Shown here: piece by piece, positions 1-64,000 of the stretch
How positions within the stretch are numbered: the stretch's first letter is position 1
Layout of the letters: every line of letters starts with the position of its first letter
Origin: Candidatus Kryptoniota bacterium
GTDB lineage: Bacteria; Bacteroidota; Ignavibacteria; Kryptoniales; JAKASW01
Reading direction: 5' to 3'
Assembly: GCA_036567965.1 (NCBI GenBank)
Contig: DATCTN010000024.1
Coordinates: 1-64,000, forward strand
DNA: 64,000 nucleotides
Translations under genes and position numbers: made by a program
The notes under the pieces: generated by a model
What the model was told of the DNA's origin: nothing
Database searches by the model: none
Seen by the model: the letters and a program-made list of their open reading frames with translations, nothing else

Positions 1-402
1 ATCCAGGGAATCACTCTCACAGTAAGTGGTACGCTTAATTTCGGAACAGTGGTCGCAGGTACAACCCCGGCGGCCCTGAGCGCCAACACCAACGGCAGTG
101 CACCCCTCTTCACAGCCACCGCCAATGGCGCGACTTCTCTCACGGTTACCTACGGAGCGACGGTTTCTCTGACCGGACCCGGCACTGCACTCACGTTCAC
201 TCCGAGTGTGGTCGGCGCCAATTCTTCCAGCAACCAATCGAGTGCTACCAGCGTTGCGTCGGGCTCAACTGTAACGACGAGCGGATCGACGGGGAGCGCG
301 GGACACTACTATTTCTGGCTCGGCGGCTCGCTTGCGGCGATACCGGCAGCGCAGACACCAGGCACCTACAGCGGATCTTTCACTCTGACTGTCAACTATT
401 GA
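1..402 (+). CDS. DUF4402 domain protein, 5' end cut by the window
   Basis: The reading frame is open from base 1, so the start lies upstream and only about the last 133 codons are seen. The visible part is a small, Ser/Thr/Gly-rich beta domain with LNFGTVVAGT near its beginning and a GTYSGSFTLTVNY ending. This is the pattern of DUF4402 proteins, which are exported surface or fimbria-like proteins of unknown role in Bacteroidota and other Gram-negatives. The signal peptide would be upstream and cannot be checked. A GTG at 49 could be mistaken for a start, but the domain clearly begins before it. A strong terminator follows 30 bases after the stop, so this is the last gene of its transcript. 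Confidence 0.75.
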   Translation: MQGITLTVSGTLNFGTVVAGTTPAALSANTNGSAPLFTATANGATSLTVTYGATVSLTGPGTALTFTPSVVGANSSSNQSSATSVASGSTVTTSGSTGSAGHYYFWLGGSLAAIPAAQTPGTYSGSFTLTVNY

Positions 403-432
403 TTCACTGATCCTCCTGTAGTACAAGGAATT

Positions 433-470
433 GAAGGCCTGACAGGATTCTGTCAGGCCTTCTTTTGTTT
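433..470 (+). terminator. Rho-independent terminator after the DUF4402 gene
   Basis: A perfect 12-bp stem (GAAGGCCTGACA at 433-444 with TGTCAGGCCTTC at 451-462) closes a 6-base loop and is followed directly by TTTTGTTT. It ends the upstream transcript. The remaining bases up to rpiB at 696 show no gene and no convincing promoter. Confidence 0.93.
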
Positions 471-695
471 AAAGGCCATCAGGCACTCTCCTTCAAATTT
501 CATCCAGCACCATTCAAGATTCTATCCGTTCAAAGGCGTCAACGAAGACTGTTGGGCGCGACAGGTCAATACCTTTGAATACCCGGGTTTCCCGGTGAAA
601 CAATAGCGGATAGAGGATTGTTGTGTGATTATAAACCTTGGGCTGGCGTTGCGTAATACTACGACGCGTCAGTAACACAGGAAGGAGAAGTCCAG

Positions 696-1139
696 ATGCG
701 GATCGGTATTGCATGCGACCATGGCGGCTTCGGATTGAAAGAAGAAATCGCGGAGTCGCTCAGGAGATCGGGTCATGTGGTGATCGATTACGGCGCCAAT
801 TCTCTCATGCCGGACGATGACTATCCCGACTATGTCCTTCCACTTGCGATTGCGGTCTCTTCCCGGGAAGTGGAACGCGGGATCGCAATCTGTGGAAGTG
901 GCGTAGGAGCTTCAGTCGCCGCGAACAAAGTGAAGTGGGTCAGAGCGGCACTGGTCCACGACTGCTTCTCGGCGCATCAGGGAGTCGAGGATGATAACAT
1001 GAATGTCATTTGTCTGGGTGGCAGGGTTATCGGAAACAAGCTGGCCTGGGAAATCGTCACGACTTTCCTCGGCGCGTCTTTCAGCGGAGCAGAGCGCCAC
1101 AAGAGACGACTTTCCAAAGTTGCCGCGTTCTCGGAGTGA
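696..1139 (+). CDS. rpiB: Ribose-5-phosphate isomerase B (RpiB/LacA/LacB family)
   Basis: Predicted to interconvert ribose 5-phosphate and ribulose 5-phosphate in the cytosolic non-oxidative pentose phosphate pathway. The 147-residue length is typical. It opens with the family signature MRIGIACDHGG and has ICGSGVGASVAANK, whose Cys66 matches the catalytic cysteine of E. coli RpiB. His94 lies in the conserved HQGVEDDNMN segment. A good Shine-Dalgarno (GGAAGGAG) precedes the ATG. The next reading frame downstream is a decayed transaldolase remnant, another enzyme of the same pathway, so the two were probably once an operon. Members of this family can also be galactose-6-phosphate or allose-phosphate isomerases, so the exact sugar is inferred. 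Confidence 0.9.
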   Translation: MRIGIACDHGGFGLKEEIAESLRRSGHVVIDYGANSLMPDDDYPDYVLPLAIAVSSREVERGIAICGSGVGASVAANKVKWVRAALVHDCFSAHQGVEDDNMNVICLGGRVIGNKLAWEIVTTFLGASFSGAERHKRRLSKVAAFSE

Positions 1140-1185
1140 AATGCAGAGCTGACCTCATAATCTAAATCAAACGGGAGAATCAAGA

Positions 1186-1500
1186 ATGGAGAGCAATCCG
1201 TTGTTGGAGTTGGAAAAACTTGGTTAGAGTGTTTGGATGGATTTCATAAGGAGGGGAACGATCTCCTCGGGAGAGTTGGCGAAGTGGGTGAGCCATGACG
1301 GGATATCGTGAGTAACGTCTACCCCGTCGATCTTCGAAAAGGCGATCGCGGGAAGTCATGATTATGACAGTTCCATTTACATTGATGACCGTGCTATGTT
1401 CGTGAGCGTGGCAAAAGGTCCCGGTATAGAGAGTATCGTTCACACCGATTACCGGTCTACTGTGGCTTCTCTCGCTTTAGTGGGATTATCGTTGTCGTGA
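1186..1500 (+). pseudogene. Transaldolase remnant, two in-frame stops and truncated
   Basis: From the ATG at 1186 the frame reads MESNPLLELEKLG, then TAG (1225-1227), then SVWMDFIRRGTISSGELAKW, continuing VSHDGIS, then TGA (1309-1311), then VTSTPSIFEKAIAGSHDYD. This follows the N-terminal ~60 residues of transaldolase (…LGQSVWLD.IRR…ESGEL…DGLRGVTSNP.IFEKAIAGS.DYD). Both stops sit at conserved positions: the TAG is one base from CAG (Gln) and the TGA is one base from GGA or CGA. The match ends near codon 65 (about 1380); the rest of the frame to the TGA at 1498 is not recognisable. The catalytic lysine and most of the barrel are missing, so it cannot be active. A Shine-Dalgarno (GGGAG) is still present. 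Confidence 0.85.
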
Positions 1501-1584
1501 GTCTGCACGTGTGCGCAATAATGTCAGGGATGAAAATAATGAGACATATTCTGATTAAGTTGAATTAAATAGAGTCAGATCGAA

Positions 1585-2097
1585 ATGCACGCATTATATG
1601 CTTACCTCGCCGGCGATCACGAGCGGCTGGATGCCCTTCTCGATGAATCGTATCCCAATTCGGGGGTCATCGATCAGGAAAAATATTCGAAATTTCGAAG
1701 TGGACTATTGAGGCACATAGGAATAGAAGAGAAGATCGTATTTCCTGTTATTGCGCGGTTGCAGGGAGGAAATAAGTTTGAGGCTGCCGACAAGCTACGT
1801 CTTGATCACGGCGCACTCGTCGCGCTTCTAGTTCCCCCGCCTTCGGCAACGGTCATTAACACAATCCGTGCACTTCTTGAAATCCACAACGAGCTCGAAG
1901 AAAAGGAAAACGGGGTATATTCTGTACTCGACGGATTGGCTGGAGTCGAAGCCGCCGGACTTCTTGAGAAAATGAAGTTGGCGCCGGAGGTCCCGGTTCT
2001 TCCTCACAACGACAGGCCCGGAGTAATTGATGCCGCGTGCAGGGCGCTTCAAAGGGCCGGTTATCTATATCTCGCGAGATCCCTGAAAGTATCCTGA
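1585..2097 (+). CDS. Hemerythrin-like (HHE) domain protein
   Basis: A 170-residue soluble protein with the spacing of a hemerythrin HHE four-helix bundle: His12 (GDHERL), His44 and Glu48 (RHIGIEEKIVFP), His75 (LDHGAL), His101 and Glu105 (EIHNELEEKE). These would bind a di-iron centre. Family roles include oxygen, NO or iron sensing or storage; the sequence does not say which applies. The C-terminal ~45 residues after the bundle are Pro-rich and then helical, and I do not recognise them. No strong Shine-Dalgarno precedes the ATG. The gene stands alone between the transaldolase remnant and an NAD(P)-binding protein. Confidence 0.8.
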   Translation: MHALYAYLAGDHERLDALLDESYPNSGVIDQEKYSKFRSGLLRHIGIEEKIVFPVIARLQGGNKFEAADKLRLDHGALVALLVPPPSATVINTIRALLEIHNELEEKENGVYSVLDGLAGVEAAGLLEKMKLAPEVPVLPHNDRPGVIDAACRALQRAGYLYLARSLKVS

Positions 2098-2264
2098 AAG
2101 TATTATCCGGGTCACTCCGCATTCCTGAGCTTAACTGTCTCGATATGTCGGTGGTGCGTCACTTGGGGATTGCGTAGGTCCGGATCCGATCCAATCTCCT
2201 CAGCGGAACGATTCGGCGGGCGTGTTGTTATAAATTGTACTCACAAAAGATTCAGGAAAATGAA

Positions 2265-2912
2265 ATGAACATAGGAATATTCGGAACAGGCATGGTCGGA
2301 GCAACGGTAGGCACGAAGCTCGTTCAACTCGGTCACAATGTCAAGATGGGTTCGCGCACTTCGAATAATCAAAAGGCTTCCGATTGGGCAAAGGCGAATG
2401 GTACTCGCGCATCTCATGGCACATTTGAGGAGGCGGCATCCTTCGGCGAATTGCTGTTCAATTGCACATCGGGAATGGGCTCGCTTGATGCGCTTAAACT
2501 TGCGGGCGCTAAGAATATGAAAGGAAAGACATTGGTCGACATCTCGAACCCGCTTGATTTCTCGAAGGGCATGCCGCCCTCTTTGAGCGTCTGCAACACC
2601 GACTCGCTCGGCGAACAAATCCAGCGGGCGTTTCCGGACGTAAAGGTCGTGAAGACCTTGAATACGGTCAACTGCAGACTCATGGTCGATCCGGCAATCG
2701 TCAGAGGTGACCACGACCTGTTTATTTGCGGAAATGATCAATCCGCCAAATCCGAGATCACGAAGATTCTTAAAGACTGGTTCGGCTGGAAATCGATCAT
2801 CGACCTCGGTGATATCTCGAATGCGCGTGCTCAGGAAATGATACTTCCGATCTGGGTGAGATTGATGGGGATATTCCAATCGCCGAATTTCAACTTCAAG
2901 ATCGTCAGGTAA
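2265..2912 (+). CDS. NADPH-dependent F420 reductase-like / Rossmann NAD(P)-binding oxidoreductase
   Basis: A 215-residue protein starting MNIGIFGTGMVGATVGTKL, a Rossmann dinucleotide-binding loop (GxGxxG) followed by KMGSRTS, where the Gly-Ser-Arg at the end of strand 2 is typical of NADP-preferring members. It resembles the coenzyme F420-dependent NADP oxidoreductase family (PF03807); bacterial relatives include predicted dinucleotide-binding enzymes of unknown substrate. TLVDISNPLDFSKG and KTLNTVNCRLMVDP are typical of this family. An upstream in-frame start at 2235 would add ten residues before the Rossmann strand, so the ATG at 2265 is preferred. No F420 synthesis genes are in the window, so F420 use is not supported. 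Confidence 0.75.
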   Translation: MNIGIFGTGMVGATVGTKLVQLGHNVKMGSRTSNNQKASDWAKANGTRASHGTFEEAASFGELLFNCTSGMGSLDALKLAGAKNMKGKTLVDISNPLDFSKGMPPSLSVCNTDSLGEQIQRAFPDVKVVKTLNTVNCRLMVDPAIVRGDHDLFICGNDQSAKSEITKILKDWFGWKSIIDLGDISNARAQEMILPIWVRLMGIFQSPNFNFKIVR

Positions 2913-2941
2913 TGCGCGCCGCGTAACAGGGGAGAGCCAGG

Positions 2942-2986
2942 TACACAGAGTCCCACATAGAAAAAACGGAGAGGCACTAAGGAGAA
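2942..2986. repeat. Possible degraded 'CACAGAG/CACGGAG' intergenic element
   Basis: The gap between the oxidoreductase gene and tpl contains a purine-rich string with repeated CACAGAG, CCACATAG, ACGGAG and GGCACTAAGGAG motifs. It resembles the low-complexity CACAGAG-type text often scattered between genes in bacteria of this group, and a similar block in the opposite orientation lies at 5101-5178. No coding potential is seen. Confidence 0.35.
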
Positions 2987-3109
2987 ATAACAATCTCCGT
3001 GGACGACTGTAAGCCATCTTTTTCACTCCGTGCAACAAGTCGGGGGCTATCCTACGACTCAAGCCATGAGGTCGTCCATGCTATTGAAAGTATCATGGCG
3101 TCCCGATAA

Positions 3110-4537
<1,428 letters not shown>

Positions 4538-4561
4538 ACCTGCCGGACGCGCGCGGCTTGT

Positions 4562-5005
4562 TCAGCTCGACTTCGAACAGTACGTCTGGAATAATCCTGT
4601 AAGAAGCTCGGCGGCGAACGCGGGGTACGTACCCTCGATATCACTTCGGTGAATCATGGCGACAAATCTCCCGTCCCTGAACAGCGCAAAAGATGGTGAC
4701 GATGGGGGCTGGTTCGTGAAATATTTCCGGGCGCGCTCGGTCGCTTCCTTGTCCTGTCCCGCAAATACGGTGGCTATATTGTCAGGGACAGTACTGTTCT
4801 TCAGCGCCATTGCGAGACCCGGACGCGCGATTCCTCCTGCGCAACCGCATGTCGAATTTACAAAAACGAGGAGCGTCCCCTTCGAGTTTGAAAGGGTGTC
4901 ATCCACTTCGGCGGCCGTCCTCAATTCCTTCACACCGAGCGAAACCATGTCTCTTCTCATCTGCGTAATGAATAAGTCTATAGTCCCGGTCATTCCGTGC
5001 TCCAT
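4562..5005 (-). CDS. Bacilliredoxin (BrxA/BrxB, YphP/YqiW family)
   Basis: A 147-residue thioredoxin-fold protein with the diagnostic CGC motif at Cys53-Gly-Cys55 (NSTCGCAGGIARP). It is collinear with Bacillus BrxA: MRRDMVSLGVKEL, VFAGQDKEATERAR, QPPSSPSFALFRDG, IEGTYPAFAAELL. Bacilliredoxins remove bacillithiol from S-bacillithiolated proteins in Firmicutes. Members also occur in Bacteroidota/Chlorobi, some of which make bacillithiol, so a thiol-redox role is likely but its low-molecular-weight thiol is not proven here. Start at 5005 gives a length matching the family; Met5 is an alternative. It lies downstream of the phosphohexomutase gene on the same strand, separated by 181 bases that hold a repeat-like block. 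Confidence 0.88.
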   Translation of the reverse strand: MEHGMTGTIDLFITQMRRDMVSLGVKELRTAAEVDDTLSNSKGTLLVFVNSTCGCAGGIARPGLAMALKNSTVPDNIATVFAGQDKEATERARKYFTNQPPSSPSFALFRDGRFVAMIHRSDIEGTYPAFAAELLTGLFQTYCSKSS

Positions 5006-5100
5006 TTCTCTATTCTAACAATTGGGAATCATAAAAGGTTTTCGGCCAGTCGAGCTCACAACGAGTTCAGAACATGAACTCAGGGGCAAGAAGAATGATA

Positions 5101-5178
5101 TTCTTCCTCTGTGTCTCCCCGTGCCTGCGCGTCGTAGCGCTTCGGCGCGTAGACGTGTCTCTCGTGGTTTAGTTAAAA
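5101..5178. repeat. Possible dispersed intergenic element (CTCTGTGTCTCCGTG type)
   Basis: Between the bacilliredoxin and phosphohexomutase genes the plus strand reads TTCTTCCTCTGTGTCTCCCC, then GTGCCTGCGC, and ends TCTCGTGGTTTAGTTAAAAC. The ends match the low-complexity CTCTGTGTCTCCGTGCCT…CGTGGTTTAGTT text common between genes in this group. The middle (about 5126-5158) is a GC-rich imperfect inverted repeat (GCGTCGTAGCGC / CGCGTAGACG) that looks inserted. It is in the opposite orientation to the fragment at 2942-2986. Function unknown. Confidence 0.4.
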
Positions 5179-5186
5179 CAGTCGTG

Positions 5187-6587
5187 CTAAAGATGAGTTA
5201 TCGCTTCGAGAACTTTGTCAACTTTCTCTTTTGAATCGGCTTCGCAATAATACCTGATGAGCGGTTCTGTGCCGGATGCTCTCACAAGGAACCAGCCGCC
5301 GTCGGCAAAGAAATATTTGAATCCGTCGATCCTCAGAACGTGATCGATCTTGTGGCCGGCGACATCTTTGAGCCCCTTCTTCAACTTAGCAAGCACCTTC
5401 TGCTTGTACTGTTCCGTCGTGCGTACATCGATTCGCCTGAAGATGTGCGGCCCAACCTGGTCGAACAATTCCTTCACGAGCTCTCCAAGAGTTTTTCCGC
5501 GCTTCACCATCATTTCACAAATCGTGAGTCCCAGGAATAATCCGTCGCGCTCAGGTATATGGCCTTTCAATCCGACGCCCCCGCTCTCTTCGCCGCCGAT
5601 AAGTACATCTCTGCTTATCATGACCGATGCGACGTGCTTGAATCCCACTGGCAATTCCGTCAGGCGTAAGTTGTATTTTTTTGCGAGGATATCCGGCATC
5701 TCCCCGACCGACACCGTCTTTACCACTTCGCCCCGCAAACCTTTTGTCTCGTAAAGATATTTCAGAAGAAGTGCGTAGACTTCCTGGGGGCCCACGAAGT
5801 TGCCGTGCTCGTCGACCGCGCCTATTCTATCCGCGTCACCGTCAGTTGCCAGTCCCACGCTGTAATTTCCCTGTGGCACGAACTTCATCAATTCTGAAAG
5901 GTGCGCCGCGATCGGTTCCGGGTGCTCGCCGCCAAATGAAGGATTGAACTCGTTATGGATCACGACCGCATCTTCGATAAGATGTTTGAGAATTCCCTGG
6001 CCTGCACCGTACATCGCGTCGTGCGCGATCCGGAGACGTGCACTCTTTATTGCTGCGATGTCGATCTTAGTCTTCAGATCATCTATATACATCTGTCTCA
6101 AGTTAGCTTTCGCAATCAGACCTTTTTGGGTGAGCTCGTCGTAACTCTTCTTAATGGATGTGAGGGATTTCCGGGAAAGTTTGTTCGCCTCCTTTTCAAC
6201 TTTTGCGACGTACTCCTCATCCTCCGGTCCGCCGAAATCTGCCTTCAATTTAAATCCGTTATATCTTGCCGGATTGTGCGAAGCTGTTATCACAACGCCC
6301 GCGGCCGCATTAAACTTTGGAATCGCGAGCGATAGCGCGGGTGTAGGACAATATCCGTCCGACAGTATCGCCTTCATGCCGGTGTTCGCAATCACCTCCG
6401 CCGTACGCTGAGCAAATTCAGCAGAAAGGAAGCGTGTGTCGTATCCTATCAGGATTCCATTCCTGGCTTTCTTGTGTTTCTTGTAGAACTTTGCCGTCGC
6501 AAGTGCTACCCTTGAAACATTTTCAAATGTGTAGTCCTGGGCGATTTCTCCGCGCCAGCCGTCAGTACCGAATTTGATCTTGTCCAT
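5187..6587 (-). CDS. Phosphoglucomutase/phosphomannomutase family protein
   Basis: A four-domain alpha-D-phosphohexomutase of 466 residues. It opens MDKIKFGTDGWRGE, carries the phosphoserine loop VVITASHNPARYNG, the metal-binding loop ATDGDADRIG, the sugar-specificity loop GGEESGG, and the phosphate-binding loop RASGTEPLIRYY near the C-terminus. It should interconvert hexose 1- and 6-phosphates, feeding sugar nucleotide or storage synthesis. Glucose is more likely than mannose from the GGEESGG loop, but specificity is uncertain. The frame is open upstream to 6818, but those 77 codons do not look like this family. The ATG at 6587 starts exactly at the conserved N-terminus with AGAGGA upstream. 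Confidence 0.88.
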   Translation of the reverse strand: MDKIKFGTDGWRGEIAQDYTFENVSRVALATAKFYKKHKKARNGILIGYDTRFLSAEFAQRTAEVIANTGMKAILSDGYCPTPALSLAIPKFNAAAGVVITASHNPARYNGFKLKADFGGPEDEEYVAKVEKEANKLSRKSLTSIKKSYDELTQKGLIAKANLRQMYIDDLKTKIDIAAIKSARLRIAHDAMYGAGQGILKHLIEDAVVIHNEFNPSFGGEHPEPIAAHLSELMKFVPQGNYSVGLATDGDADRIGAVDEHGNFVGPQEVYALLLKYLYETKGLRGEVVKTVSVGEMPDILAKKYNLRLTELPVGFKHVASVMISRDVLIGGEESGGVGLKGHIPERDGLFLGLTICEMMVKRGKTLGELVKELFDQVGPHIFRRIDVRTTEQYKQKVLAKLKKGLKDVAGHKIDHVLRIDGFKYFFADGGWFLVRASGTEPLIRYYCEADSKEKVDKVLEAITHL

Positions 6588-6918
6588 GTATTCGTCCTCT
6601 TCGTCCTTGTCGAACAAAATAAAATCCATGACGTTAAGTTCCAATCTCGTTCGAGCCGGGAGGATTTGATATGGCCTCCAGCTCATTGGCACAAAGGCGT
6701 TGAGTTCGATGTGCTTCATCGCTTTGTCCCTCTTGAGAAATCCAATCTTCATACCACGGTTGATATTCGCGGCTATGCATTTTATATTCACGGAATCAAA
6801 AACTTCGCTGAATGACAATTACACCGGGCCTCCCTCGTGATTAATTTCCCCACTAAAGGGAAAACGCCAGACATACTGCCTGATGTTTATCTCATCAAAA
6901 AAGTACAAGGAGTAATCA

Positions 6919-8925
6919 ATGGCTGATAGCTCGCAATTTCAGTCCTACGTCCCCGCTGAGACGACTATGAAGGAGTTCAGCGTCAGAGCCCTGATTTTGG
7001 GACTGGTAATGTGCGTCATCCTCGGAGCTGCAAACGCTTACCTCGGTCTCAAAGCCGGGATGACGATTGCCGCGACATATCCCGCAGCCGTCATCGGAAT
7101 GGCTGTCCTGAGGTTGATGAAAGGAAGTCTCCTCGAAGAAAACTTTGCCAGGACCGTTGGCGCAATAGGCGAGTCGATCGCCGCGGGCGCAGTCTTTACG
7201 ATCCCTGCATTCTATATCGCGGGAATCTGGAAACAGTTCGATAGCAGCCACTACCTCGAAGCGACTTCCATCATGTTTGTGGGAAGCGTTGTCGGTATTT
7301 TGTTCGTCACCATCCTTCGGCGTGTCATGGTTGAGGACAAGGAGCTTCCTTTTCCGGAATCAGTCGCAGCGTCGGAGATACACAAAGCGGGACGTAGCGG
7401 TGGGACGGGTGCAAAGTTCCTCTTCAGTGCTATGGGCCTCGGCGCAGCGATTCAGGCACTTGGACAGCTCAACTTCTTTGCCTCGGTATGGGAAAGGTTC
7501 ATTAAGTTTACTCCTCTATCATTGTCGCTCAAGAACGGTTCGGGCGCTTCCACGGTTCAGTCGGGAGGCGGAGCTTTGCTTACGACTCCCGGCGTAAGTC
7601 CGGCTTATATCGGCGTCGGGTATATAATCGGGCCGCGCCTCGCGGCATTGAACTTCAGCGGCGGAATCTTGAGCTGGGGGCTGTTCGTCCCCCTTCTACT
7701 CTATTTCGTTGGACCGTCCGCTCTTCCTGCTGATGCGACCCAGGACATGTGGATAGCACTCAGCTATTCGGTCTGGCTGACGCTTGTTCGTCCAATCGCG
7801 ATCGGCGGAATGATATTCAGCGCGGGATATACTCTCTATAAGATGAGAAAGAGTTTGAGCGTCGGCCTCGGAAGGGCCATTAGCGATGTGAAAAAATCGG
7901 CGGCGGGTGGAAAAGTTGAGATCCGGACGGAGCGCGATATGGACTTCAGATATGTCGGCGGCGGAATAATTCTTGCCGGCATAGCAACGTTCTTCATTTA
8001 TAACTATTTCGCGCAGAACGCAGCGGCAGCTCTTACGGCGACGATCGTCATGCTGGTCACGGGATTTTTCTTTGCGGCCGTGTCAGGTTACCTCGTCGGA
8101 ATAATCGGCTCCAGCAACAATCCGGTGAGCGGACTGACGATCTCGACACTGTTGATTGCAGCTATTTTAATGGTCGTCCTCGGTCAAACCGGTGCGACCG
8201 GAGTTGCGGCTGTGCTTGGTGTCGCGGCCGTCGTTTGCGTCGCAGCGGCTGTGGCCGGAGAGATGCTGCAGGATTTGAAAGTCGGGCACATACTCGGCGG
8301 TACGCCGTGGAAGATGCAGGTCGGTGACCTCATAGGTGTGCTCGCTGGATCTGCGGTCATGTTCATACCATTAATGATATTGAATCAGGGCGACATCAAC
8401 CAGGGCGGAATCGGTTTCGGTGGACGGAACCTGCCGGCTCCGCAGGCGGGAATGATGGCTGCGCTTGCGCAGGGAATCGTCGGCGGACACATGGCGTGGC
8501 CATTGGTCATAGTCGGGATATTGATGGCTTTCGGATTCATAATAAGCGGAGTGCGAAGCCCGATGCTCGTGTTTGTCGGGATGTATCTTCCGTTCGGGAC
8601 GGTCGCCGCGATCTTTGTCGGCGGACTGATACGAGGGATTGTCGATCTTATAGCCAAAAGCCGCAAGTATAACGAAGCCCAGACAAGCAGAGTTGAGAAT
8701 ACCGGAATACTTATTTCGTCCGGTCTAATCGCAGGCGAAGCACTCACTGGTCTCGTGTTCGCTGCCCTGGCGTTCTACAATATAAAGTGGATATCGATTT
8801 TTGCGGTTCCGACCTTCGGGATCAGCTTGCTGGTGTTCCTGGTTCTCGCGTTAGTCTTGATTTATTTTCCTGTTCGCAATGCCGGTTCGCCCGATCAGCC
8901 GGCACCACCGAAAGCGGCGATGTAA
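6919..8925 (+). CDS. OPT family oligopeptide transporter
   Basis: A 668-residue inner-membrane protein with about 15-16 hydrophobic segments. It matches the OPT superfamily: MKEFSVRALILGLVMCVILG followed by NAYLGLKAGMTIAATYPAAVIG near the N-terminus, GAIGESIAAGAVFTIPA, a loop GKVEIRTERDMDFRYVGGG in the middle, and SGVRSPMLVFVGMYLPF towards the end. Bacterial OPT proteins are proton-driven importers of small peptides or, in some cases, metal chelates; the substrate here is not visible. A Shine-Dalgarno (AAGGAG) precedes the ATG. It is transcribed away from the phosphohexomutase across a 331-base gap (6588-6918) that holds the promoters of both and no further gene. Confidence 0.9.
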   Translation: MADSSQFQSYVPAETTMKEFSVRALILGLVMCVILGAANAYLGLKAGMTIAATYPAAVIGMAVLRLMKGSLLEENFARTVGAIGESIAAGAVFTIPAFYIAGIWKQFDSSHYLEATSIMFVGSVVGILFVTILRRVMVEDKELPFPESVAASEIHKAGRSGGTGAKFLFSAMGLGAAIQALGQLNFFASVWERFIKFTPLSLSLKNGSGASTVQSGGGALLTTPGVSPAYIGVGYIIGPRLAALNFSGGILSWGLFVPLLLYFVGPSALPADATQDMWIALSYSVWLTLVRPIAIGGMIFSAGYTLYKMRKSLSVGLGRAISDVKKSAAGGKVEIRTERDMDFRYVGGGIILAGIATFFIYNYFAQNAAAALTATIVMLVTGFFFAAVSGYLVGIIGSSNNPVSGLTISTLLIAAILMVVLGQTGATGVAAVLGVAAVVCVAAAVAGEMLQDLKVGHILGGTPWKMQVGDLIGVLAGSAVMFIPLMILNQGDINQGGIGFGGRNLPAPQAGMMAALAQGIVGGHMAWPLVIVGILMAFGFIISGVRSPMLVFVGMYLPFGTVAAIFVGGLIRGIVDLIAKSRKYNEAQTSRVENTGILISSGLIAGEALTGLVFAALAFYNIKWISIFAVPTFGISLLVFLVLALVLIYFPVRNAGSPDQPAPPKAAM

Positions 8926-8946
8926 TATTCGTAATTCGTTTTTTGT

Positions 8947-8970
8947 GGAGAGCGGGTCTCACCGCTCTCC
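8947..8970. other. Perfect hairpin after the OPT gene
   Basis: GGAGAGCGG (8947-8955) pairs perfectly with CCGCTCTCC (8962-8970) around a 6-base loop. A T-run lies before the stem (8938-8944) but none after it, so it is not a standard intrinsic terminator on either strand. It may be an RNA processing or attenuating stem between the OPT gene and the HNH remnant. Confidence 0.5.
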
Positions 8971-9031
8971 TAACGAAGATCGGGACAAAAGTTCTCGAGG
9001 TCCGCGATTTTCCTTGACAAGGGCAGAGGCA

Positions 9032-9660
9032 ATGAAGTTTGATGACATAATTTCTTATTCCGACATCGTTTCCGAAGAGGGGCAGAACATCCAGAAGGGA
9101 ATGAACTTCAAGACGAGGTTTGGATATTCCATCTTGCTTATGTCAGTGAGAAGGAACGCTCCCTACGCGGATCAGCTGGACGCGAACACCAGTTTGATAG
9201 TATATGAAGGTCATGATGTGCAACGGAATCCTTCGCCGCTGCCCAGCCGTTCAAGCTCGGGCTACTACAACATGCGCACAAAGTCAAAGTCTATGAAAAG
9301 CTGGATGAAGGTGTATGGTCTTACAAAGGTTATTTCAATCTCGTGGATGCGAGAATTGTTTTCAGTGTCATGACACACGTCTTCAAGTTCTATCTACAAC
9401 CCGTAGAACTCAAGTCTTTTGAACGAGTGATGGTCATTCCGAATGCGAGGATAATCCCCACCACGGTAAAAGTCCAAGTTTGGAATAGGGGCAGGGGAAG
9501 ATGCGTCCAATGCGGCTCATCAGAGAACCTTCATTATGATCACGATCTCCCATACTCGAAAGGAGGAACAAGCTACAACGCTAACGAGGTGAAAATACTC
9601 TGTGCTAAGTGCAATCTCAAGAAATCCTCCAAGATAATCATGGTATCCCGCCCCATTTGA
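9032..9660 (+). pseudogene. HNH endonuclease gene broken by a frameshift/deletion
   Basis: Two frames together make one HNH nuclease. The first runs from ATG 9032 (Shine-Dalgarno CAGAGG) with FKTRFGYSILLMSVRRNAPYADQ and ends its recognisable part at SLIVYEGHDVQRN (about 9225). The second, shifted by one, continues from about 9228 as SFAAAQPFKLGLLQHAHKVK, VYEKLDEGVWSYKGYFNLVD, then the zinc/HNH module: CVQCGSSENLHYDHDLPYSK followed by NEVKILCAKCNLKK. Relatives have roughly 20 more residues between EGHDVP and the next conserved block, so a small deletion with a frameshift is likely at about 9220-9230. The C-terminal HNH domain alone (from 9343) is intact and could be made from an internal start, but the full enzyme is not. 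A sequencing error is the alternative. Confidence 0.78.
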
Positions 9661-9683
9661 GTTAGGCTCCTCTGTCATGGCTC

Positions 9684-10085
9684 TCATTTCATCCAGCGGA
9701 TTTTGACACTCTTTTCTACCTGTTTAAATTCGCTGTCTCCTGTTACCAGCTCACCCTTCTTCTTCATTGCCAGCGCCGCTGCAAAGCAATCTGCATAAGA
9801 CATTTTGTTTGACGCTTTCAGGATGGCAGCCTGGTGAGTCAATTCTATATTGGCTTCGACAAGCTGGATGGGTAGGGTCGCCATTCCATCCTCAGCTAAT
9901 CTTGCGGCTTTCTCACCGCCAACCCGCAGAGTGTGGTAGATGACCTCGCCCCAATTAATAATACACATAGATGCTTCGGAGTTTTTCGCGACGCACTCAT
10001 CGAAGATTTCAGCCACTGTTTCGTAACCCGGCTCGTTTTCAAGATATGCGATTACAGCGAAGCTGTCCAAGACGATTGACTTCAT
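9684..10085 (-). CDS. vapC: VapC-type PIN-domain ribonuclease toxin
   Basis: A 133-residue PIN domain with the four acidic metal-binding residues in place: Asp7 (VLDSFAVIAYL), Glu47 (NWGEVIY), Asp99 (MSYADCFAAALA) and Asp117 (VTGDSEF). Such toxins cleave specific tRNAs or rRNA when the partner antitoxin is lost. The start overlaps the stop of the upstream antitoxin gene by 4 bases (ATGA), which is typical translational coupling. The RNA target cannot be read from sequence. Confidence 0.9.
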   Translation of the reverse strand: MKSIVLDSFAVIAYLENEPGYETVAEIFDECVAKNSEASMCIINWGEVIYHTLRVGGEKAARLAEDGMATLPIQLVEANIELTHQAAILKASNKMSYADCFAAALAMKKKGELVTGDSEFKQVEKSVKIRWMK

Positions 10086-10312
10086 AGCTCGCGCTCTCTC
10101 TTTTTGTCTTCCATCAACGATTTCAAAACCTTACCGTCCGTTCCAAGTATGCCCGCCATAGACAAGAAGTAATTCTTGTCCAGCGGCTGGATGAAGAGTC
10201 TTCCTTCGCGCTCAATGAAGGCGATCCTTGTCCCTTTCTTGATCCCAAATTTCCTGCGAATTCTTGCCGGCACTACGATTTGACCCTTCGTAGTGACTAC
10301 ACCTGTCTCCAT
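10082..10312 (-). CDS. vapB: VapB-type antitoxin with AbrB/MazE fold
   Basis: A 76-residue protein whose N-terminal half is a swapped-hairpin AbrB DNA-binding domain (TTKGQIVVPARIRRKFGIKK). The C-terminal part (LSMAGILGTDGKVLKSLMED) would bind the PIN toxin. It should neutralise VapC and repress its own operon. A strong Shine-Dalgarno (AAGGAGAG) precedes the ATG, and a near-consensus promoter lies 20 bases upstream. Confidence 0.9.
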   Translation of the reverse strand: METGVVTTKGQIVVPARIRRKFGIKKGTRIAFIEREGRLFIQPLDKNYFLSMAGILGTDGKVLKSLMEDKKREREL

Positions 10313-10332
10313 TTCCTACTCTCCTTTTCCAT

Positions 10333-10361
10333 ATAATACAAAGCAACATATCGTAAGTCAA
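10333..10361 (-). promoter_or_regulatory. Sigma-70 type promoter of vapBC
   Basis: Read on the minus strand: -35 TTGACT (10361-10356), a 17-base spacer, and -10 TATTAT (10338-10333), about 20 bases before the vapB ATG. This is the expected place for autoregulation by the AbrB-fold antitoxin, although no clear operator palindrome was found. Confidence 0.75.
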
Positions 10362-10541
10362 GTCCATAAATATCTTACCTTTCCTTGAATGGCGTACCCC
10401 ACCCGGGATGTAGGGAAAATTGCGCCTCCTAATCCTCATTTTAGAATTTTGCCTCTGTACCTCTTACACCTTTTGACCTCCTCAAGTATATTTCTCCATA
10501 GAGATTCAAGCGTATCCCAACCATCTTAGGAGTTATCTGCC

Positions 10542-13500
10542 ATGACTTTTCGCCATTTTATCCCAGCCTCTCTATTGTTGCTTCTTGCCTTCGGTGCCGC
10601 TGTCTTTGCCCAATCGGATAATTCTAAAGAAGGAGTAATGTCCGCATCCACTTTCACCGGTCTTACTCTCCGATCGATCGGTCCGGCTTTCACATCCGGA
10701 CGCATCGGCTGCATTGCTGTGGACCCGAACAACCGTGCCCATTATTATGTCGGAGTCGCCTCAGGCGGAATCTGGGAAACCACCAACGACGGTACGTCTT
10801 GGTCGCCTGTGTTCGAACATGAACCATCATATTCAATTGGCGCAGTCGCCATCGATCCGAAAAATCCATTCGTCGTGTGGGTCGGCACGGGTGAAAACAA
10901 CAGCCAGCGGAGTGTAGGTTATGGAGACGGGATCTATCGCTCCGATGACGGCGGCAAAAGCTGGAAGAACATGGGGCTGAAGAAGTCCGAACACATCGGA
11001 ACGATCCTGATCGATCCTCAAAACTCAGATGTGGTTTACGTCGCGGCTCAAGGACCACTGTGGGGACCGGGCGGCGACCGCGGACTCTTCAAGACTACTG
11101 ACGGAGGCATGACCTGGAAAAGCGTCCTGAGCGTAAGCGAGAACACGGGCATCACAAATGTCGTCATGGATCCTATCGACCACAATCTTCTGTATGCTGC
11201 CTCGTACCAGCGGCGGCGGCATGTGTTCGGTTTTATCGATGGCGGACCCGAGAGCGCAATTTATAAGTCGACTGACGCGGGGGAATCATGGAACAAGGTC
11301 ACAGCCGGACTTCCCGGTGTGGATATGGGAAAGATCGGTCTCGCGGTTTCACCTGTTAAAAGAAATGTCCTTTATGCGACCATAGAAGCAGCGGAAGGCA
11401 AGGGCGGAATATTCCGGTCGACCGACTTCGGTCAAACCTGGGAAAAGCGGAATGGGTTCGACCAGACCGCCATGTACTATGCTACAATTTATTGTGATCC
11501 GGCGAATGTCGACCGCATCTATATTATGAACACCCTCGTCATGGTATCGGATGATGGCGGAAAAACACTCTACCGTCTCAGCGAGAAATGGAAACATGTC
11601 GACAGCCACGCAATGTGGATCGATCCGCATGATCCTGATTACTACCTGGTCGGCTGCGACGGCGGATTGTATGAAAGCTATGATCACGCACTGAACTGGG
11701 ATTTCAAGAGCAATCTTCCGGTAACTCAATTTTATGATGTCGATGTCGACAATTCGAAACCTTTTTATTACGTGTATGGCGGAACTCAGGACAATAATTC
11801 GGTCGGCGGTCCGTCGAGGACCCGGAACGCGTCAGGAATCGTGAACTCCGACTGGTTCATCACGACGGGCGGAGATGGATTTCAGTCGCGCATTGATCCT
11901 GAAGACCCCAATACCGTGTACGCCGAAAGCCAGTACGGAGGTCTCGTGAGGTTCGACAGGAAAACAGGCCAGCAGGTCGGAATCCAACCTCAGCCTGGAA
12001 AAGATGAGGCTCCCCTGCGATGGCAGTGGGATTCTCCGGTAACCGTAAGCCCGTTTTCACATACGCGCGTGTACTTCGCGGGCAATAAACTTTTTAAGAG
12101 CGATGATCGCGGAGATACCTGGGCGGAGATCAGCGGCGACCTGACCCGCCAGATCGACGTGAATACTCTAAAGATAATGGGAAAAATTTGGAACGTCGAT
12201 GCGGTGGCGAAGAATGCTTCGACCACTTTCTTCGGCACTTGTACCACCATATCCGAGTCGCCGCTGAAAGAAGGTTTGATTTATGTCGGGACAGATGACG
12301 GCCTCATACAGGCAACGGAAGATGGAGGGAAGAGCTGGCGGAAGATTGAGAATTTTCCGGGGATTCCCGAAATGACTTACGTGGCAAGGATCGTCGCGTC
12401 GCAGCACGATGTCAACACAGTTTACGCGGCGTTCGACAACCACAAGCGGGAGGATTTTGCTCCCTATATTCTCAAGAGCACTGACAGGGGCAATAGTTGG
12501 ACGTCGATCAGCTCAAAACTTCCGGCCAACGGTCCTGTGCTTGCCTTTGCAGAAGATTTTGTCGACCCCGATCTTCTTTTCGCGGGAACTGAATTCGGCC
12601 TGTTGTTCTCGAATGATGGAGGTGAGAACTGGATCCAGTTGAAAGGCGATATGCCGACTATTCCTGTCCGTGACATCGCAATACAAAAGCGCGAGTGCGA
12701 TCTCGTATGCGCGACGTTCGGCCGCGGTTTCTATGTCCTGGACGATTATTCGCCGCTCCGGAGCTCGAATGAGAAGCTCCTTTCCGGTGGTTCCACTCTT
12801 TTCCCGGTCAAGAACTCCCTTATGTACATCCAGGCGCTTCCACTTGGAGGTGAGGGGAAAGCTGCTCAAGGCGAAAACTTCTTCTCGGCGTCGAACCCGC
12901 CATTCGGCGCGACCTTCACTTATTACCTGAAGGAAAGTTTGAGGACTAAAAAAGAAATTCGTCAGGAAAAGGAAAAAGCAGACGAGAAAAAAGGGATCAC
13001 GCCACCTTATCCGACTCCCGATGAGCTTACCGCGGAGAACCAGGAGCCTGCGCCGGCTGTCGAGTTGGTCGTAACTGACGAATCGGGAAATGTTGTCCGA
13101 AAACTATCCGGACCGGTGGCATCCGGATTTCACCGCGTCGCCTGGGATCTAACCTATCCGGGCATGGTTGTTCCGCAGGGAAAGGAGGAGTCCGGTCCGC
13201 TGGTGATGCCCGGGAAATATACGGTCACCCTGTACCAGCGAGTCGTCGCTTCGGTCGCTCAGCTCTCCGCTCCTCAGAGCTTCAACGTTTATGTCGAAGG
13301 AACGGATACGATGTCTGCGTCCGATCGAGCCGCTCTTGTTTCGTTCCAGAAGAACGTGACGAGGTTGAATGGCGCCGTCGACGGTGCAATCAAAACAGCA
13401 AATGCCCTGAAAGAGAGATTGAGACTCGTGAGCGATGCTCTCTCTCAAACAACTTCTCGGGTTGAGGAATTAAGATCGGAGGAGGAATCGATTAATCTGT

Positions 13501-13799
13501 CTGTCGACTCGATCCTCATTGCCCTCCGGGGAAATGAAACTCTCCGCGCTCTCAATCAGAATACTCCCATATCGATAAGTGAGCGCGTGGGGACAATACT
13601 CGGAAATGAATCTCTTTCCACATCGAAGCCGCCGAATACCGACTTGACTTCCTTTCAAATCGCGAGCGATGAATTCGTCACGCAGCTAAATGAATTGAAG
13701 TATCTGGTCAATACAAGATTGAAGAATCTCGAACAAAAAATGGCTGCATCTGGAAGCCCCTGGACTCCGGGAAGACTTCCGGATTGGAACGAACGATAG
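10542..13799 (+). CDS. Secreted sortilin/VPS10-like BNR beta-propeller protein
   Basis: A 1085-residue exported protein. A signal peptide (FIPASLLLLLAFGAAVFA, cleavage before Gln24) is followed by two stretches of BNR/sortilin-type repeats (Asp-box motifs such as YRSDDGGKSW, KTTDGGMTW, YKSTDAGESW, FRSTDFGQTW, FKSDDRGDTW and QATEDGGKSW) to about residue 750. Next come a beta domain (VVTDESGNVVRKL…) and a coiled-coil C-terminal region (about 930-1080). Proteins of this architecture are often annotated as glycosyl hydrolases, but no sialidase-type catalytic residues are evident; a binding or processing role at the cell surface is equally possible. It lies 127 bases before another exported propeller protein on the same strand. 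Confidence 0.8.
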   Translation: MTFRHFIPASLLLLLAFGAAVFAQSDNSKEGVMSASTFTGLTLRSIGPAFTSGRIGCIAVDPNNRAHYYVGVASGGIWETTNDGTSWSPVFEHEPSYSIGAVAIDPKNPFVVWVGTGENNSQRSVGYGDGIYRSDDGGKSWKNMGLKKSEHIGTILIDPQNSDVVYVAAQGPLWGPGGDRGLFKTTDGGMTWKSVLSVSENTGITNVVMDPIDHNLLYAASYQRRRHVFGFIDGGPESAIYKSTDAGESWNKVTAGLPGVDMGKIGLAVSPVKRNVLYATIEAAEGKGGIFRSTDFGQTWEKRNGFDQTAMYYATIYCDPANVDRIYIMNTLVMVSDDGGKTLYRLSEKWKHVDSHAMWIDPHDPDYYLVGCDGGLYESYDHALNWDFKSNLPVTQFYDVDVDNSKPFYYVYGGTQDNNSVGGPSRTRNASGIVNSDWFITTGGDGFQSRIDPEDPNTVYAESQYGGLVRFDRKTGQQVGIQPQPGKDEAPLRWQWDSPVTVSPFSHTRVYFAGNKLFKSDDRGDTWAEISGDLTRQIDVNTLKIMGKIWNVDAVAKNASTTFFGTCTTISESPLKEGLIYVGTDDGLIQATEDGGKSWRKIENFPGIPEMTYVARIVASQHDVNTVYAAFDNHKREDFAPYILKSTDRGNSWTSISSKLPANGPVLAFAEDFVDPDLLFAGTEFGLLFSNDGGENWIQLKGDMPTIPVRDIAIQKRECDLVCATFGRGFYVLDDYSPLRSSNEKLLSGGSTLFPVKNSLMYIQALPLGGEGKAAQGENFFSASNPPFGATFTYYLKESLRTKKEIRQEKEKADEKKGITPPYPTPDELTAENQEPAPAVELVVTDESGNVVRKLSGPVASGFHRVAWDLTYPGMVVPQGKEESGPLVMPGKYTVTLYQRVVASVAQLSAPQSFNVYVEGTDTMSASDRAALVSFQKNVTRLNGAVDGAIKTANALKERLRLVSDALSQTTSRVEELRSEEESINLSVDSILIALRGNETLRALNQNTPISISERVGTILGNESLSTSKPPNTDLTSFQIASDEFVTQLNELKYLVNTRLKNLEQKMAASGSPWTPGRLPDWNER

Positions 13800-13926
13800 A
13801 TTTGCGCGGCGATCGGTGGTCATTGTCTTCGGATTTTCCTCGGAAAATTCTTCACATGGAGTTAAATCTTAGCTAAATTAATCGTAACAATAATTAAATA
13901 TCGTGACGGAAAATCCGAGAGATCAT

Positions 13927-16506
13927 ATGTTCAAATCAAAATCAATCTTCGTACTCGTAATCTTTGCTTTGATCATCGTGGTATACCCTGTCGCGGTATT
14001 TGCTCAGGATGAAATGGAATTTGACGAACCGGGGAGCGAAGACATTTTGAACCGACAGTTGTGGGAATTCGCGAAGGGGAGTCCTTACGATTCGGTCATG
14101 TCCTATGTTCACCGGGCTCAGGAGAGATCAAGAGGAAAAATGTCGAATGATCTGGAGCTCCCGACCGGCTGGAAACTCGGTCCAGCGGGAAAGCAGGTCG
14201 AGGTGGGACGGCTCCCGTTTGAGGCGATCATGTTCAACGGCAAGCTCGTCGTTCTGAATACCGGATACTATGTCCGCGAGCCGCAAGAAATTTCAGTTGT
14301 CGACCCTTCGTCGGCTGAAGTGATCAAGACGGAGTATCTCACTTCCATCTTCCCGAGCGCCAGGATCGGTAAAGATGGAAATCTGTATGTCAGCGGTGGA
14401 TTCGATTCGAGCATATGCATGATCAACAAGAATTTCGAATTTCAACTTCAATACAATGTCGGTGGCTATGCCGCGGGACTCGCGCCTGTCGATTCGAGTC
14501 ATATTGCCATCGTCTGTCTTGTTGCGAAGGATTCGTTGGGCAGGTACGATATGGGCAAGATCGAACTGCTTAATCTCAAGAATGGCGAAATTGAAAATGA
14601 AGCAGTCATAGGCTATTTCCCGTACGATGTTCAATTGGTGAACGGCAAGTACTATGTGACGTTATTGGGCGAGAACAGGGTCAATGTCTATGATACGCGC
14701 TTTCAAAAGCTCGACTCAATTGATGTCGGAAGCGCGCCGGAGGAGATGACATTAAGTGGAAACCAAATCTATGTTGTGAATACAACCTCGGACGACATAT
14801 CGGTAATCGATGTAAGCACGGATCGCGTTGTGCGCACGATCTTCGTTGGAAAGCCCGGCTACAAGTCCGGTGTATCACCGACCTCCTGCTCCGTTTATGA
14901 CGGCAAACTTTTTGTGAGTGAAGCAACGTTGAATGCCGTTGCGGTTTTTGAGCTGTCGACCGGCGAGCTCCTCGGCTATATTCCTTCCGGTTGGTACACG
15001 ACAAAAGTCGTAATCGGTGGCGGTGATTTGTTTGCGTTAAGCGCGAAGGGAATTATTCCCCGCCGACCGAACCCTGCCGGACCCCAGCCTATCGAAGAAG
15101 AGAGCAGAACAGATTACGTCCTGACACTTTTGAGGGGCAGTGTCGGAATAGTGCCGCTCGATTCGATCGGACCAAATCTGAGTGCGTGGACGAAAATAGT
15201 GGAGGAAGGTTCACCAGAGTACAGCCCATGGAGCGGGATGAAGCTCCCGATAAAACATGTTTTTTATATCATCAAAGAGAATCGTTCCTACGACCAGGTG
15301 TTGGGTGATCTCGGACGAGGCAACGGAGACTCGAGCTTAACGATTTTCGGTCGTGCGGTAACTCCAAATGTCCACAAAATCGCGACCGACTTCGTGACAC
15401 TCGATAATTTCTTCGCAGACGGGGAGATGAGCGTGCTCGGACACAGCTTCACGACGAGCGGCTACGCGAGCCCTTTTCTCGAGTGGCTCGGAAACGCGGA
15501 GTACAGCCACAAGTACAAGGGATATCCTTTCGGGACCGTCCCCGTGGTCTATTCCAGGGCATATATCTGGGACGCACTCGAGGCCGCTCATCTCGATTAC
15601 AGGATCTATGGAGAACCGTACTATATAATGACGGCCGCTTATAAAGTCATCCGAACATTCTTCGGTGACACCGGCGAGATTGCGAAGAAGTTCTACGCGA
15701 ACAGCATGGACCTCGCATCGAAGGTCGATAGGGGGGCTGAGTTCAGCCAATTCGTCGAATCGTTCTACGGGAAAGCATCGACAGTTTCAGCCACTTTTTC
15801 GTTGCTTGGCGATACTACGTTCACAAACGGCATTTCACGAGTACTTACCGGCGACCTGACGCTATCGGGGGCAATAAATTCTGACACGTCTTTCAAGAGA
15901 GCGTTCGCCGAGTTCGTGTACCATTATCCTCTGAACTATTATACCTGGGATCTCTGGTATTCCGACCTGCGTCGGTTTGAGTCATGGAAAACGGATTTCG
16001 ACGCACAAGTGAAATCGGGTTCGGTCGTCCCATTCGAATACATCTGGCTCCCCAATGATCATACAGGCGGAACAGATCCGAACTATCAGGCTCCGTACCA
16101 GCTTGTGGCACAGAACGACATTGCACTTGGTTTAATTTTGAATACAATTTCGAATAGTCCAATCTGGAGGAGCAGTCTGATACTTGTCGAGGAGGACGAC
16201 GCGCAAAACGGACCTGACCATGTCGACGCTACAAGGACGGAGGCGCTCGCGGCCGGTCCGTATGTGAAGCGTAGTGCGGTCGTGGATGATCGGTATGACC
16301 AGCTTAGTATGCTAAGGACCGTCGAACTCATCCTCGGGCTGGATCCTCTCAACTTTGAGGACGCGATGGCAGTGCCTATGTTCGGGATCTTCAGCAACGC
16401 GTCGGACACTACCCGATACAATCCAGCCCCACCGTCCGGATACCTGTCCGAATCGGACAGATTTATTTTCAACAGGATTTCTAACGGGATGAAGGACAAA
16501 AAATGA
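13927..16506 (+). CDS. Exported YncE-type beta-propeller / phosphoesterase (alkaline phosphatase superfamily)
   Basis: An 859-residue two-part protein. The ATG at 13927 starts a clean signal peptide ([21 protein letters not shown], cut before Gln); an in-frame GTG at 13903 would add eight polar residues and is less likely. The N-terminal half is a YVTN/YncE-like propeller ([20 protein letters not shown]). The second half begins [20 protein letters not shown], the start of the phosphoesterase family (phospholipase C/acid phosphatase type, PF04185), with a metal-site ENRSYDQ and later [15 protein letters not shown] with the expected Asp and His ligands. It probably hydrolyses phosphate esters outside the cytoplasm; the substrate is unknown. 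Its stop overlaps the deoC start. Confidence 0.83.
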
Positions 16507-17195
16507 AAAGTGGACATGCTATTACACCGAATGAGCTTGCGGCAATGATCGATCACACGCTGCTCAAACCCGAAGCCACGTCGGGAGAAATTGAAGCTCT
16601 CTGCAAAGAGGCGATGGAATATGGATTCAAAAGCGTCTGCATCAATCCCGGGTACGTATTCCTTGCTAGAAACCTGCTCAAGGGATCTCGCGTCAAAGTT
16701 TGTACGGTCGTTGGATTTCCGCTCGGAGCAATCACGGCAAAGTCGAAAGTTTTTGAGACCGATGATGCAATTGCCAATGGCGCACAGGAAATAGATATGG
16801 TGATCAATATCGGGAGACTGAAGTCCGGCGATCATAAAATGGTGCGGGAGGACATCCGAGGAGTCGTCGTAACCGCCCAGTCGAAGTCCGTAATTGTCAA
16901 GGTAATAATCGAGGCATGCCTTCTGACGGATCCTGAGAAGGAGAAAGCGTGCATGCTCGCGAAAGAGGCCGGAGCAGACTTCGTCAAAACATCGACGGGT
17001 TTCAGTAAGAGCGGTGCAACGCCGGAAGATGTCGCTCTCATGAGGAGAGTCGTCGGCAATTCGGTTGGAGTGAAGGCGGCTGGTGGCATCAGGTCTTACG
17101 ATGACGCAATTCGAATGATAGAAAGCGGCGCCAACCGCATCGGGGCGAGCGCGGGAATCAAGATCATCACAGAGGCACGACAAAGGTCGACTTGA
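16503..17195 (+). CDS. deoC: Deoxyribose-phosphate aldolase
   Basis: Cleaves 2-deoxyribose 5-phosphate to glyceraldehyde 3-phosphate and acetaldehyde in deoxynucleoside breakdown. The 230-residue TIM barrel has the class I aldolase signatures: [12 protein letters not shown] at the start, [12 protein letters not shown], the Schiff-base lysine in [14 protein letters not shown], and the second active-site lysine in [13 protein letters not shown]. It overlaps the stop of the exported phosphoesterase gene by 4 bases (ATGA), so its translation is probably coupled to that gene. No other deo genes are nearby. Confidence 0.93.
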
Positions 17196-17733
17196 AGCAG
17201 GAAGTCCAGCTGTTCCGAGCGGGCGACTTCTCGCTCTTAATGCTCAAATCAGTGATCGAATTCAGGTTTTGTTCTTACATACCAAAGCAACCTTCCAATT
17301 TTTTGTAGATTAATTCATCACGGTACGTTGAGATAATCATCGGGTCGTATTTCCGCTGAAATGTGATCGGATAGCCGTATTTAGAAGTCCGGTTGGAAAT
17401 CGTCGTTGATGAACTCTACATCAACCGACGTCATCTCATGAACCGCATCCTGTCATCGTTTCTCCCTTGCGTAACTGTCGGTGAAACAGCGCGTTAATCC
17501 ACAAGATTTTCTTGCCAACCTGCCAATTACGGAACGGAGATTGATGAATAGGGTATGAAGGTTATCAAGGATGACAAGAAGACAAACTCTCGTTAATCAA
17601 TTACTCAAGCTGTTTCGTCCGTCGAAACGTCTTTCAGACTTTTTTATTCACTCGAACCGAATTCGCATCGAGTCAGAATTTGGAGTGACTGAAATTAAAA
17701 ACTTGATTGCAGCTAAAACTCAGGAGGTTTGAA
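17196..17733. other. 538-base region without a gene
   Basis: No reading frame here has coding character. The part nearest the downstream operon is AT-rich and ends in the strong Shine-Dalgarno of the next gene (AGGAGG at 17723-17728). No convincing sigma-70 or sigma-54 promoter and no terminator with a T-run was found, although a leader for the operon at 17734 is expected here. The GAGCG…CGCTC stem at 17218-17237 just after deoC is weak. Confidence 0.6.
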
Positions 17734-18390
17734 ATGGTTGCCATATTTGTGGTCGCGACGATAATAGTTTTCATGATTATCGATTATTTCGTACAGCGTA
17801 GTGAGAAGCGCGCCGCGGCCACGGCTCCCGCCGCACCCGCCCACTCAAAAGCTCGGTTCGTGATCCCGAAAGGATATTTCTTTGGAAAGGGTCACACTTG
17901 GGTGGAAGTAATGTCTAACGGCATGGCGCGTGTCGGTGTCGACGACTTTGTTCAGAGAATAGTCGGAAAAGTCGAGAGCGTCAGTGCGGTTCCTGTGGGG
18001 ACGGCCGTGCACGCAGGCGACAAGCTCTTTACGGTGAGTCAAGGGAAGAACATATTGTCTTTCCGCGCCCCAATATCCGGCAAGCTCGCGGCATTCAACG
18101 AAGACCTCTCCACTCTCCCGCGCCTTGTGAACGATGAGGGTTATAATGGCGGTTGGGTCGCCGTAATCCAACCCACGGATCTGAGCGGAGAAATAAGGAA
18201 TCTTCCAATTGGAGACGAGGCCGCACGCTGGCTAAAGGAAGAGATAAGAAAGTTCCGCAATTTTATCACCGCACAGATAGCTCCTTCAACTGCGGCTACA
18301 ATGGTGGACGGAGGGACTCCAGTCGAAGGTGCCCTGCAGCACGTTGCGCCGTCAGTGTGGGAGAAATTTGAAAATGATTTCCTGGCCTAG
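17734..18390 (+). CDS. Membrane-anchored GcvH-fold (lipoyl-carrier-like) protein
   Basis: A 218-residue protein with one N-terminal membrane segment (about 2-19), an Ala/Pro-rich linker, and a GcvH-like domain: GHTWVEV, MARVGVDDFVQRIVGKVESV, LFTVSQGKNILSFRAPISGK, PRLVNDEGYNGGWVAVIQP. In GcvH the lipoylated lysine lies 8 residues before the Pro of SPVSG; Lys105 occupies exactly that place here, so lipoylation is possible. No gcvT, gcvP or gcvL is nearby, so this is not a glycine cleavage locus. It leads an operon with a four-cluster ferredoxin, a NrfD-type membrane protein and a second GcvH-like protein. The ATG at 17734 is chosen because of the AGGAGG directly upstream. Role inferred: carrier or scaffold at a membrane redox complex. 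Confidence 0.72.
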   Translation: MVAIFVVATIIVFMIIDYFVQRSEKRAAATAPAAPAHSKARFVIPKGYFFGKGHTWVEVMSNGMARVGVDDFVQRIVGKVESVSAVPVGTAVHAGDKLFTVSQGKNILSFRAPISGKLAAFNEDLSTLPRLVNDEGYNGGWVAVIQPTDLSGEIRNLPIGDEAARWLKEEIRKFRNFITAQIAPSTAATMVDGGTPVEGALQHVAPSVWEKFENDFLA

Positions 18391-18446
18391 TTGATCCACA
18401 AACGAATTGTTGATCGCCTGTTAAGAGGTGCGAAAGGAGAACTTAG

Positions 18447-19226
18447 ATGTCCAGAAAAGTCGGAATACTCGTCGATACAACGCAATGTATTGGATGCCTG
18501 GCATGTGAAGACGCCTGTGCTGACAAGTGGGGCTTTCCGCACACAGACGTGCACGAGCTATCGTGCGTGAAAAATACTGTCGTCCAACAATATGGAGATG
18601 TCAATGTGCCGAAGTTATGTATGCACTGCGAGAATCCAGCTTGTGCTTCCGTTTGTCCGGTCGGCGCGCTTCACAAGACCGCGGATGGACCGGTCGTATA
18701 TGACGAAGAAAAGTGCATCGGGTGCAGGTATTGCATGCAGGCTTGCCCGTTTCAGATCCCGAAGTACCAGTGGAACAAGCCGAATCCGAAAGTGACAAAA
18801 TGCACGATGTGTTATGATCGTATCGAGCAGGGAAAACAGCCGGCGTGCGTGGAAGTGTGCCCTGTCCAGGCACGTGTTTTTGGCTATCGCGATGAACTTC
18901 TCGAAACGGCTCATAAGAAACTTAATGACAATCCAAAGACATACGTCCAGCACGTGTTCGGAGAAACAGAAGTCGGCGGCACTTCGACCATGTATCTGGC
19001 CGGAATGGATTTTGCCAATCTCGGTTTCAGAACAGATCTTCCGAAGACTGCACTTCCGCAATACACGTGGAACATTATGTCAAAGATTCCTGACTACGTT
19101 ATGTGGGGCGGTACTTTGATGACTGGATTCTGGTGGCTGACAAATAGAAAGAAAAAAGTTGCCGAGTACGAAGAGAAGCAGCGGCTGGAAAACGACCGGG
19201 AAAACTCGACAGACATTGAACGATAA
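18447..19226 (+). CDS. HybA/NrfC-like ferredoxin with four [4Fe-4S] clusters and a C-terminal anchor
   Basis: A 259-residue electron-transfer subunit. Cysteines 14/17/20/24, 58/61/66/70, 90/93/96/100 and 119/122/134/138 form the four cluster sites of the DmsB/NrfC/HybA family. There is no Tat or Sec signal peptide at the N-terminus. A hydrophobic stretch near the C-terminus (about 217-235, YVMWGGTLMTGFWWL) followed by RKKK suggests a membrane anchor as in HybA. Without a leader the clusters would face the cytoplasm, unlike HybA, which has a Tat signal. It is followed after 19 bases by the NrfD-like gene, its expected quinone-reactive partner. No molybdopterin or hydrogenase catalytic subunit is present. 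Confidence 0.87.
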   Translation: MSRKVGILVDTTQCIGCLACEDACADKWGFPHTDVHELSCVKNTVVQQYGDVNVPKLCMHCENPACASVCPVGALHKTADGPVVYDEEKCIGCRYCMQACPFQIPKYQWNKPNPKVTKCTMCYDRIEQGKQPACVEVCPVQARVFGYRDELLETAHKKLNDNPKTYVQHVFGETEVGGTSTMYLAGMDFANLGFRTDLPKTALPQYTWNIMSKIPDYVMWGGTLMTGFWWLTNRKKKVAEYEEKQRLENDRENSTDIER

Positions 19227-19245
19227 AACTTTGGAGAATTTCAAA

Positions 19246-20490
19246 ATGAGACATAGAAGATTTCCTGCGTTAATCAAGGACTGGTTCAGGAAAATGACAT
19301 TCTGGAAAACCGTTTTCGTCCTCCTGGTGATGGTGGGATTGTGGTCCACGGTTGTGCGGTTTGTATTCGGTCTTGGCGCCTCTACCAACCTTAGCGACAA
19401 GTTCCCATGGGGACTCTGGATAGGGTTCGACGTTCTTTGCGGCGTCGGTCTCGCCGCCGGTGGATTCGTCGTTGCCGCGTCGGTTTATATATTCCACCTG
19501 GATGAATTCAAGCCCCTGATCAAGCCCGCGGTGCTTACTGCCTTCCTGGGATATGTCCTGGTCGTATTCGCCCTGATGTTTGATCTCGGACGGCCATGGA
19601 ACATCTGGCATCCTCTAGTTATGTGGAACCCGCACTCGGTAATGTTCGAGGTAGCCTGGTGCGTGATGTTGTATTCAACTGTGCTGGCACTCGAATTCAG
19701 CCCGATGGTATTTGAAAGATTTCACATGCACAGGGCCAACAAGGCAGTACACACGGTGATCGTCCCGCTCGTCATATTGGGCGTCATGCTTTCTACGCTC
19801 CACCAGTCCTCTCTCGGATCGCTTTTCCTGATCTCGCCGGAAAAAATGTATCCGCTCTGGTATTCCGGCAATCTTCCGTTTCTATTCTTTCTATCAGCGC
19901 TCGCTGTGGGCCCGGCAATGGTCACCGTCGAATCGTTTCTAAGCTCTCGCGCGTTCGGAAGGGAAATTGAGCTATCGGTACTGTCCAAACTGGGGAAAGT
20001 TACCGCGGTCGCGTTGAGCGTCTATTTCGTTTTGAAAATTGAAGACATCGTCAATTACAACCTCTACCCTTACCTGTTTACGTTCAATATTGAAAGCTCG
20101 CTTTATTGGATCGAGCTCCTGCTCGGTGTCATCGCTCCGATCGTTCTTCTAGTCCAGGACAGGATACGCGCGAGTAAGAAAGGTTTATTTTACAGCGCAA
20201 TACTTGTTGTCACAGGTTTTGTCCTGAACAGGATGGACGTCAGCATCACATCACTCGAGCGACACTATGGTGTGAATTATTTTCCGAGCGTGATCGAGAT
20301 ATCAATAACAATTATGATAGTGGCGCTCGGGTTTGGCGCGTTCGCCCTGGCTGTCAAGAATCTTGCGGTGTTCCCTGTGGGAAAACCCGCCCCATCCGCC
20401 TCACATGCCGAGGCCTATGAGGTAGTCGTCGTTGAAAATGGGATCGAGCCGGCAAGGCGTTCACCCGAATTTGGCATGGAAGTCAAATAA
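19246..20490 (+). CDS. NrfD/PsrC/HybB-like polytopic membrane subunit
   Basis: A 414-residue protein with about ten hydrophobic segments. It has the HybB/NrfD character: GLGASTNLSDKFPWGLWIGFD near the first loops, HLDEFKPLIKPAVLTAFLGY, FDLGRPWNIWHPLVMWNPHS, and HQSSLGSLFLISPEKMYPLW. These proteins exchange electrons between an iron-sulfur subunit and menaquinone. The frame opens at 19159, but the ATG at 19246 has GGAG upstream and avoids overlap with the ferredoxin gene. Its partner is almost certainly the preceding ferredoxin. The donor or acceptor enzyme is missing from the locus. Confidence 0.88.
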   Translation: MRHRRFPALIKDWFRKMTFWKTVFVLLVMVGLWSTVVRFVFGLGASTNLSDKFPWGLWIGFDVLCGVGLAAGGFVVAASVYIFHLDEFKPLIKPAVLTAFLGYVLVVFALMFDLGRPWNIWHPLVMWNPHSVMFEVAWCVMLYSTVLALEFSPMVFERFHMHRANKAVHTVIVPLVILGVMLSTLHQSSLGSLFLISPEKMYPLWYSGNLPFLFFLSALAVGPAMVTVESFLSSRAFGREIELSVLSKLGKVTAVALSVYFVLKIEDIVNYNLYPYLFTFNIESSLYWIELLLGVIAPIVLLVQDRIRASKKGLFYSAILVVTGFVLNRMDVSITSLERHYGVNYFPSVIEISITIMIVALGFGAFALAVKNLAVFPVGKPAPSASHAEAYEVVVVENGIEPARRSPEFGMEVK

Positions 20491-20509
20491 AATCAGGCGT
20501 AGGTGTATC

Positions 20510-21337
20510 ATGGAAGGAATTAAGATTTCCAACCGCGTCATTCCCGACGACGAGCGCAACTGTATCTGGGTCGATGCAGGTTTACTTTCTTACAAACTGT
20601 GTGACCGGAAATTTGAGTGTGATGAATGCCCGCTTGACGAGGCTCTACGGAGACACCAAGGCTACAAGGGAGAAGAGATACGGACGTCTCGGACCGACAA
20701 TATTCATTCCGCCGATCCCCCCGTGACCCCGCCCGGCCGTTCACTCGAAAGTCTTGTCAGCGATTTTACTTTTGCCCCCGTTCCTTACACTCTGCCCGTG
20801 GACCGGCTTTACTCCCGCAATCACCTTTGGGCCATGCGAATCGAAAACAATTTGTATCGACTCGGCTTCGATCAGTTTGTCGCACGTTTGGTTGAGATAT
20901 CGGATGAGTTTGTTGTCGCGCAGCCCGAAACCAATATTACTGTCAACGATCCGTGCGCCTGGGTCCTTTGCGAGAACCTGACGGTCGCGGTCAGGTCTCC
21001 CTTGTCTGGAAGAATCAGGAAGACGAACCTGCTCCTGAATGGATCCGCCGCGAAACTTGGAGAAGATTTCTATGGAGCCGGATGGATATGTGAGGTTACG
21101 GTCGATGAAAAGACAGACCCCACAAAAAGGCTCTTTACCGGAGCTGAAATGTCGCAGAGTTCTACCGGACAGTTCATTGATTTTCGGAGAGAACTCCTCC
21201 ATGATCTTGAGTCTAGCGTTCCACCGGTAGGAATCACGCTAGCTGACGGCGGTATGCGGCCGAATAACTTGAGAGATCTAGTAGGTCCACAAAAGTACAT
21301 TGCATTCCTGCGGAAGATTCTCTCCATCAAATTGTGA
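20510..21337 (+). CDS. GcvH-fold protein with N-terminal cysteine cluster, no lipoyl lysine
   Basis: A 275-residue soluble protein. The N-terminal ~50 residues hold Cys18 and a cluster Cys31-x5-Cys37-x2-Cys40 (LCDRKFECDECPLDEALRRH), which could bind metal or a cluster. A GcvH-like domain follows at about 92-180 (RNHLWAMRIENNLYRLGFDQ, VRSPLSGRIRKTN, FYGAGWICEV). At the position of the lipoylated lysine it has Asn156, so it cannot be lipoylated there; Cys149 and Cys154 lie close by. It ends the operon: a terminator follows 22 bases after the stop. It is related in fold to the first gene of the operon but is only distantly similar. The ATG at 20510 was chosen over the earlier frame opening because that part overlaps the NrfD gene. 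Confidence 0.68.
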   Translation: MEGIKISNRVIPDDERNCIWVDAGLLSYKLCDRKFECDECPLDEALRRHQGYKGEEIRTSRTDNIHSADPPVTPPGRSLESLVSDFTFAPVPYTLPVDRLYSRNHLWAMRIENNLYRLGFDQFVARLVEISDEFVVAQPETNITVNDPCAWVLCENLTVAVRSPLSGRIRKTNLLLNGSAAKLGEDFYGAGWICEVTVDEKTDPTKRLFTGAEMSQSSTGQFIDFRRELLHDLESSVPPVGITLADGGMRPNNLRDLVGPQKYIAFLRKILSIKL

Positions 21338-21358
21338 ATTAGATTAGCGTAATTATGC

Positions 21359-21398
21359 CACGCCTGCCCTGAGCCGATTGGGGCGGCGTGTGGTTTTT
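21359..21398 (+). terminator. Rho-independent terminator of the GcvH-like/FeS/NrfD operon
   Basis: CACGCC-t-GCCC (21359-21369) pairs with GGGC-GGCGTG (21381-21390) with one bulged T and an 11-base loop, followed by TGG and TTTTT (21394-21398). This separates the redox operon from the two-component system that follows. Confidence 0.85.
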
Positions 21399-21517
21399 CT
21401 CGACATAGACGGATATTTGTTGATTTTCTTATCGTATTAAGCCCGCCGGATTCAATTAATGGTGAGATTCTCGGCATAATTGTTGTCAAAATACTCGCCG
21501 AGGGCAAATCTGCCGTT

Positions 21518-23158
21518 ATGCGAATAACAAAATACCTAGCTTTCAAACTGTTGCTGATCGTGCTGACCGTGATGTTCGTATTCACGGCGATCTTTACCAC
21601 TGTCATGTTAAAATGGCATTCCGAAAAATATCTTGATGCTACTACGGAGTGGGCAGGGAGAACGAGTGACCTGATTAAGAGATCGACTCGTTACAGCATG
21701 CTCGAGAATCGGCGGGAGGACATCTACCAGACAATAAATACTCTGGGCTCCGAGCCCGGGATCGAGACGATCAGAATTTATAACAAGAAGGGGGAAGTGA
21801 CATTCTCGACCGTCAACGGAGAAGTTGGAAAGCACGTTAACATGGACGCAGAGGCGTGTACCGTCTGCCATCAGGCGGGGAAACTTCTGCCGTCGGATAC
21901 CGGAGTGCCGCTTACAAGGGTTTTCACTTCGCCAAAAGGATATAGAGTCCTTGGAGTGATCACGCCGATCCGAAATGAGCCGGCCTGCTATAACTCGGAA
22001 TGCCATGAGCACTCTTCGTCGCAGACAGTGCTGGGCGTGCTCGACGTCATGCTCCCGCTGAAGGGACTTGACGATAATCTCGCGCAGCTTAAGAACACCA
22101 GTTACTTGAGCGGCGCGTTAATGATTGTAGGCGTGACATTGTTTGCGGGTATCTTCATTTGGATAATGGTGAACATTCCCGTCCGGAAACTTATACTCGG
22201 CACGCAGGAAGTGATGCGCGGAAAGCTGGGTCATAGGATCGACGTGAGTTCGAGCGACGAGATCGGTGAGCTCGCGACTTCGTTCAACAAGATGACCGAG
22301 GAGCTCAGTCGTGCACATGACGAGCTCACGCGCTGGACTCAGACTCTCGAAGAGCGGGTAGAGCAAAAGGCGGACGAGCTGAGAAGAGCGCTCTCGAACA
22401 TGGTACATATGGAAAAGATGGCATCCCTCGGCAAGCTTGCGGCGAGCGTGGCACATGAGCTGAACAACCCTCTGGCTGGTATCCTTGCATATGCCAAACT
22501 GATTCGGAAGAAACTTTCCAGGGAGGGCCGCACTGGTGAGGAAGCCAGTGAGATTGACACGGAACTCTCTATGATCGCCGATGAGAGCGCACGTTGTGGA
22601 AACATTGTAAATAATCTTCTGCTGTTTTCGAGACAGAAGATCGGCGAGCTCCAGCCGCAGAAACTGTCGAAAATAATCGAGCAGAGCTTGAAGCTGATAG
22701 CCCATCACTTGGCAATGAGCAATGTGAAAAGTGAAGTGAAAATTCTGACGGATGAGGTTGAGATCATCTGCGATCCCCAGCAAATCGAGCAGGCATTGAT
22801 CGCCCTGGAGATAAATGCGATCGAGGCCATGCCTGACGGCGGGAAGCTTCAGATAGAACTTGAATACCGGCCGCAGGAAAAAGAGGAGCGCATAAGAGTT
22901 TCCGATAACGGCTTAGGGATTGGCCGCGAAGATCTGGAGCATATCTTCGAACCGTTCTTTACCACGAAGAAGGACGGGAAAGGGACAGGACTTGGACTCG
23001 CCGTCGTGCACGGTATCGTCGAACGGCATAACGGAAGAATAGATGTCGAATCGAAACTAAATGTGGGCTCCGTATTTACGATCATCCTGCCGCTGGATCC
23101 CGATGCTGCGGCCAAATCAAAACTGTCAAAGAGCACGAACACTGAGACGACCTTATGA
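21518..23158 (+). CDS. Membrane sensor histidine kinase with periplasmic haem-binding motifs
   Basis: A 546-residue sensor: membrane segment 1 (about 8-30), a periplasmic domain (31-196), membrane segment 2 (197-219), HAMP (about 216-270), coiled coil, HisKA with phospho-acceptor His313 (VAHELNNPLAGILAYAKLIR), and a HATPase domain (N box ALIALEINAIEAMPDGG, DNGLGIG, GKGTGLGLAVVHG). The periplasmic domain has a classical c-haem motif Cys114-Thr-Val-Cys117-His118 and a second, wider CX4CH at Cys157/Cys162-His163. A haem-based redox or gas sensor is therefore likely; covalent haem attachment at CX4CH would be unusual. It overlaps the response regulator gene by 4 bases and follows the NrfD operon, its probable target. 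Confidence 0.87.
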   Translation: MRITKYLAFKLLLIVLTVMFVFTAIFTTVMLKWHSEKYLDATTEWAGRTSDLIKRSTRYSMLENRREDIYQTINTLGSEPGIETIRIYNKKGEVTFSTVNGEVGKHVNMDAEACTVCHQAGKLLPSDTGVPLTRVFTSPKGYRVLGVITPIRNEPACYNSECHEHSSSQTVLGVLDVMLPLKGLDDNLAQLKNTSYLSGALMIVGVTLFAGIFIWIMVNIPVRKLILGTQEVMRGKLGHRIDVSSSDEIGELATSFNKMTEELSRAHDELTRWTQTLEERVEQKADELRRALSNMVHMEKMASLGKLAASVAHELNNPLAGILAYAKLIRKKLSREGRTGEEASEIDTELSMIADESARCGNIVNNLLLFSRQKIGELQPQKLSKIIEQSLKLIAHHLAMSNVKSEVKILTDEVEIICDPQQIEQALIALEINAIEAMPDGGKLQIELEYRPQEKEERIRVSDNGLGIGREDLEHIFEPFFTTKKDGKGTGLGLAVVHGIVERHNGRIDVESKLNVGSVFTIILPLDPDAAAKSKLSKSTNTETTL

Positions 23159-24519
23159 ATAACAACCAGAAGACACAGCAGGCAAGCATACTCGTCGTGG
23201 ATGACGAACTTTCCGTCCGTGATTCGCTCGGCAAGTGGTTTAAGGAGGACGGCTACAGAGTCGAGACCGCTGAAAATGCGAACCGCGCGTTGACATTGAT
23301 GAACAACGGACCGTGGGACATAATCCTCCTTGACATCAAGATGCCCGGGATGGATGGCCTCGAGCTGCAGAAGCGGATAAAGGAAATAGATAAATCGGCG
23401 GCGATCATAATGGTGACGGCCTTTGCCGCCGTTGACAGCGCGGTGCAGGCCCTGAAGGAGGGTGCATTTGACTACGTGACGAAGCCGGTGGACCCGGAAC
23501 ATCTTTCGCATCTTGTGCAAAATGCTCTCCGTACGAAGAAACTTGCTGATGAGAACTGGAGACTTCGTCAGCAAATGTCCGAATTATCCGGCGTCGACGA
23601 GATCATCGGTGAGAGTTCACAAATGAAGAAAGTCATCGACCTGGCCAAAACCGTCGCGCAAACGGATACGACCGTGATGGTTCGGGGAGAAAGCGGCACG
23701 GGAAAAGAACTGGTTGCAAGGACAATCCATGCGAACAGCTCGAGGAGGTATTTTCCGATAATTACTGTAAACTGCGGCGCTGTTCCGGAAACACTTCTCG
23801 AAAGCGAACTGTTTGGCCATGAGAAGGGCGCGTTTACCGGAGCCCAGTTCAGGCGAAAAGGGAAGTTCGAGATGGCGGACGGAGGAACAATTTTTCTGGA
23901 CGAGATCGGAGCGATAAGCCAGAAGATGCAGGTACAGCTTCTTCGCGTCATCGAGTCGAAGCAGTTCACCCGCGTCGGGGGAAACGACGTGATTTCCAGC
24001 GACTTCCGCGTAGTCTGCGCGACTAACCGCGACCTCGAAGCAGCTGTGGCAGACAAAAGTTTTAGGGAAGACTTGTACTACCGATTGAACGTCTTCACGG
24101 TATTCGTCCCGCCGTTGCGCGAAAGACGCGTGGATATACCGCCGCTCGTCAATCACTTTATAAAGAAATATGCTTCCTCCATGAACAAGCCTTTGCTGGA
24201 GATTGCCCCCGAAGCAATGGATCTACTTATCCGGAACAAATGGCCCGGAAACGTGCGCGAGCTGGAAAACGTTGTCGAGAGGGCGATGGTGCTTGCAAAG
24301 CCACCGGCGATCCGCCCCGAGAACCTGCCGTTCCAGCTTACACAATCTCAGGAAAACGGATTCGTGCAGGACGATACTATAACGAGCATGGAGCGTGTGC
24401 ACATTGCTCGCATACTCGAAAAGAACAATTGGAATATCACACGAACCGCCGAAGCGCTGGACATAGACAGGGTCACACTCTACAGCAAGATATCGAAATA
24501 CGGATTAAAGAAACCCTGA
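23155..24519 (+). CDS. Sigma-54-dependent response regulator (NtrC family)
   Basis: A 454-residue activator with three parts: receiver domain with phospho-acceptor Asp60 (IILLDIKMPGMDG) and Lys110 (VTKPVD); AAA+ domain with Walker A GESGTGKE (178-185), the sigma-54-contacting GAFTGA loop (225-230) and an arginine-finger region; and a C-terminal Fis-type helix-turn-helix (NWNITRTAEALDIDRVTLYS). Its start overlaps the kinase stop (ATGA), so the two form a cognate pair. It should activate sigma-54 promoters; one candidate lies upstream of the beta-barrel gene at 25272. I found none upstream of the NrfD operon. Confidence 0.94.
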   Translation: MNNNQKTQQASILVVDDELSVRDSLGKWFKEDGYRVETAENANRALTLMNNGPWDIILLDIKMPGMDGLELQKRIKEIDKSAAIIMVTAFAAVDSAVQALKEGAFDYVTKPVDPEHLSHLVQNALRTKKLADENWRLRQQMSELSGVDEIIGESSQMKKVIDLAKTVAQTDTTVMVRGESGTGKELVARTIHANSSRRYFPIITVNCGAVPETLLESELFGHEKGAFTGAQFRRKGKFEMADGGTIFLDEIGAISQKMQVQLLRVIESKQFTRVGGNDVISSDFRVVCATNRDLEAAVADKSFREDLYYRLNVFTVFVPPLRERRVDIPPLVNHFIKKYASSMNKPLLEIAPEAMDLLIRNKWPGNVRELENVVERAMVLAKPPAIRPENLPFQLTQSQENGFVQDDTITSMERVHIARILEKNNWNITRTAEALDIDRVTLYSKISKYGLKKP

Positions 24520-24549
24520 TCTCTGGATTACATAACCCGTTTGTTGAGA

Positions 24550-25110
24550 ATGTTGCCGATATTGATTGTCGCGATAGATCCGGTGGACGTTTCCGCCATG
24601 TCTCCACTGACGAGGCGCCTGTCGAAAATATTTTCCTCCGGCGTCGAGCTGACATCCGTAAAACCCCTCGACGGCTCATTCGCATTCAACTTTTCACGTA
24701 ACCAGTACGGGTCTACTCCACTTCTTTCGGCTCTCCTCGACAAGTACAAATCCTACGAAGGTAAAATACTCGGCGTAACGTCGGGCGACTTGTTTGTCCC
24801 TGTGCTTACATACGTTTTTGGAGAAGCCCAGCTCGACGGCAAGGCAGCGGTCGTCTCATCACACCGTCTCAGTGAAGAATTCTACGGCCTTCAACCTGAC
24901 CGCGATCTTTTTGCGCTCCGGCTTCTGAAAGAATCAGCGCACGAGCTTGGCCACACATTCGGATTGCTTCACTGCAGGAATTATCTCTGCGCCATGCATT
25001 CTTCAACCGGTGTGGAAGAGATAGATCTTAAGACAGATAGATTCTGCGGCGACTGTTCCGACAAACTCCGGCAAGGCGGCGGACAGGAATCCTTCTCTAA
25101 CCAACATTGA
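24550..25110 (+). CDS. amzA: Archaemetzincin family zinc metalloprotease
   Basis: About 186 residues with the archaemetzincin signature HELGHTFGLLHC (zinc histidines and catalytic Glu), then CX4CXM (CRNYLCAM) and a final CXXC (CGDC). The extra cysteines, which bind a second structural zinc, distinguish this family from other metzincins. The N-terminus is typical too (ILIVAIDPVDVSAM). No signal peptide, so it is cytoplasmic. The ATG at 24550 is used; a TTG at 24541 is possible, and no strong Shine-Dalgarno helps decide. It starts 30 bases after the sigma-54 regulator and is probably co-transcribed. The biological substrate of bacterial members is unknown. Confidence 0.85.
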   Translation: MLPILIVAIDPVDVSAMSPLTRRLSKIFSSGVELTSVKPLDGSFAFNFSRNQYGSTPLLSALLDKYKSYEGKILGVTSGDLFVPVLTYVFGEAQLDGKAAVVSSHRLSEEFYGLQPDRDLFALRLLKESAHELGHTFGLLHCRNYLCAMHSSTGVEEIDLKTDRFCGDCSDKLRQGGGQESFSNQH

Positions 25111-25165
25111 CTTTTCAGCTTATTCAATTTACCTTCATCTAAATCATACAGGTGCCGGGGTGGCG

Positions 25166-25181
25166 CGGCAAAAGGTATGCG
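25166..25181 (+). promoter_or_regulatory. Candidate sigma-54 promoter upstream of the beta-barrel gene
   Basis: CGGCAAAAGGTATGCG has GG (25167-25168) and GC (25179-25180) exactly 10 bases apart, with GGCA and ATGC around them, close to the sigma-54 consensus TGGCAC-N5-TTGCA. It lies about 90 bases before the ATG at 25272 and just after a sigma-54 activator gene. Such matches occur by chance, so confidence is modest. Confidence 0.4.
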
Positions 25182-25271
25182 ACAGTTCTCGTACGACTTC
25201 AGTGGGCTGCTTCACTTCAGGCTTAGAATAGTCTTGTCGGTTTAGGCATTAACAATTTTCAGGAGGAAAAA

Positions 25272-26642
25272 ATGAGAAGTGCAATCGTTCTCATGGTGGG
25301 AATCGCATTGATGTGCGGCATAGCTTCAGGACAGAATTATGGATTGGGAAATGCCGACCCGGCTGTGTTTTCAAAGTTCAAGATTCCGGAGACAGACCTG
25401 CGCGCGTTCTGGTCGACCGCCGGGTTCTCAACCGATTACTACAAGACAAACGACACAATGTCATTTTATAACTACAACAACTTTAGCACTAGCCTGTCAG
25501 GAATTCTCTATCCCCATTACTACTTGTTGAAAGAAAATGACGACAGATACCTGTCATTAAGCGCGGATATTTACGGCAATTATCTGAATTACTTCTCTCA
25601 ATCCTCAGGCACGCCATACGCTCCACTGGTCAACAAGACGCAGAACAAAATCTCCGATGTCAACCTCAACGCAGCATTTACCTACAGAAATTATCCCGAT
25701 GAGGGGGAAATGTATTATTCAATCGGGTCCAATGTCCAGGCAGACCTACACGATTCATACCAGTACGAGTCTTATACGTCCGTATCGAATCAATATTTTG
25801 GGACCAAATCTCAGACTTACAGCCTATCACTTGGAATAGGCTGGGGAAAGATGAGAAATGTAACTTCAATCGTCTCTGCCATAAGATTTCAAGAGAGATT
25901 GAAGCAATTGAACCTCGCCAACAGCGACTTGAGCGAAAAGACTATTGAAGACCTCGCGCAGGAATTCTACAGACAGGGCTATTACTCTCAGGTGCACGTC
26001 AGACCGGACAAGTTCTTTTGGCAGGACATAGAGAAGGCACTCTCCAACGACGGAGTCTCATTAAATGGAATCAACGAATATGCTGACTCATACTTGCGAG
26101 AAGTACCGGGCGAGTTAAGGTTCGCAAGGACCGAGGGTCTCATTGGCGGAATCAACTTGCAGATGAAATATGTAAACTCGTACGGCTCTAACTGGTTCCC
26201 GAAGATCCAGGAGCAGCTTTCTCCAACGATCAGCGTCTATACTGATTTGAGCCATCAACTTTCTCTCAATTCCCAGATATCCATAAATCTCTCAATCGAC
26301 GGCGGACCAAACCTAATAAAATATTCGACTGTCAAGCAGCAATATGATGGTTTGCTGAATATTGATTACAACTACGAATTGACCGACAGGCTGGTGTTTT
26401 CGGCTGGTAATACTCTTTCTGACAATTTTCAAAACTCATATCAACAAGGGACGAACTTTACAAACATCTTGAACCTTACGATCAATTATTTTGTGGAAGA
26501 TCAGCTGTCCCTTTCAGGTTCATACTATTGGCATTACCAAAGGATGAATGACTACAACACATATATTAAGTACGGAGAGAGTGATAATTCTCTCCAGATC
26601 GGACTTACTTATTACATAGATCGCGGTTTCATCTATCCATAA
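25272..26642 (+). CDS. Predicted outer-membrane beta-barrel protein, unknown function
   Basis: A 456-residue exported protein. A signal peptide (AIVLMVGIALMCGIASG, cut near Gln21) is followed by many alternating aromatic and polar strands rich in Tyr, Asn and Ser (YLSLSADIYGNYLNYFSQ; DQLSLSGSYYWHYQRMNDYN) and a C-terminal strand ending in aromatic residues (SLQIGLTYYIDRGFIYP). This suggests a barrel of roughly 16 or more strands. A central helical stretch (about 200-270) could be a plug or loop. I do not recognise a named family. An excellent Shine-Dalgarno (AGGAGG) precedes the ATG. Position after the sigma-54 regulator and its candidate promoter suggest it may be part of that regulon. Confidence 0.7.
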   Translation: MRSAIVLMVGIALMCGIASGQNYGLGNADPAVFSKFKIPETDLRAFWSTAGFSTDYYKTNDTMSFYNYNNFSTSLSGILYPHYYLLKENDDRYLSLSADIYGNYLNYFSQSSGTPYAPLVNKTQNKISDVNLNAAFTYRNYPDEGEMYYSIGSNVQADLHDSYQYESYTSVSNQYFGTKSQTYSLSLGIGWGKMRNVTSIVSAIRFQERLKQLNLANSDLSEKTIEDLAQEFYRQGYYSQVHVRPDKFFWQDIEKALSNDGVSLNGINEYADSYLREVPGELRFARTEGLIGGINLQMKYVNSYGSNWFPKIQEQLSPTISVYTDLSHQLSLNSQISINLSIDGGPNLIKYSTVKQQYDGLLNIDYNYELTDRLVFSAGNTLSDNFQNSYQQGTNFTNILNLTINYFVEDQLSLSGSYYWHYQRMNDYNTYIKYGESDNSLQIGLTYYIDRGFIYP

Positions 26643-26727
26643 GATCTTTCAACACATAGATTCAGTGAGATCATGTGGACTCCTCCGGTCCAATCGGAGT
26701 TGCCGGAAAAGTCTGTGAATTCGTAGC

Positions 26728-27234
26728 ATGAAACTCATACGACCGTCCAGAAAGTATGAAGCAAGCTGGAAAGAAGCTCTTCGTGAATTCGATGAGGAGA
26801 ATGTCACCGGTTTCTGGAACTATCCCGACAGGCCGTCCGACATAGACTCCTACATCCGCGGCGACGCGGATAATTCACGCGGGAGGAATCTCGTCGAAGG
26901 TTGGGTGCCTTCGACAACTTTCTGGCTCATCGACAGGGGAATGTTCATCGGGCACGTCAACATTCGCCATGAATTGAATCTGAAATTGAAGGAGCACGGC
27001 GGACACATAGGCTACGCTATTCGACCGACCCAGCGCAGAAAGGGTTATGGAAACAAAATCCTTGGACTCGTTTTACCGGAAGTAAAAAAACTCGGGATTA
27101 GAACCGCATCCATAATGTGCGAGGATTCGAACATCGGTTCGAGGAGAATAATAGAAAATAACGGCGGTGCTCTTCAAGAGATTGTAACTCACGACGATAA
27201 GATCATCAGGAAATATCTGATCGAGATAAGATGA
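26728..27234 (+). CDS. GNAT family N-acetyltransferase
   Basis: A 168-residue GNAT domain. The acetyl-CoA-binding motif A is GGHIGYAIRPTQRRKGYGNKIL, with the R/QxxGxG/A loop (RRKGYG), preceded by FIGHVNIRHELN. The end (SIMCEDSNIGSRRIIENNGG) matches the conserved CxxxNxxS motif of Ala-rich, small-molecule or protein acetylating members. The substrate is unknown. It converges on the cellobiose phosphorylase gene, with a hairpin between the two. Confidence 0.85.
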   Translation: MKLIRPSRKYEASWKEALREFDEENVTGFWNYPDRPSDIDSYIRGDADNSRGRNLVEGWVPSTTFWLIDRGMFIGHVNIRHELNLKLKEHGGHIGYAIRPTQRRKGYGNKILGLVLPEVKKLGIRTASIMCEDSNIGSRRIIENNGGALQEIVTHDDKIIRKYLIEIR

Positions 27235-27314
27235 GGACCTGACAGGGAGGAGCGAAATCGATCCGGGCGATTAACGAATGAGCAGCAAGGAAGTGGGATC
27301 GAACTGAGAGCAAC

Positions 27315-27350
27315 CGGGCTCGCCAATCAGCATATTAATTGACGAGCCCG
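27315..27350. terminator. Hairpin between convergent genes, probable bidirectional terminator
   Basis: CGGGCTCG (27315-27322) pairs with CGAGCCCG (27343-27350), with a further AAT/ATT match inside. Only a short T-run follows on the plus strand (CTTT at 27357-27360). It sits between the ends of the acetyltransferase and cellobiose phosphorylase genes, as expected of a shared terminator. Confidence 0.6.
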
Positions 27351-27382
27351 AATCGTCTTTACGGAAGTGAGAACATTGTCAA

Positions 27383-29824
27383 TCAGAGAAGGACTTCTAC
27401 GTCGACTGCCTTTATATCTCCTTTTGGAATCGGAATGATCTCACCCTCCACTGTCTTTCCGTCAACTGAAATTACGCCCCGGCTCCCCTTGGCGGCTCTC
27501 TTCACGTTAATCCGGTAAGTGACCCCGCGATAAATTCTGGTCGCCGAAAACCCCGGCCACTTCGATGGGATTATCGGCTTTATCCGGAGTCCTTTCAGCG
27601 TCGGTCTGATTCCGAGAATGAACTGCGTTATCGCGTAATAATTCCATGCGGCCGTTCCGGTAAGCCAGGAATTCTTGGCCTCACCGTGAGTCGGTGCGTC
27701 GCGGCCCGCGATCATCTGGGAGTAAACGAACGGTTCGCATCTGTGAAGATCGCTTATTGCTTCTCGTGCGGACGGATTGATCCGCGAATAGTAGTCGTGA
27801 GCGCGATCGCCATTCCCGATGAGGGCCTCTGCGATCATGATCCACGGATTGTTGTGACAAAATATTCCGGCGTTCTCCTTGTACCCCGGAGGATACGACG
27901 AGATTTCACCGAACTCGATATAGTATTTCGAGTAAGCGGGCTGTTGAAGCACGATGCCGTGCTTTGTCGCAAGATACTTGTTTACCGAATCGAGCGCCCT
28001 TTTGGCCAGACCGTCTTCAATCCCGATGCCAGCCATGATGCAGAACCCCTGCGACTCGATGAAGATCTTTCCCTCATTACATTCGTTCGATCCGATCTTT
28101 CTTCCGAAATCGTCGTAAGCGCGGATGAACCACTCTCCGTCCCAGCCGTGCTTTCGGACAACTTCCTCCATCTTGTTCGATTCGGACCTGCACGTATCGG
28201 CAAGTCTCGTGTCGCCTCTGAGATCCGCGATCTCTGCGAGTTCCTTTGCCGATGCGACGAAGAGACCCGCGATGAATACAGACTCGGCCACTTTGCCCTC
28301 TTTGTTTGTAGTCGTCTGAAACGATTGACCCGGTGTGTCGGAAAAGCAGTTCAGGTTCAGGCAATCATTCCAGTCTGCCCGCCCGATGAGCGGAAGTCCG
28401 TGTGGGCCAAGTCGGTCGATTGTGTACTTCAAACTCCTGTGAAGATGCTCGTAAAGCGAAGTCGCCTTAGAGGAATCGTTGTCGTATGGCACTTTCTCGT
28501 CGAGAATGGACCAGTCGCCGGTCTCGCGAATGTAGGCGTAAACTCCTGTGATCAGCCACAGGGGATCGTCATTGAAGTTGCTCCCGATATCGTTGTTCCC
28601 TCTTTTGGTCAGAGGTTGATACTGATGGTAAGCGCCTCCGGACTCGAGCTGCGTCGCGGCGAGATCGAGAATTCGCTCCCGTGCGCGCGAGGGAACCATT
28701 TGCACGAAACCGAGAAGATCCTGCGTCGAATCGCGGAAGCCGAGTCCTCGCCCAATCCCACTTTCGTAGAATGAGGCTGAACGCGATATATTGAAAGTCG
28801 CCATGCACTGGTACGCATTCCAAATGTTTACCATTCGATTAGTGTGGACATCGGGTGTATTTACCTGGCAGATCCCGAGAACACTGTCCCAGTACTTCCT
28901 GAGATTCTCAAATGCGTCATCCGCATTTTTCTTGACAAGGTATTTCGCGATAATCGGTTTAACAGTCTTCTTGTTGATCGTCTGTGAGTCCGGCGGGTCA
29001 AATTTGCTTTCGACCGGATTTTCATGGTAACCAAGGACGAAAATTATCTCCTTACTTTCACCCGGTTTTAGATTGAGCTTCACATGGTGGGATCCCATCG
29101 GCGCCCACCCGTGTGCGATGGAATTGAATGACCTGCCGCGTTCGACCGCGACCGGGTTATCCCAACCATGATATGCGCCGAGGAATGTATCACGCTGTGT
29201 GTCGAAGCCGGCGAGCTTTTCGGAGCACGCGAAATACGCGAAATGATCCCGCCTCTCACGGTATTCTGTTTTATGGTAGATCACTCCTTTGTCAACTTCT
29301 ACCTGGCCCGTGCTGAAGTTTCGCTGGAAGTTTGTCTGATCATCCCACGCGTCCCAAAGGCAAAACTCTATACTGGAGAATACAGACAAAGCTGCCCGTC
29401 GTTTTCGCTTATTTGTTACTGTTAATTGCCAGATCTCGAGATTTTCTCCGAGCGGGACGAAATAGCGCGTCCGCGCCTCGATGCCGTTGTACGTCGAGCC
29501 GATCACGGTGTAGCCCATCCCGTGTCTGCAGAAATATCCTGAAAGTTTATTCTGCGTCGGCTGCCATGATGGCGACCAGAATTTCGTGGAGGTGTTGTCG
29601 CGCACGTAGATGTATCTTCCTCCGACGTCGAACGGCGCGTTGTTATAACGGTAACGCGTCAGCCTGCGCATGCGAGCGTCCTTATAGAATGAATATCCCC
29701 CTCCGGTATTTGAGATAATGCCGAAATAAGTTTCGCATCCGAGATAGTTAATCCAGGGAAGTGGAGTATCCGGCCTGGTGATTACATACTCGCGTTTCTT
29801 GTCGTCGAATTTTCCAAATCTCAT
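27383..29824 (-). CDS. cbp: Cellobiose phosphorylase (GH94)
   Basis: An 813-residue cytosolic enzyme that phosphorolyses cellobiose to glucose 1-phosphate and glucose. Length and sequence follow Clostridium cellobiose phosphorylase over the whole chain: TPLPWINYLGCETYFGIISN, TGGGYSFYKDARMRRLTRYR, NFQRNFSTGQVE, ESGIGRGLGFRDSTQDLLGF, GNNDIGSNFNDDPLWLI, the general-acid motif DWND at 484-487, and SWLTGTAAWN near the end. The close N-terminal match favours cellobiose over chitobiose, but laminaribiose cannot be fully excluded. No transporter or cellulase gene is adjacent. A perfect inverted repeat lies 66 bases before the ATG. Glucose 1-phosphate could enter metabolism through the phosphohexomutase at 5187. 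Confidence 0.93.
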   Translation of the reverse strand: MRFGKFDDKKREYVITRPDTPLPWINYLGCETYFGIISNTGGGYSFYKDARMRRLTRYRYNNAPFDVGGRYIYVRDNTSTKFWSPSWQPTQNKLSGYFCRHGMGYTVIGSTYNGIEARTRYFVPLGENLEIWQLTVTNKRKRRAALSVFSSIEFCLWDAWDDQTNFQRNFSTGQVEVDKGVIYHKTEYRERRDHFAYFACSEKLAGFDTQRDTFLGAYHGWDNPVAVERGRSFNSIAHGWAPMGSHHVKLNLKPGESKEIIFVLGYHENPVESKFDPPDSQTINKKTVKPIIAKYLVKKNADDAFENLRKYWDSVLGICQVNTPDVHTNRMVNIWNAYQCMATFNISRSASFYESGIGRGLGFRDSTQDLLGFVQMVPSRARERILDLAATQLESGGAYHQYQPLTKRGNNDIGSNFNDDPLWLITGVYAYIRETGDWSILDEKVPYDNDSSKATSLYEHLHRSLKYTIDRLGPHGLPLIGRADWNDCLNLNCFSDTPGQSFQTTTNKEGKVAESVFIAGLFVASAKELAEIADLRGDTRLADTCRSESNKMEEVVRKHGWDGEWFIRAYDDFGRKIGSNECNEGKIFIESQGFCIMAGIGIEDGLAKRALDSVNKYLATKHGIVLQQPAYSKYYIEFGEISSYPPGYKENAGIFCHNNPWIMIAEALIGNGDRAHDYYSRINPSAREAISDLHRCEPFVYSQMIAGRDAPTHGEAKNSWLTGTAAWNYYAITQFILGIRPTLKGLRIKPIIPSKWPGFSATRIYRGVTYRINVKRAAKGSRGVISVDGKTVEGEIIPIPKGDIKAVDVEVLL

Positions 29825-29889
29825 AGCCTCTCCTTGATTCTCGTTTGTCCGGGGATTTCCCGCGGCCCCGGGCCAATCATGAAGTGAGA

Positions 29890-29909
29890 AGGACGAGCAC
29901 GATCGTCCT
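29890..29909. repeat. Inverted repeat upstream of cellobiose phosphorylase, possible operator
   Basis: AGGACGA-GCACGA-TCGTCCT is a perfect 7-bp inverted repeat in the leader of the gene at 29824 on the minus strand. On that strand it is preceded by a T-run and TTGACA (29924-29919), but no -10 box lies at the proper distance. It may be an operator or a stem in the leader. Confidence 0.35.
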
Positions 29910-30110
29910 AAAAAAAATTGTCAAACTTAAGAGTCCTGACGCTCCAGCCCGTCCGGAAAAACGAGCTCCGGATCAGTAACTATGAATATATGGACTGAAG
30001 GGTATAACTCAAAAACTGCGAACGCTGAGCGCTGCGCTTTCGGACACGGGGAAATCGGAAAAGCTCACTTCCGATTTATTGTCGAAAGATCTTCGAGGGA
30101 AACTCGTGCA

Positions 30111-31637
30111 TCATTTCTTACTCGGTGCAGACTCGAGAAATCCTATCCAGCCGGGATGAGGAACAAACGAGAGGAAGCTCTTTTCTGAACGCATCAGTTC
30201 CTTGAACTCTTCGTCGTTGCTCGCCACTTCGATTCTCGAGGGATCACTTACATAGAAATCGTAATACTTGTTCTCGAGCAGATCGGTAACCCAATGAAGT
30301 TTTTTCCAGTCGAATCCCATTAACCTTGCGGCAGTAATGTCCACCGCCAGATGATTGAAGCCCGAGACAATCACACCGACTTTCCGCTCGTCGGGGAAAA
30401 GTGGACCGTTGCCTTCTCCGCCGATAATTCCATCCACCACTGAAAAGACTCTTCGCTGGGGCGAATCGCGCATGATTCCGTTTTTGTCGGCGTAAATTGA
30501 AATCTTCATCAGGTCAGACACCATACGCCAGGCGCTGTCGTTTCCGTGCCAGTTGCCGCCGTCGAGAAGGACAATCTTTGACGTAGTTTTCTTCAACATC
30601 GGTTTGAGGAATTTTCTGTACGGTGTATATATCATACGGAAGAGAATCGATCCCGCTCTATTTCTTTTTGCAAGTAGCGCATCGTATAGATACCGTTGGA
30701 CAGCAACAATCAGTTTCACCTTTCCGGTCAAGAATCCGGCCGGAAACTGATCGCCTCCCTTTCCAGGTTCGCCGATCGTATAATGCACCAAATAGTTCTT
30801 GTTCGTGATCGTTCCGACAAATCCTTTCGCGTTCAGCGTTACGCCGACTTTCTTGTGGACTTTCAATTTCGGAATCGAGATCAGTACGTCCGCGCCGAGC
30901 ACGGTCTTCGAGACCATGTACTCCTGTTTCGCGCCGGTGTGATGTGAAATGGTTTCGTCCCTGTTGTAATCGGCGCCGTAATAGTTTGTGTTTCTGACCG
31001 AATCGAACGCGCTTTTTCCGTGAAGGTTGATGACAAGGTTTCCCTCCGGGTCACCGGGAAGTCTCTGCCGCCTTTCCTGGCTCGCTACATAATTCTCGTC
31101 CTTGTACTTGAACCAGAACTGACGCAAATCCCTAACGGGTATGTCGAATCCGAAAGTGGTTTTGTATAGTTCCTGGATGGCCGGCAGATTTGTCCGCTCG
31201 AGTAGCTCACCGAAGTCGCAATCCATCTGTGGAGTGTCGGCAATTATTATCCGGCCGGTGCCTCGCAAAGCTTTGAACGCGTAGTCCACCACCGCTCTGA
31301 TGACCGAAGGATGCGTTATCACGGAAAACAGATTTCCACCGCGGTAATGATCGCTCAGCACGAAATTCGGTTTGATGACCACCGTATTTCCCGGGACTAT
31401 GATCTCTCCGAGAGGATTCCAATCCGGCGTATCATAGTTGGAACGGTCGAGGTCGAGCAAATGGAGTGCGTTCCTTACTCCCTCATACGCCGCATTTTCT
31501 TCACTGCCAGTTTCAAGACGCCGATCGTACTCGGGATATCTCTTCGACGGATTGAACGGTGGGACGGTCGGATAATCTGTTCCACCTTTGTGGATCGCGA
31601 CGGATAAGTTGCGAAAATATTCGCTAATGTCTTGCAT
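30111..31637 (-). CDS. DUF362 domain protein
   Basis: A 508-residue protein of the DUF362 family: VIKPNFVLSDH, ITHPSVIRAVVDYA, GTGRIIIADTPQMDCDFGEL, DVLISIPKLKVHKKVGVTLN followed by AKGFVGTITNKN, and VDGIIGGEGNGP. Function is unknown; some relatives carry ferredoxin clusters, but this one has a single visible cysteine in the core and no cluster motif, so electron transfer is unlikely here. Its start overlaps the end of the upstream adenylate-forming enzyme gene by 14 bases, so the two are translationally linked and probably act in one pathway. A structured stretch (inverted repeat 30052-30077) lies after the stop without a T-run. Confidence 0.8.
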   Translation of the reverse strand: MQDISEYFRNLSVAIHKGGTDYPTVPPFNPSKRYPEYDRRLETGSEENAAYEGVRNALHLLDLDRSNYDTPDWNPLGEIIVPGNTVVIKPNFVLSDHYRGGNLFSVITHPSVIRAVVDYAFKALRGTGRIIIADTPQMDCDFGELLERTNLPAIQELYKTTFGFDIPVRDLRQFWFKYKDENYVASQERRQRLPGDPEGNLVINLHGKSAFDSVRNTNYYGADYNRDETISHHTGAKQEYMVSKTVLGADVLISIPKLKVHKKVGVTLNAKGFVGTITNKNYLVHYTIGEPGKGGDQFPAGFLTGKVKLIVAVQRYLYDALLAKRNRAGSILFRMIYTPYRKFLKPMLKKTTSKIVLLDGGNWHGNDSAWRMVSDLMKISIYADKNGIMRDSPQRRVFSVVDGIIGGEGNGPLFPDERKVGVIVSGFNHLAVDITAARLMGFDWKKLHWVTDLLENKYYDFYVSDPSRIEVASNDEEFKELMRSEKSFLSFVPHPGWIGFLESAPSKK

Positions 31638-33030
31638 GATCTCCGTAAGCCACTGGTAACTCCTGGATCAAGAATCTGAATTTCCCGCTCTGTGGTATTT
31701 CTATCTTGTTGACGTAAGCCAATTCAAGATCCACATCGGTGCCGAGCTTCTTCAATAATTCTTTTCGGATATTCTCGGCGTCATGATTACTGTAGTTTAT
31801 GTTCTTTACGATATTGAAAGTCACCTTTCCCGCCTGCGTTTGCCGGAACTGAAATTGTTTCACATTGTCAAACACGTTCGAATGCATATTAAGTGCCGTC
31901 ATCGATATGAATCTTCCGGATTTGGTGACGATAAGTTCTTGCAGCCTTCCGTCGATTGATGACAAAAGCTGGTAATTTCTACCGCATTCGCTGCATTCGA
32001 GAGCTCCCTTACGCGCCATGTCCATCGTCCTGTATCTAATGAAAGGTGTTGCGAGATTCCAGAAGGAAGTCCCAACAAGCTCGCCAGTCGCGCCCGCCTC
32101 CGTCTCTTTATCCTGCCGGTCGAGAATTTCCGCGAAGCCGTAGAACGGATCGAGATGGAGGTTGCCGGAGTGCTCGCACATTGGCGCGAAGAGGACCTGC
32201 TCTGCATGTCCATACCACGAGAAGATCCTTGACTCCGGAAAGGCAGCCATGATTTTTGTCTTCTGCCAATCGTAAAGATTTTCGGATCCCAGGAGAAGTA
32301 ATTTGAAACGTAGCTTCCCGGCGTCGTTGTTCCGCAGGACCAGGTCCGCGAAGATTGTGGCGGCAGATGGATATGCCTGCAAGTGTACAGGCTTCTTGAG
32401 CGATAGGATTTCGAGAAATCTAGAATAGGTTCGGGCATTCAAAAAATATGACGAGAGTCTGAGGTCTTTCAGAAACGGGTCATATTCCCAGATTTCTTTC
32501 TCGGAACCGACGAACGCTCCTCTAAGAAGGGCTGACATTTCTCCGCGCTGCCAGCCGGCTCTCGCCCATGCGTTGTGCAGGAAGGCGGCTTCTCTCTCTA
32601 TGTCCGCTTGGAGAATGTTGAAGCCGAATGGGATCCCGGTCGATCCTCCCGTGGTTCGATAAAGCAGTTTCCATTTTGGGATTCGGTCCGAAGTGAATTC
32701 CCGAAGATTGTCTCGAAGCAGCTCCTTTGAGACGAAAGGGAAATGTCTTATGTCTTCGAGCGTATTAAGTTCTGAAGGCGAGACTCCCGCTTCACGATAA
32801 ATCTGTCTGTAGCCAGGCACAGATTCGAAGGCGTACGAGACAATCTTTTTCAGGTTCGCTAGCTGCCATTCTTTTATCTGCTTGCGATTCCAGAATTCTT
32901 GCGCGCGAATCAGTTTCATGGTTTGTCTGTAGCCCCGTCCCATCCGGAGTTGAAAAGGAACGAGAGAATACAACGCACGCACGAACTTTTGGATGTGCGG
33001 AGGAAAAGTGCGGTATAGGGTGATTTTCAT
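31624..33030 (-). CDS. PaaK/CapK-like adenylate-forming enzyme
   Basis: A 468-residue member of the phenylacetate-CoA ligase/CapK branch of adenylate-forming enzymes. The ATP-binding loop is YRTTGGSTGIPFGF, followed by LLLGSENLYDWQKTKI and the YGHAEQ motif, then GELVGTSFWNLATPFIRYRT, which holds the adenine/ribose-contacting YRT.D. N-terminal arrangement with NLKKIVSYAFESVPGYRQIY is typical of CapK proteins, which occur in polysaccharide and cell-envelope loci. The acid substrate is unknown. It is the first gene of a pair with DUF362. The preceding divergent region to nadC (33031-33347) has no gene. Confidence 0.85.
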   Translation of the reverse strand: MKITLYRTFPPHIQKFVRALYSLVPFQLRMGRGYRQTMKLIRAQEFWNRKQIKEWQLANLKKIVSYAFESVPGYRQIYREAGVSPSELNTLEDIRHFPFVSKELLRDNLREFTSDRIPKWKLLYRTTGGSTGIPFGFNILQADIEREAAFLHNAWARAGWQRGEMSALLRGAFVGSEKEIWEYDPFLKDLRLSSYFLNARTYSRFLEILSLKKPVHLQAYPSAATIFADLVLRNNDAGKLRFKLLLLGSENLYDWQKTKIMAAFPESRIFSWYGHAEQVLFAPMCEHSGNLHLDPFYGFAEILDRQDKETEAGATGELVGTSFWNLATPFIRYRTMDMARKGALECSECGRNYQLLSSIDGRLQELIVTKSGRFISMTALNMHSNVFDNVKQFQFRQTQAGKVTFNIVKNINYSNHDAENIRKELLKKLGTDVDLELAYVNKIEIPQSGKFRFLIQELPVAYGDHARH

Positions 33031-33289
33031 TGGTCTCAGAAATCGGGAACAGAAGACGATATTCTGTTCAGCTACGTGGCAAACTACTGAATTTGCGTCA
33101 GAGTATCAAGAAATCGAAAACGGTGGGCGCACATGCTGACTTCTGATAACCAGCTGACAATCTTTGCGGCCTCTCGGCAGGCTTTGCCGCCATGTTTAAC
33201 CGCACGACATGCAAAGGTGCCGTAAAGTCCGATTCTTAATTGGGTTCGCTTTGATTTTTGCAGTGACAAATCGCACTTCACACTAAACG

Positions 33290-33319
33290 TTGCCTTGTAG
33301 ACCCGTTCCTGGTTAAATT
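33290..33319 (+). promoter_or_regulatory. Possible promoter of nadC-nadA-nadB
   Basis: TTGCCT (33290-33295), an 18-base spacer and TAAATT (33314-33319) would start transcription about 22 bases before the proposed nadC start. Both boxes deviate from consensus, so this is tentative. The rest of the 317-base divergent gap, including a GCGGC…GCCGC stem around 33157-33190, shows no gene. Confidence 0.35.
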
Positions 33320-33347
33320 GTATCGCGGAATAAAACGAGGACAATCT

Positions 33348-34214
33348 TTGAATTCAATATTGGATCGTCCGACAACAGCGACGGTGCAGGATGAGATTAC
33401 ATCTATAGTCAGGCGCGCTCTTGTGGAGGACATCGGAACCGGCGACGTGACTACGGAGTCGATCGTTCCGACCACTGCTGTTGTTCGCGGAAGATTCATA
33501 GCAAAGACCGAAGGTGTGATAGCAGGATGGGAAATTGCGGAGAAGACATTCTGTCTATTGGACAATAATGTCAGGGTGGTACCACTTGCGCCAGACGGCA
33601 CAGATGTGCAGAAAGGCGAAATGATCGGGACGATAAGCGGCCCGGGGAGGGCAATTCTGACTGGCGAGCGTGTGGCGCTGAATTTTCTTCAGCGAATGTC
33701 GGGCATTGCCACAACTTCACGCCATTTCGTCCGCGCGGTTGCTGGAACTCGGGCAGTTGTTCTCGATACGCGCAAGACTGTGCCCGGTCTGAGGATCCTG
33801 GACAAAATGGCTGTGAAAATTGGCGGCGCACAGAACCATAGAGCAGGCCTGTTTGATATGATACTCGTGAAGGACAACCACATTGCCCAGGCCGGCGGTA
33901 TTTTCACTGCCGTAGAGCGGGCACGGGCCCACGCGCCTAAAGGAACGAAGATAGAAGTGGAAGTCCGGCACCTGGATGAGTTGAGAGAGGTCCTTACACT
34001 TAATGTGGACAGAATACTCCTCGACAATATGAGCGTTCCGGAAATGGCCGCCGCCGTTGATCTCGTCGCGGGACGTACCGAGCTCGAAGCATCTGGCAAC
34101 ATAGACATGATTAACGTCGCTGCCGTCGCTGCCACAGGTGTCAATTACATTTCGATCGGTGCCCTGACACATTCAGTCACCGTTATGGACATTAGCTTGA
34201 TGATAGACAGATAG
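33348..34214 (+). CDS. nadC: Nicotinate-nucleotide pyrophosphorylase (quinolinate phosphoribosyltransferase)
   Basis: Converts quinolinate and PRPP to nicotinate mononucleotide, the third step of de novo NAD synthesis. Family blocks: ALVEDIGTGDVTTESIVP, ERVALNFLQRMSGIATTSRH, the phosphate-binding LDTRKTVPGLRILDKMAVKI, GGAQNHRAGLFDMILVKDNH, and IEVEVRHLDELREVL. The start is taken as TTG 33348, which has GAGGA seven bases upstream and gives 288 residues, the usual length; a TTG at 33318 would add ten residues. It is followed after 16 bases by nadA and then nadB, an operon carrying the complete aspartate-to-NaMN route. Confidence 0.93.
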   Translation: MNSILDRPTTATVQDEITSIVRRALVEDIGTGDVTTESIVPTTAVVRGRFIAKTEGVIAGWEIAEKTFCLLDNNVRVVPLAPDGTDVQKGEMIGTISGPGRAILTGERVALNFLQRMSGIATTSRHFVRAVAGTRAVVLDTRKTVPGLRILDKMAVKIGGAQNHRAGLFDMILVKDNHIAQAGGIFTAVERARAHAPKGTKIEVEVRHLDELREVLTLNVDRILLDNMSVPEMAAAVDLVAGRTELEASGNIDMINVAAVAATGVNYISIGALTHSVTVMDISLMIDR

Positions 34215-34230
34215 AGAAAGAGAGTTAGAG

Positions 34231-35256
34231 ATGACAGTTCAAGAAACATATACATTTATGAAAGAGAAACTCCGGGATGTCGTACCGGAACCGGAATTGA
34301 GATACAAATCCGAACTGGCTTACGAGATAAACCGTCTCAAGGCGGAACGAAACGCCGTGATCCTTGGCCACAATTACATGGAACCTGCGCTCTATTATTC
34401 GATCCCCGATTTTGTAGGCGATTCTCTGGAATTGTCGCGGAAAGCTGCCGAAACAGACAAGGACATTATTATTTTTTGCGGCGTGAAGTTCATGGCGGAG
34501 ACGGCAAAAATATTAAATCCCGGTAAAACGGTCCTCCTCCCTTCGGAGAAAGCGGGATGCTCGCTTGCGGCGAGTATTACAGCGGAAGATGTCCGCAAAC
34601 TAAGAGCTCAGTTCCCCGGAGTCCCCGTCGTCACTTATGTCAATACCTATGCGGATGTCAAGGCCGAGTCGGATGTATGCTGTACATCGGGGAATGCGGC
34701 TGCGGTCGTGAACGCGCTCGACAGCGACGTGGTCATTTTTCTCCCGGACGAATATCTCGCCAGGAACGTTGCCGCAGAAACCGGAAAGAAGATTGTCTTT
34801 CCGAAGAAGGACGGAACAATTATCGAAGGAAAATTCGAGCTCATCGGATGGAAAGGGAGATGCGAAGTTCACGAACGATTCACCGTGGAAGATATCAACA
34901 ATGTCCGCAAGCAATTCCCCGACGTCGTCATACTGGCACATCCTGAATGCAGCCCTGAAGTCGTCGAGGCTTCCGATTTTTCCGGTAGTACCACGGCTAT
35001 GGTACGATATGTTGAGAAGACAAGCGCTCCACGGTATCTGCTTCTTACCGAATGCGCGATGGGCGACAATGTTGCTGCCGCGAATCCGGACAAAGAAATG
35101 CTGCACCTTTGCAATATCCGTTGCCCTCACATGAACCAGATAACTCTTGAAGACACTCTCGACGCGCTCAGGAAAACACAATTTGTAATCGATGTCCCTG
35201 AAGACATCAGGGTGCGTGCCTCACGCGCGGTCCAGCGCATGATATCAATAGGTTGA
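34231..35256 (+). CDS. nadA: Quinolinate synthase (iron-sulfur)
   Basis: Condenses iminoaspartate with dihydroxyacetone phosphate to give quinolinate. The 341-residue protein has the three-domain NadA pattern: ILGHNYMEPALYYSIPDFVG, SLELSRKAA, and the cluster ligands Cys110 (EKAGCSLAAS), the Cys of ILAHPECSPEVV, and the Cys of NIRCPHMN; Cys110 matches the numbering of Bacillus NadA. These three cysteines hold an oxygen-sensitive [4Fe-4S] cluster. VTYVNTYADVKAESDVCCTS is also conserved. A weak GAGAAAGAGAG purine stretch precedes the ATG. Confidence 0.95.
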   Translation: MTVQETYTFMKEKLRDVVPEPELRYKSELAYEINRLKAERNAVILGHNYMEPALYYSIPDFVGDSLELSRKAAETDKDIIIFCGVKFMAETAKILNPGKTVLLPSEKAGCSLAASITAEDVRKLRAQFPGVPVVTYVNTYADVKAESDVCCTSGNAAAVVNALDSDVVIFLPDEYLARNVAAETGKKIVFPKKDGTIIEGKFELIGWKGRCEVHERFTVEDINNVRKQFPDVVILAHPECSPEVVEASDFSGSTTAMVRYVEKTSAPRYLLLTECAMGDNVAAANPDKEMLHLCNIRCPHMNQITLEDTLDALRKTQFVIDVPEDIRVRASRAVQRMISIG

Positions 35257-35313
35257 TTGCTTGCCTGTAGTTCTCATCGAAATTAGTCTGCCGGATATTA
35301 TCTTATCGGCACA

Positions 35314-36900
35314 ATGAACGCACTCTACGGTGAGCCGGCTGATTTTGAGACCGATGTTCTTATAATTGGGAGCGGCATTTCGGGGGCGATCGCAGCACTT
35401 CAGCTCGCGGATAGCAGTGCCAGAGTCACGCTCGTGAGCCGATCGACCAACCCGGAGGAATCGAACACATACTACGCGCAGGGCGGGATAGTCTATACCG
35501 GTCATCACGACTCGCCGCAGCTTCTCGCGGAGGATATCCTTCGGGCAGGTGCGGGGTACTGCAATCCGCGCGCGGTCGAAATTCTGACCAACGAAGGCCC
35601 GCGCCTGGCTAAGGAAATCCTTGTCGAAAAAGTAGGCGTCCCCTTCGATCGCGCGGAGAACGATGAGCTGTCGCTTGTCAGAGAAGGCGGGCATTCAATA
35701 GACCGGATCGCGCATGCCACCGATGCGACCGGGAAAGCGATCGAGATATCTCTTCTGCAAAAGGTCAGATCTCATTCGAGAATCAAACTTCTGGTCGGCC
35801 ATACTGCGGTGGATCTTCTCACGCCCGCGCACCACTCACTAGATCGGCTGAGAGTTTACGATCCGATTTCGTGCGTGGGAGCATATCTTCTCGACCAGGA
35901 GCGCAAGGCGGTGGTCCGCTGCCTCGCGAAGAAGACCATACTTGCGACCGGAGGACTCGGACAAATCTACTTGCGAACCACAAATCCTCTCGGTGCGAGA
36001 GGCGACGGCCTCGCAATGGCGTACAGAGCGGGTGCAAGGGTGATAAACTGCGAGTTCGTTCAATTTCATCCGACAGCTTTTTATCTCCCGAACGCTCCGT
36101 GCTTTCTGATTTCTGAAGCGGTCCGGGGCGCCGGGGCGAGACTTGTAAATTCCGACGGAAAACCTTTCATGGAAAAGTACGACAAGAAATGGATGGACCT
36201 CGCTCCACGTGATGTCGTGTCTCGCAGCATTCACCAGGAGATGCTCTCAAATGACGTTTCGAATGTCTACCTGGATCTTTTTTCCTACATGCCTTCCGAC
36301 AAAATCAAAGAACACTTTCCTTCTATATTCCAGAGTTGTTTGCAGTATGGGATCGACATTACACACGACCTTGTCCCTGTCGTGCCGGCGGCTCACTACT
36401 TTTGCGGCGGAGTTTGGGTTGATGAGTGGGGAAGGACTTCTGTCGACTCGCTCTACGCGGTGGGGGAGGTTTCCTGTACCGGTCTCCATGGCGCGAACCG
36501 GCTGGCAAGCACTTCGCTCCTCGAGGGACTTGTTTGGGGTTGCCGAGCCGCGCAACGAATTGGAGACGAGCTGAGAACCTCAAGCGATCCGTCGATCAAC
36601 AATATTCCGCATTGGCAGGATACGGGCACAGAGACCGCCGACCCTGCGCTTATCAGCCAGGATATGAGCGTTCTTAAACATATTATGTGGAATTATGTCG
36701 GGTTAGTCCGGACGACCAGGCGACTCAGAAGAGCAATCCGCGAATTGCGACATCTCGAATCTGAAATTGAGAACTTCTACAGAGCCGTTCATCTCACCGA
36801 TGAACTCATCGGTCTGCGCAATGCGGTTAGAAACGGATTGATCGTTACACTCGCTGCGTGGGAGAACAACAGCAGCGTAGGTTGTCATTATAGAATTTAG
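35314..36900 (+). CDS. nadB: L-aspartate oxidase
   Basis: FAD enzyme oxidising L-aspartate to iminoaspartate, the substrate of NadA. It has the FAD-binding GSGISGAIAALQLAD loop after VLIIG, the YYAQGG substrate segment, GREGGHS-type motif (VREGGHSIDRIAHATDATGK), TILATGGLGQIY, EFVQFHPTAFYLPN, GGVWVDEWGRTSVDSLYAVG and GLHGANRLASTSLLEGLVWG. These separate it from succinate dehydrogenase flavoproteins by its place beside nadA/nadC. 528 residues, the usual length. It ends the nad operon, 84 bases before comEC on the same strand. Confidence 0.94.
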   Translation: MNALYGEPADFETDVLIIGSGISGAIAALQLADSSARVTLVSRSTNPEESNTYYAQGGIVYTGHHDSPQLLAEDILRAGAGYCNPRAVEILTNEGPRLAKEILVEKVGVPFDRAENDELSLVREGGHSIDRIAHATDATGKAIEISLLQKVRSHSRIKLLVGHTAVDLLTPAHHSLDRLRVYDPISCVGAYLLDQERKAVVRCLAKKTILATGGLGQIYLRTTNPLGARGDGLAMAYRAGARVINCEFVQFHPTAFYLPNAPCFLISEAVRGAGARLVNSDGKPFMEKYDKKWMDLAPRDVVSRSIHQEMLSNDVSNVYLDLFSYMPSDKIKEHFPSIFQSCLQYGIDITHDLVPVVPAAHYFCGGVWVDEWGRTSVDSLYAVGEVSCTGLHGANRLASTSLLEGLVWGCRAAQRIGDELRTSSDPSINNIPHWQDTGTETADPALISQDMSVLKHIMWNYVGLVRTTRRLRRAIRELRHLESEIENFYRAVHLTDELIGLRNAVRNGLIVTLAAWENNSSVGCHYRI

Positions 36901-36984
36901 ATCTCACCGCGTTCGATGTGAATGTGTCGAACGGCTGAGTGAGATCACCGGGCAAGTATCACGAACCAATGTCAGGGCGGCATC

Positions 36985-39354
36985 TTGAGGAATCTTCCTG
37001 CATTCAAGGCGGCGGTATTCTCGATGATCGGAATCTTTCTCGGGCGAGAATTCCCGCAACACGTCCACGCGTTCCTGGTCTTAACGGTCTGCTTCATTAT
37101 TATTTTGGTGACGTGGTTCTTTCTAAAGAAAGAGAGAATAGGAATCGTCGCCGCGTTTTCTGTTTATTGCGCGCTCACTTTTTCTTTCGCGTTCTACATG
37201 AGCAGCAGGACCGCGGCTCTGAGGTCGCCGGCACTCGGAGAATATCGCTGTTTCGAAGGGACAATAGATGAGTGTCCGAGGGATTCCACGAAACCTGTAT
37301 ACCTGCTTATCAACTGCTACGGGTATGATTCCAGCTGGACGAAAATTCCCGGCGAGTTGATCGTCAATGCCGGCTCTTCGCGGGTTTTCAAGCCTGGCGA
37401 TAGAATCATCTTCACCGGAAAACCGGGTTCGGTTGCCGACGCGAGGAATCCTGGGGAGTTCAACTTGAAAGCCTACTATGCGCTTTCGGGCATCTCCGGC
37501 AGGATCTACACGAAAAGCGACAAAGATATCCTTGCGGTCTCCCGATATACCGGATTCAATTTCAAAGGAAGTATTGTCGATCCAATTCGAAATTCCCTCC
37601 GCGAAAGAATAAGAAAATACATGAACGGAGAAGAAGCGGAACTTGCCAGGGGAATGCTTCTCGGTGAGAGAATGGGAATCGACAAGGAAGTCAGCGACGA
37701 TTTTGTAAATTCAGGCACGATTCATATTCTCGCCGTTTCGGGACTGCATGTCGGCTTTATCACCGGGATCCTCATGGCACTAGCGTCGCTCTTCAGGATT
37801 CCTCGAAGGCTCAGATTCTTCGCTATCGCGCCCGTCCTCATTCTGTATGCGTTCATAATCGGATTGACCCCCAGCATCTCACGGGCCGTTCTGATGGCAG
37901 TGGTGGTTCTCTTCGGTCTATTTCTTCAGAGGAGACCGCAAGTTCTTAACTCTCTTGGTTTCGCCGCGCTTGTCATTCTGGTGTTTAACCCGGCGCAGCT
38001 TTTCTCTCCGGGTTTCCAGCTTTCGTTCGCCGCAGTCTCTTCGATAACGTTTTTCCATGGAAGAATTTCAAACCTGGTGAAAAGATCTTTTCCCCGTCTC
38101 GAGGAACGAACTCTGACCAGCTCAATCGTGTCGGTTTCCATTCTGACATTATCGGCCACGATCGGTACGGTGCCTCTCACCGCTTTCTATTTTAATCGAG
38201 TGTCGTTGATAAGTGTCGCCGCGAATCTCCTGGTGGTCCCGATGTCCGGAATTTTTATCGCCATGTCATTCACATTCCTTGCGCTCAGCTTTCTATCAGG
38301 AGGAATCGCCTCGATCTTCGGTTCAGCTTCGCAAATGATTGCTTTTGCAATTTTGAAGACGAATTCTGTCCTCGGCTCCTTTGGATTCAGCAGCGTGCGA
38401 TTTACGGAATCAACCGGCACTTTTGCCATTCTATATTTTATCTGGCTTGCCGCCACTGCAGGATTCGGAGGAAACGCCCTGTGGAAAAAGGCTGCCGTCG
38501 GCGTTCTCCTAGGTGCTGACCTTATCTTGTTCTCTTCATACTTCACGAAGCAATCCGCAAGCATATACGTCCTTGATGTCGGACAGGGTGACTCGATATT
38601 TCTCCAGTTGCCGGACGGAAAGAACATTCTGGTCGATTGCGGAATGAAATTTGGAAATTCGGATGCGGGCGAGCGCGCAATAGTTCCTTTCCTCGAAAGA
38701 CGGGGAGTAAGGACTCTTGATTATCTCATCATGACACACCTCCATTCCGACCACATCGGTGGTGCTCTGTCGGTGATCCGCAAGATCAAGGTGAACTGTT
38801 TCGTATATCCGGACCAGTTCTCTCAATCCTCAACATGGCATAACCTGGAATCGTCTGTTCGTTCAATGAGTATCAGAACCGTTGTTGCACACGCGGGGAT
38901 GACACTTGATTCATCGGCATCATGCAGGATTTATGTTCTTCATCCGAATCGCAAATATACCGGCGAAGGCGGGTATTCCTACCGAACAAGATTGAACGAT
39001 GGTTCAATCGTCATGAAAGTCTGTGTGGGCAAAGAGAGTTTCCTCCTTGTCGGCGATGCCGAGAAAATTGTTGAGCGCGATCTCGTGCGCGTCTACGGTA
39101 AGTTCCTCGCTTCGGATGTGTTGAAAGTGGGACATCATGGCAGCAATACCAGTTCTGGAATCGAATTTGTTCAGATGGTTCACCCTACTTATGCGGCGAT
39201 CTCAGTGGGCGCCAACAACAGCTTTGGTCATCCATCACCCGAGGTATTGAGCGAACTGTCGGCAGAAGGGGTGGCCGTATGGAGAACCGATTCACTTGGT
39301 GCAGCCTATTTCGATGCAGACCTGGATACGGTTCAGTTGGTTGACTGGAGATAG
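36985..39354 (+). CDS. comEC: ComEC/Rec2 DNA-uptake channel protein
   Basis: A 789-residue polytopic protein with the full ComEC layout: N-terminal membrane segments and an OB-like DUF4131 region (about 60-180), the competence domain with multiple membrane helices (EEAELARGMLLGERMGID, SGTIHILAVSGLHVGFITG, GLTPSISRAVLMA), and a C-terminal metallo-beta-lactamase domain from about 525 (LDVGQGDSIFLQLPDGKNIL, MTHLHSDHIGG near 582, VLKVGHHGSNTSS). It should move single-stranded DNA across the inner membrane; the C-terminal domain is probably a nuclease. The start is uncertain: TTG 36985 with AGGGCGG upstream, or ATG 37024. Confidence 0.92.
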   Translation: MRNLPAFKAAVFSMIGIFLGREFPQHVHAFLVLTVCFIIILVTWFFLKKERIGIVAAFSVYCALTFSFAFYMSSRTAALRSPALGEYRCFEGTIDECPRDSTKPVYLLINCYGYDSSWTKIPGELIVNAGSSRVFKPGDRIIFTGKPGSVADARNPGEFNLKAYYALSGISGRIYTKSDKDILAVSRYTGFNFKGSIVDPIRNSLRERIRKYMNGEEAELARGMLLGERMGIDKEVSDDFVNSGTIHILAVSGLHVGFITGILMALASLFRIPRRLRFFAIAPVLILYAFIIGLTPSISRAVLMAVVVLFGLFLQRRPQVLNSLGFAALVILVFNPAQLFSPGFQLSFAAVSSITFFHGRISNLVKRSFPRLEERTLTSSIVSVSILTLSATIGTVPLTAFYFNRVSLISVAANLLVVPMSGIFIAMSFTFLALSFLSGGIASIFGSASQMIAFAILKTNSVLGSFGFSSVRFTESTGTFAILYFIWLAATAGFGGNALWKKAAVGVLLGADLILFSSYFTKQSASIYVLDVGQGDSIFLQLPDGKNILVDCGMKFGNSDAGERAIVPFLERRGVRTLDYLIMTHLHSDHIGGALSVIRKIKVNCFVYPDQFSQSSTWHNLESSVRSMSIRTVVAHAGMTLDSSASCRIYVLHPNRKYTGEGGYSYRTRLNDGSIVMKVCVGKESFLLVGDAEKIVERDLVRVYGKFLASDVLKVGHHGSNTSSGIEFVQMVHPTYAAISVGANNSFGHPSPEVLSELSAEGVAVWRTDSLGAAYFDADLDTVQLVDWR

Positions 39355-39480
39355 TCCGGTTTCGCTTTAGCGTCGTAACCTTCGGTGAATATGAATGTTA
39401 AATGCCTCGGCAAGCTTTGGAATCCTTGATTCTTACCGCATGCCGGTTTAAATTTTACAGCAAAAATTAAGGCGGAAAGT

Positions 39481-40266
39481 TTGATCAAGTTCACTCCCGA
39501 CGATCGCAGGCTGCAGGAAAATCTGAAAGCAAGCGGCAGTATTCCGGAGCACATTGCGATCATAATGGACGGAAATGGTCGTTGGGCCAAACAGAGGGGG
39601 CTACCAAGAGCTGCCGGTCATCGCGAGGGCGTGAGCTCCGTTCGCGACATCGTGGAGGCCTGCGGACAGCTCGGAGTGAAGCACCTTACACTATACGCGT
39701 TCTCGACAGAAAATTGGAAGCGGCCAGAGCAGGAAGTGTCGACCATAATGCGGCTGCTCGTCAAGGTTCTTCGCGATGAGACAGATAAACTTCACGAGAA
39801 CAATGTGCGTCTGACATTCATCGGCGACGTCGATTCTCTTCCCCTCGGTGTTCGCCGCGAATTATACGACGGTCTTGAAAAGACAAGGAACAATACCGGT
39901 CTCAATTTGAACCTCGCGCTTAGCTATTCCGGTCGCTGGGATATCGCGGAGGCAGTCCGCAAGATTGCTTCGGATGTTCTTAATGGAAAGATTTCCATCG
40001 AGGGAATAAGCGAGTCACTTATCGGAAACTACCTGACAACCGCTGGGATTCCGGATCCCGATTTGCTCATAAGAACAAGCGGTGAACTAAGGATAAGCAA
40101 TTTCCTCCTTTATCAGCTCGCATATACGGAAATTTTCATATCAAAAGTGTATTGGCCCGAATTCCGGAGAAGACATCTTTACGACGCCATCGGCGACTTC
40201 CAGAAGCGGGAACGGCGATTCGGACTCGTGAGCGAACAGGTGAAGCACGTTCAAACTATTCAATAA
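39481..40266 (+). CDS. uppS: Undecaprenyl diphosphate synthase
   Basis: cis-Prenyltransferase making the C55 lipid carrier for peptidoglycan and LPS. Motifs: HIAIIMDGNGRWAKQRGLPR with catalytic Asp30, GHREG, LTLYAFSTENWKRP, LNLALSYSGRWDIAEAVRKI, IPDPDLLIRTSGELRISNFL and YTEIFISKVYWPEF. 261 residues, typical. The start codon appears to be TTG (39481); no ATG is available before the conserved region. It begins the envelope-biogenesis cluster that includes bamA and the lpx genes. Confidence 0.94.
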   Translation: MIKFTPDDRRLQENLKASGSIPEHIAIIMDGNGRWAKQRGLPRAAGHREGVSSVRDIVEACGQLGVKHLTLYAFSTENWKRPEQEVSTIMRLLVKVLRDETDKLHENNVRLTFIGDVDSLPLGVRRELYDGLEKTRNNTGLNLNLALSYSGRWDIAEAVRKIASDVLNGKISIEGISESLIGNYLTTAGIPDPDLLIRTSGELRISNFLLYQLAYTEIFISKVYWPEFRRRHLYDAIGDFQKRERRFGLVSEQVKHVQTIQ

Positions 40267-40396
40267 CTCAAAGGTCAGAACGGCTTAACTTGCCCGGAAT
40301 AAGAAAACCGAAGTAACCCTCATGAAAACACGCGCGAGGACGCAGCTTCTGCCCGAAAGATATCATAATACAACTCTTTATTAGAAAATTGATCCC

Positions 40397-42769
40397 ATGA
40401 AGTATGTAGTCCTTTTGTTGTCTCTAATCGTCGTTTCCGCAAATGCACGGGCCCAGGTCGCGCCAAAGCAGCCATCTCTGAAGATTCTCGGGATATCAGT
40501 CGAGGGAAATAAACAGACGGACGCCGGCGCCATAATCCGCTATTCAGGCCTCAGGATTGGAAACGAAATTGTCCAGGGCGGCGACGAAATTTCGCAGGCG
40601 ATAAAACAACTCTGGTCCCTCGGGATCTTTTCAGATATTCAGGTTCTCATCGACAACCAGGTAGAAAACGGAGTCTTCCTCCTTATCAAGGTCCAGGAGT
40701 ACCCGCGACTGAACGATATCGTGATCAAGGGGAACGATGAGCTGAGTGAAAAGGACATCAAAGAACAGATCAATCTGGTCAAAGGTCAAATTGTAACTCA
40801 GGACGCGCTGAGTACGCTCAAGTACAATATCATGAAGAAGTACGAGGACAAAGGATATCTCCTCGCCGAAATAAATCCGGAACTTGAACCTGTAGCGGAC
40901 ACGTCCGGCGCACCGGTCAACCTCGTCTTGAAGATCGACGAAGGCAAAGAAGTCGTCGTCAAGTCGATCACGTTCAGCGGGAACAAATCGATCTCGGACG
41001 GCGACCTGCGCGGCGCTATGGACGACACCCATGAGAAAGTCTGGTGGATGTTCTGGAGGAGCGCGAAGTTCGACCCGAAGAAATACGAGGACGACAAACA
41101 GAAGATTCTGGATTACTACAACAAGAACGGGTACGTCGATGCATCGATCGTGTCGGACTCAACATGGTACAGCCCCGACAAGGAATACATGAATATTCAC
41201 ATTAACGTCTACGAGGGGAACAAGTACTACATAAGACACATCGTCTGGGAGGGGAATACAAAATATCCATCGTCCGCGCTGAACGAACGTCTCGGTTTGA
41301 AGGAAGGCGACGTGTATGACAAGCAGAAATTTGAGGAGAATCTGCGCGGCAACAAGGATCAGACAGACGTGGCATCACTCTACCTTGATACAGGTTACCT
41401 GACGTTTAACGCGATACCTTCGGAGACTAAGGTAGGCTCGGATTCAATGGACATCGATGTGAAGATTTACGAGCGGAATCAATTCCATATCGGTCAGGTT
41501 CTCATAACCGGGAACTCGAAAACCCAGGACAAGGTAATAAGGCGGGAATTGTTCACGGTGCCGGGCGATTATTTCTCGAGATCGTTAATTATCCGGAGCG
41601 TCAGACAGTTGTCGCAATTGAATTATTTTAATTCAGACAAAATCAAACCCGATTATAATATTGTCAACGATTCGACGGTGAATGTATCGTACGGTGTCGA
41701 AGAGAAATCGAGCGACACGTTCAATATGTCGGTCGGATACAGCCAGCTTTACAGTTTCACGGGATCGATCGGTGTCAGCTTCAACAATTTCGATTTGAAG
41801 CATCCGCTCCAGGGTGGAGCCGGCCAGGCGCTCACATTCACCTGGCAGTTTGGCGTAAGTTCGTATTACAGGACATTCCAGCTCGGCTTCAACGAGCCGT
41901 GGCTTATGGACACGCCCACTTCGCTCGGCATGAATCTCTTCGACACGCGACAGGTGATCTACTATGACCTGCAGATGACTGGTGCGTCGCTCACCATCGG
42001 CCGCAGGTTGAGATGGCCCGACGATTACTTCCGTGGTGATTGGATCGTGACTCTTCAAAGAAACAATGTCATCAACGGCGGCGGAATTTATACGCCGGGA
42101 CTTACCACTGAGTTCAGCGTTACACAGGTCATTTCGAGGAACAGCACGGACAGTCCCATTTTCCCCTCGGTCGGTTCCAGTGTTTCCTTGAGCGACGAGA
42201 TCTCAGGCCCTCCGGTTCTTCCGGGTAATGTAAGTTTTCACAAGCACGTCTTCTCGGCCGACTGGTACGCTCCTCTGTTCGGGACGAACCGCATCGTGCT
42301 CTACAGCGGATCGTTGTTCGGCGTCCTCGGTACCCTGACCAGGAATTCTCCCCAGCTTCAACCGTTCGATCTTTTCTTCATGGGAGGAACCGGGCTCGGC
42401 TATATTTCTACAACTCCGCTCCGTGGATATGACGATCGAGTAGTCGGACCTAAGGTCCCCGACACGCCGAGCGGTGAACCTTCCGGCGGAAGGGTCCTCT
42501 TCAAACAGACATTTGAGTTGAGGTTCTCGATCACGCAGGACCCGATACCGCTTTACTTCCTCATGTTTGCGGAAGGCGGCAATGTCTATTCGGATTTTGC
42601 GCATACCGATATATTTCAGCTTGCCAGATCTGCTGGTGTCGGTGCTCGCGTCATGATCAACCCGATCGGCCTGATTGGCTTCGATTACGGCTACGGATTT
42701 GATTCGGTCTCCCCCAATTACCCCAAATCCGGCTGGCATTTCCATTTCCAGTTTGGGAAGGGATTTTAA
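40397..42769 (+). CDS. bamA: Outer-membrane assembly factor BamA
   Basis: A 790-residue Omp85 protein: signal peptide (VVLLLSLIVVSANARA), five POTRA domains (about 28-450; repeated motifs such as ILGISVEGNKQTD, DIVIKGNDELSEKDIKEQIN, KSITFSGNKSISDGDLRGAM, HIGQVLITGNSKTQDKVIRR), and a C-terminal 16-stranded barrel with LYFLMFAEGGNVYSDF and the ending HFHFQFGKGF, an aromatic last residue as expected. It inserts beta-barrel proteins into the outer membrane. The next two genes encode OmpH/Skp periplasmic chaperones, its usual companions. Confidence 0.94.
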   Translation: MKYVVLLLSLIVVSANARAQVAPKQPSLKILGISVEGNKQTDAGAIIRYSGLRIGNEIVQGGDEISQAIKQLWSLGIFSDIQVLIDNQVENGVFLLIKVQEYPRLNDIVIKGNDELSEKDIKEQINLVKGQIVTQDALSTLKYNIMKKYEDKGYLLAEINPELEPVADTSGAPVNLVLKIDEGKEVVVKSITFSGNKSISDGDLRGAMDDTHEKVWWMFWRSAKFDPKKYEDDKQKILDYYNKNGYVDASIVSDSTWYSPDKEYMNIHINVYEGNKYYIRHIVWEGNTKYPSSALNERLGLKEGDVYDKQKFEENLRGNKDQTDVASLYLDTGYLTFNAIPSETKVGSDSMDIDVKIYERNQFHIGQVLITGNSKTQDKVIRRELFTVPGDYFSRSLIIRSVRQLSQLNYFNSDKIKPDYNIVNDSTVNVSYGVEEKSSDTFNMSVGYSQLYSFTGSIGVSFNNFDLKHPLQGGAGQALTFTWQFGVSSYYRTFQLGFNEPWLMDTPTSLGMNLFDTRQVIYYDLQMTGASLTIGRRLRWPDDYFRGDWIVTLQRNNVINGGGIYTPGLTTEFSVTQVISRNSTDSPIFPSVGSSVSLSDEISGPPVLPGNVSFHKHVFSADWYAPLFGTNRIVLYSGSLFGVLGTLTRNSPQLQPFDLFFMGGTGLGYISTTPLRGYDDRVVGPKVPDTPSGEPSGGRVLFKQTFELRFSITQDPIPLYFLMFAEGGNVYSDFAHTDIFQLARSAGVGARVMINPIGLIGFDYGYGFDSVSPNYPKSGWHFHFQFGKGF

Positions 42770-42814
42770 GGTTCAGGACTGTTATTTTAGTTAAAACTAA
42801 AAAAGAGGTAGAAA

Positions 42815-43369
42815 GTGAAAGAAAAGTCAGTAGTGCTTATTTCAGCGGCAGTAATCATATCCGCTCTCGGATTCATGTTCGCCGCGTCACCCAAGGATTC
42901 AACTTTGAAAATAGGATATGTCAATTCAACACTCATCCTCGGTCAACTGCCGGACGCTCAGGCCGCCCAGCGGAAAATTGACGCGCTCGTGAAAGCATGG
43001 GGCGATACCGTTGACCAGATGACGGCGGAATACCAGGGCAAGGTCGATTCCTATCAGAAACAGGCGGCGATGATGACCGATCAGGCCAAGCAACAGGCGC
43101 AACAGGAAATCGGGACATTGCAGCAGCAGATCCTTGCCTACCGCCAGCAGAAAATGTCGCAGGGCGGAGAGCTGGACATAACTCAGCAGAAACTGATGAA
43201 GCCGATCAGGGACAAGGTGTACACCGTGATCGCCAGAGTCGCGAGAGACCAGAAGATGCAATATGTGCTGGACAAGAACGACAACATTGCCGTCGTCCTT
43301 TACGCTGACCCTGCTTACGACATTACATATAAAGTTCTCGATATTTTAAATCAGCAGGCTACAAAGTGA
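42815..43369 (+). CDS. OmpH/Skp family periplasmic chaperone (first copy)
   Basis: 184 residues with a signal peptide (VVLISAAVIISALGFMFAAS) and a Skp-type body: GYVNSTLILGQLPDAQAAQR, a long Gln-rich coiled coil (about 55-120), and IRDKVYTVIARVARDQKMQY-VLD. Skp trimers hold unfolded outer-membrane proteins on their way to BamA. The start codon is GTG with GAGGTAG upstream. It lies between bamA and a second, divergent copy. Confidence 0.88.
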   Translation: MKEKSVVLISAAVIISALGFMFAASPKDSTLKIGYVNSTLILGQLPDAQAAQRKIDALVKAWGDTVDQMTAEYQGKVDSYQKQAAMMTDQAKQQAQQEIGTLQQQILAYRQQKMSQGGELDITQQKLMKPIRDKVYTVIARVARDQKMQYVLDKNDNIAVVLYADPAYDITYKVLDILNQQATK

Positions 43370-43376
43370 GGTGTGT

Positions 43377-43964
43377 ATGAAGACGAGGGGTTCTAATCGT
43401 TGGCTGATAGCCGGCGCGGTCGTCCTTCTTATTCCTGTGATCGCGGCTGCCCAGCAGAAAGTCGGCTGGGTCGACACCCAGGAAATAATGAAACAATATC
43501 CCGACGCTGTCGAAGCGCAGGGCAAACTCGACGCTCTGGTTGCCCAGTGGCAGGTAGATATCAGTAAACTGCAAACACAGTTTCAGCAGGAAGCAGATGA
43601 TTATCAGAAGAGACGGTTGATTCTTCCCGAACAGGCGAGGATCGAGGAAGAGACCAAGCTTGCGGATATGCAGAAGAAGATTTCCGATCTGAGGAATCAA
43701 AGATTCGGACAGAACGGCGATCTGTTTCAACAGCAAAACGCAATAATGCGTCCCATCCAGGAAAAAGTCCTGACAGCAATCGGGGACGTCGCGAAGGATG
43801 GAAGCTACGATTACATATTCGACAAAAGCGGCCAGGTACTCCTTATGTTTGCGAATGACAAGTACGACGTCACGCAGGATGTGCTCAGCAAGCTGAAGAT
43901 TACTGCCAACAAGCCGACCACGAATCCTGCGGGTACCCAGACAGCTCCCCCCGGCGTGCATTAA
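43377..43964 (+). CDS. OmpH/Skp family periplasmic chaperone (second copy)
   Basis: 195 residues: signal peptide ([18 protein letters not shown], the N-terminal MKTRGSN giving positive charge), [20 protein letters not shown], a coiled coil (about 50-115), and [20 protein letters not shown]. The tail is Thr/Pro-rich ([16 protein letters not shown]). It is clearly homologous to the gene just upstream, so the pair arose by duplication, as is common in Bacteroidota. ATG 43377 has GAGGTG upstream. The stop codon overlaps the lpxD start by one base (TAATG). Confidence 0.88.
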
Positions 43965-45034
43965 TGAGAATATCCGAGATCGCCCGGATAATTGGTGCGA
44001 AGATTGAAGGAAATGCCGGCGTTGAGATTTCGGGAATCGCGAAGATTGAGGAGGCAAAGAAAGGTGACATCACATTCCTTTCGAATCCCAAGTATGAGAA
44101 ACATGCGGCCGTCACGAAAGCATCGGCAATAATAGTCTCCGAAGAATTCAGGACGGACCGCAAAGACATCGTTCTCCTGCGCACGAAGGATCCGTATGTC
44201 GCGTTCGTGTTTGCGCTGAAGGCGCTCGTCCCTCCGCCTGAGATCCTGCCGGAAGGTATTCATTCTCTCGCCTACGTTTCGCCTAAAGCTTCAATAGGGA
44301 AGAATGTCCGGATCGGCGCCTACGCAAATATACTTGACGGCGCGACGATCGGGGATAGAAGTTCAATCCATAACGGAACGGTCGTTGGTGCTGGCGCGAT
44401 AGTCGGAGACGATTCGCTCCTCTATTCGAACGTGTCGATATACCACGGTTGTAGGATCGGGAACCACGTCATCATCCACAGCGGGACCGTGGTGGGAAGC
44501 GACGGTTTCGGCTTTGCGCCGAAACAGGACGGTACTTATGAAAAGATACCACAGCTCGGGATTGTGGTAATCGAAGATGACGTGGAGATCGGCTCAAACT
44601 GTTCTATTGACCGGGCAACTCTCGGGGAAACGAAAATCTGCCGCGGTGCCAAAATTGACAACCTGGTACAGGTTGCGCATAACGTGGTTATCGGTGAGAA
44701 CACTGTAATCGCGGCTCAGTCGGGAATATCGGGGAGCACTCGGATCGGCAGACACTGCATGATCGGCGGTCAGGTCGGGTTCGCCGGCCATCTCGATATT
44801 GCCGATAACACGAGCTTCGGTGCCCAATCGGGCGTGGCAAAATCGATAAATGAGCCGGGCAAGACTTATTTCGGTTATCCTGCAAAAGAACTTCGGGATA
44901 CCCTTCGCATCTGGGGAGCGATGGAAATGCTCCCGCGTATCGTCCAGGAGTTCACCGCGCTCCAGCACCGGGTGGACGAGCTGGCCAAGTCGGTCACGCA
45001 AGGTGAACCGGCAGAACATCGTCAAAAGGAGTAG
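43964..45034 (+). CDS. lpxD: UDP-3-O-acylglucosamine N-acyltransferase
   Basis: Third enzyme of lipid A synthesis: adds the second acyl chain at N-2. The 356-residue protein has the uridine-binding N-domain (1-100; [20 protein letters not shown]) and a left-handed beta-helix of hexapeptide repeats (about 105-320: [52 protein letters not shown]) with the catalytic His in QVAHNV, then a C-terminal helix ([20 protein letters not shown]). It overlaps the OmpH gene by one base and is followed by lpxC-fabZ. Confidence 0.95.
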
Positions 45035-45042
45035 TCTTATTC

Positions 45043-46470
45043 ATGCTTGTTCAACAGCGTACCATTACAAATAGAGTTTCCATATCGGGCGTCGGACTCC
45101 ATACCGGCTGCGAATCGACAATCACTTTCCTGCCGGCCCCGGAGAACCACGGCGTTGTTTTCAGGCGCACGGATGTTGGTGGGAAGCCTGAAATTCCGGC
45201 GCTTGCCGATTTCGTCGTGGACGTTTCGCGGGGAACGACTCTCGGTATCGGTGACGTGAAAGTTCATACGGTGGAACATGTTCTCGCCGCGGTCGCAGGA
45301 CTCGAGATCGATAACATAATAATTGAGGTGGACGCGCCGGAGCCGCCGGTCGGTGACGGGAGCTCGAAACCGTTTGTCGATGTACTGCTGAAAGCGGGTT
45401 TCACCGGTCAGGACGCTCCTAAAGATTATCTCATTATCGATCAAACTGTCGAGTACCTCGACGAGAAGAAAGAAGTGCAGATGGTGGCACTACCCCTGGA
45501 TGATTTCAGGGTAACGATAATGATCGATTACAAGAATCCTGCTCTCGGAAGTCAGCACACAGGCATGTTCTCACTGGAGGAAGAATTCATAAAAGACTTT
45601 TCTGCCGCGAGGACTTTTTGCTTCCTGAAGGAAGTCGAAATGCTCCGCGAGAATGGATTGATCAAGGGCGGGAACCTTGATAACGCAATAGTGATCGTTG
45701 ATGATGAGATGAGCCCCGATGAACTGAGGAGGCTCGGCAAGAAACTCGGAATCAACGGCTCGATCATACTCGGTTCGAGCGGGATACTGAACGACAAAAC
45801 TCTCCGGTTCAAGAACGAGCCCGCCCGTCATAAACTTCTCGATCTTCTTGGCGACCTCGCACTTGTCGGTGCGCCGATGAAAGCCCAGATCCTCGCCGCG
45901 CGTCCCGGTCATCCCCATAATGTCCAGTTCGCGAAGAAGATCAGGAAACTTTATCAGCAGAAGAAAATTGTAAAGAAATATCAGTTCACCAAAACTGCCG
46001 GCGTCATTTTTGACAACGAGGCGATCAGGAGAATCCTTCCGCATCGGTATCCGTTCCTTCTTGTCGACAAGATTGTCGACTTCAAGCTCGACGAGAAGGT
46101 TGTCGGAATCAAGAACGTTTCCACAAATGAGCCGTTCTTCGAGGGCCATTTTCCCCAGAAACCCGTCATGCCCGGCGTCCTCGTCGTGGAGGCGATGGCA
46201 CAGACCGGCGGTATTCTCCTGTTGAACGGGATGGATAACCCCGGTGGCAAATTGGTTTACTTCATGGCAATGAACAACGTGAAATTCAGAAGGACCGTTC
46301 TGCCGGGCGACCAGCTTGTAATGCAGGTCGAGATGTCGTCGAGACGGAGCAAGATTGCGACTCTCATCGGCAAAGCATTTGTCGACGGCAATCTGGTCGC
46401 TGAGGCCGAAATGACCGCGGCCATAGTGGATGCCGACGGCAATCCGAACGCATCATCCGAACAAAGGTGA
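45043..46470 (+). CDS. lpxC/fabZ: LpxC-FabZ fusion (deacetylase plus hydroxyacyl-ACP dehydratase)
   Basis: A 475-residue bifunctional protein. Residues 1-305 are LpxC, the zinc deacetylase committing step of lipid A synthesis (ISGVGLHTGCESTITFLPAP, zinc His in VHTVEHVLAAVAGLEIDN, DGSSKPFVD, and the second zinc site in PARHKLLDLLGDLALVGAP). Residues about 320-470 are FabZ, 3-hydroxyacyl-ACP dehydratase (ILPHRYPFLLVDKIVDF, EPFFEGHFPQKPVMPGVLVV with catalytic His and EAMAQTGG). This fusion is characteristic of Bacteroidota/Chlorobi. Shine-Dalgarno AAAAGGAG. lpxA follows after 10 bases. Confidence 0.96.
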   Translation: MLVQQRTITNRVSISGVGLHTGCESTITFLPAPENHGVVFRRTDVGGKPEIPALADFVVDVSRGTTLGIGDVKVHTVEHVLAAVAGLEIDNIIIEVDAPEPPVGDGSSKPFVDVLLKAGFTGQDAPKDYLIIDQTVEYLDEKKEVQMVALPLDDFRVTIMIDYKNPALGSQHTGMFSLEEEFIKDFSAARTFCFLKEVEMLRENGLIKGGNLDNAIVIVDDEMSPDELRRLGKKLGINGSIILGSSGILNDKTLRFKNEPARHKLLDLLGDLALVGAPMKAQILAARPGHPHNVQFAKKIRKLYQQKKIVKKYQFTKTAGVIFDNEAIRRILPHRYPFLLVDKIVDFKLDEKVVGIKNVSTNEPFFEGHFPQKPVMPGVLVVEAMAQTGGILLLNGMDNPGGKLVYFMAMNNVKFRRTVLPGDQLVMQVEMSSRRSKIATLIGKAFVDGNLVAEAEMTAAIVDADGNPNASSEQR

Positions 46471-46480
46471 AAGGCTGTTA

Positions 46481-47263
46481 GTGGGCACATCTATCGATCC
46501 CCGGGCGGTCGTGAGCCCGAAGGCGGAGCTCGGCAAAGACGTGACAGTAGGACCTCACACGATCATTGAAGACGATGTTGTGATCGGAGACGGAACAAAG
46601 ATCGCCTCTTCAGCGCTCATCGCGAACGGAGCGCGCATCGGGAAGAACTGTTCGGTCCATCATGGTGCGGTGATTGCAAACGCCCCGCAGGATCTGAAGT
46701 ATGCCGGTGAGAAAACACTCTTCGAAATCGGCGACAACACGGTTGTTCGCGAGTTCTGCACGCTCCACCGCGGAACTGCGGAGACCGGAACTTCAGTCGT
46801 GGGCAGCGACTGTCTCCTGATGGCGTACGTGCATGTCGCGCACGACTCTAGGGTCGGTGACCGATGTATCTTCGCCAACAATGTCACTCTTGCAGGTCAC
46901 GTCGAAGTGGGAGAATGGGTGATAATCGGCGGACTGACTCCTATTCACCAGTTCGTGAAAATCGGATCGCATGTCATGATCGGCGGGGGTTTCAGAGCCG
47001 TCCAGGACGTCCCACCTTATGTCCTCGCCGGCAGGGAACCTCTCCGATATGAAGGAGTGAACGTTATCGGTCTGAAGAGAAGAGGCTTTACACGTGAACA
47101 ACTTGACACCATAGAAAAGATTTATTACGTTCTTTATTCCCGCGGTTATATGTTCAGCGAAGCGATTCGCAGGATCGAAGAAGACTTCCCGCCGTCTAAG
47201 GAAAAAGATACCATAGTTGGTTTCCTGAAATCCTCGTCGCGAGGAATAATCAGAAAAGGTTAG
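46481..47263 (+). CDS. lpxA: Acyl-ACP--UDP-N-acetylglucosamine O-acyltransferase
   Basis: First enzyme of lipid A synthesis. 260 residues of hexapeptide-repeat beta-helix (VSPKAELGKDVTVGPHTIIE; VIGDGTKIASSALIANGARI) with LpxA-specific blocks: ANAPQDLKYAGEKT, VREFCTLHRGTAETG, DCLLMAYVHVAHDSRVGD (catalytic His), NNVTLAGHVEVGEWVIIGG and GLKRRGFTREQLDTI. The start is GTG 46481 with AAAGG upstream; the frame is open earlier, but that part overlaps lpxC-fabZ. Confidence 0.95.
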   Translation: MGTSIDPRAVVSPKAELGKDVTVGPHTIIEDDVVIGDGTKIASSALIANGARIGKNCSVHHGAVIANAPQDLKYAGEKTLFEIGDNTVVREFCTLHRGTAETGTSVVGSDCLLMAYVHVAHDSRVGDRCIFANNVTLAGHVEVGEWVIIGGLTPIHQFVKIGSHVMIGGGFRAVQDVPPYVLAGREPLRYEGVNVIGLKRRGFTREQLDTIEKIYYVLYSRGYMFSEAIRRIEEDFPPSKEKDTIVGFLKSSSRGIIRKG

Positions 47264-47265
47264 AG

Positions 47266-48069
47266 ATGCGCGCTGGAGCGTCCGGCATACCGGAACCTAT
47301 CGGCAGCTGGCTGTGCATCGACACTGGCGAACATGACGGCCGGTTCAATATGGACTACGACCTGCGTCTCGTTGAGAACTACAAATCGAACCGGGTTCCC
47401 ATTCTCAGATTCTACACCTGGAAGCCTTTTTGCATTTCGCTCGGTAAAAATCAAAATGAGAGCGACATCGACAGGGAGCGGGCGGCTAGTGACGGGATCG
47501 ATGTTGTCAAACGTCCTACCGGCGGCAAAGCGGTGCTCCACGCCGAGGAGCTGACTTATTCCGTCGTTATGGAAACCGGCGGGCGCTCGGTGCGTGAGAC
47601 TTACAACGCTATCAGCGCGGCGCTTGCGTCCGGTCTGAGGAGACTCGGGGCCGATCTGGAATTATCCCGGAGTTCGGCTGACTTCCGCAAACTGTTCCAT
47701 GATCCGTCTGCCATTCCGTGCTTCTCCACGTCGGCTGTTTACGAGGTGGAGAGTGGCGGACGAAAAATAATCGGGAGTGCACAACACAGGTTCGGAGATG
47801 TCCTTCTCCAGCACGGCTCGATCCTTGTCGGCGATTTTCATAAGCGGATCGTAGATTACCTGAAAATAGATGAGAATCTCAGGAGGAAGACCCGTGAAGA
47901 TCTGGACAACCACACCGTGGCACTAGCACATCTCATCAGCGGAAACATTGAATCCGAAAATCTGAAAAGTGCGCTAAAATCCGGTTTTGAAGAGGTTTTC
48001 CGGATACGCGTCTCGGACCTGCCGGCAGCAGAATTAATTTCTCATCGCTTGACGCTGGCTGCAAGTTGA
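47266..48069 (+). CDS. lipM: LipM-like octanoyltransferase / lipoate-protein ligase family protein
   Basis: 267 residues of the BPL/LplA/LipB fold. FYTWKPFCISLGKNQ, VVKRPTGGKAVLHAEELTYS, and PCFSTSAVYEVESGGRKIIG-SAQHR are the diagnostic parts. Cys152 matches the catalytic cysteine of Bacillus LipM and is absent from LplA ligases; Lys167 is the conserved active-site lysine. LipM moves octanoate from acyl carrier protein to GcvH, the first step of lipoylation. It starts 3 bases after lpxA, so it is co-transcribed with the lipid A genes. It is a candidate modifying enzyme for the GcvH-like protein at 17734. A scavenging ligase activity is the alternative. Confidence 0.78.
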   Translation: MRAGASGIPEPIGSWLCIDTGEHDGRFNMDYDLRLVENYKSNRVPILRFYTWKPFCISLGKNQNESDIDRERAASDGIDVVKRPTGGKAVLHAEELTYSVVMETGGRSVRETYNAISAALASGLRRLGADLELSRSSADFRKLFHDPSAIPCFSTSAVYEVESGGRKIIGSAQHRFGDVLLQHGSILVGDFHKRIVDYLKIDENLRRKTREDLDNHTVALAHLISGNIESENLKSALKSGFEEVFRIRVSDLPAAELISHRLTLAAS

Positions 48070-48139
48070 TCTTGCTTGCTCTACTATTTCGGCTCAGACC
48101 ATGCAGGGGAACTCGACGGCCAAACATACGGAGGTTTGA

Positions 48140-48982
48140 ATGCCACGAAAGACAGACGAATCCATGAACCCGCCGGCTGAAAAGTCAAAGGCGATTACCA
48201 CCAGAACGATCGTTCAGTTGAAGAAGAACGGTGAAAGGATCGCGGCACTCACAGCTTACGATGCTATCACTGCCAGGATTCTCGACGAATCCGGCATCGA
48301 GATAATTCTTGTAGGGGATTCGCTTTCGAATGTCTTTCAGGGGAATACGACGACGATTCCGGTCACCCTTGACGAGATGATCTACCACGCAAAGATTGTT
48401 GCGAAGACGGTTAAGCGAGCGCTCGTGGTGGTTGACATGCCGTTCATGAGCTACCAGGTAGACACGGAAGAGGCCCTTAGAAACGCGGGAAGAATTCTGA
48501 AAGAGACCGGTGCGAGTGCGGTGAAGCTGGAAGGAGGGAAGGCGATCGCTGAGTCTGTGAAGCGGATGACTGAGATCGGCATTCCCGTGATGGGCCACCT
48601 CGGGCTTACGCCTCAGTCGATAAACAAGTTCGGCGGTTATCGGCCTCGCGGCGAAGAAAAGGAGGAGGCGACAAAAATATTGTCGGACGCAAAACTTCTG
48701 GAGTCATCCGGAGCTTTTGCCATAGTTCTTGAAAAAATTCCGGCGTCTCTCGCGGCCCGCCTTACGAAGAGTGTCGATATACCTACCATAGGCATCGGCG
48801 CTGGGCCACACTGTGACGGTCAGATCCTTGTATATGCCGACATGATTGGGCTGACGCATGAGTTCAAACCTCGTTTCGTCCGCCACTACGCAAACGTATC
48901 GGAGATGATGCACAAGGCGTTCGTCGAATATGTTGAAGACGTGAAGAAAGGGAACTTCCCTTCCAAAGAGGAGAGCTACTGA
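48140..48982 (+). CDS. panB: 3-Methyl-2-oxobutanoate hydroxymethyltransferase
   Basis: Makes ketopantoate from ketoisovalerate and methylene-tetrahydrofolate, first step of pantothenate/CoA synthesis. TIM-barrel motifs: [40 protein letters not shown] with the metal Asp, [47 protein letters not shown] and [20 protein letters not shown]. 280 residues including about 20 polar N-terminal residues beyond the usual start; the AGGAGG-like ACGGAGG before ATG 48140 supports this start. No panC or panD nearby. Confidence 0.95.
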
Positions 48983-49062
48983 ATCCAAACTGACTCCAGT
49001 AATATTCGTTTCAATTCAGTTCCCGTTTTTCAGGTTCAGTTTCTCAAGATCACGGAGAGCAC

Positions 49063-49593
49063 ATGACGCCTTCATACCTGCAACAACCTCTACCGGCAGA
49101 ATACGACCGCTTCTTTGCCGGTTATGTCAGACTGGTGCCTGAGACGGATGTAATGTCTGTCCTCCGATCTCAGCCTGAAATAATAATGAAAACGGTAAGA
49201 GCTATCGACGCGCAGAAAGTCGACTTTCGTTATGCCCCCGGTAAATGGTCTGTACGCGAGGTCTTCGGACATATTGTAGACTCGGAAAGAGTTTTCAGTT
49301 ATCGTGCGATGTGTATCGCGCGGGGCGAAACCGCAAACCTCCCCGGGTTCGACGAGAACCTGTATATGCTCAAGTCGGGATTCGGCAAAGTGCCGCTGTC
49401 TGAGATCGCATCGGAATTTGAATCGCTCCGTGTCTCAAATGTACTTATGCTGGAGCATTTGGATGATGGTTCGTGGCTGCATGCTGGTACAGCAAACAGC
49501 AAGGCCGTAACCGTCCGAGGACTCACCTTCATAATGGCGGGCCACGTCCGACACCATATCCGTGTACTGGCGGAACGTTACTCAGTAAGCTGA
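49063..49593 (+). CDS. DinB-like four-helix metalloprotein
   Basis: 176 residues of the DinB/YfiT-like fold: KWSVREVFGHIVDSERVFSY holds the first metal His, followed by AMCIARGETANLPGFDENLY and the C-terminal MAGHVRHHIRVLAERY with the second and third histidines. Members act as thiol-dependent or unknown S-transferases, some using bacillithiol, which would fit the bacilliredoxin at 4562, but the link is only suggestive. It stands alone between panB and the cold-shock gene. Confidence 0.85.
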   Translation: MTPSYLQQPLPAEYDRFFAGYVRLVPETDVMSVLRSQPEIIMKTVRAIDAQKVDFRYAPGKWSVREVFGHIVDSERVFSYRAMCIARGETANLPGFDENLYMLKSGFGKVPLSEIASEFESLRVSNVLMLEHLDDGSWLHAGTANSKAVTVRGLTFIMAGHVRHHIRVLAERYSVS

Positions 49594-49752
49594 AAATCTA
49601 ATTTAGAGAAATCCGGCGGCCGCTTTGCCACCATTGGGTTCAAGGCACTCACTTTTCGTAACACCCGCAAGATCAACGTGGTTTGAAGTCATGTCTTTCT
49701 TCCAACCCATCCGTCTTCGCTAATGCGTTGTACCATGTTAACCCAAAAAAAC

Positions 49753-49781
49753 TTGACATTCTGTCAACAGCTGGCTAAATT
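49753..49781 (+). promoter_or_regulatory. Strong sigma-70 promoter of the cold-shock gene, with palindrome over the -35
   Basis: -35 TTGACA (49753-49758), exactly 17 bases, -10 TAAATT (49776-49781). The -35 forms one arm of a perfect palindrome TTGACATTCTGTCAA (49753-49767), a possible operator. Transcription would start near 49788, giving a leader of about 260 bases before the cold-shock protein ATG. Confidence 0.75.
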
Positions 49782-49787
49782 CATGTG

Positions 49788-50047
49788 GAATTTTGACGAA
49801 CTCATGTGATAGCATGGATTTTTGTTACCTCTTGGCCGTTCCGCTATTTTTCACATCCGTTAAATTCCCCCCCAGCTGGAAACCGGTAAAGCAGCGAGTG
49901 ACTGGTTCTCTTCTCCCGAATACCTTTCTGTCTGGGGCCTTTAACTGGCGAGCAGTTCGAAGGGAACCGTAGGTGTCTATCGCGCTTCCGTGCGGCTGCG
50001 TTTTACAAAACATCTTTTGAGTTGATGATAAAACTAGGAGGTCACCG
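49788..50047 (+). promoter_or_regulatory. Long 5' leader of the cold-shock gene, possible RNA thermosensor
   Basis: Between the promoter and the ATG at 50048 lie about 260 bases without a reading frame, ending in a strong Shine-Dalgarno (CTAGGAGGTCACC). cspA-type genes often have such long leaders that refold with temperature. The boundary is inferred from the promoter position; the fold was not computed. Confidence 0.5.
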
Positions 50048-50251
50048 ATGCCTAACGGCAAGGTAAAATGGTTCGATGGAAAAAAGGGCTTCGGCTTCAT
50101 CGAACAGGAAAATGGTCAGGATCTTTTTGTGCATTACACCGATATAAAGACCGACAAGCAATACAAGACTCTTGACAAGGGGGTCGATGTCGAATTCGAA
50201 ATCGTAGAGGGTGCACGAGGTCTGAAGGCTGTTAATGTAACAGTCAAATAG
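50048..50251 (+). CDS. Cold-shock domain protein (CspA family)
   Basis: A 67-residue single OB-fold RNA chaperone: [20 protein letters not shown] with RNP1 (KGFGFIE) and DLFVHYTDI with RNP2. It binds single-stranded RNA and DNA and melts structures at low temperature. A strong Shine-Dalgarno (AGGAGG) precedes the ATG. Promoter with long leader upstream and an intrinsic terminator downstream make it a single-gene transcript. Confidence 0.95.
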
Positions 50252-50299
50252 ACATAAGTCTCGTCACCGGGGTCCGAAGGCTCCGGGCGGGCAAATTTC

Positions 50300-50341
50300 A
50301 AACCCGATGTCGGAATGAATTTGATGACATCGGGTTTTTGA
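50300..50341 (+). terminator. Rho-independent terminator after the cold-shock gene
   Basis: AAACCCGATGTC (50300-50311) pairs perfectly with GACATCGGGTTT (50326-50337) across a 14-base loop, continuing into a T-run (TTTTT, then GATT). It ends 18 bases before the next gene. Confidence 0.93.
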
Positions 50342-50359
50342 TTATAATATGTATCGAAG

Positions 50360-50818
50360 ATGAGTTTTGAGTTCAAACCGAAGGATATTGAGAACATCAG
50401 CGGTGTTCTCCAGGTCAAACCGGTAAAAAGGGGAGACTGCTACAGGCTCGAGCTGAGCGACATCAAATCGAAGCGGAAGCTCGCAATTGAGATCTATCCT
50501 TCAATCAAGACCGGGAACCGGAAGGGAAATCTCATTTCCGTCTATACTATCAATTCTCACCTCCAGTTGCATCAGTGCTCAGGATATCTTGCCTCAGAAA
50601 TGTTGGGGGAAGTGACTTTCTACTCCGAGTCCGACGGCAAGATAAGCGGACTTATTGTAGAGAGGGAGGCGGGCTGTTCACTCTACGCGAACGTTGACCG
50701 AAGCGTCCTGTCGGGCGACTTCACACGCTTCGGACCTGAGGTCATGCTGAGCAGCATCGCACTTTCACTCGCAGAGACCAGCCTGTCACCGCAAGGGTCG
50801 GGCACATCGGGAAAGTGA
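50360..50818 (+). CDS. Conserved-looking hypothetical protein upstream of ybeY
   Basis: 152 residues, no signal peptide or membrane segment. The sequence is beta-rich (GDCYRLELSDIKSKRKLAIE; LISVYTINSHLQLHQCSGYL) with an acidic, small-residue C-terminal tail. I do not recognise the family. Its last four bases (GTGA) overlap the ybeY start, so the two are translationally coupled and this gene is likely real. No clear Shine-Dalgarno precedes its ATG. It might be a partner in rRNA processing by context alone. Confidence 0.65.
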   Translation: MSFEFKPKDIENISGVLQVKPVKRGDCYRLELSDIKSKRKLAIEIYPSIKTGNRKGNLISVYTINSHLQLHQCSGYLASEMLGEVTFYSESDGKISGLIVEREAGCSLYANVDRSVLSGDFTRFGPEVMLSSIALSLAETSLSPQGSGTSGK

Positions 50819-51249
50819 AAGTCCAACTCTTCACGAATTATACTCCAAGACCGAAGTTCCATGGAAAAGAGATCGGCACGCTCGTCCGAAAGATCTTGCG
50901 GGAGGAGAAGAAGAATGCCGATAGTATTAACGTGGTTCTCGTTGACGACGGCTACCTCCTCGAAGTCAATAAGAAGTTTTTGAACCACAACTACAAGACC
51001 GATGTTATAGCTTTTGATTTGGGCGAAGGTCGTAATATAGAAGGCGAAGTTTACATCAGCGTGGACAGGGCTCGGACTCAGGCAAGGCGATATGGAGTCT
51101 CGCTCGAAAATGAAATCATGAGGTTAATCGCTCACGGACTTCTTCATCTCGCGGGATGGGACGACGCTTCGCGCGCTCAGAAGCTGAACATGAGAAAACG
51201 CGAAAACCTGTTCATTGAGTGGCTTTACGCACGACGCACCAAACGATAA
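50815..51249 (+). CDS. ybeY: Endoribonuclease YbeY (rRNA maturation)
   Basis: 144-residue metal-dependent RNase for 16S rRNA 3' end processing and ribosome quality control. The zinc motif is AHGLLHLAGWDD (H-x3-H-x5-D/H type), with NVVLVDDGYLLEVNKKFLNH and TDVIAFDL before it. The start codon is GTG, overlapping the previous stop (GTGA). Confidence 0.93.
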   Translation: MKVQLFTNYTPRPKFHGKEIGTLVRKILREEKKNADSINVVLVDDGYLLEVNKKFLNHNYKTDVIAFDLGEGRNIEGEVYISVDRARTQARRYGVSLENEIMRLIAHGLLHLAGWDDASRAQKLNMRKRENLFIEWLYARRTKR

Positions 51250-51300
51250 CTTGACTTTGGGAATTTTCAAAGTATATTTGTCTTTAGATCTAGGAGACAG

Positions 51301-51756
51301 ATGCAGGAAAAAATCGTCGAACTGATCGTATTTCTGATGAGAGAGATCAGCCAGGCACGAGACATCTCGCATGTCGATGTGTCAAAGCTCGCCGAGAGAG
51401 GTTACAGCCAGTCTGAAATCTCGACGGCGCTCAGCTGGATATACGATAAGATGAATCTCCGCGAGCCGCTGAAGCGCGTGAAGAGTCCTCGCGCGAAATC
51501 GTACAGAGTATTTCATGAGGCCGAACGCCAGATCATTACTAAAGAAGCACGCGGGTTCCTTACCGAGATGTACGAGCTCGGCCTTATCGACAAGCTGGAC
51601 CTCGAGAACATTATCGAACGATCTTTGATGTCCGGATCGAATACTGTGGATAGAGACGAGATAAAATCAATCATCGCGGGCGTGATTTTCGAGTACAATT
51701 CTCCCGGCAAGCCGGGAAGCCGGATAATGCTGAACAGTTCCGACACCATCAACTGA
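51301..51756 (+). CDS. smg: Smg-like DUF494 family protein
   Basis: 151 residues of the DUF494/Smg family: MQEKIVELIVFLMREISQAR, YSQSEISTALSWIYDK, RVFHEAERQIITKEARGFLT, and a C-terminal EMYELGLIDKLDLENIIERS. The function is unknown; the gene classically lies next to topA, as here (59 bases upstream). Shine-Dalgarno TAGGAG precedes the ATG. Probably co-transcribed with topA and xerC. Confidence 0.88.
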   Translation: MQEKIVELIVFLMREISQARDISHVDVSKLAERGYSQSEISTALSWIYDKMNLREPLKRVKSPRAKSYRVFHEAERQIITKEARGFLTEMYELGLIDKLDLENIIERSLMSGSNTVDRDEIKSIIAGVIFEYNSPGKPGSRIMLNSSDTIN

Positions 51757-51814
51757 AAGATCTGCACCTAATTTGAAATTCAGTCAATCCTCTTAAAACT
51801 GGTAAAATCCCGAA

Positions 51815-54160
51815 ATGGCAAAAAAGCTTGTTATAGTCGAATCCCCTGCGAAGGCAAAAACAATTAACAGATACCTCGGAAACGATTTCGTGGTTGAAGC
51901 GTCGGTGGGCCATATAAAAGATCTGCCAAAGAGTAAACTCGGCGTCGATGTTGAAAAGGGTTTCGAGCCGGATTACAAAACCATTCGCGGCAAGAGTGAA
52001 ATCATAAAGAAATTGAAGGACCTTTCCGAAAAGGCGCAGCAGGTATATATCGCGACCGACCCTGACCGCGAAGGAGAGGCGATCGCCCAGCATATCGCCG
52101 ATGAATTGAAACAGAATTCTGAAAAAGTTTACCGTGTGCTTTTTACGGAGATCACTCAATCCGGAATTTCGCGTGCGATGGAGAAACCTCTCAAAATCGA
52201 TTCGCATTTGGTTTACGCGCAGCAAGCGCGAAGAGTGATGGACCGGCTTGTCGGCTATAAGGTCAGTCCTCTCATTTGGAAAGCCGTATACCCGGGGCTT
52301 TCTGCGGGACGAGTACAGTCAGTAGCTTTGAAACTGGTTTGCGAAAGAGAAAACGCAATAAACAGCTTTTCGCCCATAGAGTACTGGTCGATTCTCGGAA
52401 AATTTCTCACGGACCGGAAAGAGGAATTCGAAGCGAAGCTTGTCACGATCGACGGAAAAGAGTTGAGAGATCCGCAAGGAAGCGCGACGGATCCTGAGAG
52501 GAGCAAGAAAGAGTTTTCTATCGAGAGCCAGGAAGGTGCGACCCGCCTCGCCGAGGATATCAGGAAACAGAAATACGCGATCACGTCGATTTCGAGGAAG
52601 GAACAGAAACGGAATCCAGCACCGCCGTTCATCACCAGTACCCTTCAGCAGGCGGCATCGACACGTCTCGGGTTCTCGCCGAAGCGTACGATGATTCTCG
52701 CACAACAATTGTATGAAGGTGTCGATCTAGGCCCGGAAGGAAGGGTCGGGTTAATCACTTATATGCGTACGGATTCCACCCGCATCAGCAACGAGGCGCT
52801 CGAAGCCGCGAGAGATTATATCAAGTCTGAATTCGGAGAAGAATTTCTCCCAAAGGAGGCGCGTCACTTTAAAAAGGGAAAAGCTTCTCAGGATGCGCAC
52901 GAAGCGATCCGACCGGCACATATGGAATTCCTTCCTCAGGAAGTGAAAAAATATCTTCCGCGCGAAATGTTCTTATTGTACGATCTGATCTGGAAAAGAT
53001 TCGTCGCATCTCAGATGAATCCGGCCGTGTATGATCAGTTCACCGTGTCAATCGAAGGCGGTAAGTATATCTTTCGTGCGACAGACTCGCACGTAAAGTT
53101 CGCCGGCTTCTTGCAAGTTTACGATATCACCGCGGAAGACGCCGACATGTCGAAGCCGGACGAGGACGGAGAGGAACTCCAGAAATTTAAGCTTCCTCCA
53201 ACGCTCAAGGAAGGAGAGCGGGTCGACCTCGAGGATATTCTGCCGCGCCAGCATTCGACAAAACCGCCGCCTCGATACACCGAAAGCAGTCTCGTGAAAG
53301 AACTCGAGTCGCTTGGAATCGGCAGACCGAGCACGTATTCATCCATAGTATCGACCATCGAGGACCGCGGATACGTCGAGCTAAAAGAAAGAAAACTGTT
53401 TGCGATGGATCTCGGTATGAATGTGAACAAGATTCTCTCTTCCAACCTTCCCGAGTTTTTCGATGTGAAGTTCACGGCTGAGATGGAATCGGAGCTTGAC
53501 GAGATCGCGAGCGGGAACAAGAAATATCTTGACGTGATGAACGAATTTTACACTCCGTTCGACATTGCGGTAAAGAAAGTCGAAGGTAAGATCGAAGAGA
53601 TTAAATCCACTGTTGACGGTCAACAGGTTGCGTGCGATCTCTGCGGCGCGCCGATGGTCATCAAATGGAGCAGGCGCGGAAGATTTCTTGCCTGCAGCAG
53701 GTATCCGGAGTGCAAGAATACGAAACCGATCGACGCGCACGACGACAACAACCGCCCGACTGGCGCGAAGTGTCCGGAGTGCGGAGGCGACCTCATTTAT
53801 AAGAACAGCAGGTTTGGAAAATTCATCGGCTGTTCGAATTACCCGACGTGCAAATTCACGAAGAGCATCACGACGGGCGTAAAATGTCCCGAGTGCGGCA
53901 AAGGTGAGCTCGCGCAGAGGTTCACAAAGAAAAAGCGTATATTCTACGGATGCACAAATTACCCGAAGTGCCATCACGCGACATGGGACAAACCGGTCGA
54001 CATACCGTGTCCGCTCGGCGACTCACCGTATCTCCTGGAAAAATACTCGAAGGCAAAGGGAAATTATTACAAATGCCCGAAGTGCGAGAGCGAGATATCG
54101 CCGGACGAGGTGAACGGGCAGAACAAAACAGACAAGCAGGTTGAAGTTGCGGCTAAGTGA
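51815..54160 (+). CDS. topA: DNA topoisomerase I
   Basis: Relaxes negative supercoils. 781 residues: TOPRIM domain (KLVIVESPAKAKTINRYLG at the start, TDPDREGEAIAQH), the core with catalytic Tyr316 (LITYMRTDSTRIS), and C-terminal zinc ribbons. Three ribbons are of the four-cysteine type (CDLCGAPM…CSRYPEC; CPECGGDL…CSNYPTC; CPECGKGE…CTNYPKC). A fourth (CPLGDSP…CPKC) has only three cysteines. The stop overlaps xerC by 4 bases (GTGA). Confidence 0.96.
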   Translation: MAKKLVIVESPAKAKTINRYLGNDFVVEASVGHIKDLPKSKLGVDVEKGFEPDYKTIRGKSEIIKKLKDLSEKAQQVYIATDPDREGEAIAQHIADELKQNSEKVYRVLFTEITQSGISRAMEKPLKIDSHLVYAQQARRVMDRLVGYKVSPLIWKAVYPGLSAGRVQSVALKLVCERENAINSFSPIEYWSILGKFLTDRKEEFEAKLVTIDGKELRDPQGSATDPERSKKEFSIESQEGATRLAEDIRKQKYAITSISRKEQKRNPAPPFITSTLQQAASTRLGFSPKRTMILAQQLYEGVDLGPEGRVGLITYMRTDSTRISNEALEAARDYIKSEFGEEFLPKEARHFKKGKASQDAHEAIRPAHMEFLPQEVKKYLPREMFLLYDLIWKRFVASQMNPAVYDQFTVSIEGGKYIFRATDSHVKFAGFLQVYDITAEDADMSKPDEDGEELQKFKLPPTLKEGERVDLEDILPRQHSTKPPPRYTESSLVKELESLGIGRPSTYSSIVSTIEDRGYVELKERKLFAMDLGMNVNKILSSNLPEFFDVKFTAEMESELDEIASGNKKYLDVMNEFYTPFDIAVKKVEGKIEEIKSTVDGQQVACDLCGAPMVIKWSRRGRFLACSRYPECKNTKPIDAHDDNNRPTGAKCPECGGDLIYKNSRFGKFIGCSNYPTCKFTKSITTGVKCPECGKGELAQRFTKKKRIFYGCTNYPKCHHATWDKPVDIPCPLGDSPYLLEKYSKAKGNYYKCPKCESEISPDEVNGQNKTDKQVEVAAK

Positions 54161-55068
54161 CTAAGTCGCCGATTAGAGAGTTGGCAGCATCTTTTCTCGA
54201 CTATTTGAGAAAGGAGAAGGGAGCGGCGGTGAAGACTCTCATAACTTACGAGCAGTCCTTGCGTGAGTTTAACAATTTCCTTTTTGAATATAACGGCGGG
54301 CGGGAGATTACTCTCGATGAACTGCCGGAAGATGGGGTGAGAGCATTCCTCGTCGAGCTGGACAAGCGGGGAAACGGCAGACGGACAGTCAGGAAGAAAC
54401 TCTCAAGCATCAGATCGTTCTCGAAATATCTGGTGAAATTCGAATTTACAGACCGCGATTTCACTTCTTTCATAAGTACGCCCAAGGCGAAAAAGCCGAT
54501 ACCGGTTTACATTGAGGAGGACGGAATAAATGAGATTCTCAATGTGAAAGTCGACGGGCCGGCCGACTACCGCGACAAAGCAATCCTCGAACTCCTGTAC
54601 GGCACTGGAATGCGCGTAGGCGAGCTGTGCGGACTCGACCTTCCTGATCTCGATTTCGACTCGTCGCAGGTAAAGGTCCTTGGAAAAAGGAGCAAGCAGA
54701 GAATAATTCCGGTGATCGACAGGGCAGTAAAATCTGTTCGGGATTACTTGAAGTTCAGGGATAAAATTTGCGAGAAAAATATTGATGAGCAGGCTTTGTT
54801 CGTCTCGTCGAACGGCAAGAGGATTTTGCCGGCCGCGGTTTACAGGATCGTGGCGAGAAGGATCCGGAAAGTTTCGGAGGTCGAAAGGAAAGGTCCTCAC
54901 ACATTGAGGCATTCGTTCGCGACGCATCTTTTGAATCACGGCGCGGATCTCGAGGCCGTCAGGCAGCTTCTCGGACACGAAAGCTTATCGACTACACAGG
55001 TTTATACGCATCTTTCTATTGAACAACTCAAAAAAGTATACAAGGAGGCACACCCACGCGCAAAATGA
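54157..55068 (+). CDS. xerC: Tyrosine recombinase XerC
   Basis: 303 residues: N-terminal SAM-like core-binding domain (FLDYLRKEKGAAVKTLITYE) and a catalytic domain with Arg153 (GTGMRVGEL), His248 and Arg251 (HTLRHSFATHLL), His274 (LLGHESLSTTQ) and the nucleophile Tyr283 (VYTHLS). It resolves chromosome dimers at dif with a partner. XerC versus XerD cannot be told with certainty; the place after topA favours XerC. Start codon GTG overlapping the topA stop. No dif-like site was found in the window. Confidence 0.9.
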   Translation: MTKSPIRELAASFLDYLRKEKGAAVKTLITYEQSLREFNNFLFEYNGGREITLDELPEDGVRAFLVELDKRGNGRRTVRKKLSSIRSFSKYLVKFEFTDRDFTSFISTPKAKKPIPVYIEEDGINEILNVKVDGPADYRDKAILELLYGTGMRVGELCGLDLPDLDFDSSQVKVLGKRSKQRIIPVIDRAVKSVRDYLKFRDKICEKNIDEQALFVSSNGKRILPAAVYRIVARRIRKVSEVERKGPHTLRHSFATHLLNHGADLEAVRQLLGHESLSTTQVYTHLSIEQLKKVYKEAHPRAK

Positions 55069-55126
55069 TTCTCTGTCATTAAAGGTTCACGGATCAATTA
55101 AACATTCTCAACAAAGGAGGAATCTT

Positions 55127-55429
55127 ATGAACATCAGCATCACTTCACGTCATTTCAAGGCTGACCCTGCTTTGAAGTCTTATGCTGAAGACAAAGTCGC
55201 AAGACTGAACAGATTCTTCGACGGCGTCGTACACTGCGACGTCGTTTTCCTCAATGAACATTCAAAACCAAACGGCACAGACAAGATGGTGGAGATAAAA
55301 CTTTCAGTCCACAACGGGATCCTGAAAGCGGCGGAGACAACGGATGATTATTTCAAAGCTGTAGATAAAGCGATAGACAAACTGGAAGCGCAGCTTGTGA
55401 AGTTCAAACAGAAGCTTAAACATGAATAG
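55127..55429 (+). CDS. hpf: Ribosome hibernation-promoting factor (HPF/RaiA family, short form)
   Basis: 100 residues: MNISITSRHFKADPALKSYA, FFDGVVHCDVVFLNEHSKPN and KAVDKAIDKLEAQLVKFKQK are the conserved blocks. It binds the 30S subunit and blocks translation in stationary phase; with no C-terminal extension it is the short form. The frame is open from 55019, but ATG 55127 has AAGGAGG and fits the family. It is followed by a strong terminator. Confidence 0.93.
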   Translation: MNISITSRHFKADPALKSYAEDKVARLNRFFDGVVHCDVVFLNEHSKPNGTDKMVEIKLSVHNGILKAAETTDDYFKAVDKAIDKLEAQLVKFKQKLKHE

Positions 55430-55454
55430 AGACTTCTGAAATTGTATGTCAGCG

Positions 55455-55484
55455 CCCCGCCTTCATGGCGGGGTTTTTATTTTA
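55455..55484 (+). terminator. Rho-independent terminator after hpf
   Basis: CCCCGCC (55455-55461), loop TTCAT, GGCGGGG (55467-55473), then TTTTTATTTT. It ends the topA-xerC-hpf transcript. Confidence 0.95.
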
Positions 55485-55594
55485 TACAGTCAGGAGACGT
55501 CGTTCTTTTCGAGGAGCTCCGGTATCATCTGCCCAGTGGGAAAGGTGAACCAATCTGAGTGCTCCTCCATGGTACCTTTCTGGAGACCTCCGGA

Positions 55595-55721
55595 AGATTC
55601 TTCACCTCGTGAATCCGTCTGAGCTCCATGGACGGAACCACTTCGTTCGGAATGACAAATAAAACCCAGTTGTCATGCTGAGGAGTCTTTCGAGGATTGT
55701 TGCAGCGACGACTAAGAATCT
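55595..55721. repeat. 127-base imperfect palindrome, candidate dispersed element
   Basis: The 55485-55864 gap before hprK contains a head-to-head repeat. AGATTCTT (55595-55602) … TTCGTTCGGAATGACAA (55642-55658) is mirrored by TTGTCATGCTGAG (55670-55682) … AAGAATCT (55714-55721): outer ends AGATTCTT/AAGAATCT and inner ends ATGACAA/TTGTCAT are inverted repeats. The text TTCGTTCGGAATGACAA and TGTCATGCTGAGGA…AAGAATCT is familiar from intergenic elements in many bacterial genomes. No gene or T-run was seen in the gap apart from this. Confidence 0.6.
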
Positions 55722-55864
55722 GCTTGAGGACTCCTGAATGTCGCTTTCGTTGAGAACCGCAAGTCTTTTTGGGTCTTTCATGGGTTCTAAATGATCGACC
55801 TAATTCAGTATATCCTCATTACCTCCGTGCATTTCCGCCCATTTGTTTATATATTTTCATCGTC

Positions 55865-56881
55865 ATGGCATCAAGAATCTGGGATACGAAGGAAATTCGG
55901 CGAAAAGACATTACCATAGGTGAATTCTATAAGTCTTCGCGTGAAAAAACCAAACTCCAGCCGATAAACGGCGATATCGGTTTCGCGAAGCTCATCACTG
56001 ACAAGAACGTCCATCGCCCCGGCCTCGCACTCGCCGGATATGTAGATCTGTTCACATTCAGCCGGGTGCAAATCTTCGGCAATACCGAGGTGCGCTACCT
56101 CAGCTCACTCAAACTCGAGGACCGCCGCCGCGCCCTCGAAACAATTTTGCAGTTCAACATCCCGACGATCATCTTTTCTAACAGCAACGAGATCGAGCAG
56201 GAGCTCGTCGATCTTATTACTGCTCATGGCATCTCAGTATTCACCAGCCCGCTCGAAACCACACGCCTTGTGTATTTCCTTGGCGAATTCCTTGATGAGG
56301 TCTTCGCGCCGAACACTGTGATCCACGGCTCGCTCGTGGACGTCTACGGCATCGGAGTCCTTTTTGTCGGCAAGAGCGGAATCGGTAAGAGCGAAATCGC
56401 CCTCGACCTGGTCGAGCGCGGACACAGGCTCGTAGCCGATGACGCGGTGGGAGTTTTCAGAAAAGGAGAAGACCTCCTCATAGGCAAGAGCTCACGCATC
56501 GCCCAGCATTTCATGGAAGTCAGGGGACTAGGCGTCATTGACGTCAGGAACATTTTCGGTATCCGCGCTGTGCGCAAACAGAAGAGAATAGAAGTTGTTG
56601 TCGAGCTCGAAGAATGGGATTCCGCAGAAGATTATACACGCACGGGACTCGACCACGATTTCATATCGATCCTCGGCGTCGAGATTCCTGTCATAAAGCT
56701 CCCCATATTGCCCGGAAAGAACATTACCGTTATCGCGGAAGTAATCGCGTTGAATCATCTCCTCCGCTCGTATAACTATGACGCGGCGGAAGTATTCAAC
56801 CAAAAAATCCAGGAAGCGATAAAGAAAAAGAAAAAAGAAAGTACCGAAGCGAGCAGGTATTTTGAAAGAGATTTTGAGTAG
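55865..56881 (+). CDS. hprK: HPr kinase/phosphorylase
   Basis: 338 residues. Phosphorylates HPr on serine using ATP or pyrophosphate and reverses it, tying carbon control to energy state. Walker A GKSGIGKS (169-176), the preceding IHGSLVDVYGIGV with His154, the family signature following (LVERGHRLVADDAV), and MEVRGLGVIDVRNIFGIRAV. The frame opens at 55769, but ATG 55865 gives the standard N-terminus; no strong Shine-Dalgarno is seen. Bacteroidota/Chlorobi members often have HprK without a full PTS; no HPr or EI gene is in the window. Confidence 0.92.
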   Translation: MASRIWDTKEIRRKDITIGEFYKSSREKTKLQPINGDIGFAKLITDKNVHRPGLALAGYVDLFTFSRVQIFGNTEVRYLSSLKLEDRRRALETILQFNIPTIIFSNSNEIEQELVDLITAHGISVFTSPLETTRLVYFLGEFLDEVFAPNTVIHGSLVDVYGIGVLFVGKSGIGKSEIALDLVERGHRLVADDAVGVFRKGEDLLIGKSSRIAQHFMEVRGLGVIDVRNIFGIRAVRKQKRIEVVVELEEWDSAEDYTRTGLDHDFISILGVEIPVIKLPILPGKNITVIAEVIALNHLLRSYNYDAAEVFNQKIQEAIKKKKKESTEASRYFERDFE

Positions 56882-57655
56882 ATGAAGAAGAGCAGTATTA
56901 CCAAACCGCACCATGACTTGACCCAGCTTTCCAGTGACGAGAATACCCTGAGCGGCAAGATAGCGATAGTCACAGGCGGATCGAGAGGGATCGGCAAGTT
57001 CATCGCAAAGCGGCTTGCACGGGAAGGCGTTTCGATCGTTATTGCGGGCCGGACCCCCGCCGACCTCAAAGTGACTCAGGAAGAAATCGCCGGCGACGGC
57101 GGACGCGTTATCGCTGTCCAGACTGATGTTTCAAACGAAAAGAGCGTTCACCGGCTCCTATCGAAAACGCTCACCGAATTCGGAACGATAGACATACTTA
57201 TAAACAACGCCGGCCAGTTCCTCGAGAAACCGATAACGGAAATGTCGGTCGAAGAGTGGAGCAACGTGATTGGCACAAATCTCACGGGCCCGTTCCTTCT
57301 TTCACGCGCCGTTTTACCGGAAATGAAGGAAAAAATGGACGGCACCATCGTGATGCTCTCATCCACATCGGGAAAACGTGCCATGGCGAATTCAGCGGCA
57401 TACGCCGCCTCGAAATTCGGGATAGAAGGATTCTCCGAAGCGCTGGTTAGAGAGGTCAGAGATTACAACATCCGCGTCATAGTCGTTACTCCGAGCTCTG
57501 TCGACTCGAGCGAAAGGGAATCGCGCCAGATCCTGAAAGGTGGGAAGGGTGCGCGGCTGCGTGCGGAAGACGTGGCGGAAATCGTCGTCGATACGATAAA
57601 GCTCCCCCCGCGGGCGCTCGTGCGTGAGGTTGAGCTGTGGGCGACGAATCCCTGA
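56882..57655 (+). CDS. Short-chain dehydrogenase/reductase
   Basis: 257 residues, Rossmann SDR of the classical FabG-like type: cofactor loop TGGSRGIG (31-38), NNAG in ILINNAGQFLEKP, catalytic Ser in MLSSTSGK, and YAASK with Tyr174 and Lys178. The Arg after strand 2 (IAGRTPADL) suggests NADP(H). Substrate unknown; it could act on acyl-ACP or sugars. It starts immediately after the hprK stop (TAGATG). An unusual ~24-residue polar N-terminal extension precedes the Rossmann strand. Confidence 0.87.
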   Translation: MKKSSITKPHHDLTQLSSDENTLSGKIAIVTGGSRGIGKFIAKRLAREGVSIVIAGRTPADLKVTQEEIAGDGGRVIAVQTDVSNEKSVHRLLSKTLTEFGTIDILINNAGQFLEKPITEMSVEEWSNVIGTNLTGPFLLSRAVLPEMKEKMDGTIVMLSSTSGKRAMANSAAYAASKFGIEGFSEALVREVRDYNIRVIVVTPSSVDSSERESRQILKGGKGARLRAEDVAEIVVDTIKLPPRALVREVELWATNP

Positions 57656-57765
57656 AAAAGGCAGATAGGTAGAAGGCTAAGAGGTACAGGCGCAAAATGC
57701 AGAGAGCAAAGGGTTGAGCGCAAAATCGCCTCCGAAGTTTTGACTTTTGAGATTTGAGGTTATCA

Positions 57766-58749
57766 ATGTTTGTACCATCATATATAGAGCTATACCAATC
57801 CGGCGAGCTAGCTCGACGGGCCGAAATACTCGACGATATGCTTGCGAGTTGCAGCATCTGTCCGCTCGATTGTAAGGTGAACCGCAAAGAAGGCGAAATC
57901 TCGAGATGCTACTCGAAGTATCTCCCGATCGTGAGCGCGTATTGCCCGCACTTTGGCGAGGAGCCGCCGCTTGTCGGCACGCATGGAGCCGGGAATATAT
58001 TTTTCGGCAACTGCAACTTGCGCTGCGTCTATTGCCAGAACTACCAGATAAGCCAGAACTACAAGATTGAATTGAAAAATGAAATCGCGTTCGAGCGGCT
58101 GGCGGAAATTATGCTTGAGCTCCAGGGAAAAGGTTGTCATAATATCGGCCTTGTCTCGCCGACGCATTTCGTTCCGCAGATTGTGAAAGCTTTGAATATC
58201 GCGGTTGGAAAAGGGTTGAACATTCCACTGATATATAACACCAATGCCTACGACTCTGTCGATGTCCTCCGGCTTCTCGACGGGATAATAGACATATATC
58301 TTCCCGATCTGAAGTACAGCGACGAGGCGATGGGATATGCTTACTCGAAAGTGAAGGAGTACCCGCAACACGCCAAGCTCGCCTTGAAAGAGATGCACAG
58401 ACAGGTGGGGAGCGAGTTGGTAATCGACGATCATGGATTGTTGAAGCGAGGACTATTGATCAGGCATCTTGTCCTTCCGAACGATATCGCAAACAGCGAG
58501 GACACGTTCAAATGGATTGCGGAAGAGTTGGGAAACAACACCGCGATATCGCTGATGTCGCAGTATTATCCGACGAATAAAGCCGAGTCGATAATGCTCC
58601 TGAGCAGGCATATAAGGGAATCGGAATACGACAAGGTGCTGGAACTAATGGAGAAATACGGATTGGAAAACGGATGGATGCAGAATTTCGAGAGTCGGGA
58701 TTATTACAAACCCGACTTCACGGATCGCATAGAGCCGTTCAAGCGCTGA
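57766..58749 (+). CDS. Radical SAM protein, PflA-like
   Basis: 327 residues. The SAM cluster motif is Cys83-x3-Cys87-x2-Cys90 (CNLRCVYCQN), preceded by an N-terminal cysteine-rich segment (Cys29, 32, 36, 48 and 60) and followed by the barrel with YNTNAYDSVDVLRLLDG and IDIYLPDLKYSDE. It belongs to the pyruvate formate-lyase activating enzyme-like group whose targets are often unknown (PflX/AmmeMemoRadiSam-related). No glycyl-radical enzyme is nearby. ATG 57766 has GAGG upstream; a TTG four codons earlier is less likely. Confidence 0.85.
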   Translation: MFVPSYIELYQSGELARRAEILDDMLASCSICPLDCKVNRKEGEISRCYSKYLPIVSAYCPHFGEEPPLVGTHGAGNIFFGNCNLRCVYCQNYQISQNYKIELKNEIAFERLAEIMLELQGKGCHNIGLVSPTHFVPQIVKALNIAVGKGLNIPLIYNTNAYDSVDVLRLLDGIIDIYLPDLKYSDEAMGYAYSKVKEYPQHAKLALKEMHRQVGSELVIDDHGLLKRGLLIRHLVLPNDIANSEDTFKWIAEELGNNTAISLMSQYYPTNKAESIMLLSRHIRESEYDKVLELMEKYGLENGWMQNFESRDYYKPDFTDRIEPFKR

Positions 58750-58969
58750 CAACTCGTCGGTATAACCGAACGGTTTTTCTTCCTCGTCGCTAAACGGAAA
58801 AAAGAATTCTCTCCCTCCCGGTATGTCCATCTCTTTTATGGAAATCCCTTTCGGATAGATCTCGATGTCTATCCTGTCTTTCGAGTAACCCGTATTTATC
58901 GCCGCGAAGAACTCGTCTTAATCTTTCCGGGTGGCCGGGGGGACGCGTACCGTTTATGTTGTCATCCAT
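58750..58969 (-). pseudogene. Small frameshifted gene remnant, unknown family
   Basis: On the minus strand, ATG 58969 with AAAGGAAA upstream starts MDDNINGTRPPGHPER. After about 16 codons the frame breaks (a TAA in the next frame), and the following frame continues with coding-like text: DEFFAAINTGYSKDRIDIEI, YPKGISIKEMDIPGGREFFF, PFSDEEEKPFGYTDELSALE, running into the end of the radical-SAM gene. A single one-base change would join the two parts. I do not recognise the protein. The other bases up to the uracil-DNA glycosylase at 59113 show no gene. Confidence 0.4.
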
Positions 58970-59112
58970 GACACACTTTCCTTTAAGGTCCTACTTGTCC
59001 TGAACTCTTCCTGAGTTTTAATACTTGTTTTATCGGAAGAAAATGTGGGTGGTTTGGTAGTTTGAATTGAGACGAGCAAAAACCACCTATCCGACCGGTA
59101 TTGCAACTATTT

Positions 59113-59844
59113 CTACGTGTCGAGGAGTTTCGTGACTGTTCGAAAAATATCCTCGAACATTTTGCGGGTAAGCTTGCCAGTGAATGTATTTTGCTGACTC
59201 GGATGATAAGAGGCGATGAGTGTCATCTTTTCGTCGATTCGAAACTGCGCGCCATGGCCGAACTTAGGGCGCCGTTCGAAACTTTTTACGCCGAGTTCTT
59301 CAAGTGAGTTGACCGTCATGTCAAATGCGATCTTACCAAGCGCGACAACCACTCGTAGGTTCTTGAAGATGGTTAGCTCGTTCAATAAATATGGCCGGCA
59401 GTTTTGAAGTTCAACTTTTGACGGCTTATTGTCAGGAGGCGCACAGCGTACCACGGCGGTTATGTAACAATTTTTTAATCTCAGGCCGTCATCTTTGGAT
59501 GACGATGTCGGCTGGTTCGCATATCCGAATTTGTGGAGTGTGCCATAGAGCCATTCTCCGCTCCTGTCGCCCGTGAACATTCTTCCGGTGCGATTTGCGC
59601 CGTGTGCAGCAGGCGCAAGACCTACAATGAGTACACGCGCTTCAGGATCGCCGAATCCGGTTACAGGCTTTCCCCAGTAATCCGAATCTCTGAATCTCGC
59701 GACTTTCACACGCGCGACTTCCTCCCGCCACACTACAAGCCGTGGGCACTTCCGGCAGGAAATAATCTCTTTGTTGAGTCGATGTAATTTCGAGTCTGTC
59801 ACGAAAAAAATATCGGCCTTAAATGAAGGAGTCTTCATCTGCAA
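59113..59844 (-). CDS. Type 5 uracil-DNA glycosylase (UdgB-like)
   Basis: 243 residues. The motif GLAPAAHGANRTGRMFTGD is the signature of family 5 uracil-DNA glycosylases, which act on uracil and hypoxanthine. The motif has no polar catalytic Asp/Asn, as in that family. Cys30 and Cys33 with two later cysteines (VVRCAPP and NCRPYL) bind a [4Fe-4S] cluster. SYHPSQQNTFTGKLT is the second conserved motif. It removes uracil from DNA in base-excision repair. 54 bases after the ychF stop on the same strand. Confidence 0.9.
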   Translation of the reverse strand: MQMKTPSFKADIFFVTDSKLHRLNKEIISCRKCPRLVVWREEVARVKVARFRDSDYWGKPVTGFGDPEARVLIVGLAPAAHGANRTGRMFTGDRSGEWLYGTLHKFGYANQPTSSSKDDGLRLKNCYITAVVRCAPPDNKPSKVELQNCRPYLLNELTIFKNLRVVVALGKIAFDMTVNSLEELGVKSFERRPKFGHGAQFRIDEKMTLIASYHPSQQNTFTGKLTRKMFEDIFRTVTKLLDT

Positions 59845-59898
59845 AGAGATTTGGAATTGGAAATCAATGGTCGACGATTGCAGATTACCTCATTTCCC

Positions 59899-60996
59899 TT
59901 ACACGCTGAACCTTACCACCACAATGTCCCCGTCCTTCACGGTGTAATCTCTCCCTTCTACATGCAGGAGTCCGGCGTCTTTGACACCCTGCTCGGAGCC
60001 GAGCCGGATCAGGTCGTCGTACTTAATTACTTCCATCCTGATGAAACCCTTTTCAAAATCGGTGTGAATCTTTCCGGATGCACCCGGCGCGGGAGTGTTC
60101 GCCTCAACTGTCCACGCGTGTACCTCCTTCGGACCCGCCGTGAAGAATGTGACCAGGTTGAGAAGCGCGTAGCCCTCGCCAATTACTCTCTGGAGTCCGG
60201 ATTCTTTCAAACCGAGATCCGAAAGAAAAGCCGACTTTTCATCATTTGATAATTGGGAGAGTTCCGCTTCGATCTTGCCTGAAACCATAACTACTCGGGC
60301 CCCCTCGCGTGAGGCGATCTCTCTTACAGCATCGACATACTTATTTCCGGTTTTCACATTCGACTCATCCACGTTCGCGATGTACATGACTGGCTTGTCC
60401 GTCAGCAGGTGCAGAGATCGAACATATTCACGATGGGAGTTGTCGGCGTATGAGAGATATTTCGCCAATCGCCCGGAATTCAAATGCTCCGAAAGCTGGA
60501 CATAGACATCGTATTCTTCTTTTATTTTCTTGTCGCCCGAGCGGGCCCTTCCTTCCGTCTCTTTCAACTTTCGTTGGAGCGTGTCGAGGTCTTTCAGAAT
60601 GAGTTCCGTCTCGACGACCTCAATGTCTCGCTTCGGGTCGACCGATCCGTCGACATGTACGACGTTCGAGTCATCAAAGCAACGGACCACATGCGCCACG
60701 GCGTCGACTTCTCTGATATGTCCAAGGAACTGGTTCCCGAGTCCTTCTCCTTTACTCGCACCTTTCACCAGCCCCGCGATGTCTACGAACTCGATTGTTG
60801 TGGGAATGATCTTCTGTGTTTTGTAGAGCGCCGCGAGTTTATCAAGCCGCTCGTCAGGAACAGGAACTATTCCGACATTAGGCTCGATTGTGCAGAACGG
60901 ATAGTTCTCGGCCGCTATGCCGGCTGCCGTGAGCGCGTTGAAGATGGTCGACTTTCCGACATTTGGTAATCCTATTATCCCGCAGTTAAATCCCAT
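59899..60996 (-). CDS. ychF: Redox-regulated ATPase YchF
   Basis: 365-residue Obg-family ATPase: P-loop GLPNVGKS (9-16), [20 protein letters not shown], an NVDESNV motif in place of NKxD, which gives ATP preference over GTP, and a C-terminal TGS domain ([20 protein letters not shown]). YchF binds ribosomes and takes part in stress response. The ATG at 60996 starts the conserved [12 protein letters not shown]. Confidence 0.95.
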
Positions 60997-61088
60997 TGAT
61001 GAGCCGCCTTTTAATTTTTACGGAAACAATTTGGGCGATTCGCTTAAGAAAGGCAAAAGGGATGTTTGAGTTATAGAAGAAGCGCTGG

Positions 61089-61694
61089 TCAGCGACCCGG
61101 CCGCAAGTCGTCGATGTCCAGGTCGTCATCTTCGTCGAGGTTGAGATTGTCCAGGTTGTCGATGTCATCCAACCGGATCATCTGCCCGTCGACGTCTGTC
61201 TCTGTCAGGAATTCCGATTTGAATCCCATTTCCTTGAGCCGGTTCGCGAGAGGATCGAGATATGCGCGTGGAGACTTCGAAGATTTGCATTTCTTTACCT
61301 GGCCGAGGACGTGTTTCACCATGTCGATAATCTCGACGTCACTTACCTGCAACTCGAGCTCTTCAATTACGGAACTCAACCGGTTCACGACATTTATATG
61401 CATCATGTCGGACTCGTCGTCCGATCCTTCTTTAAGTTTCTCCGCATACAATTCGTACGTGCTCTCTTTAATTAATCTCGCGAGACTCGTAAGGGAATCG
61501 ACAACGTATGCGTCGCTCAGCTTGTCGCCTTGTCCCTCGAATATCTTATCGACCTCGAAGATTCCGAATTCAATTTCTGTTGCGAGCTGTCGCTTATCGA
61601 TTCCTTTGTGCGAAGACTTCTCGTGCTGTTCCCTCGTCGGGTGGGAATGTTTTTCTTCGGAATGTTTCGGCGGATGCTTCTTACCTTGCTTCAT
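61089..61694 (-). CDS. Acidic hypothetical protein between ychF and the MFS gene
   Basis: 202 residues starting MKQGKKHPPKHSEEKHSHPT (lysine/histidine-rich, disordered), then a helical middle (EFGIFEVDKIFEGQGDKLSD; ELYAEKLKEGS) and a strongly acidic tail (DDIDNLDNLNLDEDDDLDID) at 180-198. No domain is recognised and no signal or membrane segment is seen. ATG 61694 has TTTAGGAGT upstream, which supports this start over the longer open frame that overlaps the MFS gene. Its charge asymmetry suggests a nucleic-acid or protein binding role, but that is a guess. Confidence 0.65.
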   Translation of the reverse strand: MKQGKKHPPKHSEEKHSHPTREQHEKSSHKGIDKRQLATEIEFGIFEVDKIFEGQGDKLSDAYVVDSLTSLARLIKESTYELYAEKLKEGSDDESDMMHINVVNRLSSVIEELELQVSDVEIIDMVKHVLGQVKKCKSSKSPRAYLDPLANRLKEMGFKSEFLTETDVDGQMIRLDDIDNLDNLNLDEDDDLDIDDLRPGR

Positions 61695-61731
61695 ACTCCT
61701 AAAGCTTGAAAATTTCCGAACAAAATGCAAA

Positions 61732-62925
61732 CTACCCGATTTTCCTCGAATCTCCGCTGTGCGTCGGAACAAAAGCCGGCAACTTCCAGACGAGGAGTAG
61801 CGCCGCGAGCAGCATGATGCTCCCGGTGTAAAACGGCCATGAGATTCCAGCGGTCCCCAGAATGAACCCGCCCCAGAAAGGACCGATCACTCTTGCAAGA
61901 CTCGAGAATGATTGCGACACGCCGAGGACTGTACCCTGTTCTCCATGACCCGCGGATTTCGAGATCAAACTGGTAAGAGATGGAGTGACGAGTGCGCTCC
62001 CGACGGCCAGGAAAGTAATCAGGAGAACTAAATGAACTAGGGTCGTGGCGCCCGGTACAAGCACGAGTCCGGCCAGAAGAAGGACGAGTCCGGTCGCCAT
62101 CAAACTCTTTTCGCCGAACTTTCTGGCAAGTCTTCCGATTGCGCCGCCCTGGACGATGATTGCCACAAGCCCTATGTAAGCAAAGAGATAACCGTTTTCA
62201 GCAGCTCCGTACTTGAATACAGATCCGGTGAAAAGAGGAAACGCGACATAAAGGTTTGAAAACGCCACTGTGTAAAAGAAAAACACGAGGACGAGTTTTC
62301 CAATTCCGGGTTGACGAAAAGCTTCCGCGACCGTAGAGAAGTTGAGGAGTCCGGGCCTGCGAACGGATTTCGACCGGTCTTTCACAGACTCGGGCAGCAT
62401 GAAGTATGCGAGGACAAAGTTGATAAGCGCTAGTCCCGACGCGAGAAATCCCGGCGCACCGAAACTGATCCTGCTCATGACTCCGCCCACGAACGGACCG
62501 AGCATGAACCCGACACCGAACGCGGCTCCAATCAATCCCATGTACTTCGCGCGCTCTTCCAATGTGGTCGTGTCCCCGATGTATGCCTGCGCGGTTGCGA
62601 TGTTAGCTCCCATCAGTCCCGCGAGCATTCGTGAGAAAAAAAGGAGGAAAAGTGAATCGGCAAACCCGAAAATCAAATATGAAATGAACGAGCCGAACAC
62701 GCTCATAAGAATAATCGGGCGCCTTCCAACTCTGTCCGACAGTCTTCCCCAGAATGGTACAAACACAAACTGCATGAGTGAATATGACGAACTCAGAAGA
62801 CCTATGACCGTCGGTGTCGCGCCGTAGTGCTGTGCATAGAACGGCAGGAGCGGGATGACGATTCCGAAGCCGAGCAGGTCGATGAAGACTGTGAGGAGGA
62901 CGAGATAAACAGGTGCGCGCTTCAA
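61732..62925 (-). CDS. MFS transporter, TetA-like drug/proton antiporter
   Basis: 397 residues with 12 membrane segments. MFS signature motifs: LLGFGIVIPLLPFYAQHYGA in segment 1 and GRLSDRVGRRPIILMSVFG in the loop between segments 2 and 3, plus GAAFGVGFMLGPFVGGVM (the antiporter motif C in segment 5) as in TetA and other exporters. An efflux role is likely; the substrate is unknown. It follows isocitrate dehydrogenase by 15 bases and precedes the acidic protein, so the minus-strand genes are probably co-transcribed. Confidence 0.9.
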   Translation of the reverse strand: MKRAPVYLVLLTVFIDLLGFGIVIPLLPFYAQHYGATPTVIGLLSSSYSLMQFVFVPFWGRLSDRVGRRPIILMSVFGSFISYLIFGFADSLFLLFFSRMLAGLMGANIATAQAYIGDTTTLEERAKYMGLIGAAFGVGFMLGPFVGGVMSRISFGAPGFLASGLALINFVLAYFMLPESVKDRSKSVRRPGLLNFSTVAEAFRQPGIGKLVLVFFFYTVAFSNLYVAFPLFTGSVFKYGAAENGYLFAYIGLVAIIVQGGAIGRLARKFGEKSLMATGLVLLLAGLVLVPGATTLVHLVLLITFLAVGSALVTPSLTSLISKSAGHGEQGTVLGVSQSFSSLARVIGPFWGGFILGTAGISWPFYTGSIMLLAALLLVWKLPAFVPTHSGDSRKIG

Positions 62926-62940
62926 TTTGAGGGAAAAATT

Positions 62941-63954
62941 TCAGCCAAGTTTCTTAATGATCGCGTCTGCCATTTCGTCGGTCGAGACAAATCTCTCCGG
63001 GTTGAGATCTCTGGTGACGTTCTGTCCCTCTTTGATGACAGCAGCGACGCTTTCTCCGATCCGCCTCGCAGCGTCCGTCTCCCCGATATGTTCGAGCATC
63101 ATTGCCGATGCGAGTATGAGCGCACAAGGATTGGCGATATTCTTTCCAGCAATATCCGGCGCGCTTCCGTGTACTGCCTCGAAAATTGAAGTCTCGTACC
63201 CGATGTTGGCGCCCGGAGCGACTCCAAGTCCCCCGACCAACCCGGATGCGAGGTCGGACAGAATATCACCGAACAGGTTGGTAGTCACGATCACGTCAAA
63301 CTGATAAGGATTCATCACCATTTGCATCGCCATGTTGTCTACGATCCTGTCGTTGACCTCTATTTGCGGATACTCTTTTGCCATATTTCTTCCGATGTCG
63401 AGGAACAATCCGCCGGTGTATTTAAGAATATTGGCTTTATGAACGATCGTGATTTTCTTCCGCTTCTTCTTGACTGAATATTCGAACGCAAACCTCAGGA
63501 TCCTTTCTGAACCTGTCCTGGTCACGATACCGATGGTTTCAGCTGCGCTTTTTTTTGAATCGACGTAATGTTCTATTCCACTATAAAATTCCTCTGTATT
63601 TTCCCGCACTATAATGAGATCAAGATTTTCATACCTCGATTTGATTCCCTCGTAAGACTTGGCGGGTCGAAGGTTGGAATACAGATCGAATTCTTTCCGC
63701 AGCGCAACGTTTACGCTTCTAAATCCCGTACCGACAGGAGTCGTCAGCGGGCCCTTGAGCGCAACTTTGTTCCTAGCTATCGAATCGATCACCGACTGCG
63801 GGAGGGGATCTTTATATTTTTCAATCGCATTGAACCCGGCTTCCTGCATTTCCCAATTTATCTTTACGCCTGTCGCCTCGATGACACGAGTCGCGGCCGC
63901 CGAAATTTCCGGCCCGATTCCGTCTCCCGGAATGAGGGTTATGGTATGAGACAT
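62941..63954 (-). CDS. NAD-type isocitrate dehydrogenase (IDH/IPMDH family)
   Basis: 337 residues of the isocitrate/isopropylmalate dehydrogenase fold: TLIPGDGIGPEI, RSVNVALRKEFDLYSNLRP (substrate arginines, and the Ser/Asn pattern of IDH rather than the LLALRK of IPMDH), VRENTEEFYSGIEH, VIVTTNLFGDILSDLAS and EAVHGSAPDIAGK. It resembles the NAD-dependent mitochondrial-type IDH group. It should make 2-oxoglutarate in the TCA cycle. No leu genes are nearby. Start ATG 63954 with AGGAG upstream. Confidence 0.85.
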   Translation of the reverse strand: MSHTITLIPGDGIGPEISAAATRVIEATGVKINWEMQEAGFNAIEKYKDPLPQSVIDSIARNKVALKGPLTTPVGTGFRSVNVALRKEFDLYSNLRPAKSYEGIKSRYENLDLIIVRENTEEFYSGIEHYVDSKKSAAETIGIVTRTGSERILRFAFEYSVKKKRKKITIVHKANILKYTGGLFLDIGRNMAKEYPQIEVNDRIVDNMAMQMVMNPYQFDVIVTTNLFGDILSDLASGLVGGLGVAPGANIGYETSIFEAVHGSAPDIAGKNIANPCALILASAMMLEHIGETDAARRIGESVAAVIKEGQNVTRDLNPERFVSTDEMADAIIKKLG

Positions 63955-64000
63955 GATCTCCTGTAGGATTTGTGCCGCTCAAAGTCTGATCATACCGGAC

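Follow-up and report, generated by a model that had tools for sequence, protein, structure and literature searches.

Closest described systems

Pairs of NrfD-type membrane proteins and iron-sulfur (FeS) proteins represent a core energy-conserving module. The pair encoded in the window (the whole stretch of 64,000 nucleotides of DNA analysed) has its best NCBIfam matches to HmcB and HmcC of the Hmc complex of Desulfovibrio (HmcABCDEF), which likewise has neighbouring regulator genes (rrf1, rrf2; PMC10924467). However, HmcA, HmcD, HmcE and HmcF are missing from the window locus, its FeS protein carries no Tat leader, and two GcvH-fold proteins (termed G1 and G2), a dihaem histidine kinase, an NtrC-type regulator and an archaemetzincin (M54) are added. 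With the menaquinone reductase QrcABCD the locus shares the NrfD topology and quinone/proton-path residues, but neither the cytochrome QrcA nor QrcB. Membership of Hmc or Qrc was therefore rejected by NCBIfam cut-offs and missing subunits: the equivalog cut-offs are not reached (HmcB, 256 of 420 bits; HmcC, 324 of 550 bits), and the window locus encodes no multihaem cytochrome HmcA, HmcE or HmcF, a 13-haem HmcA-like protein being found only in a sister type.

FeS/NrfD pairs outside the classical enzymes are also represented by tail-anchored ferredoxin/HybB-like modules, including a leaderless variant with a C-terminal tail; as far as the portion of PMC10924467 used here goes, these carry c-type cytochromes or FeFe hydrogenase, whereas GcvH and M54 proteins are not mentioned. 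GcvH-fold proteins linked to redox genes are known as LbpA from sHdr systems (PMC6067878). In contrast to G1 and G2, the LbpA proteins all keep the lipoyl lysine (95/95) and their genes adjoin hdr-like and lplA-like genes. The archaemetzincin shares the intact HEXXHXXGXXHC plus Cys signature of its family (PMC3427221), differing in that it is a bacterial representative whose gene is associated with a two-component system. Literature searches yielded no published description of the FeS/NrfD-GcvH-kinase-M54 association, and nothing on NrfD together with GcvH, on GcvH together with a receiver domain, or on a link between archaemetzincins and histidine kinases.

Gene organization and distribution

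The four-gene unit delimited by the first-pass annotation (17734-21337, plus strand) was confirmed with respect to ORFs, domains and orientation: the genes for G1, a four-cluster ferredoxin (FeS), an HmcC/QrcD-like NrfD and G2 are all present in this order, co-oriented and provided with good ribosome-binding sites (Table 1). The expected conservation was likewise observed, since the order is retained, well beyond chance, in ~30 relatives, mostly with 50-77 % NrfD identity. The supposed end of the unit after G2 did not hold, because the genes that follow (21518-25110, plus strand), encoding (i) the dihaem histidine kinase, (ii) the NtrC-type regulator and (iii) the archaemetzincin protease, are conserved with the other four; these three had been overlooked, and they change the interpretation. 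The full locus comprises seven genes (G1-FeS-NrfD-G2-HK-RR-M54), an order which recurs across Ignavibacteria/Kryptonia, with variants in Acidobacteriota, Gemmatimonadota and other phyla. The predicted terminator after G2 does exist as a stem-loop with T-run (CCACGCC...GGCGTGTGGTTTTT); standing between the four genes and the kinase gene in the window, this hairpin counts against one coupled module.

Table 1. Features of the seven-gene locus in the window
Feature	Position	Strand	Evidence
Sigma-54-like -24/-12 element (GGAAC-N5-TTGA), ~200 bp upstream of G1	17527-17550	+	aligned upstream regions
G1: N-terminal TM helix and cytoplasmic GcvH fold	17734-18390	+	Pfam GCV_H E=7e-21
FeS: HmcB/HybA-like protein, four [4Fe-4S] clusters	18447-19226	+	best NCBIfam HmcB 256 bits
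NrfD: HmcC/HybB/QrcD-like quinone subunit	19246-20490	+	Pfam NrfD PF03916 E=2e-25
G2: N-terminal four-Cys motif and GcvH fold	20510-21337	+	Pfam GCV_H E=4e-7
Intrinsic-terminator-like inverted repeat with T run	~21359-21398	+	read directly from sequence
Membrane histidine kinase (HK): periplasmic dihaem-c-type sensor, HAMP, HisKA, HATPase	21518-23158	+	domain search
NtrC-type sigma-54 response regulator (RR): REC, AAA+ with GAFTGA, Fis HTH	23155-24519	+	domain search
Archaemetzincin zinc protease (M54)	24541-25110	+	Pfam M54 (PF07998) E=2e-23

The FeS/NrfD pair

The FeS protein contains 16 cysteines in four [4Fe-4S] motifs, and in nearly all module-type FeS proteins only 11-23 residues precede the first Cys motif, an RR leader being limited to the Hmc-type and distant variants. 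A C-terminal hydrophobic tail with a basic end (IPDYVMWGGTLMTGFWWLT then NRKKK) is kept; its Wimley-White octanol value is -6.1, although its score on the Kyte-Doolittle scale is low. The partner protein belongs to the NrfD/PsrC family (CISM membrane subunit), as judged from the NrfD domain together with quinone-site/proton-path residues. Its N-terminus is predicted inside according to the positive-inside rule, with 9 TM helices found (10 in several relatives). Among the nine QrcD quinone-site/proton-path residues named in PMC6303296, six are matched, the comparison being limited to those six (D62, Y103, Y143, E150, E157 and H186, conserved in 49-56 of 56 module NrfD). NrfD topology, Qrc-type quinone-site residues and the charges of the FeS C-tail render a cytoplasmic FeS protein an unsafe assumption. 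Thus, the reported absence of a Tat leader stands, while the electron exchange on the cytoplasmic side deduced from it does not: these sequence features favour a predicted location of the clusters on the periplasmic side.

Haem kinase and sigma-54-dependent regulator

The HisKA/HATPase kinase and the REC-Sigma54-HTH_8 regulator constitute a two-component system of the NtrC type. Both haem motifs of the kinase (CTVCH and CYNSECH) are kept in 91/103 related kinases. In most such loci, its dihaem domain is the sole c-type haem protein encoded.

Alignment of genus-level orthologues revealed the sigma-54-like element as the only clearly shared block upstream of G1. Such sites occur upstream of G1 in 19/77 loci, versus 6/577 other genes (p=3e-14). 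The window carries a variant site (GGAAC...TTGA), recovered only through comparison of relatives; a strict sigma-54 scan of the window yielded no excess and missed it.

GcvH-fold proteins without lipoyl site

The folds of both proteins are real, since the AlphaFold models match solved GcvH structures in Foldseek: G1 (AF2, pLDDT 89) with TMt 0.93 to E. coli GcvH, and G2 with TMt 0.86, its Pfam match being weak, yet passing the cut-off. The TM helix of G1 is followed by basic residues, placing its GcvH domain inside. The four-Cys motif of G2 is formed by C18, C31, C37 and C40, and both proteins bear a C-terminal DGG motif (D192-G194 in G1, 246-248 in G2). Lys105 of G1 aligns exactly with the lipoyl lysine, yet it is not retained among relatives, and G2 has no such lysine. 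In the respective alignment column, the attachment lysine is found in 6/94 G1-like, 0/57 G2-like and 2/11 REC-GcvH proteins, as opposed to 7/7 classical GcvH, and its ExxK (ESxK) context is lost in almost all G1/G2 orthologues.

The GcvH equivalents of the Hmc-type sister locus are TM-REC-GcvH and REC-GcvH proteins with complete receiver domains, whose genes adjoin a similar haem kinase. TM-REC-GcvH nests inside the G1 clade (support 0.81-0.91) in a group tree that is only moderately supported and was used solely for this nesting. Furthermore, at four loci (L100, L101, L105, L125) that lack FeS/NrfD, HK-RR-M54 is still accompanied by G1/G2 or a GcvH pair; no NrfD was found in the genomes of L100 and L105, both of which are MAGs and possibly incomplete.

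On account of the lost lipoyl lysine, the REC-GcvH fusions and the GcvH pairs without NrfD, we read G1 and G2, with about an even chance of being right, as non-lipoylated adaptor/regulatory subunits through which a menaquinone-reactive FeS/NrfD module is connected to a sigma-54-linked signalling cassette with a haem sensor. FeS and NrfD would form a two-subunit Hmc/Qrc-type menaquinone-reactive module, presumably with electron flow to or from menaquinone involving a periplasmic partner. The dihaem kinase would read the periplasmic redox state and phosphorylate the NtrC-type regulator, which in turn would activate expression of the module in a sigma-54-dependent manner. The membrane-anchored G1 and the soluble, four-Cys G2 would be cytoplasmic subunits belonging to the signalling cassette, most likely acting at the cytoplasmic face of NrfD or relaying the state of the module to kinase/regulator; they may contact NrfD or the kinase directly and have a regulatory function. 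Since window-type G1 and G2 possess no receiver domain, a phospho-relay through them would not be direct.

It is possible, albeit unlikely, that the locus encodes an ordinary respiratory complex, with G1 and G2 in a structural role within a quinone oxidoreductase and the two-component system acting on transcription only. GcvH-fold proteins and an HK-M54-RR cassette likewise flank a Qrc-like locus of the same genome (full QrcABCD, its QrcD 28 % identical to the window NrfD); NqrA also contains barrel-sandwich domains (weak Pfam NQRA_N matches), and the sigma-54 data are compatible with simple expression control. However, the REC-GcvH fusions, the GcvH pairs kept where FeS/NrfD is absent, and a closely related FeS/NrfD paralogue of this genome that lacks an adjacent GcvH speak for adaptor/regulatory subunits. 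With more reserve, one may speculate that FeS/NrfD serves as sensor input stage, connecting the kinase's periplasmic dihaem domain with the menaquinone pool; the non-lipoylated GcvH folds would then be a new kind of two-component output/adaptor domain, and the circuit would include an archaemetzincin of its own.

Search for a catalytic subunit

No Mo-enzyme, hydrogenase or multihaem cytochrome is encoded near the four-gene unit in the window, and the proposed lack of a linked catalytic subunit applies to window-type loci in general: at 0/55 loci with leaderless FeS protein did the 7 kb on either side contain a credible Tat-bearing protein. Proteins with at least three haems are encoded within 7 kb at 12 of these 55 loci, including three Dsr loci and two adjacent Hmc-type loci. 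Linked cytochromes, which the first-pass annotation regarded as counter-evidence, occur among homologues only in related types of locus, namely the Hmc-type (13-haem cytochrome) and the Qrc-type (QrcA/QrcB), and in a few embedded cases. Provision of the catalytic subunit in trans was rejected, since a search of the own genome revealed no orphan Mo, NiFe or FeFe partner enzyme.

The retained C-tail and absent leader of the FeS protein would also agree with hitchhiking via Tat together with an unlinked periplasmic enzyme, for which a precedent was proposed with the FeFe-hydrogenase/HybB pair (PMC10924467). This appears improbable, since the own genome contains no FeFe hydrogenase, its NiFe hydrogenases sit in Mvh/Hdr-type and soluble-type clusters, and its Mo-family matches represent an Act-type complex and a NuoG-like ORF.

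Archaemetzincin and further roles considered for G1 and G2

The M54 protein (84.3 bits versus a cut-off of 24.4) has an intact signature (HELGHTFGLLHC plus Cys; HEXXHXXGXXHCX4CXM...CXXC in the alignment). A genome-scale search with the M54 alignment as query detected M54 in 22/22 module genomes, in 16 of the 22 located 5.7-7.2 kb downstream on the same strand. In M54-bearing loci, the C-terminal DGG is present in 71/73 G1, 52/53 G2 and 12/14 Qrc-type GcvH proteins, as compared to 0/11 REC-GcvH, a contrast that is not independent, since the latter are few and form one clade. This near-constancy and the presence of M54 in all module genomes could indicate that G1 and G2 are assembly factors or protease substrates, processed or turned over by M54 at the DGG motif. 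We regard this as quite improbable, considering the dependence of the DGG contrast, the position of the M54 gene after the HK-RR genes, and the occurrence of HK-RR-M54 at two loci (L127, L153) with no GcvH seen nearby.

Lipoylated carriers that replace the catalytic subunit, with the FeS protein as their exchange partner for electrons or acyl groups, as originally envisaged, are exceedingly improbable: although the GcvH fold is present, Lys105 of the window G1 is suitably aligned and GcvH-type carriers (LbpA) operate with Hdr-like complexes (PMC6067878), the lysine column led us to reject the GcvH/LbpA type (lysine missing in 88/94 G1-like and 57/57 G2-like relatives, ESxK context gone), and relatives exporting FeS via Tat have FeS outside and GcvH/REC-GcvH inside (Hmc-type, L121, L126, L145, probably L157).

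Implications

In several phyla, the locus associates a stand-alone FeS/NrfD pair with a haem kinase, GcvH folds devoid of the cofactor site and a bacterial archaemetzincin. The GcvH fold thereby gains a likely non-metabolic role as receiver-domain output. The conserved partners also make the function of archaemetzincins, about whose biological role little is known, directly testable. If the FeS/NrfD pair indeed served as sensor input stage, the locus would represent a quinone redox sensor assembled from respiratory-enzyme parts.

Locus extent and conservation

All four ORFs of the module are genuine and share one orientation in the window sequence. AlphaFold models of the flanking proteins G1 and G2, computed from each protein's own cross-phylum alignment, resemble solved GcvH structures (G1: pLDDT 89, TMt 0.93; G2: pLDDT 78 overall and >90 over most of the domain, TMt 0.86); HmcB and HmcC are the best-scoring families for the enclosed FeS and NrfD, respectively, both well under equivalog cut-offs. 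The first-pass annotation had described a four-gene unit with no catalytic subunit and had proposed to check its gene order. Indeed, among the examined ORFs neighbouring the module, none encodes a molybdopterin enzyme, a hydrogenase or a multihaem cytochrome, and the order G1-FeS-NrfD-G2-kinase recurs in 60 relatives of the window's class. The unit is larger than supposed, since fetched neighbourhoods continue into a dihaem histidine kinase, an NtrC-type regulator and an M54 archaemetzincin (M54 present in 18 of 21 fetched loci).

Full-length G1 occurs in 22 of 296 genomes sampled from the phylum, all belonging to the window's class. M54 is present in all 22, in 16 of them 5.7–7.2 kb downstream on the same strand (co-occurrence within the class, p ~1e-16 by a statistic that ignores phylogeny). 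The best 80 hits of a GTDB scan with an M54 alignment, fetched as loci and not a census, came from Bacteroidota, Acidobacteriota, Gemmatimonadota, Zixibacteria, Glassbacteria, Wallbacteria, Planctomycetota and deltaproteobacterial MAGs. A kinase or regulator lies near M54 in 77 of 79 scored loci from this set, and NrfD plus a GcvH-fold protein in 39 of the 51 whose upstream sequence spans 6 kb or more. Most relatives are MAGs, and locus counts include related loci; a simple longest-ORF script supplied the ORF calls, and haem and Tat motifs were detected by regular expressions. Both CxxCH and CX3-4CH are found in the sensor region of 91/103 related kinases. Sigma-54-like sites precede G1 in 19/77 loci, the kinase in 8/78 and unrelated genes in 6/577. 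Our literature search, which reached few subscription journals, found no published description of this gene association.

Features of the locus and of related loci
Feature	Position	Remark
Sigma-54-like site	~17531	GGAAC-N5-TTGA
G1	17734-18390	match to Pfam GCV_H
G2	20510-21337	match to Pfam GCV_H
Second FeS/NrfD pair, window's genome	L031 (G000:C4:3500-23000) and L195	divergent from hydrogenase cluster
G2-like gene	L142:7882-9024 (+)	
C_GCAxxG_C_C protein gene	L090:5222-6334 (+)	

Topology and redox partner of FeS and NrfD

NrfD proteins carry no cofactor; therefore, a functional FeS partner should sit on the side of the quinone site. The module NrfD is oriented N-in by the positive-inside rule, as is that of the Hmc type (a sister locus type), and retains the residues aligned with the quinone/proton path of QrcD (PMC6303296), which together place the quinone site near the periplasm. 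Exchange of electrons on the cytoplasmic side had been proposed from the leaderless FeS. Neither module-type FeS proteins nor their neighbours bear a Tat leader, but the NrfD topology and quinone-site residues tend to favour a periplasmic FeS. The C-tail with basic end is retained in module-type FeS. A leaderless, C-tailed FeS beside an FeFe hydrogenase is interpreted as a Tat hitchhiker in PMC10924467; the window's genome, however, contains no FeFe hydrogenase.

A few loci (L047, L141, L118, L149) contain genes for small multihaem cytochromes within the gene cluster, a hint that the partner may be a periplasmic cytochrome. In L047 and L141, a tetrahaem cytochrome (171–176 aa) inserted in the G2/kinase gap is a candidate natural redox partner. 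In L090, a locus without G2, the gene directly upstream of G1 encodes a C_GCAxxG_C_C redox protein that is secreted, carries two haem motifs and has a leader of twin-arginine-like type (SRKDFL). In some genus relatives, represented by L085 (G010:C26) and L086-L088, an HmcC-like NrfD and a six-haem domain form one 638-aa protein, suggestive of a fused NrfD-cytochrome. The locus also contains DsrK-like, TmcC/HmcE-like and DsrA genes, which points to dissimilatory sulfite metabolism.

GcvH-fold proteins

G1 and G2 had been proposed as lipoylated carriers substituting for the catalytic subunit. This role was rejected on the basis of an alignment to seven reference GcvH proteins that all have E-x-x-K, namely those of E. 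coli and M. tuberculosis and five classical ones from the same phylum. Only 6/94 G1-like, 0/57 G2-like and 2/11 REC-GcvH (receiver domain-GcvH) proteins have the attachment lysine, whereas LbpA, the model invoked, keeps it in 95/95 cases (PMC6067878). Judged from these alignments, G1 and G2 would not be lipoyl carriers. K105 of the window's G1 is one of the six lysines, replaced by G, N, T, S, Q or E in genus-level relatives; a separate classical GcvH (L175) is encoded in the genome. Invariants common to G1 and G2 include a C-terminal DGG motif (71/73 G1 and 52/53 G2 in M54-bearing loci), absent from 11/11 REC-GcvH; 49/53 G2 contain a four-cysteine motif.

The sister locus types provide a clue to the role of the fold. 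An Hmc-type locus encodes a Tat-leader FeS, NrfD, a 13-haem cytochrome with HmcA similarity and a haem kinase, accompanied by REC-GcvH (265 aa) and TM-REC-GcvH (388 aa), each of which matches both Pfam Response_reg and Pfam GCV_H in full within a single protein; TM-REC-GcvH nests inside the G1 clade. In a Qrc-type locus, a type that the window's genome also has, QrcA-B-C-D is bracketed by two GcvH-fold proteins and adjoined by a kinase-M54-regulator cassette. Tandem kinase-regulator-M54 cassettes, module type beside Qrc type, occur in L108 and L082/L113. The G2-like protein of L142 (similar in L147) has two tandem four-Cys motifs ahead of its GcvH domain; its gene adjoins kinase-M54-regulator, and FeS/NrfD was not found in that genome.

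In L100, L101, L105 and L125, a GcvH pair adjoins kinase-regulator-M54 without FeS/NrfD (NrfD was undetected in two of these genomes, tentatively, as they are MAGs). Conversely, a second FeS/NrfD pair in the window's genome, 82/77 % identical to the module pair, has no GcvH alongside and diverges from genes for a QmoC-like protein, a 1490-aa HdrA-like fusion, MvhD and an Mvh-type NiFe hydrogenase. Thus, the association of the GcvH proteins with the signalling cassette is at least as close as that with the redox pair.
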